From the NCBI GenBank assembly GCA_016936355.1, contig JAFGYB010000018.1:1-64000 (forward strand): DNA of 64,000 nt, given 5' to 3'. This DNA comes from Bacteroidales bacterium (GTDB taxonomy: Bacteria > Bacteroidota > Bacteroidia > Bacteroidales > F082). The position numbers were made by a program, and so were the translations under genes. Below, piece by piece: positions 1 to 64,000 of this stretch (positions within the stretch are counted from its first letter, which is position 1; each line of letters begins with the position of its first letter). The notes beneath the pieces are model-generated. The model ran no database searches and was not told the DNA's origin. It saw nothing but the letters and a program-made list of their open reading frames with translations.

Positions 1-319
1 CTCCTCGCAATGACGATCGTTTTTGCTGGTTTTTCGGCTCATCAGCCAAGGCCGGTTTGATGGGTTTGAAACACAAAAAGCGGGCAGGTTTTCTTTGGAG
101 GACACAAAGAAAGGAATGATGAAGAGCCGGCTCTTACCCATGAGCTGTTGCAGATTCTTCACTCCGCTTGTTCGTTCAGAATGACATGAGAAAAAAGGGT
201 TGTAGGTTGGGTTCAAAACGGATATTCCATCCCATAGAACATAAAACAACCGATTCACTCATCACAGTTCACGGATCAAGGACAAAAAAATGTAATTTCG
301 GGCATACTTCAGGAACATT
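1..319. other. intergenic region with dispersed-repeat fragments
   Basis: No convincing gene lies here. The first 15 bases match the end of a short repeat often seen between genes in many bacterial genomes (reverse complement begins CGTCATTGCGAGG). Positions 150-191 resemble a second such repeat, whose reverse complement carries GTCATTCTGA and GAAGAATCTG. An inverted repeat TTTCTTTG/CAAAGAAA occupies 90-97 and 105-112, and a 14-bp palindrome lies at 122-135. The repeat assignment rests on remembered patterns. Confidence 0.5.
90..112. repeat. 8-bp inverted repeat
   Basis: TTTCTTTG at 90-97 pairs perfectly with CAAAGAAA at 105-112 around a 7-base loop. The right arm and its flank (CAAAGAAAGGAAT) recur at about 3773 in another intergenic region, which suggests a dispersed palindromic element rather than a gene-specific signal. 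Confidence 0.35.
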
Positions 320-898
320 ATGAAGAACGAAGCAATTAAAGTACTAGCCTTTGAAACGCCTCAGCAATGGCGTTCCTGGCTTGAACAGCATCATGAAACG
401 GTTCCGCAGGGCATTCAAATGCGGATATACAAAAAGGATTCCGGTTTCCCGACGGTTACCTATGATGAAGCGTTGGACGAAGCCCTCTGCTTTGGCTGGA
501 TTGACGGGCAAAAAAACAAGTACGACGAAATTTCGTGGTTGCAGAAGTTTACCCCCCGGCGAAAGCGCAGCATGTGGTCGAAACGCAACAAGGAACACGT
601 AGCCCGCCTGATCAGAGAAAAGAAAATGCAGCCGGCGGGACTGAAAGAAGTGGAAGAGGCCCAGCAAGACGGCCGCTGGGAGAAAGCCTACGACAACGCC
701 CGGGAGATGGAGATCCCGGAGGATTTCCTGGCTGAACTGAAAAAAGAACCTGAGGCCTGGGCTTTTTTCCGGACGCTGAACCGAACGAATACCTATGCCA
801 TCGCCTGGCGGCTCCAGACGGCCAAACGCCCCGAAACCCGCCAACGCCGGATGGAACAATTGCTCGGGATGATGAAAAACAAACAGAAGCTGCACTGA
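320..898 (+). CDS. YdeI/OmdA family protein
   Basis: The 192-residue product belongs to the YdeI/OmpD-associated (OmdA) family, some members of which are annotated as bacteriocin-protection proteins; the biochemical role is unknown. The diagnostic family block is present: CFGWIDG at residues 57-63 and a basic stretch TPRRKRSMWSKRN at 78-90, followed by a helical, charged C-terminal half. There is no signal peptide or membrane segment, so it should be cytoplasmic. Length is normal for the family. The ATG at 320 is the only reasonable start. It is monocistronic, with about 150 bases before the next gene on the same strand. The family call is secure; a link to the nearby peptide locus would be speculation. 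Confidence 0.85.
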   Translation: MKNEAIKVLAFETPQQWRSWLEQHHETVPQGIQMRIYKKDSGFPTVTYDEALDEALCFGWIDGQKNKYDEISWLQKFTPRRKRSMWSKRNKEHVARLIREKKMQPAGLKEVEEAQQDGRWEKAYDNAREMEIPEDFLAELKKEPEAWAFFRTLNRTNTYAIAWRLQTAKRPETRQRRMEQLLGMMKNKQKLH

Positions 899-947
899 AG
901 TTTCTTGTGAAGGATTCTGCTCTAATACAAGGAGATTCCAGCCTGCG

Positions 948-956
948 GCGGGCAGG
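948..956 (+). repeat. GCGGGCAGG motif copy
   Basis: GCGGGCAGG occurs at 80-88, 948-956 and 3169-3177, each time between genes. At 942-956 it forms part of a short hairpin (CCTGC pairing with GCAGG). At 3151-3186 it is the centre of a perfect palindrome. It is probably the core of a small dispersed palindromic unit. Confidence 0.35.
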
Positions 957-1050
957 TCTCTTTATTCCTTCGACCTTTATCGAAACAACAACGAACGATT
1001 CACTAAAGATTGCCTACTTTTGAAGCACAAGAATCAAAGCAACGTTAAAG

Positions 1051-1728
1051 ATGAGGCAGTCATTTAAATTATATTTTTCCCTGTTGATGTTGGTGCTGAC
1101 GGTGTTTGTGGGATGCACTACAAAACCGAAGCCTGTCGGCCGGATTCAGCAGGGCGATATCCTGTTCCAGAACCTGCAGTGTGGTCCGTTGTGTGATGCC
1201 ATTGAAGCGGTAACCCAGGGGGTGGACGGAAAGAGTTTTTCGCATTGCGCGCTGGTGGTCAGCGTCAACGATACGCTGAAAGTGGTGGAAGCCATCGGCA
1301 GCAAGGTACAGGTCCACAGCCTGAACACCTTTTTCGCCCGCAGCGGCGATACCGGTGTGATCCGAAACATTACCGTGGAGCGACTGAAGAAGTCCTACCG
1401 TTCGCTGATTCCCGCGGCGCAGGCTTTTGCCCTGCAGCAGGTGGGGCAGCCCTACGACGATGATTTTATCCTGAACAACGGCAAATGGTACTGCAGCGAA
1501 CTTATTTATGCGGCCTTCAAATACGCGGATCAGGGAAAAGAGTTCTTTCCCCTGGCGCCCATGACGTTTAAAGATCCGAAAACCCATCAATTTTTCCCTG
1601 CCTGGGTGGAATACTACCACCAGCTGGGGGAACCCATTCCGGAAGGAAAACCCGGTACCAATCCGGGACTGATTTCCCGTTCGCCCCGGCTTACCGTGGT
1701 GCCGCTGCGCCACCTCAACCTCCGGTGA
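1051..1728 (+). CDS. YiiX/YebB-like NlpC/P60-fold lipoprotein
   Basis: A 225-residue predicted lipoprotein: a hydrophobic N-terminus ends in VFVGC, so Cys22 would be lipidated. The mature part is a permuted papain-like (NlpC/P60 superfamily, YiiX type) domain. The likely catalytic His is H65 in FSHCALV and the likely catalytic Cys is C148 in WYCSELIY, the usual order for the permuted group. Such proteins are putative amidases or peptidases acting on peptidoglycan, peptides or lipids in the periplasm. The gene converges on the radical SAM gene, with only six bases between the two stop codons and no terminator in the gap. Substrate unknown; maturation of the nearby peptide is conceivable but unsupported. 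Confidence 0.8.
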   Translation: MRQSFKLYFSLLMLVLTVFVGCTTKPKPVGRIQQGDILFQNLQCGPLCDAIEAVTQGVDGKSFSHCALVVSVNDTLKVVEAIGSKVQVHSLNTFFARSGDTGVIRNITVERLKKSYRSLIPAAQAFALQQVGQPYDDDFILNNGKWYCSELIYAAFKYADQGKEFFPLAPMTFKDPKTHQFFPAWVEYYHQLGEPIPEGKPGTNPGLISRSPRLTVVPLRHLNLR

Positions 1729-1734
1729 TGTTGT

Positions 1735-3126
1735 TTACCGAACCTTTTCCGGACTTCGGTACCGTAAGAAATCGGTTTTGATCTGCTCATACCAGCGGGC
1801 ACTTTCTTCCTGTTGCAGCCAGCGGCAATTTTCCTCCCCGATCCACTGGGCGGCGATAGCGCCCCGGAGACTGCAATGCTGACAAAAGGCAGCCCACGGA
1901 CACGACTGACAAATTCCGGGTTCGGGAGGGCTGAGGCGGGAAAAGGAACGCGCCAGCCCGCTGCCGAAGACTTCTTTTTCATCCTGATTGTACAGGGAAC
2001 CAAAAATTCCCTGGTCTTCATCAAAAGTGACGCAGGGTCGGACGTTTCCGTCCGGATCCATTGCATACACACGCCATCCGGCACCACAGCCTCCGGGCTG
2101 ACTGACTTTCGTCAGGGTGCCTTCGCTGAAAAGGTGCAGAAAATCACTGTATTGTTCCTGAAGTTTCTGTTCGGTTTCCAGTACCTCCCGGGCATTGTGA
2201 TTCCACCGTTTGAATGCAGTACCGGCCCTGCCAAAGGGCAGGATGGGACTGTAGGTGAACAGGTCGGCTCCCAGCTCGCGCGCCAGCAGCAAGGTAGGCT
2301 CCAGATGACTCCAGTTGCTTTCGTCTACCGACATGCTCACGCGGGTCAGAAAGCCTTCCTTTTTGAGCAGCCGGATGCCTTCCGTCGTTCGCTCAAAAGC
2401 ATTTTTCCCTCCTCTGCGCCGGTTGTGCTCGGAAGCAATGTGGCTGTCGAGACTGATGCTGAAAATCAGCTTTTCCCGGTAGGGTTTTAGTTTTTCAAGG
2501 CGCTGGCTTGTGAGGAGGGTTCCGTTGGTCAGGATGCCCACCAGGGCCAGCTGTTCGCAACAAAAAGCGGCAATTTCATCAAAGTCGGGGTGCATCATGG
2601 GTTCCCCTCCGGTCAGTTCCACCGACTGCAGTCCGTTTTGTGCCAGCGAACTCAGTGTGCTGAGTAGTTGTTGTGTGTCGGTCGTGAGGTGGTCTGCACC
2701 GGGACCGGCATTTCTATAGCAATAACTGCAGTTCAGGTTGCATTTGGTGGTTAACTCCACCTGCAGGCTGGTGGGATAGAACAGGTCAAAGCTGCCGGTG
2801 GTGTTCGGGGTTACTTTCGTTGCCGTTTCGTTCAGTGTGATGAGCTCATCGCGAATGTACCAGGCCAGATGCACCAGGGTTTCCATCCGGTCTGTGTCGG
2901 TTTCGCCGGAATGCTCCCCGCGGATGTATTCCTCCAGGATCTGGCCAAAGGTCCTCGTCCCGTCGCAGCGACTCAGAATCCGGGCTATTCCGGAGGGTAC
3001 GTGCGAAGGAACAACCCGGCTGTCGGAGGATAAAAACCCCAGGGTGGGGGCGCAATGCAGCTTCACCGATGGGTCCAGCACCGGGTACAGGTTTCGGGGT
3101 AATGCGTTGAGGGTATTGTTTGACAT
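1735..3126 (-). CDS. radical SAM/SPASM peptide-modifying enzyme with PqqD-like N-terminal domain
   Basis: The 463-residue enzyme has three parts. Residues about 18-100 look like a PqqD-type precursor-recognition (RRE) domain. Residues about 118-330 are a radical SAM core with the cluster motif CNLNCSYC (C129, C133, C136) and GGEP at 173-176. The C-terminus is a SPASM domain with C347, C365, C406, C409, C415, C418 and C434, which would hold two auxiliary [4Fe-4S] clusters. This is the architecture of sactisynthases (AlbA, ThnB, SkfB) and related enzymes that install thioether or C-C crosslinks in ribosomal peptides. The gene directly upstream on the same strand encodes a cysteine-rich precursor-like peptide, which is the obvious substrate. 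Crosslink chemistry cannot be read from the sequence; a QhpD- or PqqE-like reaction is the alternative. Confidence 0.88.
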   Translation of the reverse strand: MSNNTLNALPRNLYPVLDPSVKLHCAPTLGFLSSDSRVVPSHVPSGIARILSRCDGTRTFGQILEEYIRGEHSGETDTDRMETLVHLAWYIRDELITLNETATKVTPNTTGSFDLFYPTSLQVELTTKCNLNCSYCYRNAGPGADHLTTDTQQLLSTLSSLAQNGLQSVELTGGEPMMHPDFDEIAAFCCEQLALVGILTNGTLLTSQRLEKLKPYREKLIFSISLDSHIASEHNRRRGGKNAFERTTEGIRLLKKEGFLTRVSMSVDESNWSHLEPTLLLARELGADLFTYSPILPFGRAGTAFKRWNHNAREVLETEQKLQEQYSDFLHLFSEGTLTKVSQPGGCGAGWRVYAMDPDGNVRPCVTFDEDQGIFGSLYNQDEKEVFGSGLARSFSRLSPPEPGICQSCPWAAFCQHCSLRGAIAAQWIGEENCRWLQQEESARWYEQIKTDFLRYRSPEKVR

Positions 3127-3150
3127 GCAGGAATGTTTTTAATGAGTAAA

Positions 3151-3186
3151 ATTTCTATTCCTGCCCCTGCGGGCAGGAATAGAAAT
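3151..3186 (-). terminator. intercistronic hairpin, probable attenuator
   Basis: A perfect 16-bp inverted repeat (3151-3166 with 3171-3186, 4-base loop) lies between the precursor stop codon and the radical SAM start. On the transcribed strand it is followed by only a short T run (TTTAC), so it is more likely a partial terminator or a 3'-end-protecting stem than a full stop. Such hairpins commonly let a RiPP precursor be made in excess of its modifying enzyme. Confidence 0.65.
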
Positions 3187-3194
3187 ACAGGAAG

Positions 3195-3506
3195 CTAATC
3201 CAGTAAGTGGACGGCTGACGCGGAGTGGGCACCGGCAGAAGCAGCATTCAGTTCCCCGCAGGCAGCACACAAACCACAGACACCGCACCACGAACAATTG
3301 TGCGGGATACGGTGCACTTCACCCATGTTGGTTTCCAGCATGGGCATGATTTTTTCCGCGACAGCGGGAGGCAGTTCGGGCGAGAGTCCGTTTTTTTCCA
3401 TGACCGACAAAAGGTTTTCGGAAGCCCCGCGTTTTGTCAGGGCCGCATTGACCACATCGTCAAAGAATTTCTTGAACTCTTCATCGGAAAGCATTCTTTT
3501 TTTCAT
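3195..3506 (-). CDS. cysteine-rich RiPP precursor peptide, sactipeptide-like
   Basis: A 103-residue peptide. Residues 1-60 form a charged, helical, leader-like segment without a secretion signal. Residues 71-83 hold five cysteines at strict three-residue spacing (C71, C74, C77, C80, C83; CSWCGVCGLCAAC). The last 20 residues are rich in Ala, Ser, Gly and His. In the sactipeptide thurincin H, as I remember its sequence, a similar CxxC ladder ending in CAAC is followed by an EL/LN segment and an Ala/Thr/Ser tail whose alpha carbons accept the thioethers; here CAAC is followed by GELN and AASAGAHSASA. The radical SAM/SPASM gene follows 68 bases downstream. The spacing lacks the CxxxCP of ferredoxins. 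The precursor role is inferred; the cleavage site (perhaps around residues 60-70) is not obvious, and no exporter or immunity gene is adjacent. Confidence 0.75.
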   Translation of the reverse strand: MKKRMLSDEEFKKFFDDVVNAALTKRGASENLLSVMEKNGLSPELPPAVAEKIMPMLETNMGEVHRIPHNCSWCGVCGLCAACGELNAASAGAHSASAVHLLD

Positions 3507-3913
3507 ACACGTCCTTTCTTTTAGGTTAATAAATAGTACGGAATACCCTGTACCGGTTTTGTATTCTTTCTTTCGCTTACAAAAATCTGCGGACTCAATT
3601 CGGAAAGGGTTTTGTTTCGAACGGCATAATGATGATTGTTAATGGGTTAAAGGTAATGAATTTTTGGTTTAATGCCAAATTTCAGGTGGATTTTGAGCAG
3701 GAGATGCAGCACTTGCGACAAATAAGCGCCGGTCCCGTCCTCCCTTTACGGGGCTCGGGTTCCTCAACGGCAAAGAAAGGAATCAACGAAGGGATTTGTT
3801 ATTAACTAATTGCGAAACACCCGAACCAATCAAGTTCATTTCCAAAATTTTTCTATTTTTAATCAGGAAAAATTTCCCCTCTGAACCGGTGCCTTATCCG
3901 ATACCCGCAGGGG
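3507..3913. other. divergent intergenic region
   Basis: This 407-base region separates the RiPP operon from the Pyr4-like gene. It holds a candidate promoter for the precursor (3648-3679), leaving a leader of about 135 bases, and a weaker TATTTTTA (3854-3861) facing the rightward gene. CAAAGAAAGGAAT near 3773 repeats a sequence from the start of the window. No further gene is apparent. Confidence 0.5.
3648..3679 (-). promoter_or_regulatory. candidate promoter of the RiPP operon
   Basis: On the minus strand, TTTG (3676-3679) is followed after 20 bases by TACCTTTA (3648-3655). This fits the Bacteroidota -33 TTTG / -7 TAnnTTTG pattern with one mismatch at the last -7 base. Transcription would start near 3641. 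Confidence 0.4.
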
Positions 3914-4615
3914 GTGGATCGCTTGAATAACAAAATACTAGGATTGATGAGTTTTGCATTACTGATGGTACTGTTGAGTGGGACTTGCTGGTCCCTGGTT
4001 TATCTTGATGCCATCCGTATCGGGATCAAAGACAAAACCTATGCCATTCCCTTCTGGGCGCTGGCGTTGAATTTTGCCTGGGAGGCGCTGCTGACCCTGT
4101 TTGGCTACAGGGAACTGGGCGTACAGGCGCAGGTAGGGATGAATGCCGTATGGCTGCTTTTTGATTTCGGTATTTTGTACACGTACTTTAAATACGGCAT
4201 CAAAGAATTTCCGGCTTCCGTTTCCCCCCGTTGGTTTTACCTCTGGTCGGTGCTGGTGATCCTGGTATCGCTGGTGATTCAGTACTTTTTCATCCGTCAG
4301 TTTGGGGTCATTACCGGAGGCAGTTACACAGCCTTTCTGCAAAACCTGCTGATGTCCATTCTGTTCATCGGGATGCTGATCAAACGAAAAAGTTCCAGGG
4401 GACAAACCCTGCTGATTGCCGTAATGAAAGGAATCGGAACCCTGTTTCCCACGATCCTTTTCGGGTTTGTAGGGATCAAAGAAACCCACGGTCCCAATCA
4501 CCTGGTGCTGGTGCTGGGTATCCTGATTTTTTTCTTCGATGTGCTGTATGTTTATCTGTTGTATCGGGTCAAACAACAGGAACGGTCCTCAGAACGTCCG
4601 GAATACATTATCTGA
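3914..4615 (+). CDS. Pyr4-family-like membrane protein (putative terpene cyclase)
   Basis: The 233-residue protein is almost entirely hydrophobic, with about seven membrane helices. It resembles the small integral-membrane terpene cyclases of the fungal Pyr4/PaxB type. It has NFAWE at residues 53-57 in the second helix, a WLLFDFGILYTYF block at 80-92, and an aspartate in the last helix (D209). As I recall, one glutamate and one aspartate at equivalent places (E63 and D218 of Pyr4) act in protonation-initiated cyclisation. If the likeness is real, it may cyclise a prenylated lipid; a UbiA prenyltransferase gene lies 0.6 kb away on the other strand. The call assumes a GTG start; ATG at 3947 would remove part of helix one. 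The ancestral function in bacteria is unknown, so 'cyclase' is tentative. Confidence 0.55.
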   Translation: MDRLNNKILGLMSFALLMVLLSGTCWSLVYLDAIRIGIKDKTYAIPFWALALNFAWEALLTLFGYRELGVQAQVGMNAVWLLFDFGILYTYFKYGIKEFPASVSPRWFYLWSVLVILVSLVIQYFFIRQFGVITGGSYTAFLQNLLMSILFIGMLIKRKSSRGQTLLIAVMKGIGTLFPTILFGFVGIKETHGPNHLVLVLGILIFFFDVLYVYLLYRVKQQERSSERPEYII

Positions 4616-4636
4616 CCGGTTTCAACTTCCTGTATT

Positions 4637-5230
4637 TCAGTGGCTGATCAAGTGCTCCAGTTCTTCGTAGAGCTGGTGGGTGGGCAGTCCCATGACATTG
4701 AAATAGGACCCTTCGATGCGCTGGATGCCGATGTGGCCGATCCATTCCTGAATGCCGTAGGAACCGGCTTTATCGAACGGATGGTAGCGGGTAATGTAAT
4801 ACTGTAGTTCCGCTTCGGTCAGGGTTTTAAAATATACCTCGGTGCAGGCTCTGAAGTCGTGGATGCGGTTCCCGATTCTCAGACTTACCCCGGTGATGAC
4901 TTCGTGTTTGGTTCCGGAAAGTTTGCGCAGCATGGCGGCCGCTTCTTCGGCGTTGGCAGACTTTTCCAGCAGTTCGTTGCCGGAGGCTACAATGGTATCG
5001 GCCGTAATAATCAGCGTGTGTTCCGTGCATTTTTCTTCCGGGAAATTTGTACTCTTCAGCCGGCTGAGGTAGGTGGCGGCTTCGGCAGGAGAGAGTCCCG
5101 GGGGAACGGTTTCTTCCACCGGATATACTTCCACCCGGAATTCAATGCCCATGGCAGCCAATAGTTCTTTCCTCCGGGGGGAACCCGAAGCCAGGATTAC
5201 GTCGTATTTTTTCAATGCGTCCAGCAGCAT
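4637..5230 (-). CDS. maf: Maf-like nucleotide pyrophosphatase
   Basis: A 197-residue Maf/Ham1-superfamily protein, predicted to hydrolyse non-canonical or excess nucleoside triphosphates (dTTP/UTP type) to monophosphate and pyrophosphate in the cytoplasm. The substrate loop ASGSPRR is at residues 14-20, the catalytic aspartate is in ITADTIV, and the family signature FDKAGSYGIQ is near the C-terminus. The ATG start used here lies one base after the UbiA stop and is preceded by a strong GGAGG Shine-Dalgarno, unusual in this phylum and decisive against the upstream TTG. It is the last gene of the leftward operon and converges on the Pyr4-like gene. Confidence 0.92.
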   Translation of the reverse strand: MLLDALKKYDVILASGSPRRKELLAAMGIEFRVEVYPVEETVPPGLSPAEAATYLSRLKSTNFPEEKCTEHTLIITADTIVASGNELLEKSANAEEAAAMLRKLSGTKHEVITGVSLRIGNRIHDFRACTEVYFKTLTEAELQYYITRYHPFDKAGSYGIQEWIGHIGIQRIEGSYFNVMGLPTHQLYEELEHLISH

Positions 5231-5231
5231 A

Positions 5232-6221
5232 TCAACCTCCAAAATAAAAGAGTGCCATCGACAATACGCCCGTTAGCATCAGGAGCTTGATCCACAGCGA
5301 CAGGGATGAAAAATGGAAGGTTTCTCTGGCATTGACCAGTTTATACAGGATCAGACTGAAGAGCAGATCCACCAGGAAAAAGTAGAAAAACAAGAGCATC
5401 AGCGATTCGCTGTAAAAAATCCACTGAATGAAGAAGGAAGCCATCAGACCGGTAAGGGCAATGCCCAGGGCCAGGTTCTTCGATTTCCGGTATCCGTAAA
5501 CCACGGCAAAGGTCCGGCAACCGACTGCTTGATCGCCTTTCATGTCTTCCACGTCTTTCACGATTTCGCGCAGCCAGCTCACCAGCAGGGCAAAGCCTAT
5601 GTAGATCAGATTGAGGATAAAGACCAGGGTAAAAGCGTGGGAGGTCAGCAGTACCTGACCCATCTGACTTTGGATGGCCAGTACCTGAAAAATGAACACG
5701 AGGCCAAAGGAAAAGGCACTGGGAAAGGCCACCACCAGGTTGCCCAGGATGGGGCGGCACTGGTAGTCTTTGGCATAAAACCACATGAGTCCGGCGGTAA
5801 ACACAAACAACAGGGAAAAAACCGGGGTGTGCACCCGAAAGGAAACCCAGGTACCGGTAAGGATGCCGATAGCGGTTGTGACGGCATACAGAACCTCCGC
5901 CTGTCGCACCGTAAACACCGTGTTCACCGTATTTTTTCCGGGTTTGTTGATGCGATCGGCTTCCACATCCATCAGGTCGTTGATGATGTAGCCTCCGGCC
6001 GCCAGCAGCAGCGTGGTGACCACCAGCAACACAAACGTCAGGTCATTCATGCCGGCGGCCGACACTTCAGGTCCCAGCATATGCTGTACAATGGGTACGT
6101 ACATGAGGTACATGCTCAGGATCAGGATGAGCTGGTTGGGCCAGCGAATGAGTTGAAAAAAGGCTTTGATCACGGTGTATTGCTTTTGGTTTACCAGGTA
6201 AAGGCTTCGGGGGTCATCCAT
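5232..6221 (-). CDS. UbiA-family prenyltransferase (geranylgeranylglycerol-phosphate geranylgeranyltransferase-like)
   Basis: An integral membrane prenyltransferase with eight to nine helices and both prenyl-diphosphate-binding motifs: NDLMDVEAD at about residues 81-89 and DVEDMKGD at about 223-230. It is closest in style to the Bacteroidota proteins annotated as (S)-3-O-geranylgeranylglyceryl phosphate synthase partners, which would transfer a second prenyl chain to an archaeal-type ether lipid; the acceptor here is unproven. The coding frame overlaps the phosphatase gene upstream. The ATG at 6221 gives a 31-base overlap; a GTG about 50 bases further in is the alternative. It lies in the conserved order DUF2520, KdsC-like, UbiA, Maf. 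Confidence 0.85.
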   Translation of the reverse strand: MDDPRSLYLVNQKQYTVIKAFFQLIRWPNQLILILSMYLMYVPIVQHMLGPEVSAAGMNDLTFVLLVVTTLLLAAGGYIINDLMDVEADRINKPGKNTVNTVFTVRQAEVLYAVTTAIGILTGTWVSFRVHTPVFSLLFVFTAGLMWFYAKDYQCRPILGNLVVAFPSAFSFGLVFIFQVLAIQSQMGQVLLTSHAFTLVFILNLIYIGFALLVSWLREIVKDVEDMKGDQAVGCRTFAVVYGYRKSKNLALGIALTGLMASFFIQWIFYSESLMLLFFYFFLVDLLFSLILYKLVNARETFHFSSLSLWIKLLMLTGVLSMALFYFGG

Positions 6222-6712
6222 TTGTTCTGCACTTTCAGCACCTGTTCGATGATGTCGCGCACACACCCATCTCCTCCTTTTTTGTCGGAGATATACACCG
6301 ACACGGCTTTAACTTCTTCCGAGGCATCCATGGGGCATACGGGCACGCCCACCTTTTTCATTACGGGGATGTCGGGGATATCGTCGCCCATATAGAGCAC
6401 CTGCCGGCTTTCAAGTCCTTTGTCGCGGAGGTACTTTTCGTACACTTCGCTTTTGTTTTTCACCCCGATGAACGCATCTTTGATGTTGAGCTGTTCGAAC
6501 CGGTTTTCCATGGACCGGGAAAATCCGCCGGAAATGATGGCCACATGATAGCCCAGTTTCACGGCCAGCTGCAACACATAGCCGTCCCGCACATTGGCGG
6601 TACGCAGCGGAGCCCCGTCGTGTTGCAGAATTACTTTGCCGTCGGTCATGACCCCGTCGTAATCGAAGATGAAGGTATTCACCTCCGTTAAAAGTGCTTT
6701 GTAGTTACTCAT
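6191..6712 (-). CDS. KdsC-like HAD phosphatase
   Basis: A 173-residue cap-less HAD phosphatase of the KdsC (3-deoxy-D-manno-octulosonate 8-phosphate phosphatase) type, which works as a tetramer in LPS inner-core sugar synthesis. Motif I is DYDGVMTDG at residues 17-25, with nucleophile D17 and acid D19; motif II is IISGG; the metal-binding motif IV is YMGDDIPD. Length fits KdsC. The start overlaps the DUF2520 stop by eight bases, indicating coupled translation. Substrate specificity within the family (KDO-8-P or another sugar phosphate) is inferred. Confidence 0.88.
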   Translation of the reverse strand: MSNYKALLTEVNTFIFDYDGVMTDGKVILQHDGAPLRTANVRDGYVLQLAVKLGYHVAIISGGFSRSMENRFEQLNIKDAFIGVKNKSEVYEKYLRDKGLESRQVLYMGDDIPDIPVMKKVGVPVCPMDASEEVKAVSVYISDKKGGDGCVRDIIEQVLKVQNKWMTPEAFTW

Positions 6713-7490
6713 GATACGTGCGTACTATTTGGTTACTGATTAATTCGTACAAGGCCAGGATTTCCGGCTGGCTTTGCAGTAGTTCTTTGTGAAGGTTCAG
6801 GGCCTGCCGGTCGCCCCGGCGTGCCGGTCCCGTCTGAGCCTGATCGGGATCCATTTCCAGCATTTTGGCTCCTGTTTCGGTAATCAGGGGCCGGAGCAGG
6901 TCAAAATCCAGTTCCTGTTGTTCGAGGAATGTCTGGGCCAGGTGGTACAAGTGGGTGGGGAAATTGTTGACCAGCACGGCAGCCAGATGCAGTTGTTTTC
7001 GCTTTTCCGTGGAGACGGGATAGACCTTGCTGCTGAGTTGTGCTGCCAAACCGCTGAGCCTGTCGGCGGTGTCGTCATCCCCGGCCTCAATGCAAAAAGG
7101 AACGTTTTGCAGCTCCACTTCCCGGTTTTTGGAGAAGGTTTGCAGCGGATAAAAAACGCCGTGCCGCCGGTGCCTGTGCAGGGCTGCCAGGGCTGTGATC
7201 CCCGAAGTATGGGCTACAATCCCGTGCAGCGGGGGCAGATGTTCTGAAAGCGATTGGATCTGATCATCGGAAATACTGATGAGGTAAAGATCGGCATCGG
7301 TATTCAGCTGCTGCAGCCGGGTGAGGGGCTGTGCTCCGGTTTTTCGGGCCAGTTCTTCGGCGTGCGCTGCCGTGGGGGAATACACCTGTACAAGGGAGAG
7401 GCCTTTCTCTTTGAAGGCCTGTGCCAGGTGGGTGGCCACGTTTCCCGAGCCGATCACTACCACGGATTGTATGGGGTGGGGGCGGCTCAT
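6705..7490 (-). CDS. Rossmann-like and DUF2520 domain oxidoreductase-like protein
   Basis: A 261-residue protein with an N-terminal NAD(P)-binding Rossmann fold (GSGNVATHLA, residues 14-23) and a C-terminal helical DUF2520 domain, a layout similar to ketopantoate reductase and prephenate dehydrogenase. The reaction is not known; the family is nearly universal in Bacteroidota next to a KdsC-like gene. Its ATG overlaps the stop codon of the upstream gene by one base (TAATG), so the two are translationally coupled. Cytoplasmic. Confidence 0.85.
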   Translation of the reverse strand: MSRPHPIQSVVVIGSGNVATHLAQAFKEKGLSLVQVYSPTAAHAEELARKTGAQPLTRLQQLNTDADLYLISISDDQIQSLSEHLPPLHGIVAHTSGITALAALHRHRRHGVFYPLQTFSKNREVELQNVPFCIEAGDDDTADRLSGLAAQLSSKVYPVSTEKRKQLHLAAVLVNNFPTHLYHLAQTFLEQQELDFDLLRPLITETGAKMLEMDPDQAQTGPARRGDRQALNLHKELLQSQPEILALYELISNQIVRTYHE

Positions 7491-8047
7491 TATTTTAACA
7501 GTTCGCGGACTTCTTTTTTCAACAGGGTCAGGGCTTTTTCCACCGGATCGGTTTCTTTTTCCAGCCCTCCTACCAGGATGGCCTGGGCCAGATCGGAAGC
7601 GGGCGCCGAAGGATCGAGCGGTTCGGCAGCCTTGCGGATGCGCTGGGAAACACTCTCGCGGGCGGTTTTCACCAGTTCCCAGGACAGATCGGAAATGTAG
7701 ATCTGCTGCGACAGGTTGTGTTCAAATTCTTCGCGGATGGTTTGCTGGAGTTTGATCTCCAGCGAACGGGCCGTTTGTCCGGGTGCCAGCGACCGGGGAA
7801 TCATCTGGGAAGGGTTGATGCGCTCGAGCAGCAACACCATGCGCTCGTAAGCCTGTACCCGCGTCTGGAGCATGCTGTTTTGTTTGGGATACCGTTCGGG
7901 AGCAAAACGCTGGCTGAGCAGCTCGTGTTCCTTTTTCAGGAAATTCATGTGTTTTTCGTTGTACCGTACAAAGGCTTTCATCAGGAAAAATACCAGCACA
8001 AGCAAGAATAGGGAAAAGGCGATATAAACAAAAATCTCTGTCGTCAT
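7490..8047 (-). CDS. single-pass membrane protein, DUF7935-like
   Basis: A protein of about 185 residues with one N-terminal membrane helix (IFVYIAFSLFLLVLVFFLM) and a long charged, probably coiled-coil cytoplasmic tail. It resembles the conserved Bacteroidota family now called DUF7935; no function is known. The start was placed at the ATG at 8047, because it directly precedes the helix and the longer in-frame extension lacks family-like sequence. It heads the leftward operon. The tail holds many Arg/Glu heptads, consistent with self-association. Confidence 0.7.
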   Translation of the reverse strand: MTTEIFVYIAFSLFLLVLVFFLMKAFVRYNEKHMNFLKKEHELLSQRFAPERYPKQNSMLQTRVQAYERMVLLLERINPSQMIPRSLAPGQTARSLEIKLQQTIREEFEHNLSQQIYISDLSWELVKTARESVSQRIRKAAEPLDPSAPASDLAQAILVGGLEKETDPVEKALTLLKKEVRELLK

Positions 8048-8212
8048 GGCTATCGTATTTTGGTTCAGAATAGAATACAAAATAACAACATATTTTTGAA
8101 AGCACACCGAAACAACCGCTACAAATTCACCGGGGAAGCCGTCCGTTTTTTGGAGTGATTCCAAATTTCCGTCCGATGGATTCTTTAGGAATGTATTTGA
8201 AGATAAAAGAGT

Positions 8213-8220
8213 TATCTTTA
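8213..8220 (+). promoter_or_regulatory. candidate -7 element for the TPR gene
   Basis: TATCTTTA matches TAnnTTTG at seven of eight positions, 30 bases before the start codon. It overlaps a 7-bp inverted repeat (AAGATAA 8200-8206, TTATCTT 8212-8218) that could be an operator. No good -33 TTTG is at the right distance. Confidence 0.3.
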
Positions 8221-8249
8221 TGCTTTATTAACCCAAAAGATACTGAACC

Positions 8250-10550
8250 ATGCCCACCCAAGATGCCTTCGGCGGAAGTGTTTTAGAGCTTACCGCCAAA
8301 CTCCGTCCCCAAATTGATCGTCTGGAAGAAAAGATTGTGATCGGTCAGGCGGAAGACGTTATTGAAGAGTTGAACCGGATTTTAGAACAACTGGAAGGGG
8401 CTCCGGATGACGATCGCCAGGTTGCCCAACTGTATTTTGATGCCCTTTATGTGGGTTTTCAGGCATTGCTGTGGCTGGGCAGGTGTAACGAATTGATGGA
8501 GGTGGCCGATCAGCTGGTGAAAATTGCCGACGACACCAAAGATCCCCTGTTGATAACCAAATCCATGATTGCCAAGACGAAAACATACCGTTGGTTGGGG
8601 TATTACGAAAAAGCCCGGGTTTTTATTCTGACCGTTGAGGACGTTTCCCGTCGGTTGGGTTTTCAAAAAGAACTGGCGGAGAGTTTGCTGGAGAAATCGT
8701 TTTATGCCAACAGTGTCCGGCTCCTGGACGAGGTTTTACCGTTGAGGCTGGAAGCGGTATCCCTGGCCAAAGAAAGCGGAGATGAGACCCTGTATGCTGA
8801 CTGTTTGTATTTCCTGGGAGCCCTGTATGTAAAAAACCAACAGCCCGACGAGGCCGATCAAACACTGAAAGAGGCCCTTGACCTGTATAAAAAGACGGGG
8901 AACAACAGAGGGATTTGTCGCGTTTTCAGGCAGATTATTGATGTGATTCCTCTGGATCAGAAGGATACTCGACTGGAATTTTTGCAGAAAGCCCTCTCCC
9001 TGGCAGAAGAAAGCCACGACCCGGTGGAAAGGGCTATGGTGTATTCGGCTGCCGGTTGGGAATGGATGGATACGGACAAGGATCTTTCGCTGGAATACTT
9101 CCAAAAGGAATTGAGTCTGTACCACGAACTGGAGGATCAGGTCGGGTTGAAGGATTGTTACACTGAAATAGGGGGGTATTACTATTATCACTCCGAGAAC
9201 GAAAAGTCCAGAGAATACCATAAAAAATCCTTAGAAATTGCTGAAAAACTGGAAGACCATTTCTCTGCTTCAAATAGTTATTTGTTCCTGGGCAATACTT
9301 ATTTTGACGAAGATAATTTCCGGGATGCGTTGGATCATTTCAATCAGTCGGCGGAACAATTAGTGATTCCCAAAAAAGGGAAAAAAGGGGACCTTGTGGA
9401 GCGGATTCTGTGGATGGCACGTTGTTTGGCTCTGCTGGATGACAGCGAAAAGGCAGAGGAATATTTCAACACGGTTGTTCAGGCATATACCGAACGGGAA
9501 GAGTGGGGACCACTGGCCAATGCTTTTGCCGACATGGGCAGGACGTTCAGAAGACAACGTGATTTTAAAAGGGCCACTGATTATTTGCTGAAAAGCATTG
9601 ATGCATTTCATAAAGCAGAGGATGTGGAAGGTTTACTCAGTTCCTATAATGAGATGGTCGGCATTGGGTTTGAGGAGCCGAATTATCCGCTTGCCATCCG
9701 AATACTGGACATCTTGATCAAAATGAACGACGAGCTGGACCGTCAACCGACCTTGGCTGAAAACTATAAGGACCGGGCTGCGGGTCACTTCAATCTGGAA
9801 GCCTATGAACCGGCGGTGGAAGATTATGTGAAGGCACTCAATATTTTTCTGGCATTGAAAAACAACGATCAGGCAGGTCGTACCTATGCCGATCTGGCCG
9901 AAACTGTATTGAAGCTCGACAGGCACGATGATGCCCTTGGTTTTTATGCCGAAGCATTGAGTATCAGCAAGCAGGAGAAAATGCTGGACCTGAGAGCTCT
10001 TGTATATGAGGGCATGGCCGATGTTTATTACGCGACGGACAATTATAAGGATGCCGCCAAACAGTACCTGAAGGCCAAGGCGGCCTACGATGTGGGGTTT
10101 GAAGATGGATTACTGGATCTTACGGAAGAGGAACTGAATGAAATCGGGGGCCGGTGTTACCGGAAAGCGGCCTCCAGTGCCTGGTTAAATGACTGGGATG
10201 GGGATGCTGTGTTTTTATACAAGAAAGCGCTGAAGGCCTATAAAAAAGTTGGAGACGATCTACAGATTGCGGAAGTAAATCATCGGTTGGGTGATGTATT
10301 AGCTGACAATTCAGATTCTTATCAGGAAGCCCTGGATTGTTATTCAAAGGCCCTGCATTATTATGAAACCTATGAAAAGGAAAAGCTAACAGAGGCGGAA
10401 CTGTACGAAGGAATGGGAAATCTGCACCTTGAACTGGGCGATACCCGAAGGGCTGAAATGGAGCTTCAAACGGCGTTGGATTACTATTATAATGAGGGCG
10501 AAGAAGAAGCAGTGGCCCGGGTTCAGGAAATACTGGAAGAACTGGAGTAG
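8250..10550 (+). CDS. large tetratricopeptide-repeat protein
   Basis: A 766-residue protein made almost wholly of TPR helical hairpins from about residue 50 to the end, with repeated patterns such as A..Y..AL.LY....D. The later units (for example LGDVLADNS.SYQEALDCYSKAL) are the most canonical. There is no signal peptide, membrane helix, HTH, kinase or catalytic domain, so it is a cytoplasmic scaffold, presumably for protein-protein interaction. The acidic composition is typical of superhelical TPR proteins. A TetR-type regulator follows 60 bases downstream on the same strand and is probably co-transcribed. Function unknown. Confidence 0.82.
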   Translation: MPTQDAFGGSVLELTAKLRPQIDRLEEKIVIGQAEDVIEELNRILEQLEGAPDDDRQVAQLYFDALYVGFQALLWLGRCNELMEVADQLVKIADDTKDPLLITKSMIAKTKTYRWLGYYEKARVFILTVEDVSRRLGFQKELAESLLEKSFYANSVRLLDEVLPLRLEAVSLAKESGDETLYADCLYFLGALYVKNQQPDEADQTLKEALDLYKKTGNNRGICRVFRQIIDVIPLDQKDTRLEFLQKALSLAEESHDPVERAMVYSAAGWEWMDTDKDLSLEYFQKELSLYHELEDQVGLKDCYTEIGGYYYYHSENEKSREYHKKSLEIAEKLEDHFSASNSYLFLGNTYFDEDNFRDALDHFNQSAEQLVIPKKGKKGDLVERILWMARCLALLDDSEKAEEYFNTVVQAYTEREEWGPLANAFADMGRTFRRQRDFKRATDYLLKSIDAFHKAEDVEGLLSSYNEMVGIGFEEPNYPLAIRILDILIKMNDELDRQPTLAENYKDRAAGHFNLEAYEPAVEDYVKALNIFLALKNNDQAGRTYADLAETVLKLDRHDDALGFYAEALSISKQEKMLDLRALVYEGMADVYYATDNYKDAAKQYLKAKAAYDVGFEDGLLDLTEEELNEIGGRCYRKAASSAWLNDWDGDAVFLYKKALKAYKKVGDDLQIAEVNHRLGDVLADNSDSYQEALDCYSKALHYYETYEKEKLTEAELYEGMGNLHLELGDTRRAEMELQTALDYYYNEGEEEAVARVQEILEELE

Positions 10551-10610
10551 AGGATTCCTTCCTGTTTGTATTGAAATCATTCATACCTTAGCATACAAAG
10601 GGTTCGGTAT

Positions 10611-11213
10611 ATGATGAACGATACAAAAAAATTGATTATTAAGGTGGGGCTTAAACTCTTTCTGCAGAAGAGTTACAAAGAAGTCACCATGAAAGAGTTG
10701 CTTTATGCTACCCACTTATCCAAGGGGGCTTTTTACCATTATTTTGAAAGCAAGGAACAGCTGTTTAAAGTGATTGTTTCGTTGTTTTTTAATCTGGGAA
10801 CCATCGATTACAGCGAATTTCCTCAGGATTCGCTGGATCAGTTTTACCACCAATACGTAGATTCGGTGGCCGAATCGATGCGTCAGCTGAACGAGTACAT
10901 CGGGGGAGAAGAAGGAGCAGCCCCGTACAATTACTTTCTCATCCTGTTTGATGCCTTGCGGCTGTTTCCCGAGTTTTTGGAAATGGAGCAGAAACAATAC
11001 CATCAGGACCTGAAAGCCTGGGAGCTGGTCATCGGCAGGGCCAAACGGAAAAAGGAGATCCGGTCCAAAACCCCCGATCAGGAACTGGCCCGGTTGTTTT
11101 TGTACACCACCGACGGCGTTTTGATCCGGTATGTGAACAACCCCCGCAAGGAACCGTATCCTGCAGTCTTGCTGGAAGCCCTGGATGCTCAGTACGCCGG
11201 TTTGAAAGCCTGA
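10611..11213 (+). CDS. TetR/AcrR family transcriptional regulator
   Basis: A 200-residue regulator. The N-terminal helix-turn-helix spans about residues 26-45 (VTMKELLYATHLSKGAFYHY), with the family's KGAFYHYF recognition helix and E..KEQLF after it. The C-terminal domain is a generic ligand-binding helical bundle with no recognisable ligand. The two ATG codons in tandem make the exact start ambiguous by one residue. It sits directly behind the TPR gene, which may be its target; no operator was identified. Confidence 0.88.
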   Translation: MMNDTKKLIIKVGLKLFLQKSYKEVTMKELLYATHLSKGAFYHYFESKEQLFKVIVSLFFNLGTIDYSEFPQDSLDQFYHQYVDSVAESMRQLNEYIGGEEGAAPYNYFLILFDALRLFPEFLEMEQKQYHQDLKAWELVIGRAKRKKEIRSKTPDQELARLFLYTTDGVLIRYVNNPRKEPYPAVLLEALDAQYAGLKA

Positions 11214-11568
11214 TGCTCTGAAGACGGGTACGCCCCCTGCACCCTTCGACTCGTCCTCCGTCTTTGATTCTTTACCCAGAGGGACGTGTTGCGGAGGGGA
11301 TAAGTCCGGGAAAATTCTTTTATGTAGTTGACATTGAGGTTCTTGATGCCGGTCAAAACTCTGTTTGGGAGGGGGCAGGCAGAACGGCCATCCCCTTCGG
11401 TTGGACAAATTTTACTATCTTTGCATTGAATTACCTGTGTTCTTTGCCAAACGAATCGCTACAAATGTTTGAAAAAGAAACTCTTCGTGTTGTCCCGAAG
11501 AAAAACTTAATTAAGCCGAACTTCTTTTGACGGTTCCGGCGATAAGAATCAAATAAATCAAATCTTTT
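11214..11568. other. 355-base intergenic region with one promoter
   Basis: No gene is supported here. There is a perfect TAnnTTTG element at 11416-11423. A 21-codon reading frame begins at 11465 downstream of it but has no family resemblance. No stable hairpin was noticed after the TetR gene. Confidence 0.5.
11416..11423 (+). promoter_or_regulatory. candidate promoter for the GNAT-symporter-racemase group
   Basis: TATCTTTG is a perfect match to the Bacteroidota -7 consensus and is followed by GCA, as in other promoters of this window. Transcription would start near 11430, giving a leader of about 140 bases before the GNAT gene. Confidence 0.45.
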
Positions 11569-12024
11569 ATGTGCAGTACTAAAATTTACAATGCGACAAA
11601 CAAACCTAATTATCAGGAAAAGAAAGATCTGGTAGATTTTCTTTTCCAACACCTGGAGCAGTATGGCGATCCCAAAGAGGATATTGAAAAAGCCATCAAT
11701 TATGCGTTGAAGGAAACGCCTTCCTTTGGAGGTTTTGTTGTGGTTTCCTTTCACGAAGACCTGATTTCGGGTGCTGTGGTGATCAATCAAACGGGGATGG
11801 ACGGATACATACCCGAAAACATCCTGGTGTACATAGCTACCCACAGGGAGCACCGGGGAAAAGGGCTGGGGAAAAAGCTCATGAAGAAGACCCTGGAATT
11901 AGCCAAGGGCGATGTGGCCCTGCATGTGGAACCGGACAATCCGGCTCGTTTTCTTTATGAGAAAACCGGATTTTCCTCCAAATACGTGGAAATGCGCTTC
12001 CACCGTTCCGCACAATCAAATTAA
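11569..12024 (+). CDS. GNAT family N-acetyltransferase
   Basis: A 151-residue GNAT-fold acetyltransferase. The acetyl-CoA pyrophosphate loop is HRGKGLGKKLM at about residues 95-105, and motif B with a terminal YEKTGF segment follows. The substrate is not deducible, but the neighbours are a sodium:solute symporter and an amino-acid racemase on the same strand, spaced 43 and 44 bases apart, so an amino acid or a derivative is a reasonable guess (inference). The start ATG at 11569 leaves a full N-terminal beta strand. Confidence 0.85.
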   Translation: MCSTKIYNATNKPNYQEKKDLVDFLFQHLEQYGDPKEDIEKAINYALKETPSFGGFVVVSFHEDLISGAVVINQTGMDGYIPENILVYIATHREHRGKGLGKKLMKKTLELAKGDVALHVEPDNPARFLYEKTGFSSKYVEMRFHRSAQSN

Positions 12025-12067
12025 ATAGTTTAACTAAACCAATACCGATCGGGGCGGTGATTTCTGA

Positions 12068-13549
12068 ATGGAAATTACTGTGCCTTCTTTTGCTATGGCT
12101 TTAATTGACATCATTATATTCGGAGTCTACTTCGCCACCATGTTGGGGGTTGGCGTTTATTTTTTCAGGAAAAACAAAGATTTAGAAGATTATTACGTGG
12201 GCGGGCGCTCGCTGAGCAGCTGGCACATCGGCTTGTCGGTGGTGGCGACCGATGTGGGCGGCGGTTTTTCCATCGGTCTGGGCGGTCTGGGATTTATGAT
12301 CGGACTGTCGGGAGCCTGGATGCTGTTCACGGGACTCATCGGAGCCTGGGTGAGTGCGGTGGTGCTCATACCGGCAGTGACCAAGCTCTCCGGAAAACAT
12401 AAGTTCTATACCTTCCCGCAGATTTTCGGTCATTATTACAACAAAAACGTGGCACTCATGGCCGGGCTGATCTCGGCCATCGGGTACATCGGCTTTACCA
12501 GTTCGCAGTTGCTGGCCGGTGCCAAACTGGCATCGGCAACCTTTCCCCACATCAGTCTGGAAACAGCCCTCGTATTCATGGGGGCCATCACGGTGATTTA
12601 TACGGGGATTGGCGGACTGAAGGCAGTCATCTATACCGATACCATCCAGTGGATTATCCTGATGGGAGGGCTGGTGTTTGTAGGGATCCCCGTGGCCTAT
12701 TATGCCATTGGCGGCTGGGATGCCATTCACAGTACGCTGGGCCACCAGTTTGTGAGCCTGACGAACATCACCTGGCAGCAAATGGTGAACTGGGGCATTA
12801 CCATTATTCCCATCTGGTTTGTGGGGATGACCCTGTACCAAAGGATTTACGCTTCCAAAAATGTGAAACAGGCGAAGAAAGCCTGGTTTATCGCCGGTTT
12901 GTTTGAATGGCCGCTGATGGCTTTTATGGGCGTAACCCTGGGACTGTTTTCCCGGGTGGCTTATGAAAACAATATGTTCGCACAAATCGGCTATTCGGTG
13001 GGCAGTGCCATGGATGCGGAAATGGGCTTGCCTATCTTGCTGAACACCGTGTTGCCGACCGGGTTGATCGGACTGATGCTGTCCTCTTATTTTTCAGCCA
13101 TCCTTTCCACCGCCGACAGCTGTCTGATGGCGGCTTCAGGGAATGTGCAAACCGATATTATGGGCATATTCTTCAAAAAAGAACAGACCATGAAGACCCA
13201 GCTGAAGATTTCACAGGTGATCACCCTGGCCATTGGTTTGCTTTCGCTGTTGCTGGCCAGCTTTATGACCAATGTGCTGCAGCTCATGCTGTATTCCTAT
13301 GCCTTTATGGTTTCCGGTTTGTTCATCCCCATCCTGGCTGCCTTGTACGGCAAAAAACCCCATGCCCGGGCTGCCATGCTGGCAATGATCATCGGAGGGG
13401 GAACCACGCTGGTGTTGTCTGTAGCCGAAGTGTCGCTGCCGCTGGGACTGGATGCCAATATTTTCGGGATCACCGCATCGGCACTGACCTATATCCTGGT
13501 GTCCCGTTTCAATAACCCCAAACCCAGTCTGCAGGCCGTGCCTGCCTGA
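12068..13549 (+). CDS. sodium:solute symporter (SSS) family transporter
   Basis: A 493-residue inner-membrane transporter of the SSS family (PutP/PanF type) with about 13 helices. The N-terminal family signature DYYVGGRSLSSW is at about residues 39-50, the conserved helix-1 and helix-8 sodium-site regions (ATDVGGGFSIG; SSYFSAILSTADSCLM) are intact, and length is typical. It would import a small organic solute with Na+. The flanking GNAT and racemase genes suggest an amino-acid substrate, possibly a D- or basic amino acid. Substrate assignment is inferred from context only. Confidence 0.9.
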   Translation: MEITVPSFAMALIDIIIFGVYFATMLGVGVYFFRKNKDLEDYYVGGRSLSSWHIGLSVVATDVGGGFSIGLGGLGFMIGLSGAWMLFTGLIGAWVSAVVLIPAVTKLSGKHKFYTFPQIFGHYYNKNVALMAGLISAIGYIGFTSSQLLAGAKLASATFPHISLETALVFMGAITVIYTGIGGLKAVIYTDTIQWIILMGGLVFVGIPVAYYAIGGWDAIHSTLGHQFVSLTNITWQQMVNWGITIIPIWFVGMTLYQRIYASKNVKQAKKAWFIAGLFEWPLMAFMGVTLGLFSRVAYENNMFAQIGYSVGSAMDAEMGLPILLNTVLPTGLIGLMLSSYFSAILSTADSCLMAASGNVQTDIMGIFFKKEQTMKTQLKISQVITLAIGLLSLLLASFMTNVLQLMLYSYAFMVSGLFIPILAALYGKKPHARAAMLAMIIGGGTTLVLSVAEVSLPLGLDANIFGITASALTYILVSRFNNPKPSLQAVPA

Positions 13550-13593
13550 CGGACAGAAAAAATGATTAACTTAGATGTTTTAAGTAAAATGCC

Positions 13594-14667
13594 ATGGCCT
13601 ACATTACCTTAGATACCCGAAAATTAAAGTCCAATTTCAATTACCTGGACAGTCTGTTTAAGAAACACAATATTCAGTGGACTGTGGTTTCGAAGATGCT
13701 CAGTGGAAATAAAATGTATTTGACCGAATTATTGAAACTGGACATCAAACAGGTTTCAGATTCCAGGGTTTCCAATCTGAGGACTATCAAATCCATCAAC
13801 CCTGAGATCGAAACCCTCTACATTAAACCTCCTGCCAAGCGCTCCGTGGCCAATGTGGTGAAATATGCCGACATCAGTATGAACACGGAAATTGAAACCA
13901 TCAAGCTGCTGTCGAAAGAAGCGCAAAAGCAGAATAAAATCCATAAGATCATTATTATGATTGAACTGGGCGAGTTGCGGGAAGGAATCATGGGGGAGGA
14001 TTTTATTGATTTTTATGCCCAGGTGTTTAATTTGAAAAATATTGAAGTGGTGGGCGTTGGCGCCAACCTTTCCTGTTTGTACGGGGTTTTGCCCAACCAC
14101 GACAAACTGATCCAGCTCAGTTTGTATGAGCAGTTGATCGAAGCCAAATTCAGCAAGCAGATCCCTTATGTTTCGGGCGGTTCTTCGGTCACCATTCCGC
14201 TGATCTTTCAAAAGCTGCTGCCCAAAGGCATCAATCACTTCAGGGTGGGAGAGACCTTGTTTCTCGGTACGGATGTGTACAACAATACCACGCTGAAGAA
14301 AATGAACCCCGATGTGTTTATGCTGTATTCCGAGATTATTGAGTTGAGTGAAAAACCGATGGTTCCCACGGGCGAGATGGGAACCAATGTGGACGGACTT
14401 ACTTTTGAATTCGACCAAAAAGACATCGGAACCACCCGCTACCGGGCCATCATTGATCTGGGACTGCTGGATGTGGATTACGAACACCTGCAACCGGTGG
14501 ATGAGTCGGTGAGTTTTGTGGGGGCCAGTTCGGACATGCTGGTGATCGACCTGGGCACCAACCAAAGCGGGTACAAGGTGGGTGATTTGCTGCATTTCAG
14601 GATGGACTATATGGGTGCGTTGCGCATCATCAATTCAAGATACATTGAGAAAAGGTTGAAAGATTGA
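13594..14667 (+). CDS. PLP-dependent alanine/ornithine racemase family enzyme
   Basis: The 357-residue protein matches the N-terminal TIM-barrel alanine racemase fold without the usual C-terminal beta domain arrangement, as in ornithine racemase (Orr) and YhfX-like proteins. The PLP lysine is expected at K34 in VVSKML, and the phosphate-binding SGGSSVTIP and HFRVGETLFLG segments are clear. It would interconvert L and D forms of an amino acid, most likely ornithine or another non-alanine substrate, in the cytoplasm. It is third in line after the GNAT and symporter genes and probably co-transcribed with them. Exact substrate unknown. Confidence 0.82.
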   Translation: MAYITLDTRKLKSNFNYLDSLFKKHNIQWTVVSKMLSGNKMYLTELLKLDIKQVSDSRVSNLRTIKSINPEIETLYIKPPAKRSVANVVKYADISMNTEIETIKLLSKEAQKQNKIHKIIIMIELGELREGIMGEDFIDFYAQVFNLKNIEVVGVGANLSCLYGVLPNHDKLIQLSLYEQLIEAKFSKQIPYVSGGSSVTIPLIFQKLLPKGINHFRVGETLFLGTDVYNNTTLKKMNPDVFMLYSEIIELSEKPMVPTGEMGTNVDGLTFEFDQKDIGTTRYRAIIDLGLLDVDYEHLQPVDESVSFVGASSDMLVIDLGTNQSGYKVGDLLHFRMDYMGALRIINSRYIEKRLKD

Positions 14668-14750
14668 TGGATTGCCCCGGCATCGGCACCTGAATCTTGT
14701 CTTTTGATCCGCTAAGTAATTCCCGGAAATCCTATTTTACACAGGCTCTT

Positions 14751-14784
14751 TTTGTTCTTTAATGAACAGGAATTATTACCTTTG
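14751..14784 (+). promoter_or_regulatory. promoter of the aminotransferase gene
   Basis: TTTG (14751-14754), a 22-base spacer and TACCTTTG (14777-14784, perfect -7). The spacer contains the dyad GTTC-N6-GAAC (14754-14767), a possible operator. The start codon lies 20 bases downstream of the -7 element. Confidence 0.55.
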
Positions 14785-14804
14785 CGCCTCAAACAGATAA
14801 TCAA

Positions 14805-16016
14805 GTGGACAAGAACATTATTTCCGATCGCATTCAGAACATTACCTTTTCTGCTACGCTGGAAATGACGCGGCGTAGCCGTGAATTGAAAGCCCAGGGG
14901 AAGGATGTGATCAACCTGAGTATTGGGGAGCCGGATTTTGATACTCCGGACCCGGTAAAAGAAGCCGCAAAACGTGCTGTAGACAACAATATTACCCATT
15001 ACCCTCCGGTAGCAGGTTTTAAGGAATTACAGGAAGCCATAGCGCACAAACTGAAACGCGACAATGAGCTGGATTTCGCTCCCGATCAGATCGTGGTTTC
15101 CAACGGGGCCAAACAGTCGCTGTCCAATATTTTCTGGTCGGTACTGAACCCGGGCGATGAGGTGGTACTGGCAGCTCCTTACTGGGTTTCCTATTCGGAC
15201 ATCATCAAGCTGACCGGTGCCGTAGTGGTGCCGGTGGAGACTACGGTGGAAGACGACTTCAAAATGAAACCGGAACAGTTGCGGGCAGCCATCACGCCCA
15301 AAACGAAAGCGGTTTTGTTCAACTCCCCTTCCAATCCCACCGGCATGGTCTACAGTTCCTCGGAGATCGGGGCGCTGGTGTCGGTATTGAAAGATTATCC
15401 CAATGTGTTGGTGATTTCGGATGAGATCTATGAACACATCAATTATACAGGCATGCATGTGAGCATTGCTTCTTTCCCTGAAATGCAGGGCCGGGTAGCC
15501 GTGGTAAACGGTGTTTCCAAGTGCTATGCCATGACCGGCTGGCGCATTGGTTACATGGCGGCTCCCAAATTTTTGGTGGAAGCCTGTGTGAAACTGCAGG
15601 GACAATATACGTCCGGTCCGGGCACTATTTCTCAAATGGCAGCCCTGACAGCCATTCAGAACCCGCCACACAATTCGGATTACATTCACAAAATGGTGCG
15701 GGCCTTTAAAGAACGCCGCGATCTGCTGGTGGAGAAACTGAACGAGATTCCGGGATTGGTGTCTTACGTTCCCGAAGGAGCCTTTTATGTGTTCCCGGAT
15801 GTGAGCAGCTATTTCGGTAAAAAGTTCGGTTCCTGCGAAATCAACAATACCACCGATATGAGCCTGTATTTACTCAATGAAGGGCTGGTAGCGGTGGCTC
15901 CCGGTGAAGCCTTTGGCAACGACCGGTGCATCCGTATTTCGTATGCCACTTCCACCGACTTATTGGAAATAGCCATGGAACGCATCAAAGACGCGTTGGC
16001 CAAATTGCACGAATAA
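14805..16016 (+). CDS. PLP-dependent class I/II aminotransferase, AspC-like
   Basis: A 403-residue fold-type I aminotransferase of subfamily I-gamma (Thermus AspC / Bacteroidota AspB type), transferring amino groups between aspartate and 2-oxoglutarate or related pairs. Landmarks are SIGEPDFDTP near residue 45, NGAKQSL for PLP phosphate binding, SPSNPTG, ISDEIYE, and the PLP lysine in GVSKCYAMTGWRIGY, plus the substrate arginine in CIRISYA near the end. The gene starts with GTG, supported by the promoter 20 bases upstream and by the MDKN-type N-terminus. The heptose-kinase-like gene follows after six bases. Confidence 0.88.
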   Translation: MDKNIISDRIQNITFSATLEMTRRSRELKAQGKDVINLSIGEPDFDTPDPVKEAAKRAVDNNITHYPPVAGFKELQEAIAHKLKRDNELDFAPDQIVVSNGAKQSLSNIFWSVLNPGDEVVLAAPYWVSYSDIIKLTGAVVVPVETTVEDDFKMKPEQLRAAITPKTKAVLFNSPSNPTGMVYSSSEIGALVSVLKDYPNVLVISDEIYEHINYTGMHVSIASFPEMQGRVAVVNGVSKCYAMTGWRIGYMAAPKFLVEACVKLQGQYTSGPGTISQMAALTAIQNPPHNSDYIHKMVRAFKERRDLLVEKLNEIPGLVSYVPEGAFYVFPDVSSYFGKKFGSCEINNTTDMSLYLLNEGLVAVAPGEAFGNDRCIRISYATSTDLLEIAMERIKDALAKLHE

Positions 16017-16022
16017 AAAACA

Positions 16023-17039
16023 ATGAACCTGACTGCTGAACAACTGAACAATATTTTTGACGCCTTTGACGAAAAGAAGGTGATGGTGATTGGTGATGTG
16101 ATGCTGGATGCCTATGTATGGGGTAAGGTGGAGCGTATTTCCCCCGAAGCTCCCGTGCCGGTGGTGGCAGTGCAGCATCAGGAAAACCGCCTGGGCGGTG
16201 CCGGAAATGTGGGATTGAATTTGCAGTCGCTGGGAGCACAGACCATCATGTGTTCCGTGATTGGTGACGATGGAAACGGCCGGGAACTGAAAGAAATTTT
16301 TAAGGCTTCGGGAATGGATGTCTCCGGACTGGTGGAAACCAAAGAGCGGATGACCACCACCAAGTTCAGGATCATCGGCAACAAAGCACAGATGCTGCGG
16401 GTGGACAGGGAAACGACCGATCCGTTGGATGCTGAACTGTTTCAGGAACTGTGTTCCCGCATTGATCAGATCCTGGAAAACCAAACCGTTGACGTGATCA
16501 TTTTTCAGGACTATGACAAAGGGGTGATCTCTCCGGATCTCATCGATTTTGTGGTGGCCCGGGCCAAACAAAAACAGATCCCCGTGATGGTGGATCCCAA
16601 GAAAAGAAATTTCCTTTCCTATAAAGGAGTAACCCTGATGAAACCCAACCTGAAGGAAATGGTGGAAGGCCTGAACCTGACCATCCAGGCCGACAGTATG
16701 GAAAGTTTACACCATGCCTCCCGAACCTTACTGGAAAAACTGGATGCCGAAATGGTGCTGAATACGCTGTCGGAAAAAGGGGTTTATATTTTGTGGAAGG
16801 AAAACAGCGAACTGAAAGAAAAGCACATTCCTGCCCATTTCCGGAACATTTCCGACGTTTCCGGTGCCGGTGATACGGTGATCAGTGTTGCTGCATTGTG
16901 CATGGCTGAAGGACTTCAGCCGGCCGAAACGGCGTTTCTTTCCAATCTGGCCGGAGGCCTGGTTTGTGAAGAAGTGGGCGTGGTTCCGGTACAAAAAGAA
17001 AAATTACTGAAAGAAGCCATCAGGCTCATCCAGGCATAG
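16023..17039 (+). CDS. PfkB-family kinase, RfaE/HldE domain I-like
   Basis: A 338-residue ribokinase-family sugar kinase related to the kinase domain of HldE/RfaE (D-glycero-beta-D-manno-heptose-7-phosphate kinase), an LPS heptose step. MVIGDVMLDAYVWG at about 20-33 and LGGAGNVGLNL match the heptose kinase N-terminus. The ATP-site signature VSGAGDTVISVA with the catalytic aspartate lies near 280. The nucleotidyltransferase domain is absent, so ADP-heptose synthesis would need a second protein. Six bases follow the aminotransferase stop. An alternative is a kinase for another sugar. Confidence 0.85.
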   Translation: MNLTAEQLNNIFDAFDEKKVMVIGDVMLDAYVWGKVERISPEAPVPVVAVQHQENRLGGAGNVGLNLQSLGAQTIMCSVIGDDGNGRELKEIFKASGMDVSGLVETKERMTTTKFRIIGNKAQMLRVDRETTDPLDAELFQELCSRIDQILENQTVDVIIFQDYDKGVISPDLIDFVVARAKQKQIPVMVDPKKRNFLSYKGVTLMKPNLKEMVEGLNLTIQADSMESLHHASRTLLEKLDAEMVLNTLSEKGVYILWKENSELKEKHIPAHFRNISDVSGAGDTVISVAALCMAEGLQPAETAFLSNLAGGLVCEEVGVVPVQKEKLLKEAIRLIQA

Positions 17040-17062
17040 ACTATTAACTCGTCAAGAACACT

Positions 17063-17770
17063 ATGACAAATACAACCAAAGGGAAAAAGGATATGGTGCA
17101 AAATATGTTCAACGACATTGCACCCCGCTATGATTTATTGAATCACTTACTGTCGGCCGATATAGACAAAATCTGGCGCAGGAAGGTCAGAAGAAGTCTG
17201 GCTCCTGCCAACCCGAAACAAATTCTGGATGTAGCCAGCGGTACCGGCGACCTGGCCATTGAACTGGCCAAAATGCCCGTGGAAAGGATCGTGGGGATCG
17301 ATATTGCCAACGAAATGCTGGAGATCGGCCGGGTGAAAGTCAAACGGAAAGGCCTCGATCCGGTCATCGAACTGCAGACCGGTGATTCCGAAGCCATCAA
17401 TTTTCCCGATGAAGAGTTTGATGCAGTTACCGTAGCTTTCGGAGTTCGTAATTTTGAAAATCTGGATGCAGGCCTGAAAGAAATGCAACGGGTTCTGAAA
17501 AAGGGAGGACAAGTGGCCGTACTGGAGTTTTCCAAACCGGCCGGCTTTCCCATGCGAAACCTGTACTATTTCTATTTTAAAAGAGTCCTGCCACTCATAG
17601 GCAGAATGGTTTCCAAACATGATTCGGCTTACACCTACCTACCTGCATCGGTGGTGGCGTTCCCCGAAGGAACACATTTTATGCAACGGATGAAGGCAGC
17701 CGGATTTTCCAATCCCAGGCAAAAAAGACTGACGTTCGGCATCGCCACCCTGTATCTGGCTGAAAAGTAG
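17063..17770 (+). CDS. ubiE: demethylmenaquinone methyltransferase UbiE
   Basis: A 235-residue class I SAM methyltransferase that performs the last menaquinone step, C-methylation of demethylmenaquinone, at the inner membrane face. The UbiE signature YDLLNHLLSADIDKIWRR is near the N-terminus, the SAM loop DVASGTGDLAIE is at about residues 56-67, and the late motif AVLEFSKP is present. Length is standard. As in other Bacteroidota, porT follows directly downstream. Confidence 0.95.
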   Translation: MTNTTKGKKDMVQNMFNDIAPRYDLLNHLLSADIDKIWRRKVRRSLAPANPKQILDVASGTGDLAIELAKMPVERIVGIDIANEMLEIGRVKVKRKGLDPVIELQTGDSEAINFPDEEFDAVTVAFGVRNFENLDAGLKEMQRVLKKGGQVAVLEFSKPAGFPMRNLYYFYFKRVLPLIGRMVSKHDSAYTYLPASVVAFPEGTHFMQRMKAAGFSNPRQKRLTFGIATLYLAEK

Positions 17771-17820
17771 TGGCCCTTTGATGGTTTTCATACTATTATG
17801 GGCAAAGTGCCGTTATTTTT

Positions 17821-17828
17821 TAAATTTA
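17821..17828 (+). promoter_or_regulatory. weak -7 element before porT
   Basis: TAAATTTA matches TAnnTTTG at seven of eight positions, 17 bases before the ATG at 17846. It favours that ATG over the in-frame ATG at 17798. Confidence 0.3.
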
Positions 17829-17845
17829 CGCCTGTAACGAGCCAG

Positions 17846-18628
17846 ATGAAAGTAGTTAAATACAGCCTAGTTTTTCTGTTTTTCCTGTTTGTGTTTTCGG
17901 TGCTGCCGACCGTTCAGGGACAGGAACGATATGTTATGAATCTCCAGGGGTATAACGAACAACCCTATCATTTCGGTTTTATCCTGGGAGGCAATCAGAT
18001 GTTGTTTGACCTGAAAACCATCGATAACCTCTCCTCTAAAGTATGGACCACCGATCAGCTTCCTGATTTTAATGCTCATTCGGCCCAGGTGTACTCGGTT
18101 ACAGTGCAGGGAGCTCCCGGGTTTTCGGTGGGCATCCTGGGAAATCTGCTGTTGAATAAATATGTGGACCTCCGGTTCATTCCCACTTTGTCCTTTGGCA
18201 GTCGTTCGCTGCAATACAAGATCAGAGCGCAGGGTTTGAATGGAGGAAACATTGACAGTACGATCATCATTACCAAGCAACTGAATTCCACGTACCTGAC
18301 CTTTCCCCTGATCTTTAAGTACCGGTCGTGGAGACAAAACAATGTGGGGGGCTATTTTCTGGGCGGGGCCAGCTTGTCCATAGATATGGCGGCTGCCAAG
18401 CAGTCTAAACTCAACGACAACATTGGCATCATTAAGCTGCATCCTCACGACCTTAGTTTGCAGGCCGGTGCCGGCTTCGACTTTTACAACAAGTACTTCA
18501 AGCTGGGGATTGAGGCGAAAATGATCTATGGTTTGAAGAACCTGATCATTCGCGAAAACGATATCTATTCCGGAAGCATCAGTCAGCTCCATTCAAAGAT
18601 CTTTATGCTTACCTTTACTTTTGAATAA
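17846..18628 (+). CDS. porT: PorT-like outer-membrane protein of the type IX secretion system
   Basis: About 260 residues: a clear signal peptide (MKVVKYSLVFLFFLFVFSVL, cleavage near VQGQ) followed by an eight-stranded outer-membrane beta-barrel pattern ending in an aromatic-rich LTFTFE. The conserved position right behind ubiE and the early GFILGGNQ strand match PorT/SprT, an outer-membrane part of the type IX secretion and gliding machinery. The frame continues 16 codons upstream, but the signal peptide and a -7-like element favour the start given. A client of the system, the M1 peptidase, is 1 kb downstream. Generic PorT-family barrels are the alternative. Confidence 0.8.
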   Translation: MKVVKYSLVFLFFLFVFSVLPTVQGQERYVMNLQGYNEQPYHFGFILGGNQMLFDLKTIDNLSSKVWTTDQLPDFNAHSAQVYSVTVQGAPGFSVGILGNLLLNKYVDLRFIPTLSFGSRSLQYKIRAQGLNGGNIDSTIIITKQLNSTYLTFPLIFKYRSWRQNNVGGYFLGGASLSIDMAAAKQSKLNDNIGIIKLHPHDLSLQAGAGFDFYNKYFKLGIEAKMIYGLKNLIIRENDIYSGSISQLHSKIFMLTFTFE

Positions 18629-18639
18629 ACACAGGCAAT

Positions 18640-19341
18640 ATGGCAACGAAGAAAAACCAACGTATCCGGCTTTTCAACGAAGTGCTGGAAAAGTCGTCCA
18701 TGAAACAGGATGTTTTTGCTGCGGTACTGAAATCTTTTCAATTGATGAAACAGGTTTCGGAAGTGTTGGCAAAGGATTATCAGATAAATGCCATAAAGAA
18801 AAAAATGGATCGCCACGACCTGCTGAGCGTGGACCAACACGGTGATTTTGAGTTTGCCCTCCAGTTTGGCGGGGATACGTTGTTGTTCCTCATGCATACC
18901 AATATTTTTGAAATTCCCCGTGATCACAATGTGATGCGATCCAAATACATTCAGGAGGACCCCACTCGTTCCTATTGCGGGATTGTCCATATTTACAACT
19001 TCCTCACCGATTCATTCAAATACAACCGGGTGAACGATCTGGGTTACCTCATCGGCAGGATTTTCATCAATCGCGAGCAGCATTATTTCATCGATGGAAA
19101 GAGTGAGCTGGGGTTTATGTACAACAATTTCAGAAACCACCAGATCAATGAAAAGAATGTGGAAGAGATCCTGCTGTCAGCCATTCGTTATACGCTGGGT
19201 TTCGACCTGTTGATTCCTCCCTATGAGCAGGTAAAGCTACTGACTGTCAGTGAAATGAAAAATGCCCTGGAAGTGATTTCTTTCAAGACGGGCAAGCGGC
19301 TGGGCTTTCAGTTTTATGCCGACCAGGATGAGGTGGAATAG
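18640..19341 (+). CDS. conserved hypothetical protein
   Basis: A 233-residue soluble protein without signal peptide or membrane segment, mixed alpha/beta by appearance (for example GDFEFALQFGGDTLLFLMHT and IGRIFINREQHYFIDG). I do not recognise a functional family; it looks like a conserved Bacteroidota protein of unknown role. It starts 11 bases after porT, so it is likely co-transcribed with ubiE-porT. No catalytic motif is evident. Confidence 0.75.
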   Translation: MATKKNQRIRLFNEVLEKSSMKQDVFAAVLKSFQLMKQVSEVLAKDYQINAIKKKMDRHDLLSVDQHGDFEFALQFGGDTLLFLMHTNIFEIPRDHNVMRSKYIQEDPTRSYCGIVHIYNFLTDSFKYNRVNDLGYLIGRIFINREQHYFIDGKSELGFMYNNFRNHQINEKNVEEILLSAIRYTLGFDLLIPPYEQVKLLTVSEMKNALEVISFKTGKRLGFQFYADQDEVE

Positions 19342-19389
19342 GCCGGTATTTGCCGGGATGAAAAATCTTGAAAATTTTCAGAAAAAATA

Positions 19390-19419
19390 TTTGCAAAAAT
19401 AAAAAATTGTTTACTTTTG
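19390..19419 (+). promoter_or_regulatory. promoter of tRNA-Glu
   Basis: TTTG (19390-19393), an 18-base spacer and TACTTTTG (19412-19419) form a full Bacteroidota promoter 17 bases before the tRNA. Confidence 0.65.
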
Positions 19420-19436
19420 CACCTCCAAAACAAGAC

Positions 19437-19513
19437 GGTCGGTTCGTCTAGTCAGGTCAGGACGCCAGGTTTTCATCCTGGTAACACGGGTTCGAATCCC
19501 GTACCGACTACCA
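19437..19513 (+). tRNA. tRNA-Glu (UUC anticodon)
   Basis: The cloverleaf can be drawn by hand. The acceptor GGTCGGT pairs with ACCGACT, the anticodon stem CCAGG/CCTGG encloses TTTTCAT with anticodon TTC, and the T arm is ACGGG-TTCGAAT-CCCGT. The CCA end is encoded. It is a single tRNA unit with its own promoter and a strong terminator directly behind it. Confidence 0.95.
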
Positions 19514-19518
19514 CCATT

Positions 19519-19554
19519 AAACCGCTCAACTGATTGTTGAGCGGTTTTTTTTTT
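19519..19554 (+). terminator. rho-independent terminator after tRNA-Glu
   Basis: A 12-bp perfect stem (AAACCGCTCAAC with GTTGAGCGGTTT) around a 5-base loop, followed by a run of T. Confidence 0.93.
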
Positions 19555-19567
19555 CATTTCATTTTCA

Positions 19568-19598
19568 TTTGCGGGCAGTAATTAATATGCTAACTTTG
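19568..19598 (+). promoter_or_regulatory. promoter of the M1 peptidase gene
   Basis: TTTG (19568-19571), 19 bases, then TAACTTTG (19591-19598), a perfect -7 consensus. The leader is about 60 bases. Confidence 0.65.
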
Positions 19599-19664
19599 TA
19601 GCTCCTAAGCCCCAAAAACCAGACTCCTGTTTGAATAGTTGAATGTTATGATTATCAAACTAAT

Positions 19665-21629
19665 ATGATTATGAAAAAAATTTACTTTCTCTTTGCTTTC
19701 TTCCTTTTTCTATTGACATCTGTGGGTAGGGCACAAAGCCTTCATGATAAGGAGTTGATGGACCAATACGATGTGAAAGAATATATTCTGGATTTGAACA
19801 TCAGTAATTCTTCAGTTAAAATTTCAGGGAATGTGACCATTAATGCCCAAGTTACAGCGCCGGTGTTGGATACTTTTGCCGTTGATCTGATTGATACAAT
19901 AACGCCGGGCAGAGCGTATATGGCAGTTGATTCCGTAAAAATGGGCAGTCAATTATTGAACTTTGAACACACGAATGATGTTGTCCGAATTAAGATTGAT
20001 TCCGTTCAGAAGGGGCAGATGTTTTCTGTTCAGATTTTTTACCATGGAAGTGCTGAGCCGGTGATTTACCCTTATGATAAGGGGATTATGCTTTCAGACA
20101 ACAATACCGAGTCTTTTTCCTTATCCGAATCCAGAGGGGCGAAATTATGGTGGCCCTGTAAGCAGGACTTAACAGACAAGGCCGATTCAGTGAAGTTTTT
20201 GATCACTACAGATTCCACGAATCTCTCAGGTTCAAACGGGCTGTTGGTATCTACAAAATATTTGCCCGGAGGAAAAGTGCGGTATGAATGGAAAACAAAT
20301 TATCCAATCGACTATTATTTGATTTCCTTTGCTGTAGGACCTTTTACCGATTATAAAGTCAAGACCGTTCTTTCAGGAACTGACGACACCGTATTGATTC
20401 AAAGTTTGCTGAATAAAAATTCGCTTAATTATAAAAAGAACCTGGAGGGAATAGAAGTCACAAAAAAACTGTTGAATATTTTTTCTGAGATACTGGGCCC
20501 TTTTCCATTTAGAAAGGAGAAATACGGTTATGTATCTGTTGACGGGGCTCCGGTCGGTGGTATGGAAAATCAAACCATGACAACCATAGGCAGTAAATAC
20601 CTGGACAGTATTCCCACTTCATTTGGTTTCTATAATTCCAGTTGGGTTACGGCACACGAACTCGCGCATTCATGGTTTGGCGATTTGGTGACCTGCAAAT
20701 CCTGGAATGACGTATGGATCAATGAGGGTTTTGCTTCTTATATGGAATATGTAGCTCTGGAAAGATTGCATTTGGATTCGTTGTCTCGGGAATGGTTAGA
20801 TGTAGCATTTTCTCGTGCGAGCCTTTATAAGGGAAGTGTCTATGTTCCGGATTCACTGGTAAATGACGACAATAGGGTATTTAATTTGGGATTGAGCTAT
20901 AAAAAAGGAGCGCTCATATTGCATATGCTCCGGTATGAAATTAATAATGACTCGTTATTCTTTAAAGGATTGAGGGAGTATTTGCATCAATACGCCGACA
21001 GTACAGCAGGGGCGATGGATTTTAAAGCAGTTATGGAGTCTGTCACGGGCATGGACTTTACGACATTTTTTAATCAGTGGTATTATGGCGACGGGTATCC
21101 GGTGTTTAATGTAAACTGGGGGCAGGATAACGATACGGTATGGATTCATTCAGTGGAAACAAGCAGGGGGGACAGGACAACTTTATTTAAAACCCATATA
21201 GATTTTCAATTGAATTTTCCTTCGGGTGATACCCTTGTCCGTCTTTATCAGAGGCAAAATGATCAAATGTTCAAAATCCCCGAAAGTAAAGGTGTTCTGT
21301 CAATTGTAGTCGATCCTAAAGACTGGTTATATAAGCTGATAGGGACTGTTACTGCCACACGAAGTTATCATGCTAAAGAGCATGTTGAAACGAAGATTTA
21401 CCCAAATCCATTTGCTGATGTTGCCCATATTCGGTTTCATTTGGACAGACCTGAAACGGTAAAAGTTGAAGTGTTTGACCTGCGGGGAACTCGGGTTGAG
21501 AAAAAGGAAATAAAGGGATTCACAGGGGAAAATACAATTACGGTAGGTGCAGGTCTGGAGAGCGGGACATACTTTTACCGGATTGAATTTAGTGGAAAAT
21601 CAGGATCCGGGAAACTGATTAAACTTTGA
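19665..21629 (+). CDS. M1 family aminopeptidase with type IX secretion sorting domain
   Basis: A 654-residue exported zinc aminopeptidase. Signal peptide (KKIYFLFAFFLFLL), N-terminal beta domain, then the catalytic domain with the exopeptidase motif GGMEN (about 297-301) and the zinc motif HELAH (about 330) followed 18 residues later by the third ligand glutamate in NEGF. The last 80 residues, starting at KIYPNPF, form a type A C-terminal sorting domain, including the usual VFDLRGTRV and SGTYFYRI strands, which directs passage through the type IX system. It should be cell-surface attached or released and digest peptides. ATG at 19671 is an equally good start. GC is lower than in neighbouring genes. 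Confidence 0.92.
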   Translation: MIMKKIYFLFAFFLFLLTSVGRAQSLHDKELMDQYDVKEYILDLNISNSSVKISGNVTINAQVTAPVLDTFAVDLIDTITPGRAYMAVDSVKMGSQLLNFEHTNDVVRIKIDSVQKGQMFSVQIFYHGSAEPVIYPYDKGIMLSDNNTESFSLSESRGAKLWWPCKQDLTDKADSVKFLITTDSTNLSGSNGLLVSTKYLPGGKVRYEWKTNYPIDYYLISFAVGPFTDYKVKTVLSGTDDTVLIQSLLNKNSLNYKKNLEGIEVTKKLLNIFSEILGPFPFRKEKYGYVSVDGAPVGGMENQTMTTIGSKYLDSIPTSFGFYNSSWVTAHELAHSWFGDLVTCKSWNDVWINEGFASYMEYVALERLHLDSLSREWLDVAFSRASLYKGSVYVPDSLVNDDNRVFNLGLSYKKGALILHMLRYEINNDSLFFKGLREYLHQYADSTAGAMDFKAVMESVTGMDFTTFFNQWYYGDGYPVFNVNWGQDNDTVWIHSVETSRGDRTTLFKTHIDFQLNFPSGDTLVRLYQRQNDQMFKIPESKGVLSIVVDPKDWLYKLIGTVTATRSYHAKEHVETKIYPNPFADVAHIRFHLDRPETVKVEVFDLRGTRVEKKEIKGFTGENTITVGAGLESGTYFYRIEFSGKSGSGKLIKL

Positions 21630-21704
21630 AACTTTGAGGAATATTTGAAAACATATTTACGTTTTTATGTACTTTAGATGTTTGAAACATAAAACTTCAG
21701 AAAC

Positions 21705-22187
21705 ATGAAAACAGCACAGCAATGGTTCGACGAATACGGCGAAAGTCATCGCCATCCGATCAATAAACTATTGCACTGGGTCTGCGTTCCGAGTATTTTT
21801 TTCAGCATTGTGGGACTTTTTGCATCCATTCCCCATGCCTTTCTCGATAGTTGGTTTCCCGTGAGCTGGGCGCCTTATGTTAATTTTGCCACTTTGGCTT
21901 TGTTGTTGACAATGATTTTTTATTTCATTATTTCACGGACTATTTTTGTGGGGATGGTATTGGTGGCGGCTCTGAGCCTCTGGGGAATTGCTGTCGTTGT
22001 ACAGGCAGCCTTTATGCCCCTGTGGTTGTTTTCTGTTTTGGTTTTTGTCGTAGCCTGGATCGGACAGTTTATCGGGCACGGCATTGAAGGTGCCAAGCCG
22101 TCCTTTTTCAAAGACCTGCAGTTTCTGCTGGTGGGACCGGCCTGGTTGCTGCACTTTGTCTACAGGAAATTAGGAATCCCGTTGTAA
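21705..22187 (+). CDS. Mpo1-like (DUF962) membrane protein
   Basis: A 160-residue polytopic protein of the DUF962/Mpo1 family. Yeast Mpo1 is an Fe(II)-dependent dioxygenase that shortens 2-hydroxy fatty acids. The conserved histidines are visible: HRHPINKLLHW at about residues 15-25 and IGHGIEGAKPSFF near 125-137, in a setting of four to five membrane helices. In this organism it may act on 2-hydroxy fatty acids of sphingolipids, which Bacteroidota make (inference). A near-consensus TACTTTAG lies about 35 bases upstream. It appears monocistronic. Confidence 0.83.
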   Translation: MKTAQQWFDEYGESHRHPINKLLHWVCVPSIFFSIVGLFASIPHAFLDSWFPVSWAPYVNFATLALLLTMIFYFIISRTIFVGMVLVAALSLWGIAVVVQAAFMPLWLFSVLVFVVAWIGQFIGHGIEGAKPSFFKDLQFLLVGPAWLLHFVYRKLGIPL

Positions 22188-22209
22188 CGTTAACGTTCTT
22201 AGACATTAA

Positions 22210-22269
22210 ACCTCTGTTTCTTATGTCAGGTCGGGAATATATTTCCCATTATGGGAAGCATAAAGAGGT
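22210..22269 (+). ncRNA. candidate structured leader element
   Basis: The intergenic stretch before the LruC lipoprotein can fold into a compact element. ACCTCT (22210-22215) pairs with AGAGGT (22264-22269), TTATG (22221-22225) with CATAA (22259-22263), leaving a 5-base bulge on one side. The inner hairpin is TTCCCA/TGGGAA (22243-22257). A competing GGGAA/TTCCC pairing is possible. No known class is recognised and there is no T run, so it is not a terminator. Confidence 0.3.
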
Positions 22270-22402
22270 GGTTAAATGCCCAATAAGGAATGTAACAATC
22301 AGAAAATCAATGATTATCATATTGGTTTGTTGTTTGGCACGAAATTTAATAGTATGACAATGGCGGAAAATCCGTCCGGTTTTAAAAGATAAGATATTAA
22401 CT

Positions 22403-24868
22403 ATGAAAAATTGCTATATGAAAACGAAGTCTTTACGCATCTCAGGAATCGTTCTTCTGTTCTCGGCGTTATTGTTTACAGCCTGTAACAAAACTCCGGC
22501 TCCCGTTGACAATACGGTTACGAGCATGAACGATTTGGTTGTCAGTGACAACTTCAACTGGAAAACTACCAAGACGGTCGCGGTCAATATCACCACGCCC
22601 ACGTGGGACCCCTCACAGGTGGTCAAAATCTATTCTATTGACGGAAAAAATCTGTATTATGCCGGATTCCCCGGTACCAGTGGTACGGTAAATGCCAATA
22701 TTACGTTGCCCGCTGCCACCAATATGTTGAAACTGGAATACGGGATCGGGAATACATACAAGTCTATGCTGGTGGGTGTGGATAATCAGCTGGCTTTTAA
22801 TTACAACGAATTCAAAAGTGCTGCTGCCGATGCCTGTGACTTGTCCAAAGAAGAAACCTTTAGTCAGGGGGGCTGGTCAAGCAAAGCCCACGGAGACAAT
22901 CCGGGTTCTGTGCGGGATGCCCATTTCGAACAGGTATTCCCTAATGGTTTGGTGATGGGTGATCCCGATCATTATACCATCACGCTGACCTCTTCCGAAA
23001 ATGTCAAGGACTTCTTACCCGGTGGGGGTGGTTCAGAGGTTTTAACACAAAGTTATACCAATCCGAAATCGAAAGACAAGGTGGCCGGTAACTGGGGTGG
23101 TCAGATTGCTGCTGCTATAATGAATGTGGAATACAACAAAGCCGGATACCTGGGTGATGATAACCTCAAACTGGGGGATCTTGTTTTCACCAATGGTGCT
23201 TTCCAGGGTGTTTCAATTAATGACTTTTTGGCGATTGCCAACAAAGCCATCGGTGGTGGCGGTTTGAGTGGCTACAGTATTTCTGATATTCAGAATGCCG
23301 CTGAACTCATTAACCTGAACTTTGATGATGGCCATAATGAGGGATATTTTACCTGCCCGTCCAGTCCGTCTGACTGTGGCTGTAATGGTGGATTAAGATC
23401 CATTACCTTAAAATACAACGGCAGCACAACGGCCAACATTCAGGTCACAGATGGCCACAACGAGGTTTTCTATACCGGTTCAGTCGAACCCGGAGGAACT
23501 TTTACTGCCAATGGATCAGGACAAGACGGGAAATTCAGTGCCAGTATTACCCTCAAGGTGAATGGTACGGAGAATACTTCTATTCATGTAAGCTGTTCAC
23601 AGAATATCTATAAAGGTGATGTTCACGGCGATTTTACCATCATGGACGGTGTCAGCAAAAATAACCTGCATTTGTGTGAGGGAACTGCCGGATCTGATTG
23701 TGGTTGTGATAAACAACTGTATTCCTTAAGGCTGCGCTATGATGGTTCGGGACCTGCACAGGTTAAAGTAATGGAAGAGGAACACGAAAAACAAATCTAT
23801 TGCGGAACCCTGAATCAGAATGATGAATTTTCGTTTAACGGTTCCTCCAAAGATGGTAAACTGGGTGAGAAGCTTTATGTATATGTAAATAATTCGAAAA
23901 ACGCTACCATCAGTACCAAATGCGAAGACAATCCGGAAGTAGGCAAATCCTATGGCGATTTTACCATCGTAGCCGGAACCAGTAAAGGAAATAAAGCCCT
24001 TTGTGGTTCAACAGGTGGTGGAACAACCCCTCCGGGTGGTGGTACAACTACCTCAGCTTATACAGGAACACTGGCCTATGAAGATTTGTGGCCCTATAAA
24101 GGGGATTACGATTTCAACGACATTGTGGTCAGTTACGACTTTGCCATTACCAAGGATGATCAGGAAAAGGTACAGACCATTAATGCAACCTTTATCCTCT
24201 ACGCCTTCGGTGCATCCTATCACAATGGTTTCGGATTCCAGTTGCCTGGGGTTAACCCGGATCAGATTATCAGTGTAACGGGTTACAACCTGGCCAATGA
24301 TACTTATGTTCACCTGGCTTCCAACGGTCTGGAGCAGGGTCAGTCAAAAGCAACCGTGATCGTATTTGACGATGCCTGGAGACTGATGCCTTATCCCGGA
24401 ATGGGAATTGGTGTGAACACCAACATGTCGGCTCCTTATGTAACACCGGATACCTTGGTGATCCATATGTCTTTCTACGATAACGGAAGTTTTGCACCGG
24501 GTGGTCCGGTAACCTACAACCAGCTGGATATCGGTAATTTCAATCCGTTCATTATTGTGAACAAAGACCGGGGTGTGGAAGTACACCTGCCCGATCATGC
24601 GCCAACGGATCTGGCTGATCAAACCCTGCTGGGAACTGGTGACGATGCCAGCAACCCATCTACCGGTACCTATTACAAAACAGATAAAAACCTGCCCTGG
24701 GCGATTAATATTCCGGATAACTTTGACTATCCCATCGAAAAACAGGACATTACCGGGGCTTATTTGTTCTTTGCCACCTGGGCCGAAAGCAGCGGAACGT
24801 TGTATCCCGACTGGTATATGGACAAATCAGGATATCGAAATACTTCGTTAATCTACGTACCTCATTAA
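22403..24868 (+). CDS. LruC domain surface lipoprotein with duplicated Cys-rich module
   Basis: An 821-residue lipoprotein (C28 after LLFTA; ATG at 22418 is an alternative start). The C-terminal third, from about residue 553, is a LruC domain (DUF4842) marked by EDLWPYKGDYDFNDIVV. The middle holds two tandem modules of about 105 residues starting at about 322 and 431. Each opens with DCGC, continues with SxxLxYxGS.. and .V.V...E...Y.G....F..NG...DGK, and ends with a GDFTI..G.SKxN..LC segment; this resembles DUF7467. A PPGGGTTT linker joins them to LruC. LruC proteins are cell-surface or matrix proteins of unknown function; binding or calcium coordination is plausible but not shown. A terminator follows. 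Confidence 0.85.
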   Translation: MKNCYMKTKSLRISGIVLLFSALLFTACNKTPAPVDNTVTSMNDLVVSDNFNWKTTKTVAVNITTPTWDPSQVVKIYSIDGKNLYYAGFPGTSGTVNANITLPAATNMLKLEYGIGNTYKSMLVGVDNQLAFNYNEFKSAAADACDLSKEETFSQGGWSSKAHGDNPGSVRDAHFEQVFPNGLVMGDPDHYTITLTSSENVKDFLPGGGGSEVLTQSYTNPKSKDKVAGNWGGQIAAAIMNVEYNKAGYLGDDNLKLGDLVFTNGAFQGVSINDFLAIANKAIGGGGLSGYSISDIQNAAELINLNFDDGHNEGYFTCPSSPSDCGCNGGLRSITLKYNGSTTANIQVTDGHNEVFYTGSVEPGGTFTANGSGQDGKFSASITLKVNGTENTSIHVSCSQNIYKGDVHGDFTIMDGVSKNNLHLCEGTAGSDCGCDKQLYSLRLRYDGSGPAQVKVMEEEHEKQIYCGTLNQNDEFSFNGSSKDGKLGEKLYVYVNNSKNATISTKCEDNPEVGKSYGDFTIVAGTSKGNKALCGSTGGGTTPPGGGTTTSAYTGTLAYEDLWPYKGDYDFNDIVVSYDFAITKDDQEKVQTINATFILYAFGASYHNGFGFQLPGVNPDQIISVTGYNLANDTYVHLASNGLEQGQSKATVIVFDDAWRLMPYPGMGIGVNTNMSAPYVTPDTLVIHMSFYDNGSFAPGGPVTYNQLDIGNFNPFIIVNKDRGVEVHLPDHAPTDLADQTLLGTGDDASNPSTGTYYKTDKNLPWAINIPDNFDYPIEKQDITGAYLFFATWAESSGTLYPDWYMDKSGYRNTSLIYVPH

Positions 24869-24891
24869 TGAAGGAAATAAGGATCGAAAAG

Positions 24892-24919
24892 GCCTGCGCT
24901 CTGGAGCGCGGGCTTTTTT
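24892..24919 (+). terminator. terminator after the LruC lipoprotein gene
   Basis: A 10-bp stem (GCCTGCGCTC with GAGCGCGGGC, one G-U pair) with a 2-base gap and six T residues. Confidence 0.85.
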
Positions 24920-24935
24920 GTTTGCGGCTGTTTGT

Positions 24936-26429
24936 TTACTTGTTTGCTGGGAGCGTGATGGTAAAGCGACTGCCTTTTCCTTCTTCGGATTCTACCGCCA
25001 TACTGAAACCGTGGGTTTCGACCACCTTTCTAATGATTCCCAGTCCCAGTCCGCTGCCTTTTTCGCCACGGGTTCCGTGACTTGTTGTCTGCACATGAAA
25101 CAGATTATTTTTTACCTGTTCGGGCATACCGACCCCTTTATCATAAATGGTGATGAATGTATTCCCTTTGGAATCGGAACGGGCTGTAAATCCCACTTCA
25201 CCTCCTTCAGGCGTGAATTTGATGGCATTGGCGATGAGGTTGTTCAATGCCTGAAGAAAAAGCGTGATGTCTGCGTTGATGGATAACCCTTCCGGAATGT
25301 CTGTCCGGTACTTCAGGTTTTTGTTTTCCAGGGCATGTTGAGCGGTACGTTTGACGGTGTCGGCCAGTTTCTGAACTTCCATTTCTTCGATTTTCAACTG
25401 GAAATTCCCCAGTTCCAGGTTTGACCAGTGGTACAGTTTGTCGTTATAGTCCAGCAACCGGGCCATTTCGCTTTTGATGCCCAGCAGCATTTCCCGGTAG
25501 AAGTCATCCAGCGATCCTTTTAATTCTTCATCGTTGGTCAGCATTTCGGCGATCCCAAATACAGAGGCAATGGGTGAACGTAAATCATGTGAAATGATGG
25601 AAACAAACTTTTCCTTGTATTCCAGCAATTCTTTCAGCCGCTTTTCTGTTTGGGTCAGTTTTTCGTACGCCAGCTCCAGTTCTCTGGCTTTCTGGTACAC
25701 TTCCTGACCTACCGCCTGTTCGTTTTCCAACCGAAGGATCAAATACGCTTCGTTGGAGAAGTTTACAGCGATGGCTTTGAGCAGATATTCGTTTCCGGTG
25801 TCGTCGTTTTCAATCCAGATGCCCGAGGGATAGGTTTCTTTGTTTTTTTCATTCCAAAAGGGAGTGGCTTCCGGTTCAAAAGCTTCCAAATAAGGAAAAA
25901 CAGAGAAAAGCTCTTTTCCGGCTGATTTTAGCAAACCCGGTTTCAAGCGGGAAAGCCATTGAGGGATTGTTCCCTGCAGTTCATACAGGGAAGGGGCTGT
26001 TCTTTTGAATGTGGCCATGCCCAGTAGTTCGAGGTGCCCCAACGGATTGGTTTCGTTTTGATAATTGATTTCGTTCAGTCGCTGAACGAGTTGTTCGACG
26101 TAGCGCGTATGTTCCGTAACATCAAACAACAGAAACCACAGGGTATTCCTGTCTCCCTGCAGAACGAGAACATCGGTAAAGCGATCGTCAATAAGCTGCA
26201 GGTTGCTAAGTTTGAGTTCTTTTTCCCGGAAGGGGAAGAGTCCGGTGCTAAAGTCAAACAAGGTGGTTATGCTGGTCCCGGTTTCCGGTAATGAACGGGT
26301 ATACCATTCAGTGTGACCGGTAAAGTCCAGAATGGATCCCGATGCATCGGTGAGAAACAGGCAGAAATGGTTGAGCGGATTCTGACTCTCCAGTAATTTA
26401 TCGAACAGGTTGCCGGGGATCGTTTTCAT
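24936..26429 (-). CDS. cytoplasmic sensor histidine kinase
   Basis: A 497-residue kinase without membrane helices. The N-terminal 240 residues look like one or two divergent PAS-type sensing folds, then a coiled coil (about 245-272), a HisKA domain with phospho-acceptor H281 in ISHDLRSP, and an HATPase with N box NNLIANAIKF (about 396-405), DKGVGMP (430-436) and GSGLGLG (458-464). No receiver domain or response regulator is adjacent. It is the last gene of the operon that encodes a small GTPase and an OmpA-like membrane protein (five-base gap), suggesting it takes its signal from that module. Confidence 0.9.
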   Translation of the reverse strand: MKTIPGNLFDKLLESQNPLNHFCLFLTDASGSILDFTGHTEWYTRSLPETGTSITTLFDFSTGLFPFREKELKLSNLQLIDDRFTDVLVLQGDRNTLWFLLFDVTEHTRYVEQLVQRLNEINYQNETNPLGHLELLGMATFKRTAPSLYELQGTIPQWLSRLKPGLLKSAGKELFSVFPYLEAFEPEATPFWNEKNKETYPSGIWIENDDTGNEYLLKAIAVNFSNEAYLILRLENEQAVGQEVYQKARELELAYEKLTQTEKRLKELLEYKEKFVSIISHDLRSPIASVFGIAEMLTNDEELKGSLDDFYREMLLGIKSEMARLLDYNDKLYHWSNLELGNFQLKIEEMEVQKLADTVKRTAQHALENKNLKYRTDIPEGLSINADITLFLQALNNLIANAIKFTPEGGEVGFTARSDSKGNTFITIYDKGVGMPEQVKNNLFHVQTTSHGTRGEKGSGLGLGIIRKVVETHGFSMAVESEEGKGSRFTITLPANK

Positions 26430-26434
26430 GACTT

Positions 26435-26932
26435 CTATTCAGTGAGTGTTTTTTTAGCCAGCGAAGTAAACGCTTCTTCTACATTGGTGTCTTCTTTGGC
26501 ACTGGTCAGCCAAACCTCCATTCCTTTATCTTTCAGTTCCTGAATTTCTTCCCCGGTGATTTCCCAGCTTTCTTTTAAATCCGATTTATTCATCAGTACA
26601 ACAAAAGGAATATCTCCTGCTACTTTTTGGGCCATTTCAAGTAACTCGAGTCCAATATCTAAAGTTTTTCTTCTGGTTCCATCCATCACGATGAACAGGC
26701 CGGAAGACCCCATCACATAGGCAGGTTTCACCTTCTGGAATTCATCCTCACCATGGATATCCCATAAAAGAAGATTCACCTCTTCGTGGTTGATCTGTAT
26801 TATCTTCTGGTCAATTTTTACGCCGATGGTGGTATGGTATTTTTCAGAAAAGATGCTCCGGACAAACCGCTGAACCAAACTGGTTTTTCCTACAGCAAAG
26901 GAGCCCAACATGGATATCTTTTTCTTAATCAT
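26435..26932 (-). CDS. Rab/Ras-like small GTPase
   Basis: About 165 residues, a complete small G domain. G1 is GSFAVGKTS, G2 threonine is in HTTIG, G3 is WDIHGED, G4 NKSD and G5 TSAK. The residue after the G3 glycine, where Ras has catalytic Gln61, is Glu here, as seen in several prokaryotic members. There is no lipidation motif, so membrane recruitment would need a partner. The ATG chosen overlaps the upstream gene's stop codon by eight bases (ATGATTAA), giving tight coupling with the roadblock/OmpA protein; an in-frame start 24 bases upstream is possible. Prokaryotic relatives such as MglA control polarity, but this one belongs to a different, uncharacterised gene context. Confidence 0.88.
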   Translation of the reverse strand: MIKKKISMLGSFAVGKTSLVQRFVRSIFSEKYHTTIGVKIDQKIIQINHEEVNLLLWDIHGEDEFQKVKPAYVMGSSGLFIVMDGTRRKTLDIGLELLEMAQKVAGDIPFVVLMNKSDLKESWEITGEEIQELKDKGMEVWLTSAKEDTNVEEAFTSLAKKTLTE

Positions 26933-28649
26933 GCCTGATGGATTTAGCGTATTCAATTTTAAAGGAAACGGTTCGAACGGGCTGGGTCAGCGCGCTGTCG
27001 CTTTTGACCGTCACTTTGGGAATCAGTACTTCCGGAGGGAGTCCCCAGCTGACCATCAGGTCGATGAATTTGTCGGCCCGTCGCTGGGCGATGATTTTAT
27101 TTCCTGCCTTATTGCCTTCTTTACTGGTATGCGAAAGCACAACAATGACCGGAACCGAATCATTATGAAAATTAAAATCCAGTACCGATCGGGTTTGGGC
27201 AACAATGTGCTTGAAATGTGTCTGTTCGGAAAGTGGAATGGTATCGCTGTTGAAGCCGAAGGTAAACGTGTATTTTTCAATGGCCAGATCGGGTTTGGAA
27301 GCCGTTACGGGGGCATTCAGAAAAATAACCTGGGTAATACCGGCCATTTGCAGGGCTTTGTTTTTTGAACTTTTCATCCATTCTTCCGGGGTTTCTCCGG
27401 AAATAAATAAGGTGTCGTTTCTGTAACTGAAATGCTGATTTTCTGTGGGGTTGAGCTTTTGATGTGCCCGTTTTAAAATGAAGATTGGATCCAGAGAAAT
27501 ATAGGGCTGTAACTTCAACCGGATTTCCCCGGGTTTGAATTTGTTTTGGGCAAAAAGACTGGCGGGAATTTTAGCCAGCGGGTCCCTGAGTCCCTCCACA
27601 ACCCAATGCCCCTGTTGTTTGTCTGTGTGGGTAACCACAAGACCGGGCACTTCCTTTAATTTCTGAACAAAGCGATCGAAACGTATGCGCTGATCGATCA
27701 GCCCGTAGATCCAATAGCCCAAAGCCCCCATAAGAATGAGAATAAGCAGGATGGCAGCAATGGGTTTCCTTCTTTTTTCCGGTTTTTTTTCTTTCTGGAT
27801 GCATTCTTCCAGTAAATTCTCATCTTTTTGAAACCGCGCTGTATCGCCTTTAAAATGGTCCAGTTCGTAGGAATAATCGATGTGAATCCCTTCCAGGTTT
27901 TCTTTCAGCAGGATTCGGTAATTCTGCGAAATGTTTCCTTCCACAATGGCAGCAATGATGGCTTTCGGTCCCTGTTCAATCCAGATGTTCAGTTTTCCCA
28001 CCTGAATGGTATCGAGACTGTCGTCTGTTGAATGAAAGGAGTCCTGGACAAAATCTTTGATCGCGGTCAGCATGGAGGATACCAAATCGGCATCGGTAGT
28101 TTCTTCATTTCCGGCCTGGGTGAGCAGCAATCCGGTTTCCTTGTGAATCAGAAAGACTTGTTTTACCTGATAAACATACGCATGCGACAAGACAATTTCA
28201 CCGTAGGATTTTCCGGAAAATACAGCCTGAAACCGCCAGCCGATTCTTTTGGGAGAGAAGCTGTGTTCGAGGGTTTGATTCACAACATCCAGCATCCGTT
28301 TGATGTCTTCGGCCACCGCTTTTCGAATGGCAGGCATCATAACAGGGAAGAGGATATCGGAGAGTGTCTTCGGGTTTTTGCGGATGCTTTCCTTTAATAC
28401 CTCTTCCACCATGGGCTGAAGGGCTTCCAGTGTAACGCCTCCGGAGTCAACCAGTTTCTTAAAAGCTACAGGAAGCAAATGACTGAGTTCCTCGGAAAAA
28501 GCCTCTTTGTCTTTCAGTAATTTGTTGAGATGCTCCAGTTCTTTTCGGTCGTAACCCGTAAGAAGTTTGCGGACTTCTTCCAGTTGTCCCTGCAACGCAA
28601 GCTTCTTCGACAGATCGTCCATGGAGTTATCGGGTTTCTGTGCTGGCAT
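26925..28649 (-). CDS. membrane protein with roadblock-like cytoplasmic and OmpA-like periplasmic domains
   Basis: A 574-residue single-pass protein. Residues 1-125 are charged helices. Residues about 135-245 (VFLIHKETGLLLTQ, SMLTAIKDFVQDSF, IWIEQGPKAIIAAIVEG) resemble the roadblock/LC7-like domain found beside bacterial Rab-type GTPases. A membrane helix spans about 296-317. A BON-like segment spans about 325-365, and residues about 455-568 form an OmpA-type domain with FGFNSDTIPL and the helix IIAQRRADKFIDLMV. The cytoplasmic domain could bind the GTPase encoded next in the operon, and the periplasmic one peptidoglycan. The domain calls other than OmpA are from pattern memory. It starts two bases after the coiled-coil gene. 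Confidence 0.75.
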   Translation of the reverse strand: MPAQKPDNSMDDLSKKLALQGQLEEVRKLLTGYDRKELEHLNKLLKDKEAFSEELSHLLPVAFKKLVDSGGVTLEALQPMVEEVLKESIRKNPKTLSDILFPVMMPAIRKAVAEDIKRMLDVVNQTLEHSFSPKRIGWRFQAVFSGKSYGEIVLSHAYVYQVKQVFLIHKETGLLLTQAGNEETTDADLVSSMLTAIKDFVQDSFHSTDDSLDTIQVGKLNIWIEQGPKAIIAAIVEGNISQNYRILLKENLEGIHIDYSYELDHFKGDTARFQKDENLLEECIQKEKKPEKRRKPIAAILLILILMGALGYWIYGLIDQRIRFDRFVQKLKEVPGLVVTHTDKQQGHWVVEGLRDPLAKIPASLFAQNKFKPGEIRLKLQPYISLDPIFILKRAHQKLNPTENQHFSYRNDTLFISGETPEEWMKSSKNKALQMAGITQVIFLNAPVTASKPDLAIEKYTFTFGFNSDTIPLSEQTHFKHIVAQTRSVLDFNFHNDSVPVIVVLSHTSKEGNKAGNKIIAQRRADKFIDLMVSWGLPPEVLIPKVTVKSDSALTQPVRTVSFKIEYAKSIRHD

Positions 28650-28651
28650 CC

Positions 28652-29050
28652 CTATTGCAGTTTTTCAATAATACCTTTCAGTAATTCGGCCAATTCTGTT
28701 CTGCTCACTTGTTTTTCGTTAAGGGAATCCAGTGCTTCGGATATTGAAGTTTCGTGTTGTTTGATATGCCGTTCCAGTCCCTCAACCTGTGCACTGATCT
28801 CAACCCTCACGGCTTCCAGTTTTTCCTGGAATTGCTGTTGAATTTTTTCCAGGTGTTGGGTTTGGTTTTCCTGAAAGGATTGGATGTTTTGCAAATGCCC
28901 GTCGGTAGCAGCCTTGAGTGTGGAAAGGCTTTCCTCCCATTCGGTTTTCAAATCGGCAAAACGCTGGTTCACCGTTTGCAGATCTTCTCCGAACAGAATC
29001 TCTTTGATTCTGTACAGGTTATCTTCTTCATTGTGTTTGTGCGGATCCAT
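28652..29050 (-). CDS. small coiled-coil protein of the GTPase operon
   Basis: A 132-residue soluble protein that is almost entirely heptad-repeat coiled coil, roughly residues 20-110 (rich in Gln, Glu, Leu), with no signal peptide or membrane helix. No family is recognised. It is the first gene of the four-gene operon and ends two bases before the roadblock/OmpA gene, so it is likely a scaffold or cap for that protein's cytoplasmic domain. A near-consensus -7 element TACTTTTA lies about 30 bases upstream on its strand. Confidence 0.7.
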   Translation of the reverse strand: MDPHKHNEEDNLYRIKEILFGEDLQTVNQRFADLKTEWEESLSTLKAATDGHLQNIQSFQENQTQHLEKIQQQFQEKLEAVRVEISAQVEGLERHIKQHETSISEALDSLNEKQVSRTELAELLKGIIEKLQ

Positions 29051-29127
29051 AACAGGAACTATTTATAGTATAAAAGTACTTTTTTTATTGATTCTAACGA
29101 TGTGATTTTCAAAAGCGAAAAAATTAT

Positions 29128-29135
29128 TACTTTTG
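29128..29135 (+). promoter_or_regulatory. candidate promoter of the flavin reductase gene
   Basis: TACTTTTG, a perfect -7 consensus, about 70 bases before the start. It is divergent from the GTPase operon. Confidence 0.45.
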
Positions 29136-29202
29136 CCAACCCGAAAAACAACCCGCATTTTACTATTTAAAAAGAAGTTGTCATCTGAAAAACAAGGAAC
29201 TA

Positions 29203-29856
29203 ATGAGTGATCAATACCACAAAATATTAAACATTCGGGAACTGGCTGACTCAGCATTTATACTGGAGATTGAGCGGAAGGGAATGCGCTTTGAACCCGG
29301 ACAGCATATTTTGCTCGGGAAGGCAGGCGATATCCACCATCGGGAGTATTCTATCTACAGCAGTGTGGCTGATGATGCCCTGGAGGTACTGGTGAAGGAG
29401 GTTCCCGACGGGGAGGTGTCGAAGGTTTTGAGAAAGCTGAAACCCGGTGATGAGGTGGAAGTACAGGGGCCGTTTGGGTTTTTTACCATTGAGGAAGAGT
29501 TTATGAACAACGGGAGTACGTTCCTTTTCATTGCCAGTGGCACGGGGATATCGCCGTTTCACAGCATGGTGAAGAGTATTCCCGGTCTGAATTACAAACT
29601 GCTGCACGGTATTCGCTATGCCGAAGCCAGTTTTGAAAGAGATCACTACGATACTGGTCGTTATGTTTCCTGCACCAGTCGTGATGATCAGGGGGATTTT
29701 AAGGGACGGGTGACCGACTACATTAAACAGGCTGATGTTGATCAGAACACACACTGCTTTCTGTGCGGAAATTTTGAAATGATCCGTGATGCTATGGATC
29801 TGCTGGAAGAGAAAGGCATTGCTCAGGATCATTTGCATGCTGAGGTTTATTTTTAA
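29203..29856 (+). CDS. ferredoxin/flavodoxin-NADP+ reductase-like FAD protein
   Basis: A 217-residue FNR-superfamily oxidoreductase: an N-terminal FAD-binding barrel with HREYSIYS (about residues 46-53) and a C-terminal NAD(P)-binding domain with GTGISPFHSMV and the CGNFEM dinucleotide segment. It ends in an aromatic residue (EVYF), as typical FNRs do. It would move electrons between NAD(P)H and a small carrier such as ferredoxin. The methylthiotransferase gene follows after 26 bases, and a reductant supply to radical SAM enzymes is a plausible role (inference). Confidence 0.87.
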   Translation: MSDQYHKILNIRELADSAFILEIERKGMRFEPGQHILLGKAGDIHHREYSIYSSVADDALEVLVKEVPDGEVSKVLRKLKPGDEVEVQGPFGFFTIEEEFMNNGSTFLFIASGTGISPFHSMVKSIPGLNYKLLHGIRYAEASFERDHYDTGRYVSCTSRDDQGDFKGRVTDYIKQADVDQNTHCFLCGNFEMIRDAMDLLEEKGIAQDHLHAEVYF

Positions 29857-29882
29857 CAGCGAATTGCTTTAGAAGGAAAATC

Positions 29883-31331
29883 ATGAAATATCATATTGTA
29901 CAACTGGGATGCCAAATGAACATTTCCGACGGGGAAAGGGTTCAGGATGTGCTGGAGAAGATGGGGTTTGAGCCCACCGACCGGGAAGAGGAGGCTCATT
30001 TGTTGGGGGTGATTGCCTGTTCGGTTCGCCAGAAAGCCATCGACAAGGTGTATACCCAGATCAGGAAGTGGAACAAATGGAAAAACAAGAGAAACCTGCT
30101 GACCTTTGTCACCGGTTGTGTTTTACCGGCTGATCGCGAGAAATTCCTGAAGCAATTTGATATGGTCTTCCCCATGAGTGACCTGCCTGTGTTGCCCGAT
30201 ATGATCCGTCAATACGGTGTAGTAACTCCTGCCGGAATCCAGACGCTGGATGCCGGTTGGGATGATTGGGAAAAGCCTGTGTTGGAAAGCCGCAACGAAG
30301 CCGCTTTCCGCATGGATAAAGCGGAGCTTCCGGGGACCAAAAAAAGTATCCTGCATCCCGAAAAGGGCATTGAAGATTTCTGGCACATTACTCCCAAGTA
30401 TGCCTCCGGTTATGAAGCGTTTATTCCCATTCAGAACGGGTGCAATAAATTTTGCTCATTTTGTGCCGTTCCTTACACACGGGGACGGGAAGTATCCAGA
30501 CCATCGGGTGAAATTCTGCGCGAATTGCAGGACCTGGTGGAAAAGGGATACAAGTCCATCACTCTGTTGGGACAGAATGTGAATTCTTACGGACTCGATA
30601 AAAAAGGAGAAGAACTTTCCTTTGCTCAGCTTTTAAAAGAAATCGGGAGGTATGGCGATGCCTCTGAAAAGAAATTCTGGGTGTACTTCACTTCTCCCCA
30701 TCCCCGGGATATGACCGATGATGTGATTGAAGTGATTGCGCAACACAAATGTCTTGCCAAACAAATTCATTTGCCCATCCAGTCGGGAGATGAGGAGGTA
30801 TTGATCCGGATGAACCGCAAACATACCATGGCCAGGTACCGCAGGATTGTGGAGACCATCCGGCGGCTGATCCCCGAAGCCACCTTGTTTACTGACATCA
30901 TTGTGGGCTTTACTGGTGAAACGGAGCAACAACTGGAAAATACACGGTTGGCTATGGAAGAGTTTAAATACAACATGGCTTACATTGCGCAATATTCTGT
31001 TCGCCCGGGTGCTGCCAGTTCCCGTTGGGCTGATGATGTGCCCAAAGCCGAAAAGAAAAGACGCTATCATTTGCTGACGGAAGAATTGATGAAGTATTCA
31101 TTGGAATACAACCAATCACTGATTGGTAAAACGATGGATGTGGTGGTGCGCGGAAAAGACCGTAAGGAGGGCTATCTTTCAGCCCTGACCGAAGGGAAGA
31201 TTATTGTCCGTTTTGCCTCGGACAATACAGATTTGATTGGTGAGTTTGCTCAAGTAAAAATTGAAAATGCTGCTCCTTTCTCAACCGAAGGAGTTTTGGT
31301 CAGCCAGACGGTAGATGCGTTGACCCAATAG
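29883..31331 (+). CDS. MiaB-like tRNA methylthiotransferase (atypical)
   Basis: A 482-residue radical SAM methylthiotransferase with UPF0004, radical SAM and TRAM domains. The N-terminal cluster ligands C10, C46 and C79 and the radical SAM ligands C187, C191 and C194 (CNKFCSFC) are intact. QNVNSYG and the C-terminal TRAM residues fit MiaB, which methylthiolates i6A37 of tRNAs. Unusual points are IACSVRQKAID instead of the common NTCxVRExAE, and an insertion of some 40 residues (about 125-170) between the first two domains. Those features remind me of methylthiotransferases of candidate-phyla bacteria. It is ten bases upstream of mtaB. Confidence 0.82.
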   Translation: MKYHIVQLGCQMNISDGERVQDVLEKMGFEPTDREEEAHLLGVIACSVRQKAIDKVYTQIRKWNKWKNKRNLLTFVTGCVLPADREKFLKQFDMVFPMSDLPVLPDMIRQYGVVTPAGIQTLDAGWDDWEKPVLESRNEAAFRMDKAELPGTKKSILHPEKGIEDFWHITPKYASGYEAFIPIQNGCNKFCSFCAVPYTRGREVSRPSGEILRELQDLVEKGYKSITLLGQNVNSYGLDKKGEELSFAQLLKEIGRYGDASEKKFWVYFTSPHPRDMTDDVIEVIAQHKCLAKQIHLPIQSGDEEVLIRMNRKHTMARYRRIVETIRRLIPEATLFTDIIVGFTGETEQQLENTRLAMEEFKYNMAYIAQYSVRPGAASSRWADDVPKAEKKRRYHLLTEELMKYSLEYNQSLIGKTMDVVVRGKDRKEGYLSALTEGKIIVRFASDNTDLIGEFAQVKIENAAPFSTEGVLVSQTVDALTQ

Positions 31332-31340
31332 GAGATTGGA

Positions 31341-32630
31341 ATGAAAAAGATCGCATTTAAAACACTGGGTTGCCGCCTGAACTTGTTCGAGACCGATGCC
31401 CTGGTATCGCAATTCTCGAAAAAGGAATACCAGGTGGTAGACTTTGAAGAGGAAGCCGATGTATACGTGGTAAATACCTGTACCGTTACCAACCAAAGTG
31501 ACCACAAATCGAAACAGGTGATGAATCATGTGAACCGGTTGCATCCGGGCTCTCTGAGGATTGTAACGGGGTGTATGGCCACAAACTACAAGCAGGATTT
31601 GGAAAAAAGTGACAAAGTGGATTTTGTGGTGGACAACGATCACAAATCTTCTATCACTTCACTGGTAGATGCCTATTTCAATGGCGAGGTGGTAACTCCG
31701 GATTCCTTTGCCAAGGATCTGTTTGGATATCAGGCTGCCGACGAAACCTTTCACACCCGAAGTTTGATTAAGATTCAGGACGGTTGCGACAACTTCTGTA
31801 CGTTTTGTATCATCCCCAAAGTCAGAGGCAGAGCTACCAGTCGGTCGAAGGAAGATATTCTGGAAAACATTCGTCAGGTAGTGGAATTTGGCTACAAAGA
31901 AGTAGTATTGACCGGGGTGAACATTGGCCGCTATCAGGACGGTGAAACAGATTTCGAAAAATTGGTGGAAGAAATTCTGAATATCCCCGGCGATTTCCGT
32001 GTCCGCATTTCTTCCATTGAACCCGATGGCTATTCGGAAAGCTTTTTCCGGTTGTTTGAGAACCCCAAACTGGCTCCGCACATGCACATTTGTTTGCAAA
32101 GCGGTTCGGAAGACATTTTGTTGAAAATGCGTCGTATGTACACGGCTAAGGCTTTTGTAGAACTGGGTGAAAATATAAGGAAACGCTATCCCGACTTCAA
32201 CCTGACTACCGATGTTATTGTTGGGTTTCCGGGTGAAACGGAGGAAGATCTGCAGGAAACACTGGATGTTTCCAAACGAGTGAGTTTTGGACACATCCAT
32301 ACGTTTAAATACAGTGTACGCAGAGGTACCCGTGCCGAACGCATGCCGGAACAGATTCCCGACAAGGAAAAAACCAGACGATCGGAACAGGTTCGTCAAT
32401 TGTCGGATGATATGAAAAGGAAATACCGGAGCTCATTGATCGGAAAAGAACAAACCGTTCTGGTGGAACAATTTGATGAGGAAGGATTTGCCACCGGCTA
32501 TGGAGAACATTACGTTCCGGTGATAATCAGGAAAAAAGGGTTACAGCGAAATGAATTTTATAAAGTAAAATTGACCGAACTCATCCTGAAGGACGAACCG
32601 GTTTTGATCGGGGAAATTTTAAATTCCTGA
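31341..32630 (+). CDS. mtaB: tRNA t6A37 methylthiotransferase MtaB
   Basis: A 429-residue radical SAM enzyme converting t6A37 to ms2t6A37 in tRNAs reading ANN codons. UPF0004 ligands are C11 (LGCRLN), C47 (NTCTVT) and C78 (VTGCMA). Radical SAM ligands are C149, C153 and C156 (CDNFCTFC). The GCRLNLFET start and TGVNIGRYQ fit the MtaB rather than the MiaB branch; a TRAM domain closes the protein. It follows the MiaB-like gene closely on the same strand. Confidence 0.92.
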   Translation: MKKIAFKTLGCRLNLFETDALVSQFSKKEYQVVDFEEEADVYVVNTCTVTNQSDHKSKQVMNHVNRLHPGSLRIVTGCMATNYKQDLEKSDKVDFVVDNDHKSSITSLVDAYFNGEVVTPDSFAKDLFGYQAADETFHTRSLIKIQDGCDNFCTFCIIPKVRGRATSRSKEDILENIRQVVEFGYKEVVLTGVNIGRYQDGETDFEKLVEEILNIPGDFRVRISSIEPDGYSESFFRLFENPKLAPHMHICLQSGSEDILLKMRRMYTAKAFVELGENIRKRYPDFNLTTDVIVGFPGETEEDLQETLDVSKRVSFGHIHTFKYSVRRGTRAERMPEQIPDKEKTRRSEQVRQLSDDMKRKYRSSLIGKEQTVLVEQFDEEGFATGYGEHYVPVIIRKKGLQRNEFYKVKLTELILKDEPVLIGEILNS

Positions 32631-32673
32631 AAATAAATTGTGCAGAAATTCTTATTTAATCAAAAAGTTTATG

Positions 32674-32681
32674 TAATTTTG
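32674..32681 (+). promoter_or_regulatory. promoter of rpsT
   Basis: TAATTTTG, a perfect -7 element, followed by GCACG; about 42 bases before the start codon. Confidence 0.5.
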
Positions 32682-32722
32682 CACGCCCAAAATGAATAGT
32701 AAATACAACAACAGATAATATT

Positions 32723-32977
32723 ATGGCTAATCACAAATCAGCAATCAAGCGCATCAGACAGACAGAAACCAAAAAACTGCACAACCGTTACTTTGCTAAA
32801 ACCATGCGTAATGCAGTTCGTAAGTTTCGTATGCTAGAAGATAAAAAAGAAGCAGAAGAACAATTGCCTAAATTGTATGCTATGATTGACAAGCTGGCAA
32901 AAAGAAATATTATTCATAAGAATAAAGCCGGCAACCTGAAATCAAAAATTACTAAATTCGCGCATACGCTGAGCTAA
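32723..32977 (+). CDS. rpsT: 30S ribosomal protein S20
   Basis: An 84-residue highly basic helical protein beginning [15 protein letters not shown], the S20 signature, with the later conserved [13 protein letters not shown]. It binds 16S rRNA early in 30S assembly. Monocistronic, with its own promoter and a terminator 24 bases after the stop. Confidence 0.98.
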
Positions 32978-33001
32978 TTCATTTATTGAAAGATACTTTG
33001 G

Positions 33002-33032
33002 CCCGGATTCTGTCAGGAATCCGGGTTTTTTT
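33002..33032 (+). terminator. terminator after rpsT
   Basis: CCCGGATTC pairs with GAATCCGGG around a 6-base loop, followed by seven T residues. Confidence 0.93.
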
Positions 33033-33111
33033 GTTTGTACCTTGTTCGGAAGTGGAAGCTTTGGCTGGTATTTTTTCTGATGATTTCCATTTATTTCGCC
33101 TCTAATTTTGT

Positions 33112-33119
33112 TACTTTTG
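33112..33119 (+). promoter_or_regulatory. candidate promoter of dnaX
   Basis: TACTTTTG, perfect -7, 18 bases before the dnaX ATG; a second candidate, TAATTTTG, directly precedes it. Confidence 0.45.
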
Positions 33120-33137
33120 ACTTTCTAAATTCATCGT

Positions 33138-34994
33138 ATGGAGAGCTTCATTGTTTCGGCACGAAAATACCGTCCTTCCACATTTATGCAGGTTGTGGGG
33201 CAGAATTCCATTATTTCCACTTTGAAAAATGCCATCCTGACCGGGCATTTGGCCCAGGCCTTTTTGTTTACCGGACCGCGTGGAGTAGGGAAGACTACCT
33301 GTGCCCGGATCATGGCCAAAACCATCAACTGCCTGAATCCAACCTCCGACGGAGAACCGTGCAATGAATGTGATTCGTGCAAGGCATTCAATGAGAATGC
33401 TTCGTTTAACATCCATGAGCTGGATGCCGCTTCCAATAATTCGGTGGAAGACATCCGCAAACTGGTGGAACAGGTTCGCATTCCTCCACAGGCCGGGAAG
33501 TACAAAGTATACATCATTGATGAGGTACACATGCTGTCTACCGCTGCGTTCAATGCGTTCCTGAAAACACTGGAAGAGCCCCCGGCTTATGCCAAGTTTA
33601 TTCTGGCCACAACCGAAAAGCACAAGATCATTCCCACGATCCTTTCGCGTTGTCAGATCTTTGATTTCAAGAGGATCGGAGTTTCAGACATTGCCCATCA
33701 TTTGAATTATGTGGCTGAAAATGAAAAAATAGAAGCGGACGAAGACGCGTTGCACGTGATTGCTCAGAAAGCCGATGGTGCTTTGCGCGATGCGCTTTCT
33801 ACCTTCGACCAGATTGTGAGCTTCAGCGGGGAAAAGATCACCTACCGTGATGTGATTGAAAACCTTAATATTCTGGACTATGAATATTATTTTCGGGTGA
33901 CCGATGCTTTGATCTCGGGTGATGTATCCACCGTATTGTTGTTGTTCAATGAAATTTTACAGAATGGTTTTGACGGTCAGGATTTTCTTACCGGACTGAA
34001 CGAACATTTCAGAAATCTGCTGGTGGTGAAGAATCCCAAAACCGCTTCCCTGTTTGAATCGGGTCAGTCGCTTCGGGAGCGCTATCTGGATCAGGCACAG
34101 AAGTGCAGCCGGGCTTTTCTGTTCCGTGCCCTGGAACGGGTCAACCAATACGATCTGAATTACAAGGGGAGCAACAACAAGCGACTCCATGTAGAGATTG
34201 CCATGACTCAGTTGAGCATCATCAACTCTGAAAATGCTGTGACGGAAGAAACGGTGGTGGTTGAAAAGATGAAGGAAGAAATTTCCGTTTACCGGCAACC
34301 GGAAAAGAAAAAGGATCAACCCAAACCTGAAGTGACTCCCCAACCGGAAGCCGTTGTTGAAGAAAAAAAAACGGTGGAAAGTGAAATGCCGCAACCGGAA
34401 CCTCCAGAAGTTCCGGTAGAAAAGCCGGTAGCCGAAAAAAATGAGGATTTGCCTGAAGTGCAACCAGAACCCAGGAAGAAGGAAAATCCTCAGCCAACTG
34501 TTTCCCGCAAAACGGAAAAACCTGCCGTATTGAGTGGGGGAGGCCGGTCCATAAGAAATATTTCCATCAAAGGTGGGCTGCAGTCGTTGAAAGAGATGAA
34601 AGAGAAGGCCAATCAGGAAGAAGAAATCATCATCAACGAATTTACTCAGGAGCAGCTGGAAAATTGCTGGAAACAATTCATTGACAATTACAAGGAACGG
34701 TCGCCCAGTTTTGTGAATACGCTGGTAAAGTCGAATCCCCAACTGCAACCCGGCTATGAGATTGCTTACAAGGTGCCCAACATTCTGATCACCAAAGATC
34801 AGCTCAACAATTCTATTTTGTTAAACTTTCTGAAGACGGAACTGAACAACAACCAGATCCGATTGAAACCCAGCGTGATGGAACGCACTGAAATGAAAGA
34901 AGCATTTACCGACAAGGAGCGGTTTGATGAGATGATGAAAAAACATGAAGGCATGCGTGACCTTACTCAGGCACTGGATTTGGAACTTGAGTAA
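33138..34994 (+). CDS. dnaX: DNA polymerase III subunit gamma/tau
   Basis: The 618-residue clamp-loader ATPase. The start ARKYRPSTFMQVVGQ and the Walker A GPRGVGKTT (about residues 45-53) are followed by zinc-binding cysteines (CNECDSC), DEVHMLS Walker B and SRC sensor 1. A Pro/Glu-rich linker of about 100 residues (about 385-485) leads to a short C-terminal domain. No obvious frameshift signal for a separate gamma form was looked for in depth. It acts in the replisome. Confidence 0.96.
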   Translation: MESFIVSARKYRPSTFMQVVGQNSIISTLKNAILTGHLAQAFLFTGPRGVGKTTCARIMAKTINCLNPTSDGEPCNECDSCKAFNENASFNIHELDAASNNSVEDIRKLVEQVRIPPQAGKYKVYIIDEVHMLSTAAFNAFLKTLEEPPAYAKFILATTEKHKIIPTILSRCQIFDFKRIGVSDIAHHLNYVAENEKIEADEDALHVIAQKADGALRDALSTFDQIVSFSGEKITYRDVIENLNILDYEYYFRVTDALISGDVSTVLLLFNEILQNGFDGQDFLTGLNEHFRNLLVVKNPKTASLFESGQSLRERYLDQAQKCSRAFLFRALERVNQYDLNYKGSNNKRLHVEIAMTQLSIINSENAVTEETVVVEKMKEEISVYRQPEKKKDQPKPEVTPQPEAVVEEKKTVESEMPQPEPPEVPVEKPVAEKNEDLPEVQPEPRKKENPQPTVSRKTEKPAVLSGGGRSIRNISIKGGLQSLKEMKEKANQEEEIIINEFTQEQLENCWKQFIDNYKERSPSFVNTLVKSNPQLQPGYEIAYKVPNILITKDQLNNSILLNFLKTELNNNQIRLKPSVMERTEMKEAFTDKERFDEMMKKHEGMRDLTQALDLELE

Positions 34995-35030
34995 TTTCTT
35001 TAAATCTCAGTCGGATAGTAAACTATTTTT

Positions 35031-35038
35031 TATCTTTG
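35031..35038 (+). promoter_or_regulatory. candidate promoter of the M13 peptidase gene
   Basis: TATCTTTG, perfect -7 consensus; leader of about 95 bases. Confidence 0.45.
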
Positions 35039-35138
35039 TCCGTTTTGAGTTCCGAATCCATGTTGAATCTGTAAAAGATGCGGGAATGAAATCCCCAATT
35101 TTAACCAATATTTTAACCAATTATTTAATCACGAACAC

Positions 35139-37184
35139 ATGAAAAAAATTTTATTTGTCCCGTTGGCTCTTGCATTGCTCTGGGCTGTGGGCGCATGTAA
35201 TCAGCAACAAAAAAAGCAGACGAGTATGAATGAAGCGATTAATCCGGCAAACATGGATACGAATGTTTTGCCCGGAAATAATTTTTATGAATATGTCAAC
35301 GGCACCTGGATTAAGGACCATCCGGTTCCGCCTGAATACAGTTCGTACGGTGCCTTTACGGTTTTGTATGAAAACAATCAGAAAGAATTAAAGGACCTGA
35401 TTGACGAAATCAGCAAGAAAAAAGATGCTCCCATGGGGAGCGTGGACCAGAAGATCCGCGATTTGTTCAACAGCGGGATGGATACTGCCCGGATTAATGC
35501 TCTGGGAGCCAGTGTTATTGATCCCGAGTTGAAAACCATTCAGAACATTAAGAACCAAAAGCAACTGGATGTTGAGGTCGCTAAACTGCATGCCACAGGA
35601 GTTCATCCTTTGTTTTACTTCTATGCCGGTGCCGATGAAAAAAACAGCAGCATGGAAATCGCCAATTTGCATCAGGGGGGGCTGGGCTTACCCGATGTGG
35701 ATTACTACCTGAAGAATGATGCACCCATCAAGAAGATCCGTGAAGCTTATGTTCAGTACATTGCTAAATTGTTTGAACTGAAAGGAGATTCAGAAAAACA
35801 GGCTCAGAAAGCTGCTCAGCAGGTATTGGAATTGGAAACACAACTGGCCAAGGTTTCTTTCACCCGTTTGGAAAGAAGAAATCCTGAAAAGAACTACAAC
35901 AAAATGTCGCTGGCTAAACTGGAAAAGATTTCTCCTGATTTTGGTTGGGCCACTTATTTCACCAATCTGGGACTGAAAAATCCCGGTGATATCAATGTAA
36001 GTCAGTTGCGCTTTTTCAAAGGGGTTAGCAAGCTGATGAAAGAAATTCCCCTGAGTCAGTGGAAAACCTATCTGGAATGGACTGTACTGAATGATGCTGC
36101 TCCTTATATGAGTGAACCTTTCGTTCAGGCTCAGTTTGATTTCTACGGAAAAACGCTCTCAGGACAGCAGCAGATGCGTCCCCGCTGGAAACGAGTGTTG
36201 GGTGCCACATCAGGAAGTATGGGTGAAGCGTTGGGTAAATTATACGTAGCCAAATACTTCCCGCCCGAATCCAAACAACGCATGCTGACCCTCGTAAGTA
36301 ATCTGCGCGCTGCTTTCGCTGCACGCATCAAGAAACTGGACTGGATGAGCGAAGGAACCAAAGAAAAGGCACTGGCCAAACTGGAAGCCATCACCGTTAA
36401 AATCGGTTATCCTGATAAATGGAGAGATTATTCAGATTTGAAGATTGTTCCTGACAATTACTTCCAGAACCTGGAAAACGCCAGCAAATTTGCCTTCGAA
36501 TTTAATCTGAATAAAGTGGGGAAACCGGTTGATAAGACCGAGTGGGGTATGACGCCTCAAACGGTGAATGCCTATTACAATCCTTCCAACAACGAAATCG
36601 TATTCCCTGCCGGAATTCTGCAGCCTCCGTTCTTCAATAAAGATGCCGACGATGCCGTAAACTACGGAGCCATTGGTGTAGTAATTGGTCATGAAATGAC
36701 CCATGGTTTTGACGATCAGGGAAGAAAATACGACAAAGAAGGAAATATGAACGACTGGTGGACCAAGGAAGATGCCGAGCGTTTTGCCAAGAAAACGGCT
36801 GAACTGGCCAAAGAATATGATCATTACACATTGTTGGATTCACTGCATGTAAACGGTGATCTGACCATGGGTGAAAATATTGCCGACTTAGGTGGTTTGA
36901 ACATTGCGCACGATGCTCTGCTGCGTTCGTATGATGGAAAAACGCCCAAACCGATCCAGGGCTTTACTGCCGATCAGCGTTTCTTCCTGTCGTATGCCAC
37001 CATCTGGCGTCAGAGTATTCGTCCGAAAGAACTGGCCAAACGTCTGAAAACTGACGTGCATTCACCGGCAGAAGCCCGCGTGAACATCCCGCCGTTCAAC
37101 ATGGATGTGTTCTATAAAGACTTTGCTATTAAACCAGGTGAGAAACTGTACATCGCTCCCGATAACAGGGTGAAAATCTGGTAG
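35139..37184 (+). CDS. pepO: M13 family metallopeptidase lipoprotein (neprilysin/PepO-like)
   Basis: A 681-residue secreted zinc endopeptidase anchored as a lipoprotein (ACNQQQKK after a hydrophobic segment, Cys about residue 20). The PepO-type N-terminal helical domain starts at NNFYEYVNGTW. The catalytic domain has the substrate-binding NAYYNPSNN, the zinc motif HEMTH (about residue 515), and the third ligand in GENIADLGG. It would degrade short peptides in the periplasm. Transcribed alone, with a terminator after the stop. Confidence 0.95.
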   Translation: MKKILFVPLALALLWAVGACNQQQKKQTSMNEAINPANMDTNVLPGNNFYEYVNGTWIKDHPVPPEYSSYGAFTVLYENNQKELKDLIDEISKKKDAPMGSVDQKIRDLFNSGMDTARINALGASVIDPELKTIQNIKNQKQLDVEVAKLHATGVHPLFYFYAGADEKNSSMEIANLHQGGLGLPDVDYYLKNDAPIKKIREAYVQYIAKLFELKGDSEKQAQKAAQQVLELETQLAKVSFTRLERRNPEKNYNKMSLAKLEKISPDFGWATYFTNLGLKNPGDINVSQLRFFKGVSKLMKEIPLSQWKTYLEWTVLNDAAPYMSEPFVQAQFDFYGKTLSGQQQMRPRWKRVLGATSGSMGEALGKLYVAKYFPPESKQRMLTLVSNLRAAFAARIKKLDWMSEGTKEKALAKLEAITVKIGYPDKWRDYSDLKIVPDNYFQNLENASKFAFEFNLNKVGKPVDKTEWGMTPQTVNAYYNPSNNEIVFPAGILQPPFFNKDADDAVNYGAIGVVIGHEMTHGFDDQGRKYDKEGNMNDWWTKEDAERFAKKTAELAKEYDHYTLLDSLHVNGDLTMGENIADLGGLNIAHDALLRSYDGKTPKPIQGFTADQRFFLSYATIWRQSIRPKELAKRLKTDVHSPAEARVNIPPFNMDVFYKDFAIKPGEKLYIAPDNRVKIW

Positions 37185-37203
37185 TACCTGATTTAAGTAC
37201 GAA

Positions 37204-37244
37204 AAACAGCTTCAGATTCCACGCGATTCTGGAGCTGTTTTTTT
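37204..37244 (+). terminator. terminator after the M13 peptidase gene
   Basis: A 13-bp stem with one G-U pair (AAACAGCTTCAGA with TCTGGAGCTGTTT), then five further T-rich bases. Confidence 0.85.
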
Positions 37245-37287
37245 ATGGACTTACCGGTCAGCAGGCTTAAATAAATGAGTAAATCAT

Positions 37288-37295
37288 TACATTTG
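37288..37295 (+). promoter_or_regulatory. -7 element abutting the first acyltransferase start
   Basis: TACATTTG, a perfect consensus, only three bases before the ATG at 37299. If active, the transcript would be leaderless or nearly so; it also argues against the upstream in-frame ATG at 37275. Confidence 0.35.
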
Positions 37296-37298
37296 TGC

Positions 37299-37868
37299 AT
37301 GAAAAAATTCACAGGTTTTGTTCTAAAGATTTTGGGTTGGAAATTGGTGGGAGAAAATCCTTTACCCTCGCTCAAAAAACTGGTTATTGTGGAAGCGCCA
37401 CATACTTCTAACTGGGATTATTTTTACGGAATGCTTTGCATCATGTCTGTGGGAATAAAAGTGAATGTGATTATCAAAAAAGAGATGTTCTTCTGGCCTT
37501 TGGGCCCCATATTAAAAGCGCTGGGCGGAGTGCCGATCGACCGTGAGGGCACTTCCAATAAAGTGGAAACCATTGCTTCTTTGTTTGAGGGGAGAGAACG
37601 ATTGAATCTGGCCATTACTCCTGAAGGGACCAGGTCGCTTTCCACTGTCTGGAAAAAGGGATATTATTACATTGCGCAAAAGGCAGCCGTTCCCATTTTT
37701 CTGACCTCGTTGGACTACAAAAAAAAGGAAGGCCGTTTTGGACCCCATTTTATTCCCACCGGTAATTATGAAGAAGATTACAAACTGCTGGAATCCTTTT
37801 ATCAGGGCGTTTCGGCCAAATACCCTGAAAAATTCAGCTTAAGTAAGGAAGGAGAATCAAACCGGTAA
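37299..37868 (+). CDS. lysophospholipid acyltransferase-like protein, copy 1
   Basis: About 189 residues of the PlsC/LPLAT superfamily (COG2121-like 1-acyl-glycerol-phosphate acyltransferase type). The catalytic HX4D appears as HTSNWD, the substrate block as FFWPLGPILKALGGVPIDR, and ITPEGTRS is present. It would acylate a lysophospholipid at the membrane; the substrate is unproven. A homologous gene follows six bases after the stop, likely by tandem duplication. ATG at 37299 was preferred because a -7 element overlaps the extension. Confidence 0.82.
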   Translation: MKKFTGFVLKILGWKLVGENPLPSLKKLVIVEAPHTSNWDYFYGMLCIMSVGIKVNVIIKKEMFFWPLGPILKALGGVPIDREGTSNKVETIASLFEGRERLNLAITPEGTRSLSTVWKKGYYYIAQKAAVPIFLTSLDYKKKEGRFGPHFIPTGNYEEDYKLLESFYQGVSAKYPEKFSLSKEGESNR

Positions 37869-37874
37869 AAAATA

Positions 37875-38444
37875 ATGAGAGGGATCGCATATTTTATATT
37901 GGTCAGGATGATGGGATGGGAAATTTCCGGAGCAGTAGATCCTGGCATTCAAAAGACGGTCATTATTGTAGCCCCCCATACTTCCCTCTGGGATTTTGTG
38001 ATCGGGCGGATGGCGTTCTGGGTGCTGAATCAGCAAGTAAAATTTATGATCAACGGGAAGTATTTTTTCTGGCCGCTGGGATGGTTGCTGCGCAGTTTGG
38101 GAGGCGTGCCGGTTAAATACCAAAAGACAACAGGACTCTTGTTGCAGATCAATCAGATGTACCAGCAAAATGAATGCTTTAATCTGGTGATCACCCCCGA
38201 GGGAACCCGGGCGTATACCCGGAATTGGAAAAAAGGGTTTTATCAGATAGCGACGTCTGCCCAGGTGCCCATTTACATGGCGTACATTGACTATAAAAAT
38301 AAAAGAGGAGGAATTGGTCCCAAGCTTGAACCCTCAGGAGATTATCAGAAAGATTTTGCTGTTGTCGAGGCGTTTTACCGGAATTTTCATGCCCGGCATC
38401 CCGAAAAATATAATCTGAATCCAGCCGACCCGGATCAGGCGTAG
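37875..38444 (+). CDS. lysophospholipid acyltransferase-like protein, copy 2
   Basis: A 189-residue paralogue of the preceding gene, sharing HTSLWD (HX4D), FFWPLGWLLRSLGGVPV, and ITPEGTRA. The first 30 residues differ, and the second copy keeps IDYKNKRG.IGP as does the first. Both are encoded in one transcription unit. The pair could act in sequence or on different lyso-lipids; no signal distinguishes them. Confidence 0.82.
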   Translation: MRGIAYFILVRMMGWEISGAVDPGIQKTVIIVAPHTSLWDFVIGRMAFWVLNQQVKFMINGKYFFWPLGWLLRSLGGVPVKYQKTTGLLLQINQMYQQNECFNLVITPEGTRAYTRNWKKGFYQIATSAQVPIYMAYIDYKNKRGGIGPKLEPSGDYQKDFAVVEAFYRNFHARHPEKYNLNPADPDQA

Positions 38445-38503
38445 GAACGAAAATGATGCAAACTGCCTGTAACCAAAAGATAGGTTGTGCGTTATATACT
38501 TAA

Positions 38504-38641
38504 ATGAACAGATTCTTTAAAAATCAAACCGGTTTACTTTCTCCATTCACCGACAAAATGCTTCCGGTCGTCGAAACGTTGTTGTGTGAAAAAGAAGGCG
38601 AAGATATTTTTGCGGCAGTATTAAAAAAAACAATTATATGA
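38504..38641 (+). CDS. small hypothetical ORF overlapping the DUF5916 start
   Basis: A 45-codon frame (MNRFFKNQTG start, ending AAVLKKTII) whose stop codon overlaps the ATG of the next gene (ATATGATG). The overlap suggests translational coupling or a leader peptide. It has no family resemblance, signal sequence or Shine-Dalgarno that I can see. It may be spurious; the coupling geometry is the only support. Confidence 0.35.
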   Translation: MNRFFKNQTGLLSPFTDKMLPVVETLLCEKEGEDIFAAVLKKTII

Positions 38642-41286
38642 TGACAGTAAGATACAGATTCTTCGGAATTTTTTTGGTGGGAATGATGTTGATTTCAACT
38701 GCTGCTAATGCAAAAGCGAAAGCGAAAGAAAAGGTAATTCAAAAGAGAGATTACGTCACCCACAGATTGATAGGAAAGGCCCCGGTGATTGATGGAGATC
38801 TGAATGATGCCGCGTGGAAAGAAGGAGAGTGGCAAACCGGTTTTACCCAGTTTCAACCCTACAACGGGAAGAAACCCACACAAAAAACGGATTTCAAAAT
38901 CTTGTATGATAATAATGACCTGTACGTTGCCATTCGCTGTTATGATACGGATCCTCAAAAGATTGTCAGCAGACTGACACGAAGAGATAATATTGATGGC
39001 GACTGGGCCGGTATTTCCATCGACAGTTATTTTGATCAGCGTACTGCTTTTGGTTTTCTTGTTAGTGCAGCGGGTGTGAAGCTGGACGGAAAGTTTACCA
39101 ATGATGGCGGAAACATTGACCCAACGTGGAATCCGGTTTGGTATGTAAAGACATCTGAAGACAGTAAGGGTTGGTATGCTGAGATGAAGATCCCGTTTTC
39201 GCAATTGCGTTTTGCCAGCAAGGATAAAATGACCTGGGGCATCCAAATAGCCCGGTATATTTTCCGAAATCAGGAACAGGTTTTTTGGCAGCCAATTCCA
39301 AGGGATGCACCAGGATTTGTCAGCAGTTACGGATATCTGACGGGCCTCAACAACATCAAACCCAAAAAGGAAGTTGCCCTGATGCCTTATGTCATGAACA
39401 GTCTGCAAACGAATCCCGTGGATGCGGCTGATCCTTTTTCCAAACCCAGAACCTTTAGAGCTACTGCCGGGCTGGATGGTAAAGTGGCTGTAAGCAATGA
39501 CCTGACTCTTAATTTCACCATTAATCCCGATTTCGGACAGGTGGAAGCCGATCCTTCAGAGGTGAACCTGAGTGCTTTGGAACTGTATTTTCAGGAAAGA
39601 CGTCCATTCTTTGTGGAAGGAAGTAATATCTTTAGTTTTCCCATAGCCATGGGAAATGGTACCACCAATAATTTGTTTTATTCCAGGCGTATAGGCCGTT
39701 CCCCTCATTATTACCCCGATCTTACGGATAACGAATATGCCAAGGTTCCTCCGGCAGCCCGTATATTGGGCGCTTTCAAACTTTCCGGTAAAACACAAAA
39801 AGGCTGGTCCATTGGCGTGATGGAAAGTCTGACCTCCAAAGAAGTGGCTACTGTGGATAGTCTGGGTAAGCAATGGAAGCAACCCGTGGAACCGCTTACC
39901 AACTATTTCAATGCCCGTGTTCAGAAAGACATGAACAACGGGAATACCATCCTGGGCGGGATGGTGACAGCTACCAATCGCATTATCCACGACTCTACTT
40001 TGCTGTTTTTGCCGAAGGCTGCCTACACAGGAGGAATCGATTTTCAGAATTACTGGAAAAAGAAAACACTGCACTTTGCGGCCACCTTACTGGGAAGTAA
40101 TGTCAGCGGGACAAAAGAAGCGATTACTGATCTTCAGGAAGCCCCCCAGCGTTATTTTCAACGGCCGGGTAGTCCGAGAAGCGTGGATTCGTCCCTGCAG
40201 GTGCTGAGTGGCAGCGGAGCCAGTGTGTTGTTTGAGAAGATTGGTGGCGGACACTGGTATTACGGGGTTCGGGCTAACATGCAGAGTCCGGGACTCTCGC
40301 TGAATGACCAGGGCTTCATGCAGTTGGCTGATATTATTCAGCACAGTGCCTGGGTTCATTATTCTATCTGGGAGCCATTCAGTATATTCCGAACTTTTGA
40401 TGTGAGCAGCAGCGAATGGGCTGGCTGGGATTTTACAGGAGAAAACACCTATTCCGGTCAGAATATCTATCTGGGCATGCAGTTTAAAAACTATTGGTAC
40501 TTTGAGATGAATATACAGCATCAGGGTTATGAATTGCAACGGCACGAATTGAGGGGAGGGCCGGGACTTCTTACGCCACCCAATATGGAATACTATTTTG
40601 CCTTCAGTTCCGATTCGCGTAAAAAACTGATATTCAATATGGGGTATTCCTATAATCTGGCGGCTCAGGGAGAAAAGATTGCCCATTATTATGACTTTGG
40701 CATCAGTTACCAACCCATATCTAATCTGAAACTTTCCATCAATCCTACAATCAACCAGGTTTACAAGGGCCTGGCGTACGTTGACGCCATTAGTGTGGGG
40801 AACAGGGAAGAATATATTGTATCAGACATATCTCAAATGCAGTTCTCTACAAATATTCGTGTGAACCTGTCATTTACCCCGAATTTATCGTTGGAATACT
40901 GGGGACAGCCGTTCCTTTTCTCAGCCAACTACTCTGGATTTAAAAAGGTGATCAAAGCAAAACAATACAATTTTGCCAGTCAGTTTCATAAATTTACACC
41001 GGGAGAGATCAGTTATGATCCGACAAATGAAGAGTATAATGTGGTAGATAACAACAAAAGTTATTCTTTTTCCAATCCGGACTTTAGTGTATTCAATTTC
41101 CGGTCGAATATGGTGCTGAGGTGGGAATTTGTACCCGGTTCCACTGTCTATCTGGTATGGTCTCAGAACAAATCCGATTCCAATTCAGACGGTAGCTTTG
41201 TCTTTAACAGGAACCTCAAAAAACTGGAAGAACTGCGTCCTACCAATATTTTCCTGGTTAAGTTTTCCTACCGGTTTAGTATGTAA
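38638..41286 (+). CDS. DUF5916 / CBM9-like outer-membrane protein
   Basis: An 882-residue exported protein. A signal peptide (FFGIFLVGMMLISTAA) is followed by an N-terminal carbohydrate-binding-9-like domain at about residues 40-240 (APVIDGDLNDAAWKEG; LYDNNDLYVAIRCYD). DUF5916 follows, with the block FTINPDFGQVEADPSEVNLSA and ERRPFFVEG. The rest alternates beta strands typical of an outer-membrane barrel, ending KFSYRFSM. The role is unknown; family members are often found with peptidases or nutrient receptors. A bidirectional terminator separates it from the converging RRM gene. Confidence 0.88.
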   Translation: MMTVRYRFFGIFLVGMMLISTAANAKAKAKEKVIQKRDYVTHRLIGKAPVIDGDLNDAAWKEGEWQTGFTQFQPYNGKKPTQKTDFKILYDNNDLYVAIRCYDTDPQKIVSRLTRRDNIDGDWAGISIDSYFDQRTAFGFLVSAAGVKLDGKFTNDGGNIDPTWNPVWYVKTSEDSKGWYAEMKIPFSQLRFASKDKMTWGIQIARYIFRNQEQVFWQPIPRDAPGFVSSYGYLTGLNNIKPKKEVALMPYVMNSLQTNPVDAADPFSKPRTFRATAGLDGKVAVSNDLTLNFTINPDFGQVEADPSEVNLSALELYFQERRPFFVEGSNIFSFPIAMGNGTTNNLFYSRRIGRSPHYYPDLTDNEYAKVPPAARILGAFKLSGKTQKGWSIGVMESLTSKEVATVDSLGKQWKQPVEPLTNYFNARVQKDMNNGNTILGGMVTATNRIIHDSTLLFLPKAAYTGGIDFQNYWKKKTLHFAATLLGSNVSGTKEAITDLQEAPQRYFQRPGSPRSVDSSLQVLSGSGASVLFEKIGGGHWYYGVRANMQSPGLSLNDQGFMQLADIIQHSAWVHYSIWEPFSIFRTFDVSSSEWAGWDFTGENTYSGQNIYLGMQFKNYWYFEMNIQHQGYELQRHELRGGPGLLTPPNMEYYFAFSSDSRKKLIFNMGYSYNLAAQGEKIAHYYDFGISYQPISNLKLSINPTINQVYKGLAYVDAISVGNREEYIVSDISQMQFSTNIRVNLSFTPNLSLEYWGQPFLFSANYSGFKKVIKAKQYNFASQFHKFTPGEISYDPTNEEYNVVDNNKSYSFSNPDFSVFNFRSNMVLRWEFVPGSTVYLVWSQNKSDSNSDGSFVFNRNLKKLEELRPTNIFLVKFSYRFSM

Positions 41287-41300
41287 CGAGAGAATCTGTC

Positions 41301-41340
41301 AAAAAAAAAGCTCTTTCAAATCTGAAAGAGCTTTTTTTTT
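41301..41340. terminator. bidirectional terminator
   Basis: A perfect 18-bp stem with A runs on one side and T runs on the other (GCTCTTTCA/TGAAAGAGC core) between convergent genes; it would stop transcription in both directions. Confidence 0.93.
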
Positions 41341-41360
41341 ACTTCATAGAAACGGCAGGA

Positions 41361-41621
41361 CTACCTGTCTCTTCTGGGTGGTCTTGCTTCGTTAACAACC
41401 AGGTTTCTGCCGTTCAGGTTATATCCGTTAAGTTCAGAAACAGCATTGTTAGCATCTTCGTCGTTGACGAAAGTTACAAATCCAAATCCTTTGGAACGTT
41501 GGGTGAATTTGTCTTTTAAAATAACAAGATCCTCAATTTCACCCTGCTGGGAAAAAAGGTTACGCAAATCGTCTTCGCTTGCGCTCCAGGCAACATTCCC
41601 AACAAATAATTTTTTTGACAT
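41361..41621 (-). CDS. RRM-domain RNA-binding protein
   Basis: An 86-residue single RNA recognition motif protein of the cyanobacterial/Bacteroidota RbpA-like type. RNP2 is LFVGNV and RNP1 is KGFGFVTF; the C-terminus is Arg/Pro-rich (RPPRRDR), as in cold-induced RNA-binding proteins. It probably acts as an RNA chaperone. A -7 element is 88 bases upstream, leaving a long A/T-rich leader that could control expression. Confidence 0.93.
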   Translation of the reverse strand: MSKKLFVGNVAWSASEDDLRNLFSQQGEIEDLVILKDKFTQRSKGFGFVTFVNDEDANNAVSELNGYNLNGRNLVVNEARPPRRDR

Positions 41622-41964
41622 AATGATAAAATAATTGAATGAAACAAAATGAATTAACTCAATAAGTATTTAACTGATACAGAAAAACTTTATCGATTCA
41701 ATCCGGTACAAACATAATCATTTTCTTTCTCATTGAAACTATTTGCATGAAAATAATTGTTCAAGCTTCAGCAGAATTATTTTTCAGAGAATCAATAATA
41801 TGGATCAAAAGGTTGTGAATACCGGAATTGAGGGAAAATGGTTTTCTCCTATTTTTCACCGGTTGCGAATCCGGTGGGGAGGATTTTATTTTACCGGAGA
41901 AGGCAGCTATTCATTATGATTCAATAATTAATTTCAATACTTTCGCAAGGTAAATGTGATCATA
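41622..41964. other. divergent intergenic region with several hairpins
   Basis: This 343-base region holds the RRM gene leader and promoter (41709-41716) and a possible -7 element TACTTTCG (41938-41945) for the DUF4834 gene. Between them are an imperfect inverted repeat (41748-41758 with 41775-41786) and a stem CACCGG/CCGGTG at 41857-41876. No gene is supported. Confidence 0.45.
41709..41716 (-). promoter_or_regulatory. promoter of the RRM gene
   Basis: TATGTTTG on the minus strand, a perfect -7 consensus, with TTTC 18 bases upstream in the -33 place. Confidence 0.45.
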
Positions 41965-42255
41965 ATGATAGGATTTTTGCGATTCGTCTTCGTCTTTCTG
42001 GTGGTTTGGTTCCTTATACGCCTGATATTCAGGTATGTGATCCCCTGGTTTATGTTGCGGTTTATGAAAAAACAACAGGATAAATTCAATGATTATTTTA
42101 AAAATCAGGAAACCAGAAAAAAAGGAGACGTTGAAATAAAGGTGACCAAAACACAGGACAAAGACAAGAGTCAAGACGGTTTTGGTGAATACGTTGATTT
42201 TGAAGAAATAGAACCCGACCAAGACAAAGATAAAGATGAACAAAAAGACAAGTAA
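41965..42255 (+). CDS. DUF4834 family membrane protein
   Basis: A short protein (about 96 residues) with one N-terminal membrane helix (FLRFVFVFLVVWFLIRLI) and an acidic, Lys/Asp-rich tail. It matches DUF4834, found widely in Bacteroidota next to membrane-bound glycan genes; function unknown. ATG at 41965 is used; GTG at 41956 would add three residues. It overlaps the next gene by 20 bases. Confidence 0.72.
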   Translation: MIGFLRFVFVFLVVWFLIRLIFRYVIPWFMLRFMKKQQDKFNDYFKNQETRKKGDVEIKVTKTQDKDKSQDGFGEYVDFEEIEPDQDKDKDEQKDK

Positions 42256-44737
42256 AAGGCTCTTGCCTTACATCCTGGCCCTTATTGTATTTCTGGGCTT
42301 TACTATTGCCTATTTTTCTCCGTTGTTTGAAGGGCAGCAAATGAAACAGCACGACATTACCATGTATCTGGGAATGTCCAAGGAAATTAATACTTTTCGA
42401 GCCCAAACCGGTGAGGAACCTCTTTGGACCAATTCCATGTTTGGCGGAATGCCAGCCTGGCAGATATCGGTGGTTTATTCGGCCAATCTGATGCGTGATC
42501 TGGATAAAGTCCTCACCCTGGGTTTGCCCAGTCCTGCTGATTATGTCTTTCTGTATTTCCTGGGCTTTTTTGTCCTTTTACTGGTAATGAAAGTCGATCC
42601 CTGGCTGAGTATTGTGGGGGCCATTGCCTTTGGCTTGTCTTCCTATTTCTTCATTATTCTGGGCGTGGGCCATACATCCAAGGCGCATGCCATTGCCTAT
42701 ATGGCTCCTGTTTTGGCTGGAATGATCTGGACGTTCAGGGGGAAGTACCTGAGGGGAGGATTACTAACCGCGGTGGCTTTGTCGCTTGAAATTCTGGCGG
42801 GCCACCTACAGATTACGTATTACCTGTTGATGCTGGTGTTGGTATACGGTGTCTACCGACTGTATGTCGGGTTGAAGGATAAACAGATGACGGTATTTGC
42901 AAAAGCATCGGGGGTGTTGATTCTGGCAGCAACATTTGCCATTCTGACGAATATTACCTCCCTGTGGGGAACCTATCAGTACAGTAAGTATTCCATGCGC
43001 GGAAAACCCGTCCTGCACACGGAGCAGGAAGTTAAATCAGGCGGATTGAATCGCGATTATATTACGGCCTGGAGTTATGGAATCGGGGAAACCTGGTCGC
43101 TGATGATTCCGAATGTAAAAGGGGGAGCCTCGGGAATGATTGGTGATAACAGTGCTTTGCAGGATGTCCCTTCGCAATTCCGCCGAATCGTTGCACAACA
43201 GAATGCCTACTGGGGCGATCAACCCGGAACCTCAGGTCCTGTTTATGTTGGTGCAGTGATCATCTTCCTTTTTGTTCTGGGTATGTTTGTGCTGGATGAC
43301 CGACTTAAATGGGTCCTGCTGGCGGCTACTCTTTTGTCCGTTTTCCTGTCGTGGGGTAAAAATATGATGTGGTTCACCAACCTGTTCATAGATTATTTTC
43401 CCGGGTACGATAAATTCAGGGCTGTATCCATGACCCTGGTTATTGCTGAACTGACGATCCCTCTGATCGCGATCCTGGGTGTCAATAAAATTCTCAAACA
43501 GCCCGACTGGCTCAAAAAGAACATGAAGAAAATGTACCTGGCGCTGGGGCTGACGGCCGGTGTTGGAGTGTTGTTTTATTTATTCCCGACCGTTTTTTTC
43601 AGTTTCTTCAGCAGCTACGAATTGCAACAGTTTGATCAGCTGAAGCTGCACAACGATCCCAACCAGGTCATGGCGTTTATCAACAGCCTGGAAGGTGTGC
43701 GGGTCGCTATTTTCAGGAAAGATGTCCTGCGCAGTGTGTTCTTTATCGTGCTGGGGGCTTTGTTGGTGTACCTTTTTGTAAGAGGGAAACTCAAGAAAAG
43801 CTGGTTTATATTGCTGTTGGGAGTACTTATTCTGGTGGACATGACGGGGATTGATCAAAGGTATTTGAATCATTCCAATTACGAACCTGCCCGAAAGGCA
43901 CGTAATCCTTTTCAGCTGACCATCGCCGATCAATACATTGACAAGGATCAGACACTGGACAACCGGGTGGTGGACCTGACAAAGAATGTGTTTAACGATG
44001 CCAGCACTTCCTACTTCCATGAATCCATCGGTGGGTATCATGGGGCCAAACTGCAACGATACCAGGATATGATTGATCATTACCTGCTTTCGGAGATCAA
44101 TTCCCTGCGTAAGGTTTTGTCTTCCAAGCCCAGTATGGAGACGGTGGACTCGGCTCTGCAGAAGCAGGTGGGACTGAACATGCTGAATACCCGATTCCTG
44201 ATTTATAATCCCAATGCACAACCAATTTATAACACGTATGCCTATGGCAATGCCTGGCTGGTGAACGATTATCAGTTGATGAATTCTCCCGATTCGATCA
44301 TTGCTGCGCTGGGCAAAACCGATTTGAAATCGGTGGCTGTTGTGTCGAATAAATTTGCCGGTCAACTGGAAGGCAAAAAATTCCCTGTGGATGCCTCAGC
44401 CAGTATCAAGCTGGCTTCCTATGCTCCCAATAAACTGGTGTATGATTTTTCAGCCAAAGCGCCACAGCTGGCTGTCTTTTCTGAAATTTATTATCCCAAA
44501 GGCTGGGAAGTATTCCTGGATGGGAAAAAAGTACCTTATTTCAGAGCCGATTATCTTTTAAGGGCCATGGTGGTTCCTGCCGGAAAGCATCAAATCGTCT
44601 TTAAATTTAAGCCCGAAGCCTGGGTTGTGGGAGAAAAAATATCTTTAGTTGCATCCCTCATTTTGTTGTTGTTCACGGCCGTTTTCCTTTTTAAAGAAAT
44701 CATGAAACTCTTTAAGAAAGAAAAGCAATCGAAATGA
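42236..44737 (+). CDS. YfhO-like polytopic membrane protein
   Basis: An 833-residue membrane protein with about 12 helices and a large, soluble C-terminal region after the last central helices. It matches the bacterial YfhO family (GT-C-like), thought to take part in lipid-linked glycan or lipoteichoic-acid glycosylation. Motifs include an early extracellular-loop region (PLFEGQQMKQHD) containing acidic residues, as expected for GT-C enzymes, and the C-terminal YPKGWEVFLDGK barrel-like segment. It likely uses a polyprenyl-phosphate sugar. The start overlaps the DUF4834 gene, and the glycosyltransferase gene overlaps its end by four bases. Confidence 0.8.
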   Translation: MNKKTSKRLLPYILALIVFLGFTIAYFSPLFEGQQMKQHDITMYLGMSKEINTFRAQTGEEPLWTNSMFGGMPAWQISVVYSANLMRDLDKVLTLGLPSPADYVFLYFLGFFVLLLVMKVDPWLSIVGAIAFGLSSYFFIILGVGHTSKAHAIAYMAPVLAGMIWTFRGKYLRGGLLTAVALSLEILAGHLQITYYLLMLVLVYGVYRLYVGLKDKQMTVFAKASGVLILAATFAILTNITSLWGTYQYSKYSMRGKPVLHTEQEVKSGGLNRDYITAWSYGIGETWSLMIPNVKGGASGMIGDNSALQDVPSQFRRIVAQQNAYWGDQPGTSGPVYVGAVIIFLFVLGMFVLDDRLKWVLLAATLLSVFLSWGKNMMWFTNLFIDYFPGYDKFRAVSMTLVIAELTIPLIAILGVNKILKQPDWLKKNMKKMYLALGLTAGVGVLFYLFPTVFFSFFSSYELQQFDQLKLHNDPNQVMAFINSLEGVRVAIFRKDVLRSVFFIVLGALLVYLFVRGKLKKSWFILLLGVLILVDMTGIDQRYLNHSNYEPARKARNPFQLTIADQYIDKDQTLDNRVVDLTKNVFNDASTSYFHESIGGYHGAKLQRYQDMIDHYLLSEINSLRKVLSSKPSMETVDSALQKQVGLNMLNTRFLIYNPNAQPIYNTYAYGNAWLVNDYQLMNSPDSIIAALGKTDLKSVAVVSNKFAGQLEGKKFPVDASASIKLASYAPNKLVYDFSAKAPQLAVFSEIYYPKGWEVFLDGKKVPYFRADYLLRAMVVPAGKHQIVFKFKPEAWVVGEKISLVASLILLLFTAVFLFKEIMKLFKKEKQSK

Positions 44738-46044
44738 AAAAAAAGGTTCTAATCATTACGTATTATTGGCCTCCCAGTGGTGGAGGTGGTGTGCAGCGTT
44801 GGTTGAAGTTTGTAAAATATTTACGACAGTTTGACTGGGATCCGGTAGTCTTTACTCCAGAAAATCCAGAGATGCCTGCAGAAGATACCTCCATGATGAA
44901 AGATATTCCCAAGGATCTTTTGGTGATCAAGAACAAAATATGGGAACCGTACGGTTTTTATAAGAAGTTCACGGGTAAGAAAAGGAATGAAAAGATACAG
45001 ACAGCTTTTCTGACGGAGCGGAAAAACAGTCCACGGATGCTGGAAAATATTTCCGTATGGGTCCGGGGGAATTTCTTTATTCCCGATGCCCGTAAATTTT
45101 GGATTAAACCCTCGGTTCGACAGTTGAGTCAATGGCTAAAGGAACATCCCGTGGATGTTATTGTAACGACAGGCCCCCCACATAGTGTGCATTTGATCGG
45201 TCTGAAGCTTCATCGCAAACTGAATATTCCCTGGCTGGCCGACTTCCGGGATCCCTGGACGAATATTGATTTTTATGATCAGTTGAAACTGAGTCGGTAT
45301 GCCGATAAAAAACACCACCGGCTTGAGCAGGATGTACTGACTTCAGCCAGTGCTGTAACCATTGTAAGCCCGGGAATGGATTCTGATTTCAAAAAGATTG
45401 TCGACAGGGATTATGTAGTGATTCCTAACGGGTTTGACCGTGATGATTTAAAATTAAAACATCCGGTTGAACCGGACCGGAAGCATTTTACCCTATCCCA
45501 TATTGGTTCGTTAACCAAAACCAGAAATGCCGATAACTTATGGAAAGTACTGGGTGAGCTGGTGCATGAAGATGAGGATCTGGACAGGCAACTGGTGTTG
45601 AAGAATGTGGGAAAAATTGATGTACATGCCGTGGATTCTATCACAAAACACGGAGTGGATAAATACCTTCAGCGAGTCGACTACATTCCGCACGAGGAAG
45701 TCATTGCTGAGCAGCAAAAAGCTTCTGTGCTGCTGTTACTGATCAACAATACGCCCAACGCACATTTGGTGTTAACCGGCAAAATTTTTGAATACCTGGC
45801 TTCGGGCCGGCCCATTATCTGTATCGGACCGGTGTGGGGGAATGCCGCCGAGATCGTTCGTCAAACCAAATGCGGAAAGGCTTTTGGCTTTGAGGAAATC
45901 AAAGAACTGAAAGCTGAAATCAAGCGCTTGTTTTTGGCGCATCAAAAAGGGCAGGAAGTAGGTGATTGTGTGGGAGTGGATCAATACGACCGGAAAAATC
46001 TGACAGAGAAACTTGCGGGTGTCCTGAATGAGATTTCAAGCTAG
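44734..46044 (+). CDS. glycosyltransferase family 4 protein
   Basis: A 436-residue GT-B glycosyltransferase, cytoplasmic or peripheral. The N-terminal domain starts with YWPPSGGGGVQRW and the C-terminal domain has GKIFEYLASGRPII, a variant of the GT4 E-x7-E signature. It overlaps the YfhO-like gene by four bases (ATGA) and so is translationally coupled. It probably adds a sugar to a cell-surface glycan; donor and acceptor unknown. Its end overlaps the converging gpsA gene by four bases. Confidence 0.88.
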   Translation: MKKKVLIITYYWPPSGGGGVQRWLKFVKYLRQFDWDPVVFTPENPEMPAEDTSMMKDIPKDLLVIKNKIWEPYGFYKKFTGKKRNEKIQTAFLTERKNSPRMLENISVWVRGNFFIPDARKFWIKPSVRQLSQWLKEHPVDVIVTTGPPHSVHLIGLKLHRKLNIPWLADFRDPWTNIDFYDQLKLSRYADKKHHRLEQDVLTSASAVTIVSPGMDSDFKKIVDRDYVVIPNGFDRDDLKLKHPVEPDRKHFTLSHIGSLTKTRNADNLWKVLGELVHEDEDLDRQLVLKNVGKIDVHAVDSITKHGVDKYLQRVDYIPHEEVIAEQQKASVLLLLINNTPNAHLVLTGKIFEYLASGRPIICIGPVWGNAAEIVRQTKCGKAFGFEEIKELKAEIKRLFLAHQKGQEVGDCVGVDQYDRKNLTEKLAGVLNEISS

Positions 46045-47057
46045 AACCAGGTAAACAAATCCTCTTTAATAGGTTCCGTTTCAAGTATTTGAGTAACGAA
46101 ATTGTTGATGTCGTACTGCTTGTCGTTGAATACTTTGTACAATTCTTTCAACATCAGTTCTTTGGTTCTGATGTTGCGTTTCCGGGCGATCTTTTCCACA
46201 AAAAAGTTGGTGGCAATGATTCCTTCCAGTACCACTTTCTCTGAAATATATTCCGTAAAAAATCCTTTGCCGATGAGCAAGCCAAGGGTCCGGTTTCGGC
46301 TCATATCGTTGAGTGCTGTCAGGCTGAAGTCGCCGAATCCGCAATAGTTGAACATGGTTCGTTCTTTGCCTCCAAACCGGGAAATCAGATAGCGCATTTC
46401 GTTGATGGAACGAGTGATCATCAATGACCGCAGGTTGGGCGCATCATAATGTGCATCCACAATCCCCAGAATAATGGCGTAAATATTTTTTAGGATGCTG
46501 GTGAGTTCGGTACCGATGAGGTCGGTGTTGAAATCGAGATAGATGGATGTGTCTTTGAAAAGATCGCGGAAGAGATCGTTGTACTTGGAATTCTTGGCTG
46601 AAACCGTCATCCCTGTGGGGACATTGTTGATGATTTCCCGTGCAAAGGATGGTCCTTTGAAGCTGATGATAGGGTTCGGGACCAGTTTTTCCAGGCATTC
46701 CGGAATGGTGTTGTCTTCTCTTCCAAAGCCCTTGGCCATGTTCACCATCACGGCTCTCGGATTAAAGCGTTCCTTGTGCTGATCAACATATTCCACAATG
46801 ACGGTGGACGGAATCCCGAGAAAAATAATGTCGGCATTTTCAAAGGTGGTGAGATCGTCTGTTGCAGAAATATCCTTGTGCAGCGCTACACTGGGAAAAT
46901 ATTTCTTATTCACATGTTCCTCGTTCACCGACCGGATTACATCCTGTTCGATGGAAACCAGTTCCACCAGGTATTTTTCCTTTTGGCTCAATACCTGAGC
47001 AAAAGCCGTTGAAATGGCACCACTGCCTATAAAGCATATCTTAATTGGATGTTCCAT
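46041..47057 (-). CDS. gpsA: glycerol-3-phosphate dehydrogenase [NAD(P)+]-like
   Basis: About 338 residues of the GpsA family. An N-terminal Rossmann fold carries GSGAISTAFA, and the conserved KGPSFAREI, KNIYAIILG and C-terminal helical domain follow. It makes sn-glycerol 3-phosphate from dihydroxyacetone phosphate for phospholipids. The start is ATG at 47057; TTG two codons upstream is unlikely. A perfect -7 element lies 24 bases upstream. Compared with E. coli GpsA the nucleotide loop is somewhat divergent, so cofactor preference is uncertain. Confidence 0.87.
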   Translation of the reverse strand: MEHPIKICFIGSGAISTAFAQVLSQKEKYLVELVSIEQDVIRSVNEEHVNKKYFPSVALHKDISATDDLTTFENADIIFLGIPSTVIVEYVDQHKERFNPRAVMVNMAKGFGREDNTIPECLEKLVPNPIISFKGPSFAREIINNVPTGMTVSAKNSKYNDLFRDLFKDTSIYLDFNTDLIGTELTSILKNIYAIILGIVDAHYDAPNLRSLMITRSINEMRYLISRFGGKERTMFNYCGFGDFSLTALNDMSRNRTLGLLIGKGFFTEYISEKVVLEGIIATNFFVEKIARKRNIRTKELMLKELYKVFNDKQYDINNFVTQILETEPIKEDLFTWF

Positions 47058-47080
47058 ACCCAAAATTGTCCGAAAGGTTG

Positions 47081-47088
47081 CAAAGCTA
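47081..47088 (-). promoter_or_regulatory. promoter of gpsA
   Basis: TAGCTTTG on the minus strand, a perfect -7 consensus. Confidence 0.45.
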
Positions 47089-47155
47089 CAAATTATTTTG
47101 AGGTCTTATTCCTTTTGGCACAGTGATGTGATTTTTGCCGGCATCGAATCTTTTC

Positions 47156-47163
47156 TATCTTTG
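47156..47163 (+). promoter_or_regulatory. promoter of the methyltransferase-glycosyltransferase pair
   Basis: TATCTTTG on the plus strand, a perfect -7 element; the leader would be about 115 bases. Confidence 0.45.
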
Positions 47164-47283
47164 CATGCAGTGCGGTTTCAGAAGACGGAACAGGTTAGAT
47201 GATTGATCGAAATACATTGAAAAACAACTGATTCAGTTCGGAATACAGTACTAATTCTTCATTACTCAACCAAATAATAGTCA

Positions 47284-47994
47284 ATGGACTCTATTGAAAA
47301 AATTCATGAAGGAAAGACAGCTTCAGAATATTTCACGATACAAAACCAGGAAATAATAAAGCTGATCCCCAAGAATCCGGGAAAGATTCTGGATGTGGGT
47401 TGTGCTACCGGAGCGTTGGGTGAACACATACTGAAGACTCTGAAGCCGGAAATTTATGATGGAATCGAAGTGGTTCCTGATATAGCCGAAAAGGCCAAAA
47501 AACGTTTATCTTCTGTCTTTGTGGGGCAGGCAGAACATATTCTGCCCGAAATCCCTGATGGAACATACGACTGCATTATTATGGCTGATTCGCTGGAACA
47601 TACGGTGGACCCATGGACTGTTTTGAAACAGGTTTATCGTGTATTGAGTAAGGAGGGAAAACTGCTCATCAGTATTCCCAATGTGAGAAATCTTGGCGTT
47701 GTCACTGAACTTTTAGTGAAAGGAGATTGGAAGTACAGGGATTTTGGCATTATGGATCAGGGGCATCTTCGTTTTTTTACCAAAAAAAGTCTGACAAACA
47801 TGTTATCTCAACAAGGCTTTTCTGTGTATAAGCTGTATTCAAATCCCATCAATCGCTGGAAGAAATTTCGGGGACGTTTTATTGCCAGGATGCTTTCGGT
47901 GGCCATAGGAAAACCCGGACATTATGAGGAGTTTATCACGGTTCAATGGATTCTTGGAGCTGAGAAGAAACCGCTGGATAAAGAACAATACTAA
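47284..47994 (+). CDS. class I SAM-dependent methyltransferase
   Basis: A 236-residue methyltransferase with SAM motif I DVGCATGALGEH (about residues 37-48), an acidic motif (YDGIEVVPD) and motif II YDCIIMADSLEH, of the type found in glycan and O-antigen clusters. Methylation of a sugar or of a chain end is the likely role. The GT2 gene follows 15 bases later. Confidence 0.85.
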   Translation: MDSIEKIHEGKTASEYFTIQNQEIIKLIPKNPGKILDVGCATGALGEHILKTLKPEIYDGIEVVPDIAEKAKKRLSSVFVGQAEHILPEIPDGTYDCIIMADSLEHTVDPWTVLKQVYRVLSKEGKLLISIPNVRNLGVVTELLVKGDWKYRDFGIMDQGHLRFFTKKSLTNMLSQQGFSVYKLYSNPINRWKKFRGRFIARMLSVAIGKPGHYEEFITVQWILGAEKKPLDKEQY

Positions 47995-48009
47995 ACGTTG
48001 AAAACTGTG

Positions 48010-49029
48010 ATGAAGGATCAACCGATGTTTTCTGTGGTTTGCCTGACTTATAACCATGCGGCTTATATCCAGCAATGTATTGAGTCAGTTCAGCAGCAAA
48101 CCTGTAAAGACTGGGAGCTCCTGATCCTGGACGACGGTTCTGTGGATGGTTCCGGTGAGCAAGTGAGGCCGTATTTAAAGGATGAGCGAATCAGGTATTT
48201 CTACCAGGAAAATAAGGGATCTGGCCGGCTTTCCGAGAATTATAATTTCTTATTATCTAAAGCACAAGGAACCTATATAACCATTTTGGAAGGGGATGAC
48301 TATGCTGAGCCGGGGTTGCTTTCCAGTCACAGGGAAGCCATGCTTGGGAACCCGGAAGCCATTCTTTCCTACAACAGGGTAAGGGTGATGGACCCCGGAC
48401 ATTTCTGGGAAGCTCCCAAACCATCGGATGTGGAAAAAGATCCGGCTGCCTTCGCCAACGATCCTGTGGGATCGGCATACAACCGGTTGTTTTATAGTTG
48501 TTTTATCCCCGCTCAGGGAACGACAGTGCGTCGGGATGTTTTGCTTGAACAAGGTGGTTTTGAGAAAGTGGAGGAATTACCCACCGTAGATTATCCTACC
48601 TGGCTGAAACTCGCCTCAGTCGGATCGTTTGTGTTTATCCCCCAAACGCTGGCTCATTGGCGCCGGCATGGAGGACAGACCACTAAAATGCGTGTGGTAA
48701 AATTATACAGTCCTATGATTCCGGTATTTGAACAGGTATACGACCGGTTGAGTCCGGATATTCGATCTCATGTGCAGGTAACCAAAAAACAAGTCATGCA
48801 GTTCTGGGCTGAAAACATGACCAAGATCCTGATCCGGGGAGGTAAATATCAGTTACAGTCGAGGGCATGGAAAGAAGCCAGAAAACTTTTGTTGGAATCG
48901 TTTACCCGCTGGCCGAGATGGCTGTTGTTCTGGCGTTTTCAGGCCGTATTGGGTCTGATCTTCTCCGTAATTCATATTCCATGGATACATTGGTACCAGA
49001 TGTTTTCAGGCAAGAATTCTTCAGAATAG
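48010..49029 (+). CDS. glycosyltransferase family 2 protein
   Basis: A 339-residue inverting GT-A enzyme. It opens FSVVCLTYNHAAYIQQCIESV, has the nucleotide-sugar DDGSVDGS, the DxD-like EGDDYAEPG, and an acceptor block with CFIPAQGTTVRRDV. It transfers a sugar from a nucleotide donor to a growing cell-surface glycan. The ATG at 48010 is used; TTG at 47998 would extend by four residues. It converges on the flippase gene, with one base between the stop codons. Confidence 0.88.
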   Translation: MKDQPMFSVVCLTYNHAAYIQQCIESVQQQTCKDWELLILDDGSVDGSGEQVRPYLKDERIRYFYQENKGSGRLSENYNFLLSKAQGTYITILEGDDYAEPGLLSSHREAMLGNPEAILSYNRVRVMDPGHFWEAPKPSDVEKDPAAFANDPVGSAYNRLFYSCFIPAQGTTVRRDVLLEQGGFEKVEELPTVDYPTWLKLASVGSFVFIPQTLAHWRRHGGQTTKMRVVKLYSPMIPVFEQVYDRLSPDIRSHVQVTKKQVMQFWAENMTKILIRGGKYQLQSRAWKEARKLLLESFTRWPRWLLFWRFQAVLGLIFSVIHIPWIHWYQMFSGKNSSE

Positions 49030-49030
49030 A

Positions 49031-50506
49031 TTAAAAAATCTTTCGCAACCATTTATTGATAAACCCGGTGTATTCGGAGGAGGCCTTCCAAAAATAAGCC
49101 AGGGGGAGGTAAAGCAACAGGATAATAGCAGAACGGAGCCCAATGTCTACTATCAGGTTTTTTTGTTCGGGGATAAAAACCACCGCCAGGTAAACCAGTC
49201 CCCCCAACACAAAGATTTTTAGATTCTCTAACCGGAAAGGAAGCATTTTCATCTTACCATAGATAAAGGCCATTTGAATCGTGTTGACAAAAATCTGTGA
49301 CAGGAATGTTGCCACTGCAGCACCGGTTATTCCCAGTGGTGGAATCAGAAAATAATTGGAAACGACCACAAAGATCAAAAAGGCAATATTGGACCACAAA
49401 AGGATGCGATAATGAGGTGAAAATTGCAGGATAAAACCGTTGATGCCGATGGCTGAAGAAAAGAGTTTTGTCAGGGCGATAAAAAGCAACACATATTTCC
49501 CGGCAGCGTATTCCGGTGGAAGGAGTTTAAAGATGTTGTCCGCATTCAGCCAAATTCCCAAAAAGATCAGCATTCCGGTCAGACTAAGGTTTACTGAAGC
49601 CTGTTGATAGATTTCTTTAATTTTTTTCAGGTTGTTCTGGGCATATCCTTCCGAGATAATGGGAATCAGGATGTTGCTGGCACCGTTGTAGGGCAGCATA
49701 ATCACGGTCCCCAGATAAAAGGCTACGGAATAAAAAGCCACGTTTTCCAGATTAATCATTCCTCCCACCATGAGGATATCAATATAGGAAGCCAGATAAG
49801 CTGTGCTGCCTCCCAGAATCACAAACAGGCCGAATTGGGTCATGGCCTTCAGGTTTTCTTTTCCAATGAACCGGATTCGAAACGAAAATGCCAGTTCTTT
49901 CAGTATTGCAGCATAAGCCAGCAGAATAAAAAGTATCACACCGTAGGCAAACACGAACCAAAAGATAAAAGTCTCAAAATCAATGAACTTCTTATAGTAC
50001 AACAATACCAGTACCAGCCAGAATATCCGCAGCAATACATTCTTCAGGAAACCGGCAACCGTTGTTTTAAACAAGGCGCGTAAATAAGCTTCCAGAACGG
50101 TGAAATACATAAAAAAGAAAGTAATCACAAAGATGAAGCCGAAATTGTCGGCAAACAAGGCACTTTGGTTGGCATACGAATCAATGATTTTTCCCCTGAA
50201 CAGAAAGGCGCCACCAACAAATACGATGAAACCAATAAGCGAAATTACCAGCATCAGGGAGAGAAAACCACCCCGGTTTTTTAGTTCTTTTCCAAAGTTG
50301 GGGAAATATTTGACCAGAATCTGAGGGCTGCCCAACAAAGCAAACTGAGCAAAAACAGAGCCGGCTGCCCACAGTACGCGTGTGAGCCCGAACTGGTCGG
50401 CTGTAAGAAAAACAGGAAAGAGCAGAATGGTATTGACGTAGCCGATTACAATTCCCACAGCCAGCCAAAACGAATTAAAAAAACCTTGTTTTACAACTAT
50501 TCCCAT
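49031..50506 (-). CDS. oligosaccharide flippase family protein (Wzx-like)
   Basis: A 491-residue MATE/Wzx-superfamily transporter with about 14 helices; GFILQFSPHYRILLWSN and the C-terminal ITGAAVATFLSQ match polysaccharide flippases. It would move undecaprenyl-linked oligosaccharide across the inner membrane. Together with the glycosyltransferases around it, it indicates a surface polysaccharide or glycoprotein glycan. It has its own -7 element upstream. Confidence 0.9.
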   Translation of the reverse strand: MGIVVKQGFFNSFWLAVGIVIGYVNTILLFPVFLTADQFGLTRVLWAAGSVFAQFALLGSPQILVKYFPNFGKELKNRGGFLSLMLVISLIGFIVFVGGAFLFRGKIIDSYANQSALFADNFGFIFVITFFFMYFTVLEAYLRALFKTTVAGFLKNVLLRIFWLVLVLLYYKKFIDFETFIFWFVFAYGVILFILLAYAAILKELAFSFRIRFIGKENLKAMTQFGLFVILGGSTAYLASYIDILMVGGMINLENVAFYSVAFYLGTVIMLPYNGASNILIPIISEGYAQNNLKKIKEIYQQASVNLSLTGMLIFLGIWLNADNIFKLLPPEYAAGKYVLLFIALTKLFSSAIGINGFILQFSPHYRILLWSNIAFLIFVVVSNYFLIPPLGITGAAVATFLSQIFVNTIQMAFIYGKMKMLPFRLENLKIFVLGGLVYLAVVFIPEQKNLIVDIGLRSAIILLLYLPLAYFWKASSEYTGFINKWLRKIF

Positions 50507-50526
50507 ATTGATTTTTGATTCCCCTA

Positions 50527-50534
50527 CAAAAATA
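50527..50534 (-). promoter_or_regulatory. promoter of the flippase gene
   Basis: TATTTTTG on the minus strand, a perfect -7 element, 20 bases before the ATG. Confidence 0.45.
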
Positions 50535-50539
50535 TATTT

Positions 50540-51685
50540 TTAATGATTCTGTTCTTTTAAAACAAAATCATACACCTCGTTTGTTTGCTCTGCGATTTCC
50601 TTTTCAGAAAAGGGTTGACGGAAATTTTTGCCAATCTGTGCGTAGTCATATCTTTGTTGAACAGCTTTTAAAATTGTGTCTTTCCAGTCCTTAACTGTAT
50701 TTTCAGATAAGAACCCGTTTGTGTTGTCAATATAAGGCTCAAATACTTTGAGTCGCGAAGCCAGTACCGGAGTTCCTGTTTTAAGTGCCTCAAAAATGAC
50801 AATTCCAAACGTTTCAAAATCGGTGGCATGAATAAAGAAATGGCTTTGTGTGAGTTGTTCCGCCAATTTTTCTTTGCTTTTGTAGCCACAGAAGCATACC
50901 GGTAAGCCATACGCGTCGGCTTTTTGTTGGTATTCACTCAACAAATCACCATCTCCTACAAAGTCCAGCTGGAACTTCAGGTCGGTTTCCTGCTGAATTT
51001 CATGAAAAGCGTCCAGTATCAGATCCCCGCGTTTGACCCCGTTTTTTTTCCAGAATGCAGCCAGTGTGAACCGCAGAGGAGCAGGATCGGGTTTGGGTGA
51101 ATAATGAAACAAATCACCGTTGATGGGGTTGGCAATCACAAATTTGTTCGGTATGTTCGCTATAGATTCGATTTTCTGTTTCAGATATTCCGACACAAAG
51201 ATCACAGCGCGGGATTTTTGATAAACTCTTTTCCCGTAATATCCCAACGGATGTTTTCTCAGAAAAGAAAAGGACCGGCTCCAGTGTTCGGTGTGTACAA
51301 AAGGTTTTTGCAGTTTCTGTGCCAGTTGGAATCCGAAAAATCCAGCCGGGAACAGGGCGTGACTGTGGATTATATCCACATCAGAAAAAAATGAAGTACC
51401 CGAAAAACTCAGTACCGTTTTTTTTGCGAACAAGGGCCATTGATAGATAAATTTCCAGAATCTGGAGGCAATATTTAGTTTTAGTACCGGGATTCCTGTT
51501 TCGTTGTATTGTTCTCCCCAAACTTTAAAAGCACGGTTTCCCGGATGGATGTAAATATAGAATATCCGAACTTTCAGTCCCGATTTTACCAGGCTAACGG
51601 CGTGATCCAAAACAAAGCTACCGGCTTGTGGATTTTCCTTATGAGGAAACCAGCATGTGACCAGTACGATCGTTTTCTTACTCAT
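50540..51685 (-). CDS. glycosyltransferase family 4 protein
   Basis: A 381-residue GT-B transferase. It opens TCWFPHKENPQAGSFVLDHA, holds the mid-domain HSHALFPAGFFGF, and the C-terminal ATDFETFGIVIFEALKTGTPVLAS carries the E-x7-E signature. It would add a hexose-type sugar to a surface glycan in the cytoplasm. It lies 33 bases upstream of the flippase gene and 11 bases downstream of the antiporter gene on the same strand. Confidence 0.88.
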   Translation of the reverse strand: MSKKTIVLVTCWFPHKENPQAGSFVLDHAVSLVKSGLKVRIFYIYIHPGNRAFKVWGEQYNETGIPVLKLNIASRFWKFIYQWPLFAKKTVLSFSGTSFFSDVDIIHSHALFPAGFFGFQLAQKLQKPFVHTEHWSRSFSFLRKHPLGYYGKRVYQKSRAVIFVSEYLKQKIESIANIPNKFVIANPINGDLFHYSPKPDPAPLRFTLAAFWKKNGVKRGDLILDAFHEIQQETDLKFQLDFVGDGDLLSEYQQKADAYGLPVCFCGYKSKEKLAEQLTQSHFFIHATDFETFGIVIFEALKTGTPVLASRLKVFEPYIDNTNGFLSENTVKDWKDTILKAVQQRYDYAQIGKNFRQPFSEKEIAEQTNEVYDFVLKEQNH

Positions 51686-51696
51686 AGTTGCAGAAA

Positions 51697-53163
51697 TTAG
51701 GCTTCAAGAGGTTCAGTTTTCTTTTTATCCTGAATGTGGCGGATCTTGATCTTCATAACGGCAAAGAAAATAGTCATCAGGGGACTGATGATGTTGAAAA
51801 AACAGTAGGGCAGGTAGGCGAATGTTGAAACACCCAACACTTTTGCCTGAGTTGCCCCTCCCGTATTCCATGGAATCAGCACCGATGTGACCGTTCCCGC
51901 ATCTTCCAGGGTTCGGCTCAGAACTTCGGGTTTCAGGTTTCGCTCCTCAAAGGCATCGTGGTACATTTCACCCGGCATCACAATGGAAATATACTGATCG
52001 GATGCTGTTATGTTGAAGAAGATACAGGACCCGGCGGTGGTGGAGATCAACCCGGCATCGGATTTCACCAGTTTCAGCAGCGAATGAGTAATTTTTCGCA
52101 ACATACCGTTGGATTCCATAATGCCGCCAAAAATCATCGCTGACAAGATCAGCCAGATGGTATTCAGCATTCCGGCCATGCCTCCGGTGGAGAACAGGTC
52201 GTTCATGGCTGTACTTTCAGTAGTAATGGAAGTGGGGCCGTAAATAGACTGCATCACAGCAATGTATGAGGCTTTCAGGTAATTACCCGATACATGGGAG
52301 AGCTCTCCAATGATGTGGGGTTGGAAAATCACCGCGGCAATACCTCCCAGTACCACACCGATGCTCAAAGCCGGCAGTGGAGGCATTTTCTTAACGATAA
52401 TAACCAATAAAATGATGGGGACCAGAAACAATAACGGATTGATATTGAACGTCTCGGAAATGGCATTCTGGACTTCTGCAACATGGGCACTGGTTTCACC
52501 GGAATGCATGGTAAAGCCCATAATCAAGAAAATGATCAGGGTAATGGTCATGGAGGGGACGGTAGTAAACATCATATAACGGACGTGGGTGAACAAATCC
52601 GTTCCGGCCACGGCAGGTGCCAGGTTCGTAGTGTCTGACAAGGGGGATATTTTGTCTCCGAAATAGGCTCCGGAAATAATAGCTCCGGCAACCACAGCTT
52701 TATCAAAGCCCATGGCATCGCCAATTCCTAAAAGTGCTACACCAATAGTGGCTATAGTGGACCAGGAACTACCTGTGGATACGGAAACAATTCCACTGAC
52801 TACCACCGCTGCAAAGAGAAATATACTGGGATGCAAAACATCAAGCCCGTAGTAGATAAGAGCCGGAACCACGCCGCTGATAAGCCAGGTACCGGCAAGT
52901 GCTCCAATGAGTAAAAGGATAAGTATGGCAGGCATGGCTGTTCCGATGGTTTTCACGATCTGGTTGCGCATGGCTTCCCAACCATGCCCCATACGCAATC
53001 CAATCACTCCGGCAAGCGCAGCAGCCGTCATCAATGCGATTTGGTTGGAGCCGTCCAGTGTATGGTCCTTCCAGATGACAACATTGAAAAACAAAAGAAT
53101 GATCAAAAAAACAATGGGAATGATCGACTCAAGTAGCGTGGGCTGGCGCTTGTGTTTTGTCAT
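51697..53163 (-). CDS. nhaC: Na+/H+ antiporter NhaC family
   Basis: A 488-residue inner-membrane antiporter with 11-12 helices of the NhaC type. Conserved blocks include AYFGDKISPLSDTTNLAPAV (about residue 167), FSTGGMAGMLNTIWLILSAM and LIPWNTGGATQAKVLG. It exchanges sodium for protons, maintaining pH and Na+ balance. The gene is probably transcribed separately; a degenerate -7 (TACCTTGC) is upstream. Confidence 0.92.
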   Translation of the reverse strand: MTKHKRQPTLLESIIPIVFLIILLFFNVVIWKDHTLDGSNQIALMTAAALAGVIGLRMGHGWEAMRNQIVKTIGTAMPAILILLLIGALAGTWLISGVVPALIYYGLDVLHPSIFLFAAVVVSGIVSVSTGSSWSTIATIGVALLGIGDAMGFDKAVVAGAIISGAYFGDKISPLSDTTNLAPAVAGTDLFTHVRYMMFTTVPSMTITLIIFLIMGFTMHSGETSAHVAEVQNAISETFNINPLLFLVPIILLVIIVKKMPPLPALSIGVVLGGIAAVIFQPHIIGELSHVSGNYLKASYIAVMQSIYGPTSITTESTAMNDLFSTGGMAGMLNTIWLILSAMIFGGIMESNGMLRKITHSLLKLVKSDAGLISTTAGSCIFFNITASDQYISIVMPGEMYHDAFEERNLKPEVLSRTLEDAGTVTSVLIPWNTGGATQAKVLGVSTFAYLPYCFFNIISPLMTIFFAVMKIKIRHIQDKKKTEPLEA

Positions 53164-53255
53164 AAATCAGCTTTTGTATTAAAGCTGCAAGGTACATAAT
53201 TCTGTTTTTGGTTTGTGCAGTGAAAAGGGAATACAGAGAACAGGGAGTAAATAGG

Positions 53256-53648
53256 TCAGAATTGGGAGCAATAGATCGTGAGTTTGTGCAGAAATTCACT
53301 CCAGCTTTTCTGCCATTGTTCAAATTTATTTTTGTTTTTCAGGTATTTGTGCTCGAATTGAATCTCGCATTGATCGTTCACCTCAAGAATGTCAAAAGAA
53401 ATCACCGTATTTTTCCAGTCTTCAATACCTTCTATTACTTCCCAGGAAATCCTGTTGGGTTTCAGTTCTGTGATCTGTACACGGAAGGATAAATCAAAAT
53501 CGAAGGCGAATGCCCCGTACGTATTGACAGTGGGAGTAATGATAACCTGAGGGGCAAACCACTGCTGTAAGGCATCCTGATCGGTAAGCGCATTAAAAAC
53601 AACCGGAGCCGTAGTTTCAGCTTTTTCGTTCAGTTTGATGGAAAACAT
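53256..53648 (-). CDS. SRPBCC (START/AHSA1-like) family protein
   Basis: A 130-residue helix-grip protein. It has the AHSA1-like pattern ETTAPVVFNALTDQDALQQWFAP at the N-terminus and the closing long helix FEQWQKSWSEFLHKL. Such proteins bind hydrophobic ligands or assist other proteins; no ligand is apparent. It starts 15 bases after the Rrf2 gene's stop and is likely co-transcribed with it. Confidence 0.8.
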   Translation of the reverse strand: MFSIKLNEKAETTAPVVFNALTDQDALQQWFAPQVIITPTVNTYGAFAFDFDLSFRVQITELKPNRISWEVIEGIEDWKNTVISFDILEVNDQCEIQFEHKYLKNKNKFEQWQKSWSEFLHKLTIYCSQF

Positions 53649-53663
53649 GGAGTCGAACGATTG

Positions 53664-54089
53664 CTATTGGAATTTCTCGTAAATTTTTTCCTGCTCTTTG
53701 GCAAGCATTTTCAGCGTTGTAGTGCTGAGGAAATCTTTAATACAAGTATTCAAATCCATCCAAAACCTACCGACGACACAGCCCGGTTTCTGATGACATT
53801 CGTAGTCAGAATCGACACAGTCTACCACCTGTACATCCGTTTGAAAAGCATTCATAATGTCCAGTACGGTAATTTCTGCTGCATCTCGTCCGAGAATGTA
53901 GCCGCTTTTTTTCCCCGATTTATTTTTTAGTAAGCCTGCTGTCTTTAGTCTGGAAACAATGTGGTCGAGATAGCGATTTGAAATCTTCTGATTGTGGGCT
54001 ATGTCTTTTTGAAATAATCCCGACTGATCATGAAGCGCTACTTCGAGCATGGCTCTCAAACCGTATCGTTGTAAAGTGTTTACTTTCAT
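53664..54089 (-). CDS. Rrf2 family transcriptional regulator (three Cys, likely Fe-S)
   Basis: A 141-residue IscR/NsrR-type regulator. A winged helix occupies the first 70 residues (LRAMLEVAL; SNRYLDHIVSRLKTAGLLKNKSGKKSGYIL), and C91, C98 and C104 lie in the cluster loop (DCVDSDYECHQKPGC), spacing close to IscR C92/C98/C104. It probably senses redox, NO or iron-sulfur status via a [2Fe-2S] or [4Fe-4S] cluster. The YceI-like gene is 22 bases upstream on the same strand, so the regulator may control the YceI-porin genes; a palindrome at 56737-56768 is a candidate site. Confidence 0.92.
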   Translation of the reverse strand: MKVNTLQRYGLRAMLEVALHDQSGLFQKDIAHNQKISNRYLDHIVSRLKTAGLLKNKSGKKSGYILGRDAAEITVLDIMNAFQTDVQVVDCVDSDYECHQKPGCVVGRFWMDLNTCIKDFLSTTTLKMLAKEQEKIYEKFQ

Positions 54090-54111
54090 TTAGGTTAACT
54101 TTTATCATTGG

Positions 54112-54702
54112 TTAAAAATATAAATAAAAATCTATTTTGAGGTTGTTTTTAAGCTTGACCAGCCCAAAAAAATATTTTTTGGGTTTCAGTTGAAAATCAG
54201 ACAGCTTCACATTCAGGCTCCCTTCAGCTTCAAATGTGTTTTTCGAGTGTTTATTGTAATTGACCGGAACCTTATAAGTTCTGCACATATTTCTGATCTG
54301 AACCACCAGTTCAAACTGATGCAGTTTACCGGTTGTACTTCGGTTCAGCATCTCCGGAGGATAATAGATTTTTATGAAAGGATATTGATCTGCATCAATG
54401 AGGTGATACAAGTCCTTTTTCATCAAAGGGTTGGAGTAACTAAAGTCAGCTACGGGAAGGATCAGAACACTGTCGCTGGTTGCTGCACATTGGGAAGTGT
54501 CGGCTATGTTATTCAGACTGTCTTTCCTGAATTGGAGGGAGAGTGTGAAAGTAGACAGGTTGCTACTGCCCCGAATGATGATTTTGTTGTCGGGTTTTAC
54601 ATCCGGAAGTTTGGAAGATTCAGCCATCGCCTGACCCATTGCCTGAACGGATCCCAGGAGGATCAAAAAAAGAACAAGTCGATGTATTCCAAATGATTTC
54701 AT
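54112..54702 (-). CDS. YceI-like exported protein, divergent
   Basis: A protein of about 196 residues with a signal peptide (IHRLVLFLILLGSVQAMGQA) and a YceI-like lipocalin-type barrel. It aligns loosely with the other YceI protein of the locus: a GSSNLSTFTLSL start of the strand series, DADQYPFIKIYY, and the closing SDFQLKPKKYFFGLVKLK. YceI proteins bind isoprenoids or quinones in the periplasm. The ATG at 54702 directly precedes the signal; the longer frame adds seven residues. It lies behind a terminator-like hairpin, so its expression is partly separated from the porin gene. Confidence 0.78.
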   Translation of the reverse strand: MKSFGIHRLVLFLILLGSVQAMGQAMAESSKLPDVKPDNKIIIRGSSNLSTFTLSLQFRKDSLNNIADTSQCAATSDSVLILPVADFSYSNPLMKKDLYHLIDADQYPFIKIYYPPEMLNRSTTGKLHQFELVVQIRNMCRTYKVPVNYNKHSKNTFEAEGSLNVKLSDFQLKPKKYFFGLVKLKNNLKIDFYLYF

Positions 54703-54740
54703 GATGTTTGGTGCATTGAGCACCCTGTGTTCGTATAGCT

Positions 54741-54774
54741 AAAAAAGGCTGTTGGCGATAGTACGCCAACAGCC
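54741..54774 (-). terminator. terminator after the porin gene
   Basis: On the minus strand, GGCTGTTGGCG (54764-54774) pairs with CGCCAACAGCC (54747-54757) around a 6-base loop and is followed by six T residues. It separates YceI-porin from the second YceI gene. Confidence 0.88.
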
Positions 54775-54793
54775 CAGCTATGAAAAAAGTTAA

Positions 54794-56029
54794 TTAAAAT
54801 GAAATACCTGCTTCAAACATGACACCTTTGAAGCCTGCATTGTTACCATATTCAGCGAAGTTGGTATATTTTTGGTTTACATAATCCAGTTTGATGATGA
54901 TGTTTTTGGTGAAGAACCAACCCAAAGCACCTTCAAAACGGGATACTTTTTTATCTGTAACTCCGGTTCCGTCGTTACCACTCACACCATTAATTTTACC
55001 ACCAATGTAGAAATTTTGTTTTTGACCGAAATAATATTGTGCATTGAGCTCGTATTGATTCATGTCAAATGCTTTGTGACTGAAAGCGGTTGTTCCTTTG
55101 GCTTTTTCAAGTGTACCAAAAACTTCCAGTCCTTTGTATTTTGCAAAGGCGTTGAACATTACACTGTTGTCTTTGTCGGTGAATCCCATATCCCATCTTC
55201 CGGTCCAGGCATTGGCAGAAATGTCAACATCTGAAGCATTGTTGGTTTGGGGAACCATTACCAGGTAGAAACGGGAACCGGTGCGGTCGCCATGGTACAG
55301 GGAACCAAATGAGTTCTTGGCACAGAAGTAACCTGAAGCAGAAACTCTGAAACGGAAATCGTTGTTGATGGTTTTGTCGTAGGCGATTTTACCATAAAAA
55401 GCCAGTTGTTTGAACTGGTTGTTGGCAGAGTATCCTGAATAGGCACTGTAACTGGCAATTGAAGGTTTCAATGTACCGGTTGTTAAGGCACCCATCAACA
55501 TAAGTCCTTTGTTGTTGCGAACATATAATTCGACAGCAGGAGCTGTGGTGTAGGAATTCAGAATCAGGTTGCCTACAAACGGGTTACGGATCACATTGCC
55601 GTTGTCTGAATAGAAGAAATGAGCATCACCGTAGTTCAAGCCCATAACACCGGCTTTCAGGGTGATGTATTTCATGAAGTTATCGGTTCCCTCGATGGGT
55701 AAGCGATCCAAAATTAAGTATCCGCCTTTTACCCAGGTGTCTTCGTGGTGACGTGAGGACAAATATACAGTCAGGTGAACTTTGATACCGGGAGCAAGCA
55801 GGGCACCAATATTCATGTTTGCTGTGGGTAGGTTAAAACCTGATCCTATGGGAACGAGTAATGAATCTGCTGTTTGATTCAGAGCCTGAACCTGCATTGC
55901 AAAATCAGCACCTACTTTAACCTTTACTTTCTGGAAAGGAGTGTTGTCGATCTGAGGTGCTTCGAATTGTTGGGCAAACACTGACACAGACAGGATAAGG
56001 CCCGCGATGATTAATAACGTTTTTTTCAT
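54794..56029 (-). CDS. outer-membrane beta-barrel porin-like protein
   Basis: A 411-residue exported protein with a signal peptide (KKTLLIIAGLILSVSVFAQ) and regularly alternating amphipathic strands ending in FKGVMFEAGISF, typical of outer-membrane barrels of about 16 strands. No named porin family is certain; it resembles hypothetical Bacteroidota porins found with YceI genes. It lies 18 bases after the YceI gene on the same strand, indicating an operon. It may let hydrophobic or small ligands handled by YceI cross the outer membrane (inference). Confidence 0.8.
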   Translation of the reverse strand: MKKTLLIIAGLILSVSVFAQQFEAPQIDNTPFQKVKVKVGADFAMQVQALNQTADSLLVPIGSGFNLPTANMNIGALLAPGIKVHLTVYLSSRHHEDTWVKGGYLILDRLPIEGTDNFMKYITLKAGVMGLNYGDAHFFYSDNGNVIRNPFVGNLILNSYTTAPAVELYVRNNKGLMLMGALTTGTLKPSIASYSAYSGYSANNQFKQLAFYGKIAYDKTINNDFRFRVSASGYFCAKNSFGSLYHGDRTGSRFYLVMVPQTNNASDVDISANAWTGRWDMGFTDKDNSVMFNAFAKYKGLEVFGTLEKAKGTTAFSHKAFDMNQYELNAQYYFGQKQNFYIGGKINGVSGNDGTGVTDKKVSRFEGALGWFFTKNIIIKLDYVNQKYTNFAEYGNNAGFKGVMFEAGISF

Positions 56030-56047
56030 TTTGTTTGGTATTAACTG

Positions 56048-56668
56048 TTAATTTAATGAACTAATGGTTGAATTATTTTTTAATAAAATTTTAAAATGAA
56101 CTTTAATTTGATCTCCTGTTTTTAGGGTTCCAAAAAAGGCGGTGGGAGGATCAATGCCAAAGTCTGTCATTTTTAAGGGATAGTCCCCTTCCACTGTAAT
56201 TACACCATTTTCAGAATTTCCTTTGATGTTGAATTCAACTTGTTTTTTCTTTCCTGCTATGGAGAGCATTCCGGATACTGTTCCGCTGAATTGATCTTTA
56301 CTTAAGGGAAGTGTGTACACTTGATTACCTGTAAAAGAAATTGTGGGGTACTTTCCTTCTTTCATGGCCTTATATGCTTTGTTGTCCATGATCGAAGATT
56401 CATTACTTTTCAGATTAGATACTTTGGCTTCAAAATCAATATTTTTCAAAACCAAATCTTTACCTGAAACTTGTTCACCCATTATCTTACAGTTTAAGGC
56501 GTCCAGTTTCATATGCCATTCATGCAGCGAAGAAGTACCGCTGATGGACAGCTGACTCTGGTTGGTAGCTTGGTATTCAGCAAAGCTCTGTGCTTTGACT
56601 GTTGTTGCCGTAGCAATCATAAAAACGAAGGTTGCCAGGGCTGCGATTGTTATTTTCATTGTTTTCAT
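56048..56668 (-). CDS. YceI family periplasmic protein
   Basis: A 206-residue canonical YceI domain protein: signal peptide (ITIAALATFVFMIATATTV), ISGTSSLHEWHM near the N-terminus, MKEGKYPTISF, and KMTDFGIDPPTAFFGTLKTGD at the C-terminus. YceI domains form lipocalin-like barrels that hold long isoprenoid chains such as polyprenyl-quinones. It is the first gene of the leftward YceI-porin operon, which has its own promoter and a palindrome upstream. Confidence 0.93.
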   Translation of the reverse strand: MKTMKITIAALATFVFMIATATTVKAQSFAEYQATNQSQLSISGTSSLHEWHMKLDALNCKIMGEQVSGKDLVLKNIDFEAKVSNLKSNESSIMDNKAYKAMKEGKYPTISFTGNQVYTLPLSKDQFSGTVSGMLSIAGKKKQVEFNIKGNSENGVITVEGDYPLKMTDFGIDPPTAFFGTLKTGDQIKVHFKILLKNNSTISSLN

Positions 56669-56697
56669 ATCCTATAAATCTTATAGTAAAACTTGGG

Positions 56698-56705
56698 CAA
56701 AGTTA
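56698..56705 (-). promoter_or_regulatory. promoter of the YceI-porin operon
   Basis: TAACTTTG on the minus strand, a perfect -7 consensus, 30 bases before the YceI ATG. The -33 place lacks TTTG, so an activator may help. Confidence 0.5.
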
Positions 56706-56736
56706 TAATTTTTTATTGTCTTGCCTCTGTAAATTG

Positions 56737-56768
56737 TTATAATTTTCACGATAAATCGTAATTTATAA
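56737..56768. promoter_or_regulatory. operator candidate: imperfect palindrome
   Basis: The outer arms TTATAA (56737-56742, 56763-56768) and inner arms ACGAT/ATCGT (56748-56759) form a nested dyad. It sits about 32 bases upstream of the -7 element, where an activator or a repressor could bind; TTATAATTTT also recurs at 56703. The Rrf2 regulator of the same locus is the obvious candidate protein. Confidence 0.4.
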
Positions 56769-57134
56769 TCGGTTCAAATATTATTAAGTACTTATTTACC
56801 TGATAAAGCATTATCAGAAAAGAAGATCGTAGGGAATCCGGCCGTGACGTTGTGTAAAATAGAGTAGATAATTTTGCCGGGTTTTCTGGCATTTATCTTT
56901 AAAGAATGCTTTTTTGGGAGCAAAAAATGATTTCTTTATAAACAGGTGCCATAGGATAATCTTTGGTTGAAAATGAATTCAAGACAAATGTATGATGAAT
57001 TTGGAACCTGAGCGGTGGGGGTTACTGTTAAATAGGATTAAAAGATATTAAGTATGGTTAATTCTTTATGGGTGCAAATGTTCGATCAGTACTGGAAACT
57101 TTAATTGAAATCCTCATATTTGCACAAAAAAAGC

Positions 57135-58208
57135 ATGTATAGTTATCAGCACCTTTTTAATTTTACCCAAACAATCTTTGAACGAATTGGCTTGAACGAA
57201 CCTGAAGCACATCAGGCTGCGGATATTTTAATGCGGGCTGAATTGCGGAATATTTCTACGCATGGTTTGGTCAGGTTGCCGGAATATATTCGTTTATGGA
57301 AAGACCAGCGCATTACGACTGCTCCTGACTATAAGATTGTCCATGAAACCCCCTCAACAGCAGTAGTGGACGGCGGAAAAGGACTGGGACTGGTGACGGC
57401 ACCCAAGGCGATGGATCTGGCCATTAAAAAGGCTGAAACTGCAGGAACCGGTTGGGTCGCCGTGCGCAATTCCTATCATTTCGGTATTGCCGGATATTAT
57501 GCCATGAAAGCATTGGAAAAAGACATGATCGGTATCACCATGACCAATGCAAATCCATTGGTGGCACCTACTTTCTCATTGAAGGGAATGCTCGGAACTA
57601 ATCCCATAGCTGTGGCGATTCCTGCAGGAGCGGAGCCTCCTTTTGTAGCCGATTTTGCCACGGCACCGGTGTCCCGGGGAAAGGTGGATGAATGGGATCA
57701 TGCAGGATTGTCGGCCCCTGATGGGCTGGTGCAAAATGAACACGGCAGACTGACTCATGATGCTGCAGCGTTGAGAAATGGAGGTGCTATTCGGACCCTG
57801 GGTGGCGACAGAATTCATGGAAGCCACAAAGGCTATTGTCTGACCGCCATAGTGGATATTTTTTCAGCGGTGTTTTCAGGAGCCAATTTTGGTCCTACCG
57901 TAGTCCCGACACTGGGATATGTGAAAGGTAAAGATGGGATGGAAGACCACGGCATTGGTCATTTTTTTGGTGCCATGCGCATTGATGCTTTTCAAACGAA
58001 AGAAGCATTTAAAAAGAACATGGACCATTGGATCCGGACATTCCGAGCTGCCGAACCGGTTCAGGGTGAGGATAAAGTATTAATTCCCGGCGATCCGGAG
58101 AGGGAAGCAGAATGGATCAACAGAGAAAAGGGAATTACTTTAAGTGAAAAAACAATCGAAGGGCTGAAGAGAATCAGTGAGGAACTGGAGATTGAATTTG
58201 ATCTGTAA
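57135..58208 (+). CDS. Ldh family (malate/L-lactate/sulfolactate type) oxidoreductase
   Basis: A 357-residue NAD(P)-dependent 2-hydroxyacid dehydrogenase of the LDH2/MDHG2 family, which uses its own fold rather than a Rossmann fold. Conserved family blocks are RAELRNISTHGLVRLPEY, VRNSYHFGIAGYYA, TNANPLVAP and DFATAPVSRGKV. It oxidises malate, lactate, ureidoglycolate or sulfolactate; which cannot be told from sequence alone. ATG at 57135 was chosen because a -7-like element (CATATTTG) lies in the N-terminal extension from the TTG at 57105. A bidirectional terminator follows. Confidence 0.88.
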   Translation: MYSYQHLFNFTQTIFERIGLNEPEAHQAADILMRAELRNISTHGLVRLPEYIRLWKDQRITTAPDYKIVHETPSTAVVDGGKGLGLVTAPKAMDLAIKKAETAGTGWVAVRNSYHFGIAGYYAMKALEKDMIGITMTNANPLVAPTFSLKGMLGTNPIAVAIPAGAEPPFVADFATAPVSRGKVDEWDHAGLSAPDGLVQNEHGRLTHDAAALRNGGAIRTLGGDRIHGSHKGYCLTAIVDIFSAVFSGANFGPTVVPTLGYVKGKDGMEDHGIGHFFGAMRIDAFQTKEAFKKNMDHWIRTFRAAEPVQGEDKVLIPGDPEREAEWINREKGITLSEKTIEGLKRISEELEIEFDL

Positions 58209-58221
58209 AACGATTACCAAT

Positions 58222-58253
58222 AAAAAAAGCGCCTTTAATAAGGCGCTTTTTTT
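58222..58253. terminator. bidirectional terminator
   Basis: AAAAAAAGCGCCTT pairs with AAGGCGCTTTTTTT around TAAT; it serves both the Ldh gene and the converging rpoD. Confidence 0.92.
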
Positions 58254-58267
58254 ATTGAGAAAATCTA

Positions 58268-59128
58268 TTATAAATAGTATTTAAGATTCTTGCTGCGTGA
58301 TGTTTGTTTCAGGCGACGAATGGCTTTTTCCTTAATCTGCCTCACCCGTTCGCGGGTCAGGTCAAATTTTTCACCGATTTCTTCCAGAGTCATGGGGTGA
58401 CCACCATTCAAACCGAAATACAAACGGATTACATCAGCTTCGCGCTGGGTCAGTGTTGAAATGGCCCGGTCGATTTCCTTCCGCAGTGATTCGTAAATCA
58501 GGCCTGTTTCAGGAGTTACTGATTCTTCACTCTTCAATACATCGTACATGGTGTTGTCTTCATCCTGAATCAATGGAGCATCCATGGAAACATGGCGCCC
58601 GGCATTCCTTCTGGATTCTTTCACCTCGTTTTCGCTCATCTCCACAATTCCGGCGATTTCCTTGTAGTCGGGTTCGCGTTCCAGCTCTTGTTCCAGATGA
58701 GCTACCGCCTTATTGATCTTGTTGATGGAACCGATTTTGTTCAGCGGAAGGCGAACAATACGCGATTGTTCAGCCAGTGCCTGCAAAATGGACTGGCGAA
58801 TCCACCATACAGCGTACGAAATAAATTTAAAACCACGGGTCTCGTCGAAACGCTGGGCTGCTTTGATGAGGCCCAGGTTTCCTTCATTGATGAGGTCAGG
58901 AAGGCTTAACCCCTGGTTCTGGTATTGTTTGGAAACAGAAACCACAAAACGAAGGTTGGCTTTGGTCAGTTCTTCCAGTGCCCGCTTGTCACCCTGCTTA
59001 ATTCTTCTTGCCAACTCCACTTCCTGCTCGGCTGTGAGCAGATCCACTTTGCCAATTTCCTGAAGATATTTATCCAGGGAAGCGGTTTCCCTGTTGGTGA
59101 CCTGTTTTGTGATTTTCAGCTGTCTCAT
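58268..59128 (-). CDS. rpoD: primary sigma factor RpoD/SigA
   Basis: A 286-residue group 1 sigma factor in the short Bacteroidota form lacking region 1.1. Region 1.2 ([22 protein letters not shown]), region 2 with [18 protein letters not shown] and the [15 protein letters not shown] melting helix, region 3, and region 4 ([27 protein letters not shown]) are all complete. It directs RNA polymerase to the TTTG/TAnnTTTG promoters seen across this window. No -7 element is obvious right upstream, so it may be partly transcribed from beyond. Confidence 0.97.
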
Positions 59129-59198
59129 ATAATGCTATTTAATTTTTGTTTGGTGGTTACCCTTACGGTGAAATCAGAAAAAAGTTTCAAAAAGAATA

Positions 59199-61337
59199 TT
59201 AATTTTTCTTTTCAGGACGAGGCAGCAACACTTTACGGGAAAGTTTCATCTTACCACTCCGTTCATCAACTCCAATCAATTTTACTTCGATCTTATCACC
59301 TTCTTTCAACACATCCTCAACCTTTTCGATGCGTTTCCAGTCAATTTCTGAAATATGCAAAAGTCCGTCTTTTCCGGGTAAAATTTCAACAAAAGCACCG
59401 AAAGGAACAATACTCTTAATGGTTCCTTCATAAACCTCACCTACTTCGGGAACGGCAACAATGCCTTTGATTTTTGCTTTGGCAGCTTCGATGGCCGTTT
59501 TGTTCGGTGATGAAATATCGATCATCCCAAAGTTGCCAACTTCTTCAATCACAATCACTGTATCTGTTTCGCGCTGCATTTCCTGGATGACTTTTCCGCC
59601 GGGTCCGATCACTGCACCAATGAATTCCTTGGGAATCACCACGCGTTCAATACGGGGAACAAAATCTTTATAATCGGCACGGGGCTCGGTGATGGTTTTG
59701 GCCATCTCGCCCAGAATATGAATACGACCCTGACGAGCCTGTTCCAGTGCTTTTTCCAGTACTTCATAAGAGAGACCGTCTACTTTGATGTCCATCTGGC
59801 AGGCGGTAATCCCATCGGCTGTTCCGGTTACTTTAAAGTCCATATCACCCAGGTGGTCTTCATCACCCAGGATATCGGAAAGGACAGCGTATTTTCCTGA
59901 TTCGGTATCCGTGATCAATCCCATGGCAATACCGGCTACGGGTTTGGAAATCTTCACTCCTGCATCCATCAGTGCCAGTGTTCCTCCACAAACGGTAGCC
60001 ATGGAAGACGAACCGTTGGATTCGAGGATGTCAGAAACAATACGGATGGTATAAGGATTGTCGTCTCCTTCGGGGATAACAAATTTCAAGGCACGCATGG
60101 CCAGGTTCCCGTGACCGATTTCACGACGTCCGGGACTTCCGAAGCGGCGTACTTCACCGGTGGAGAATCCAGGGAAGTTATAGTGCAGGATAAACTTGCT
60201 GCTTCCTTCGATCACAGCACCGTCGATCATTTGCTCGTTCATTTTGTTCCCCAGGGTTACGGTAACCAGCGACTGGGTTTCACCACGGGTAAAAATGGCC
60301 GAACCATGAGTAGAAGGCAAGTAGTCCACTTCTGACCAAATGGGACGAACCTGATCAAGCTTTCTGCCGTCAAGGCGAATGCGTTCGTTCAGGATAGCAT
60401 TTCTTACCGCTACTTTTTCCACATCGTGGAAATAACGTTTTACCAGCGTTTCATTTTCTTCTCTGACTTCTTCCGATAAGGTTTCCATGAATGCATCGCG
60501 GATGGCCTTGAAGCCTTCCGAACGGGCATGTTTGTCGGCATTGCCTTCCAGAGCCAGTTTATAACATGCGTCATAAGTAGCGGTTTTTACCTGTTCACGA
60601 AGTTCCTCGTTGTTGTTTTCGTGGCAGTAAGTCCTTTTTACTTTGGCTTTTTCAACCATTTCTGCCAGTTCGACCTGAGCCTGACACTGTATTTTAATGG
60701 CTTCATGTGCTGCTTTGATGGCTTCAAGCATCACGGTTTCGCTTACTTCTTTCATTTCTCCTTCCACCATCATGATGTTGTCGGCACTACCGGCAACGAT
60801 CAGTTCCAGATCGGCATCTTCTGTGATAGCCAAACCGGGGTTGATGACAAATTTGCCATCAATACGGGCCACGCGCACTTCAGAAATGGGACCATGGAAT
60901 GGAATGTCTGAAACGGCCAGGGCTGAAGAAGCAGCCAGTGCAGCCAGTGCATCAGGAGCATCGTCTTCACCACCGGAAATCAATTGAATGATTACCTGTG
61001 TTTCGGCGTGAAAATCATCGGGGAATAAAGGACGAAGGGCCCGGTCCACCAAACGGGAAATCAGAATTTCATATTCTGAAGGACGGCCTTCACGTTTGAA
61101 AAAACCACCCGGAAATTTTCCGGTGGCGGCATATTTTTCTTTGTAGTCAACAGACAATGGCAGAAAATCAACATCTTCTTTTGCTTCTTGTGCGGAAACT
61201 ACAGTAGCCAGCAACATGGTGTTCCCCATTTTAACTACTGCAGAACCGTCGGCTTGTTTGGCCAGTTTCCCGGTTTCAATGGAAATGGTGCGACCATCTT
61301 CCAGTTGAAAAGTTTTTGTGATAGCTTGTACGGACAT
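59199..61337 (-). CDS. pnp: polyribonucleotide nucleotidyltransferase
   Basis: A 712-residue PNPase, a 3'-5' phosphorolytic exoribonuclease of the RNA degradosome type. It has two RNase PH-like domains (the first with [22 protein letters not shown], the second with [20 protein letters not shown]), a KH domain with [11 protein letters not shown], and a C-terminal S1 domain ([20 protein letters not shown]). Length is normal. It lies downstream of rpsO with a terminator between them, a common arrangement. Confidence 0.97.
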
Positions 61338-61457
61338 ATTTATTTTTTTAATGAGTTGAAGTTAAAGAACGGACCCGAAAACCTTGTTGGCTGGGACGGA
61401 CGTATCTGTTAACTGTTGACAATGTTTTTGGTTCGAAAACCCGAGTGCAAAAAATAC

Positions 61458-61490
61458 AAAAAAAGGCAATCGGGAAAATTGCCTTTTTTT
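61458..61490 (-). terminator. terminator between rpsO and pnp
   Basis: On the minus strand, a stem AGGCAAT/ATTGCCT with long A and T runs on either side closes rpsO. The sequence just after it (TATTTTTTG-like) may include the pnp promoter. Confidence 0.88.
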
Positions 61491-61510
61491 GTGCATGATT
61501 TGCATGTATT

Positions 61511-61780
61511 TTACTTTCTGATACCCAGTTCTTTGATGATGTTACGGTATCTTTCAATATCTTTTTCCTTCAGATAATCCAGCAATCTTCTCCTTTTCCC
61601 AACCAAACGGATCAGTGAACGCTGGGTGAAAACATCCTTCTTATTCTGTTTCAGGTGCTGGGTAAGATGGTTGATACGGTATGTAAACAAAGCAATCTGG
61701 CCTTCTGCAGATCCCGTGTCATGTTCGTCTTTACCGTACTTTGCAAAAAATTCTTTTTTCTTTTCTACAGATAGATACAT
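61511..61780 (-). CDS. rpsO: 30S ribosomal protein S15
   Basis: An 89-residue S15 with the conserved HDTGSAEGQIALFTYRI and the C-terminal GKRRRLLDYLK. It binds the central domain of 16S rRNA. ATG at 61780 (MYLSVEKK) gives the standard length; the upstream in-frame ATG would add six residues. It has a perfect -7 element upstream and a terminator downstream. Confidence 0.97.
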   Translation of the reverse strand: MYLSVEKKKEFFAKYGKDEHDTGSAEGQIALFTYRINHLTQHLKQNKKDVFTQRSLIRLVGKRRRLLDYLKEKDIERYRNIIKELGIRK

Positions 61781-61809
61781 AGTGATTTTATTTTTCAAAA
61801 ATTGGCCTG

Positions 61810-61817
61810 CAAAAATA
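61810..61817 (-). promoter_or_regulatory. promoter of rpsO
   Basis: TATTTTTG on the minus strand, a perfect -7, 30 bases before the start. Confidence 0.45.
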
Positions 61818-61907
61818 GAAACATTATTTCAACTGAGCAATTTTTTTTTCATTTTTATTTTTTGTTCTGACCCAAATGATCTATTCAGAATTGTTATTTA
61901 CAAGAGT

Positions 61908-62846
61908 CTATGAATTAGTTACTTTATAAAACAATCCCCGTTCTTCGAAAACCGATAAAACTTTGCCTTCGTGTTCCAGAACATCCAGGTATTTATTTAC
62001 TTCGTTTAAATGCATTCCCAGAATGCGATGCAAATCGTCCAGAGTACAGGGGCGACGTTTGATGGTTTCCAGTATAGCGTTCTCTGTATCAGTACGGTAG
62101 GATGTTATTTTTTTTCTGTCGGGAGCTGACGCAATGATCGTTACTTCCGGTAAATTCCATTCGTCAGCAATCTGCTGCAATTCTTTTCGGGTGGCAGCCC
62201 GGATGTTTTCCACAGCACCGGGACGGTCCAACGTGTTGAGCTGGATCTCATCCGGCTTGATCTTCAGGAACGCGTCTTTCAATGCATTCAGGTTTTCAGC
62301 ACGATCATTGATACCGGGAATGATGAGTACTTCCAGCCAGATTTTCCCTGAATATTCCTTCCTGAAATCAACGAGTCCCTGAATCATATCCGGAACATTC
62401 AATGTTCTGTAGGGTCGGTTTACCTTAATAAATGCCCGATGCTCTGCAGCATCTAATGATGGTAAAACCACATCAGCCTGCATCAGTTCGCGGCGAACTT
62501 CCGGATCATTCATCAGTGTGCCATTGGTTAGAACGGCTACCGGAATTTTTTTCCCCAAACCCTTGATATATCCCAGCACTTCTCCGATCCGGCTGTTCAA
62601 TGTAGGTTCCCCCGAACCCGAAAAAGTGATGTAATCCGGTAAGGGGTTGTTCCGGAGGTAATCATCGATCTCGGCAACCACGGCATCGTACGGAATGTAT
62701 TCTTTTCGTTGGGTGGTCAATGTGGTGGTTTTTCCGCATTCACAATAGACACAGTTCAGCGAACACACTTTGTGGGGAACAAGGTCCACACCCAGTGACA
62801 TGCCCAATCGCCTCGAAGGCACCGGTCCGAAAAGATATTGATACAT
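61908..62846 (-). CDS. radical SAM protein with C-terminal winged-helix-like domain
   Basis: About 312 residues. It starts MYQYLFGPVPSRRLG, with the cluster motif CSLNCVYC at about residues 28-35 and SGSGEPTL in the core. Its last 90 residues look like a small DNA-binding-like winged helix (RRPCTLDDLHRILGMHLNEVNKYLDVLEHEGK). It resembles the radical SAM proteins related to wyosine or anaerobic activases (COG0731-type), but no precise substrate is recognisable. The ATG at 62846 follows the family pattern. A perfect -7 element lies just upstream. Confidence 0.85.
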   Translation of the reverse strand: MYQYLFGPVPSRRLGMSLGVDLVPHKVCSLNCVYCECGKTTTLTTQRKEYIPYDAVVAEIDDYLRNNPLPDYITFSGSGEPTLNSRIGEVLGYIKGLGKKIPVAVLTNGTLMNDPEVRRELMQADVVLPSLDAAEHRAFIKVNRPYRTLNVPDMIQGLVDFRKEYSGKIWLEVLIIPGINDRAENLNALKDAFLKIKPDEIQLNTLDRPGAVENIRAATRKELQQIADEWNLPEVTIIASAPDRKKITSYRTDTENAILETIKRRPCTLDDLHRILGMHLNEVNKYLDVLEHEGKVLSVFEERGLFYKVTNS

Positions 62847-62879
62847 ATGGGTATTTTTTCTATTGGGACAACTTGGGTG

Positions 62880-62887
62880 CAAAAGTA
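62880..62887 (-). promoter_or_regulatory. promoter of the radical SAM gene
   Basis: TACTTTTG on the minus strand, a perfect -7, 35 bases before the ATG; it lies next to the end of the permease gene. Confidence 0.4.
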
Positions 62888-62891
62888 CGAT

Positions 62892-64000
62892 TTATAAGCG
62901 TGCCTTAGTCTTTTTTACTGTGAATGATGATTGGTTTTTTGCCCTGGTATGTTGCGTGCCGATGGCCAGCTGACTGAAAAAGGAGGAAGCTTTAACCAGG
63001 ACAATGGTTCCCAGATCGCGGTATAAATGGTCTGCATTTTCAATAAAATGCTTTTCCTGTCCCGGAACTACTGGCGCTAAGCCCATGAATGTTAGGTCGG
63101 ATTTGGTGGAATGTTCTTTGATGATGTCGTGGACGTTTTGGTTTTTGGCTTTTGATACGATGGCAACATCTGCTTTCATGCGCATACTTTCGAGCAAGCT
63201 TTTCAGCTGTCTGCTCAGTTTTTCCTGGTTTTGATCTGTCGAAGCAATCATCAGCAACCGAACTCTGGCCTGGTGCCAGGGAAAAGTGCCGTGAAGAAAC
63301 TTAACCAGAGCCAGCATTAGGTTCCCGTTGTTGGATCCCCCCCTAAGCCACACATCAATTTGGTTGTACTGACCGAAGCCTCTGATTTTATCATAGTCGA
63401 GCATAACAATGTTCAGGTTTAGATTCTCCAGATAGCCCAGCATGCTTGCGAAGCGGATGGGGTCGTTGGTGTGTCTTCCCCACCCCAGGACGATGGTGTT
63501 GGGTTCCACTCCGGAAAAGCCATAAGTGGCCGAAATCATCTCAATGCCTTCATAAATATTGTTGCATTGCTGCCTGAGACTGAAAACCCCTTCACTTTCT
63601 TTGGCTTTGTTTTCGGAAAAAATTTCGTGCCTTACGGGAAAGAGCCGATCGCCACCGGGTTGGTGAATAAGATCGAAATTGGAGATTAGCCCGTGTTTTC
63701 CGGTAATTTGTTTGCTGAATGCCATCAGGTGCGGGCGAATGGATTCTCCTCCGCTAAACAACAGGATATTGGCCCTCCAGTGGGGCTCAGATAGTTTCAT
63801 TTTACTGAAACGACTGAGGGTGATCCGGATCAGTGAAGCCAGTACACTGGGCCACACATCGGAGATGCCCTCATAAAGCTGTTTCTTCCGGATGACATAA
63901 TGCAAACCACCCAAAATAAGAATGGCGGCAAACATGGAAGGCATGTCCATTTTGAACATAATTGCTACACTGGTGATAAAGCCAATAATTCCTACCCACG
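62892..64000 (-). CDS. partial amino acid/cation-chloride cotransporter-like permease (C-terminal part)
   Basis: An open frame of about 369 codons that runs off the window. It begins in membrane helices (FITSVAIMFKMDMPSMFAAI) and continues with a long soluble domain of about 300 residues, with LLFSGGESIRP, TIVLGWGRHTNDP and a USP-like SDLTFMGLAPV. This is the pattern of the C-terminal regulatory domain of SLC12-type (Na-K-Cl) bacterial permeases. The N-terminal transport core lies beyond the window edge. Function as cation-chloride or amino-acid carrier is inferred. Confidence 0.75.
   Translation of the reverse strand, partial: WVGIIGFITSVAIMFKMDMPSMFAAILILGGLHYVIRKKQLYEGISDVWPSVLASLIRITLSRFSKMKLSEPHWRANILLFSGGESIRPHLMAFSKQITGKHGLISNFDLIHQPGGDRLFPVRHEIFSENKAKESEGVFSLRQQCNNIYEGIEMISATYGFSGVEPNTIVLGWGRHTNDPIRFASMLGYLENLNLNIVMLDYDKIRGFGQYNQIDVWLRGGSNNGNLMLALVKFLHGTFPWHQARVRLLMIASTDQNQEKLSRQLKSLLESMRMKADVAIVSKAKNQNVHDIIKEHSTKSDLTFMGLAPVVPGQEKHFIENADHLYRDLGTIVLVKASSFFSQLAIGTQHTRAKNQSSFTVKKTKARL

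Follow-up and report, generated by a model that had tools for sequence, protein, structure and literature searches.

A putative sactipeptide precursor with a five-cysteine ladder beside an AlbA-like radical SAM gene in a Bacteroidales genome

The window, a stretch of 64,000 nucleotides at one end of contig JAFGYB010000018.1 from a Bacteroidales bacterium, carries on its minus strand a small gene for a peptide of 103 amino acids (3195-3506) followed by a gene for a radical SAM/SPASM enzyme. A preliminary description, made from the letters alone, had reported such a peptide with five cysteines in exact CxxC steps and a tail of small residues. The reading frame was recovered at exactly these positions, and its strand was found to be minus; the cysteines are residues 71, 74, 77, 80 and 83, followed by GELNAASAGAHSASAVHLLD. 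The frame begins with ATG, and a purine-rich stretch, GAAAGGACG, was read directly in the letters immediately 5' of it. The predicted leader, residues 1-70 (3297-3506, minus strand), is free of cysteine, and the remainder of the peptide is CSWCGVCGLCAACGELNAASAGAHSASAVHLLD. This part consists of the five-Cys ladder at residues 71-83 (3258-3296, minus strand) and of the small-residue tail at residues 84-103 (3198-3257, minus strand), which is proposed to serve as an acceptor strand. The donor cysteines are grouped, at regular spacing, in the N-terminal half of the core, as is characteristic of nested hairpins of the thurincin H type. A DNA pattern for the ladder was matched once in the 64 kb, at 3258-3296, and in none of 100 dinucleotide shuffles.

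The maturase gene (1735-3126, minus strand) lies with the precursor 68 nt upstream of it and encodes an AlbA-like protein of 463 amino acids. Its radical SAM motif CxxxCxxC occupies residues 129-136, and the SPASM cysteines are residues 347, 365, 406, 409, 415, 418 and 434. Pfam assigned a Radical_SAM domain (7e-23) and a SPASM domain (2e-7), so that the SPASM radical SAM gene reported earlier next to the peptide is real; a radical SAM enzyme with an auxiliary Fe-S domain beside the precursor is what a sactipeptide locus is expected to contain. The top NCBIfam model was AlbA, the subtilosin sactisynthase (E 3.9e-57, 194 bits, colinear over residues 52-441), although this score is far below the AlbA equivalog cut-off of 850 bits. 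Such enzymes stitch peptides into rigid, often antibacterial, thioether-bridged hairpins. AlbA led the second-best model by 91 bits, the next models being the Rv1681 family (103 bits), heme b synthase (94 bits) and SkfB (93 bits); the sactisynthase StsB, at 80 bits, was about level with several non-sactipeptide models. SkfB was the best relative by sequence among 17 distinct PDB sequences matched. It also came first when a structure model was submitted to Foldseek, with SuiB second and CteB further down; the model was built from 32 sequences with a mean pLDDT of 70.7, confident in the barrel, with low confidence ahead of residue 44 and over some of the C-terminal region. Judged by sequence and by the model, the window enzyme thus appears to resemble the known Cα sactisynthases above other maturases, with its scores under the equivalog cut-offs and StsB not distinct, and the Cys-ladder sactipeptide reading of the preliminary description gains support from AlbA as best model and SkfB as best solved relative. 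The authors of the SkfB study regard fold or function within this subfamily as difficult to infer from similarity networks (PMC6231123). The published SPASM spacing is CX2CX5CX3C (PMC6231123); that of the window enzyme, CX2CX5CX2C, is one residue shorter.

Between the two genes, and absent from the preliminary description, lies a perfect hairpin with a 16-bp stem and a 4-nt loop (3151-3186, minus strand; z -5.7 against 200 shuffles, none of which folded as well), which is proposed to act as a partial terminator or a processing site. An mRNA hairpin was predicted between the genes in all five AlbA/SkfB-like loci considered here and was significant in four, with z values against shuffles of -5.7 in the window, -4.5 in L009, -4.9 in L093, -4.6 in L112 (whose gap is longer and was folded over its first 142 nt) and -1.0 in L008, where 31 of 200 shuffles folded as well. 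An ungapped inverted-repeat scan recovered the window hairpin and none in the same gap of L008 or L009.

Four further loci hold such an enzyme together with a Cys-containing peptide. In L008 (genome G252) a homologous precursor ORF was found 107 nt upstream of the enzyme, with full-length alignment at 33% identity, and all five cysteines are kept together with CGE.N, including the invariant G84, E85 and N87 of the window tail. The leaders alone gave a score of 85, reached by none of 2000 shuffles; beyond the cysteines the similarity of the cores is weak, since 110 of 2000 shuffles with the cysteines held fixed reached the score. The NCBIfam model AlbA was first for the L008 enzyme (141 bits). 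A gene of the Peptidase_C14 (caspase) family lies directly downstream of the L008 maturase (3037-3864, plus strand of that locus) and was matched as a caspase by defence models, which gave no match for the two window genes queried; no counterpart of it was seen among the window neighbours scanned. A transposase-like ORF was also noted upstream in L008, at 149-550. In L009 (genome G367), an ORF of 79 amino acids with CxxCxxCxxC lies 103 nt upstream of an enzyme best matched by AlbA (155 bits; SkfB 114); the ORF shows marginal resemblance to the window peptide, an equal score being reached by 20 of 2000 shuffles. In L093 (genome G997), the enzyme, for which SkfB was the top NCBIfam model and AlbA ninth, is preceded at 45 nt by a short peptide containing a single CxxC and one distal Cys, and is followed by an ABC transporter. 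A search of plasmids with the enzyme matched 53 records, of which H1, H2 and H38 were examined and a precursor was sought in H1. The top match, L112, is the Anaerococcus prevotii plasmid pAPRE01, in which an ORF of 41 amino acids, MKPEIVAMGNGCKLCAGCTGCMFCGPSPAAGVGVAGFVGFF (4333-4458, plus strand, annotated as a hypothetical protein), carries the same five-step ladder as the window upstream of an enzyme with AlbA as its best model. Beyond the cysteines its core has no similarity to that of the window (1111 of 2000 shuffles reached the score, with the cysteines held fixed).

The preliminary description had counted an enzyme conserved without the peptide, or freely varying cysteines, as arguments against its own reading. 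On both points the outcome, within these few loci, favoured that reading. A Cys-motif ORF was found directly upstream of the enzyme in five of five, and a CxxC ladder of at least four Cys in four of them. Conservation of the cysteines holds in the nearest relative, L008, which keeps all five, and in the identical ladder of L112; further out it does not, as L009 has four Cys and L093 another spacing. As a control, 80 SPASM loci among the matches listed in the enzyme-alignment search, several with short upstream flanks, were scanned for nearby same-strand ORFs with a CxxC ladder of four Cys; two had one, in one case inside the enzyme gene and in the other downstream, which leaves none of the 80 with an upstream ladder. 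Cys-rich peptides of other kinds are common next to SPASM genes, and five of these 80 listed control loci have the SCIFF motif.

The seven SPASM cysteines are invariant across the window, L008 and L009 enzymes. As to the PqqD-like domain, which the preliminary description had ascribed to the window enzyme, no Pfam match was obtained there or in the L008 enzyme; it was matched above the cut-off in L093 (6.4e-6) and just under it in L009 (3.5e-4). Because of these two matches an RRE is likely in the window enzyme as well, where the putative region has low pLDDT.

The enzyme has a very sporadic distribution. In genome samples that overlap, it was found in one of 100 relatives, the source genome itself (E 1e-60); in three of 395 genomes sampled from the phylum, namely the source genome, G252 and G367 (1e-35); in two of 86 genomes of the family of G252, again G252 and G367 (1e-45); in one of 393 genomes of the order (1e-40) and, with a three-row profile, one of 395 genomes of the class (1e-40), each time the source genome; and in one of 299 genomes of the phylum of Streptococcus ferus, G997 (1e-35). 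The FMO bacteriochlorophyll protein was found in two of 13 genomes queried, G252 (E 3e-222) and G367 (2e-226), which are therefore green sulfur bacteria. GTDB places green sulfur bacteria in Bacteroidota, and the host of L008 belongs to a class other than that of the window genome. In a tree of 35 rows, which holds neither L112 nor a characterised sactisynthase (no AlbA or ThnB sequence), the window, L008 and L009 enzymes group together as a clade supported at 100/98, L093 is attached to it at only 83/24, and the SCIFF maturases L067 and L087 stand far away. The precursor alone as query yielded no further members in the genome contigs and no match in the plasmids, and neither the precursor alignment nor the core pattern matched in the viral contigs.

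The window starts at the contig end, 1.7 kb past the enzyme, and genes may therefore be missing on that side. Among five neighbours scanned with Pfam and NCBIfam (320-6266), no exporter, peptide-dedicated protease or immunity gene was recognised. An OmdA/YdeI family protein, whose Pfam name is 'bacteriocin-protection', is encoded about 840 nt past the end of the maturase gene (320-898, plus strand). Divergent from the precursor lies a gene for a membrane protein of the Pyr4-like transmembrane terpene-cyclase family (3914-4615, plus strand; PF25129, 4e-23); it was not found in 11 congeners (E 1e-20) and could have arrived together with the pair. Neither the precursor (E 0.01) nor the enzyme (E 1e-60) was found in the 11 other congeners. 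Maf was found in each of the 12 genomes of the genus, and the Maf region was read in five of the 11 others. That of G007, which has the most similar Maf, contains UbiA (by appearance), Maf, a LtrA-family gene and YiiX before the contig ends. In the window, the maturase gene converges with a papain-like YiiX/C92 gene (1051-1728), the two being separated by 6 nt, and the latter had been considered as a dedicated leader protease. The G007 copy is 84% identical and sits near Maf without the pair; this candidate was therefore rejected, YiiX looks resident, and the pair seems to sit among resident genes. The orientation of YiiX relative to Maf is reversed between G007 and the window, so that the change was more than a simple insertion. 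Base composition was uninformative about recent transfer: the GC content of the pair, at 0.546, exceeds the 0.456 of the window, yet YiiX (0.546) and Maf (0.533) are equally GC-rich. From what lies between UbiA and Maf in congener G008, the Maf neighbourhood might serve this genus as a general site of insertion.

Among the known systems, subtilosin A of Bacillus subtilis, which has a short leader and a larger alb operon, is the product of the family that gave the best model of the window enzyme. The radical SAM cysteines 129, 133 and 136 of the window enzyme have the same positions in AlbA (PMC8172795); subtilosin A differs in its three thioethers and head-to-tail cyclisation (PMC8326336). Closer in the layout of its core is thurincin H of Bacillus thuringiensis, in which Cys recurs every third residue (C4, C7, C10, C13) and the acceptors follow in mirrored threes, giving the bridges C4-S28, C7-T25, C10-T22 and C13-N19 (PMC8172795). 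According to the same source, its enzyme ThnB, here likened by description, is a radical SAM enzyme with an N-terminal RRE, a region that is likely in the window enzyme from its relatives. Thurincin H has four Cys and four bridges, whereas the window has five Cys; its precursor of 40 amino acids yields a peptide of 31 residues, so that its leader is short in comparison with the approximately 70 residues of the window; and its cluster holds three precursor copies, a protease, an ABC transporter and a regulator (PMC8172795). The pAPRE01 cluster (APRE_RS09345) shares with the window the five-Cys CxxC ladder, the Gly and small-residue tail after it, the AlbA-like enzyme downstream and the predicted hairpin between the genes. 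It differs in a leader of about 11 residues on its 41-amino-acid precursor and in the ABC transporter, two-component and VanZ-family genes nearby, and is perhaps the more tractable relative for experiments. A putative thuricin-CD-like cluster on this plasmid has been published as Apre_1837 (PMC3132745), which in our reading of plasmid and neighbours is the same gene; the survey lists for the Anaerococcus cluster a candidate peptide of 65 amino acids with several Cys.

Taken together, the locus probably represents a minimal two-gene operon for a sactipeptide-like S-Cα product, and that the product is a thioether RiPP of some kind is more probable still. By analogy, the best reading is a thurincin-H-like peptide with up to five nested S-Cα bridges. 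The AlbA-type enzyme would bind the leader of about 70 residues through its RRE-like N-terminal region, cleave SAM and take the Cα hydrogen from residues of the small-residue C-terminal strand, each activated acceptor then being joined to a Cys of the ladder. Successive cysteines would pair with acceptors three apart in the opposite direction and produce a nested hairpin of up to five rungs, a pairing for which the window tail is of sufficient length. Seven loop lengths were tabulated for the window core, and a weak preference is given to the register that starts at N87, a candidate innermost acceptor because it is invariant with L008; the candidate bridges would be C83-N87 innermost, followed by C80-S90, C77-A93, C74-A96 and C71-V99. 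The mRNA hairpin might keep the level of the precursor above that of the enzyme, and leader removal and export would depend on proteins whose genes lie elsewhere. As a default guess from analogy, the product would have narrow-spectrum antibacterial activity.

Of the other explanations, the one that survives best, although unlikely, is that the enzyme makes a ranthipeptide, with S-Cβ or S-Cγ links, or another ladder crosslink, and that the product is a thioether RiPP and not a sactipeptide. The bridged carbon is not fixed by sequence alone, and SCIFF, first called a sactipeptide, was later shown to be Cγ-linked (PMC8326336). The SCIFF ranthipeptides (CteA, Tte1186) likewise have a Cys-rich precursor beside a SPASM enzyme, but their Cys spacing is different and their enzymes fall in a distant clade. 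The acceptors of PapA, described as having six Cys and six Asp (PMC8172795), are absent from the window tail, in which the one Asp is the last residue. On the L008 enzyme the ranthipeptide model PapB (76 bits) does exceed StsB (64 bits), but on the window enzyme PapB reaches 69 bits against 194 for AlbA. Furthermore, comparison of the window enzyme with the SCIFF maturase L067 gives 58 bits, and TIGR03974, which gives this control maturase 751 bits, is absent from the best 25 of 105 families matched by the window enzyme. It is very unlikely that the ladder instead binds a metal or an Fe-S cluster while the radical SAM enzyme has another job: CxxCxxC motifs are common in ferredoxins, and the L009 peptide, whose ladder ends in CP, gives a weak match (E 0.029, 12.9 bits) to a model for NAD(P)-binding proteins, but each of the four ladders found immediately precedes an AlbA-like enzyme, the peptides are small and combine a leader free of Cys with a tail at the C terminus, and the window peptide matched nothing in Pfam or NCBIfam at E up to 1. 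Least likely of all is a decaying or non-functional locus in the source host, to which the very sporadic pair, unseen in 11 congeners at the thresholds used, and the unrecognised accessory genes might point, but both frames are intact, the radical SAM and SPASM motif cysteines are conserved, and precursor and enzyme are conserved with L008 in another class.

The picture of sactipeptides as Gram-positive products, given in the preliminary description, holds for the characterised examples, which in the portion of the literature consulted have Gram-positive hosts and no more than four S-Cα bridges; it does not extend to predicted clusters, some of which were already listed for Bacteroides sp. 3_1_19 and Desulfobacca. 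Of the 15 sactibiotic-like clusters in a 2011 survey, Firmicutes account for 13, and the other two are from Bacteroides sp. 3_1_19 and Petrotoga (PMC3132745). A 2014 survey of anaerobes, in its accessible part, reports a single cluster for Desulfobacca, another for Thermosipho, and none in the 14 strains of Bacteroidetes or the one of Chlorobi (PMC4289311). The accessible part of a Bacteroidales survey describes many radical SAM areas and no sactipeptide of the window type (PMC10352776), and that of a camel rumen study places sactipeptide clusters in Firmicutes only (PMC9177762). In a literature search that largely excluded subscription journals, no report tied a sactipeptide to Chlorobium, and no five-thioether sactipeptide was apparent from titles. 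The locus is therefore regarded as a variation on a known kind, marked by its long conserved leader, its five-step ladder, its two-gene unit and its hosts in Bacteroidota and green sulfur bacteria.

The five-Cys peptide occurs in a Gram-negative group for which peptides of the sactipeptide kind were rarely predicted before. A bolder proposal, advanced tentatively and with somewhat less than even expectation, is that this would be the first five-rung nested sactipeptide from a self-contained, mobile two-gene unit of Gram-negative anaerobes, including green sulfur bacteria, with cleavage and export by the machinery of the host. If true, such a ladder of five rungs, built by a single enzyme on a highly regular substrate, would lend itself to clean tests of the order of the bridges, the determinant of the register and the number of rungs per enzyme, and it would point to peptide-mediated interaction among Bacteroidota and green sulfur bacteria.

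Several minor observations were made. A weak match to the precursor was obtained in L003 of G061, a member of another family of the order (1501-1662; E 0.005, 37% over residues 22-73, two internal stops), and a second weak match occurs in the source genome (E 0.135, one internal stop). The UbiA-Maf stretch of G008 (L108, 3532-6521) contains DNA methyltransferase-like genes and an HTH regulator, named by appearance. At its gathering thresholds Rfam matched the window once, with a tRNA at 19437-19510 on the plus strand.
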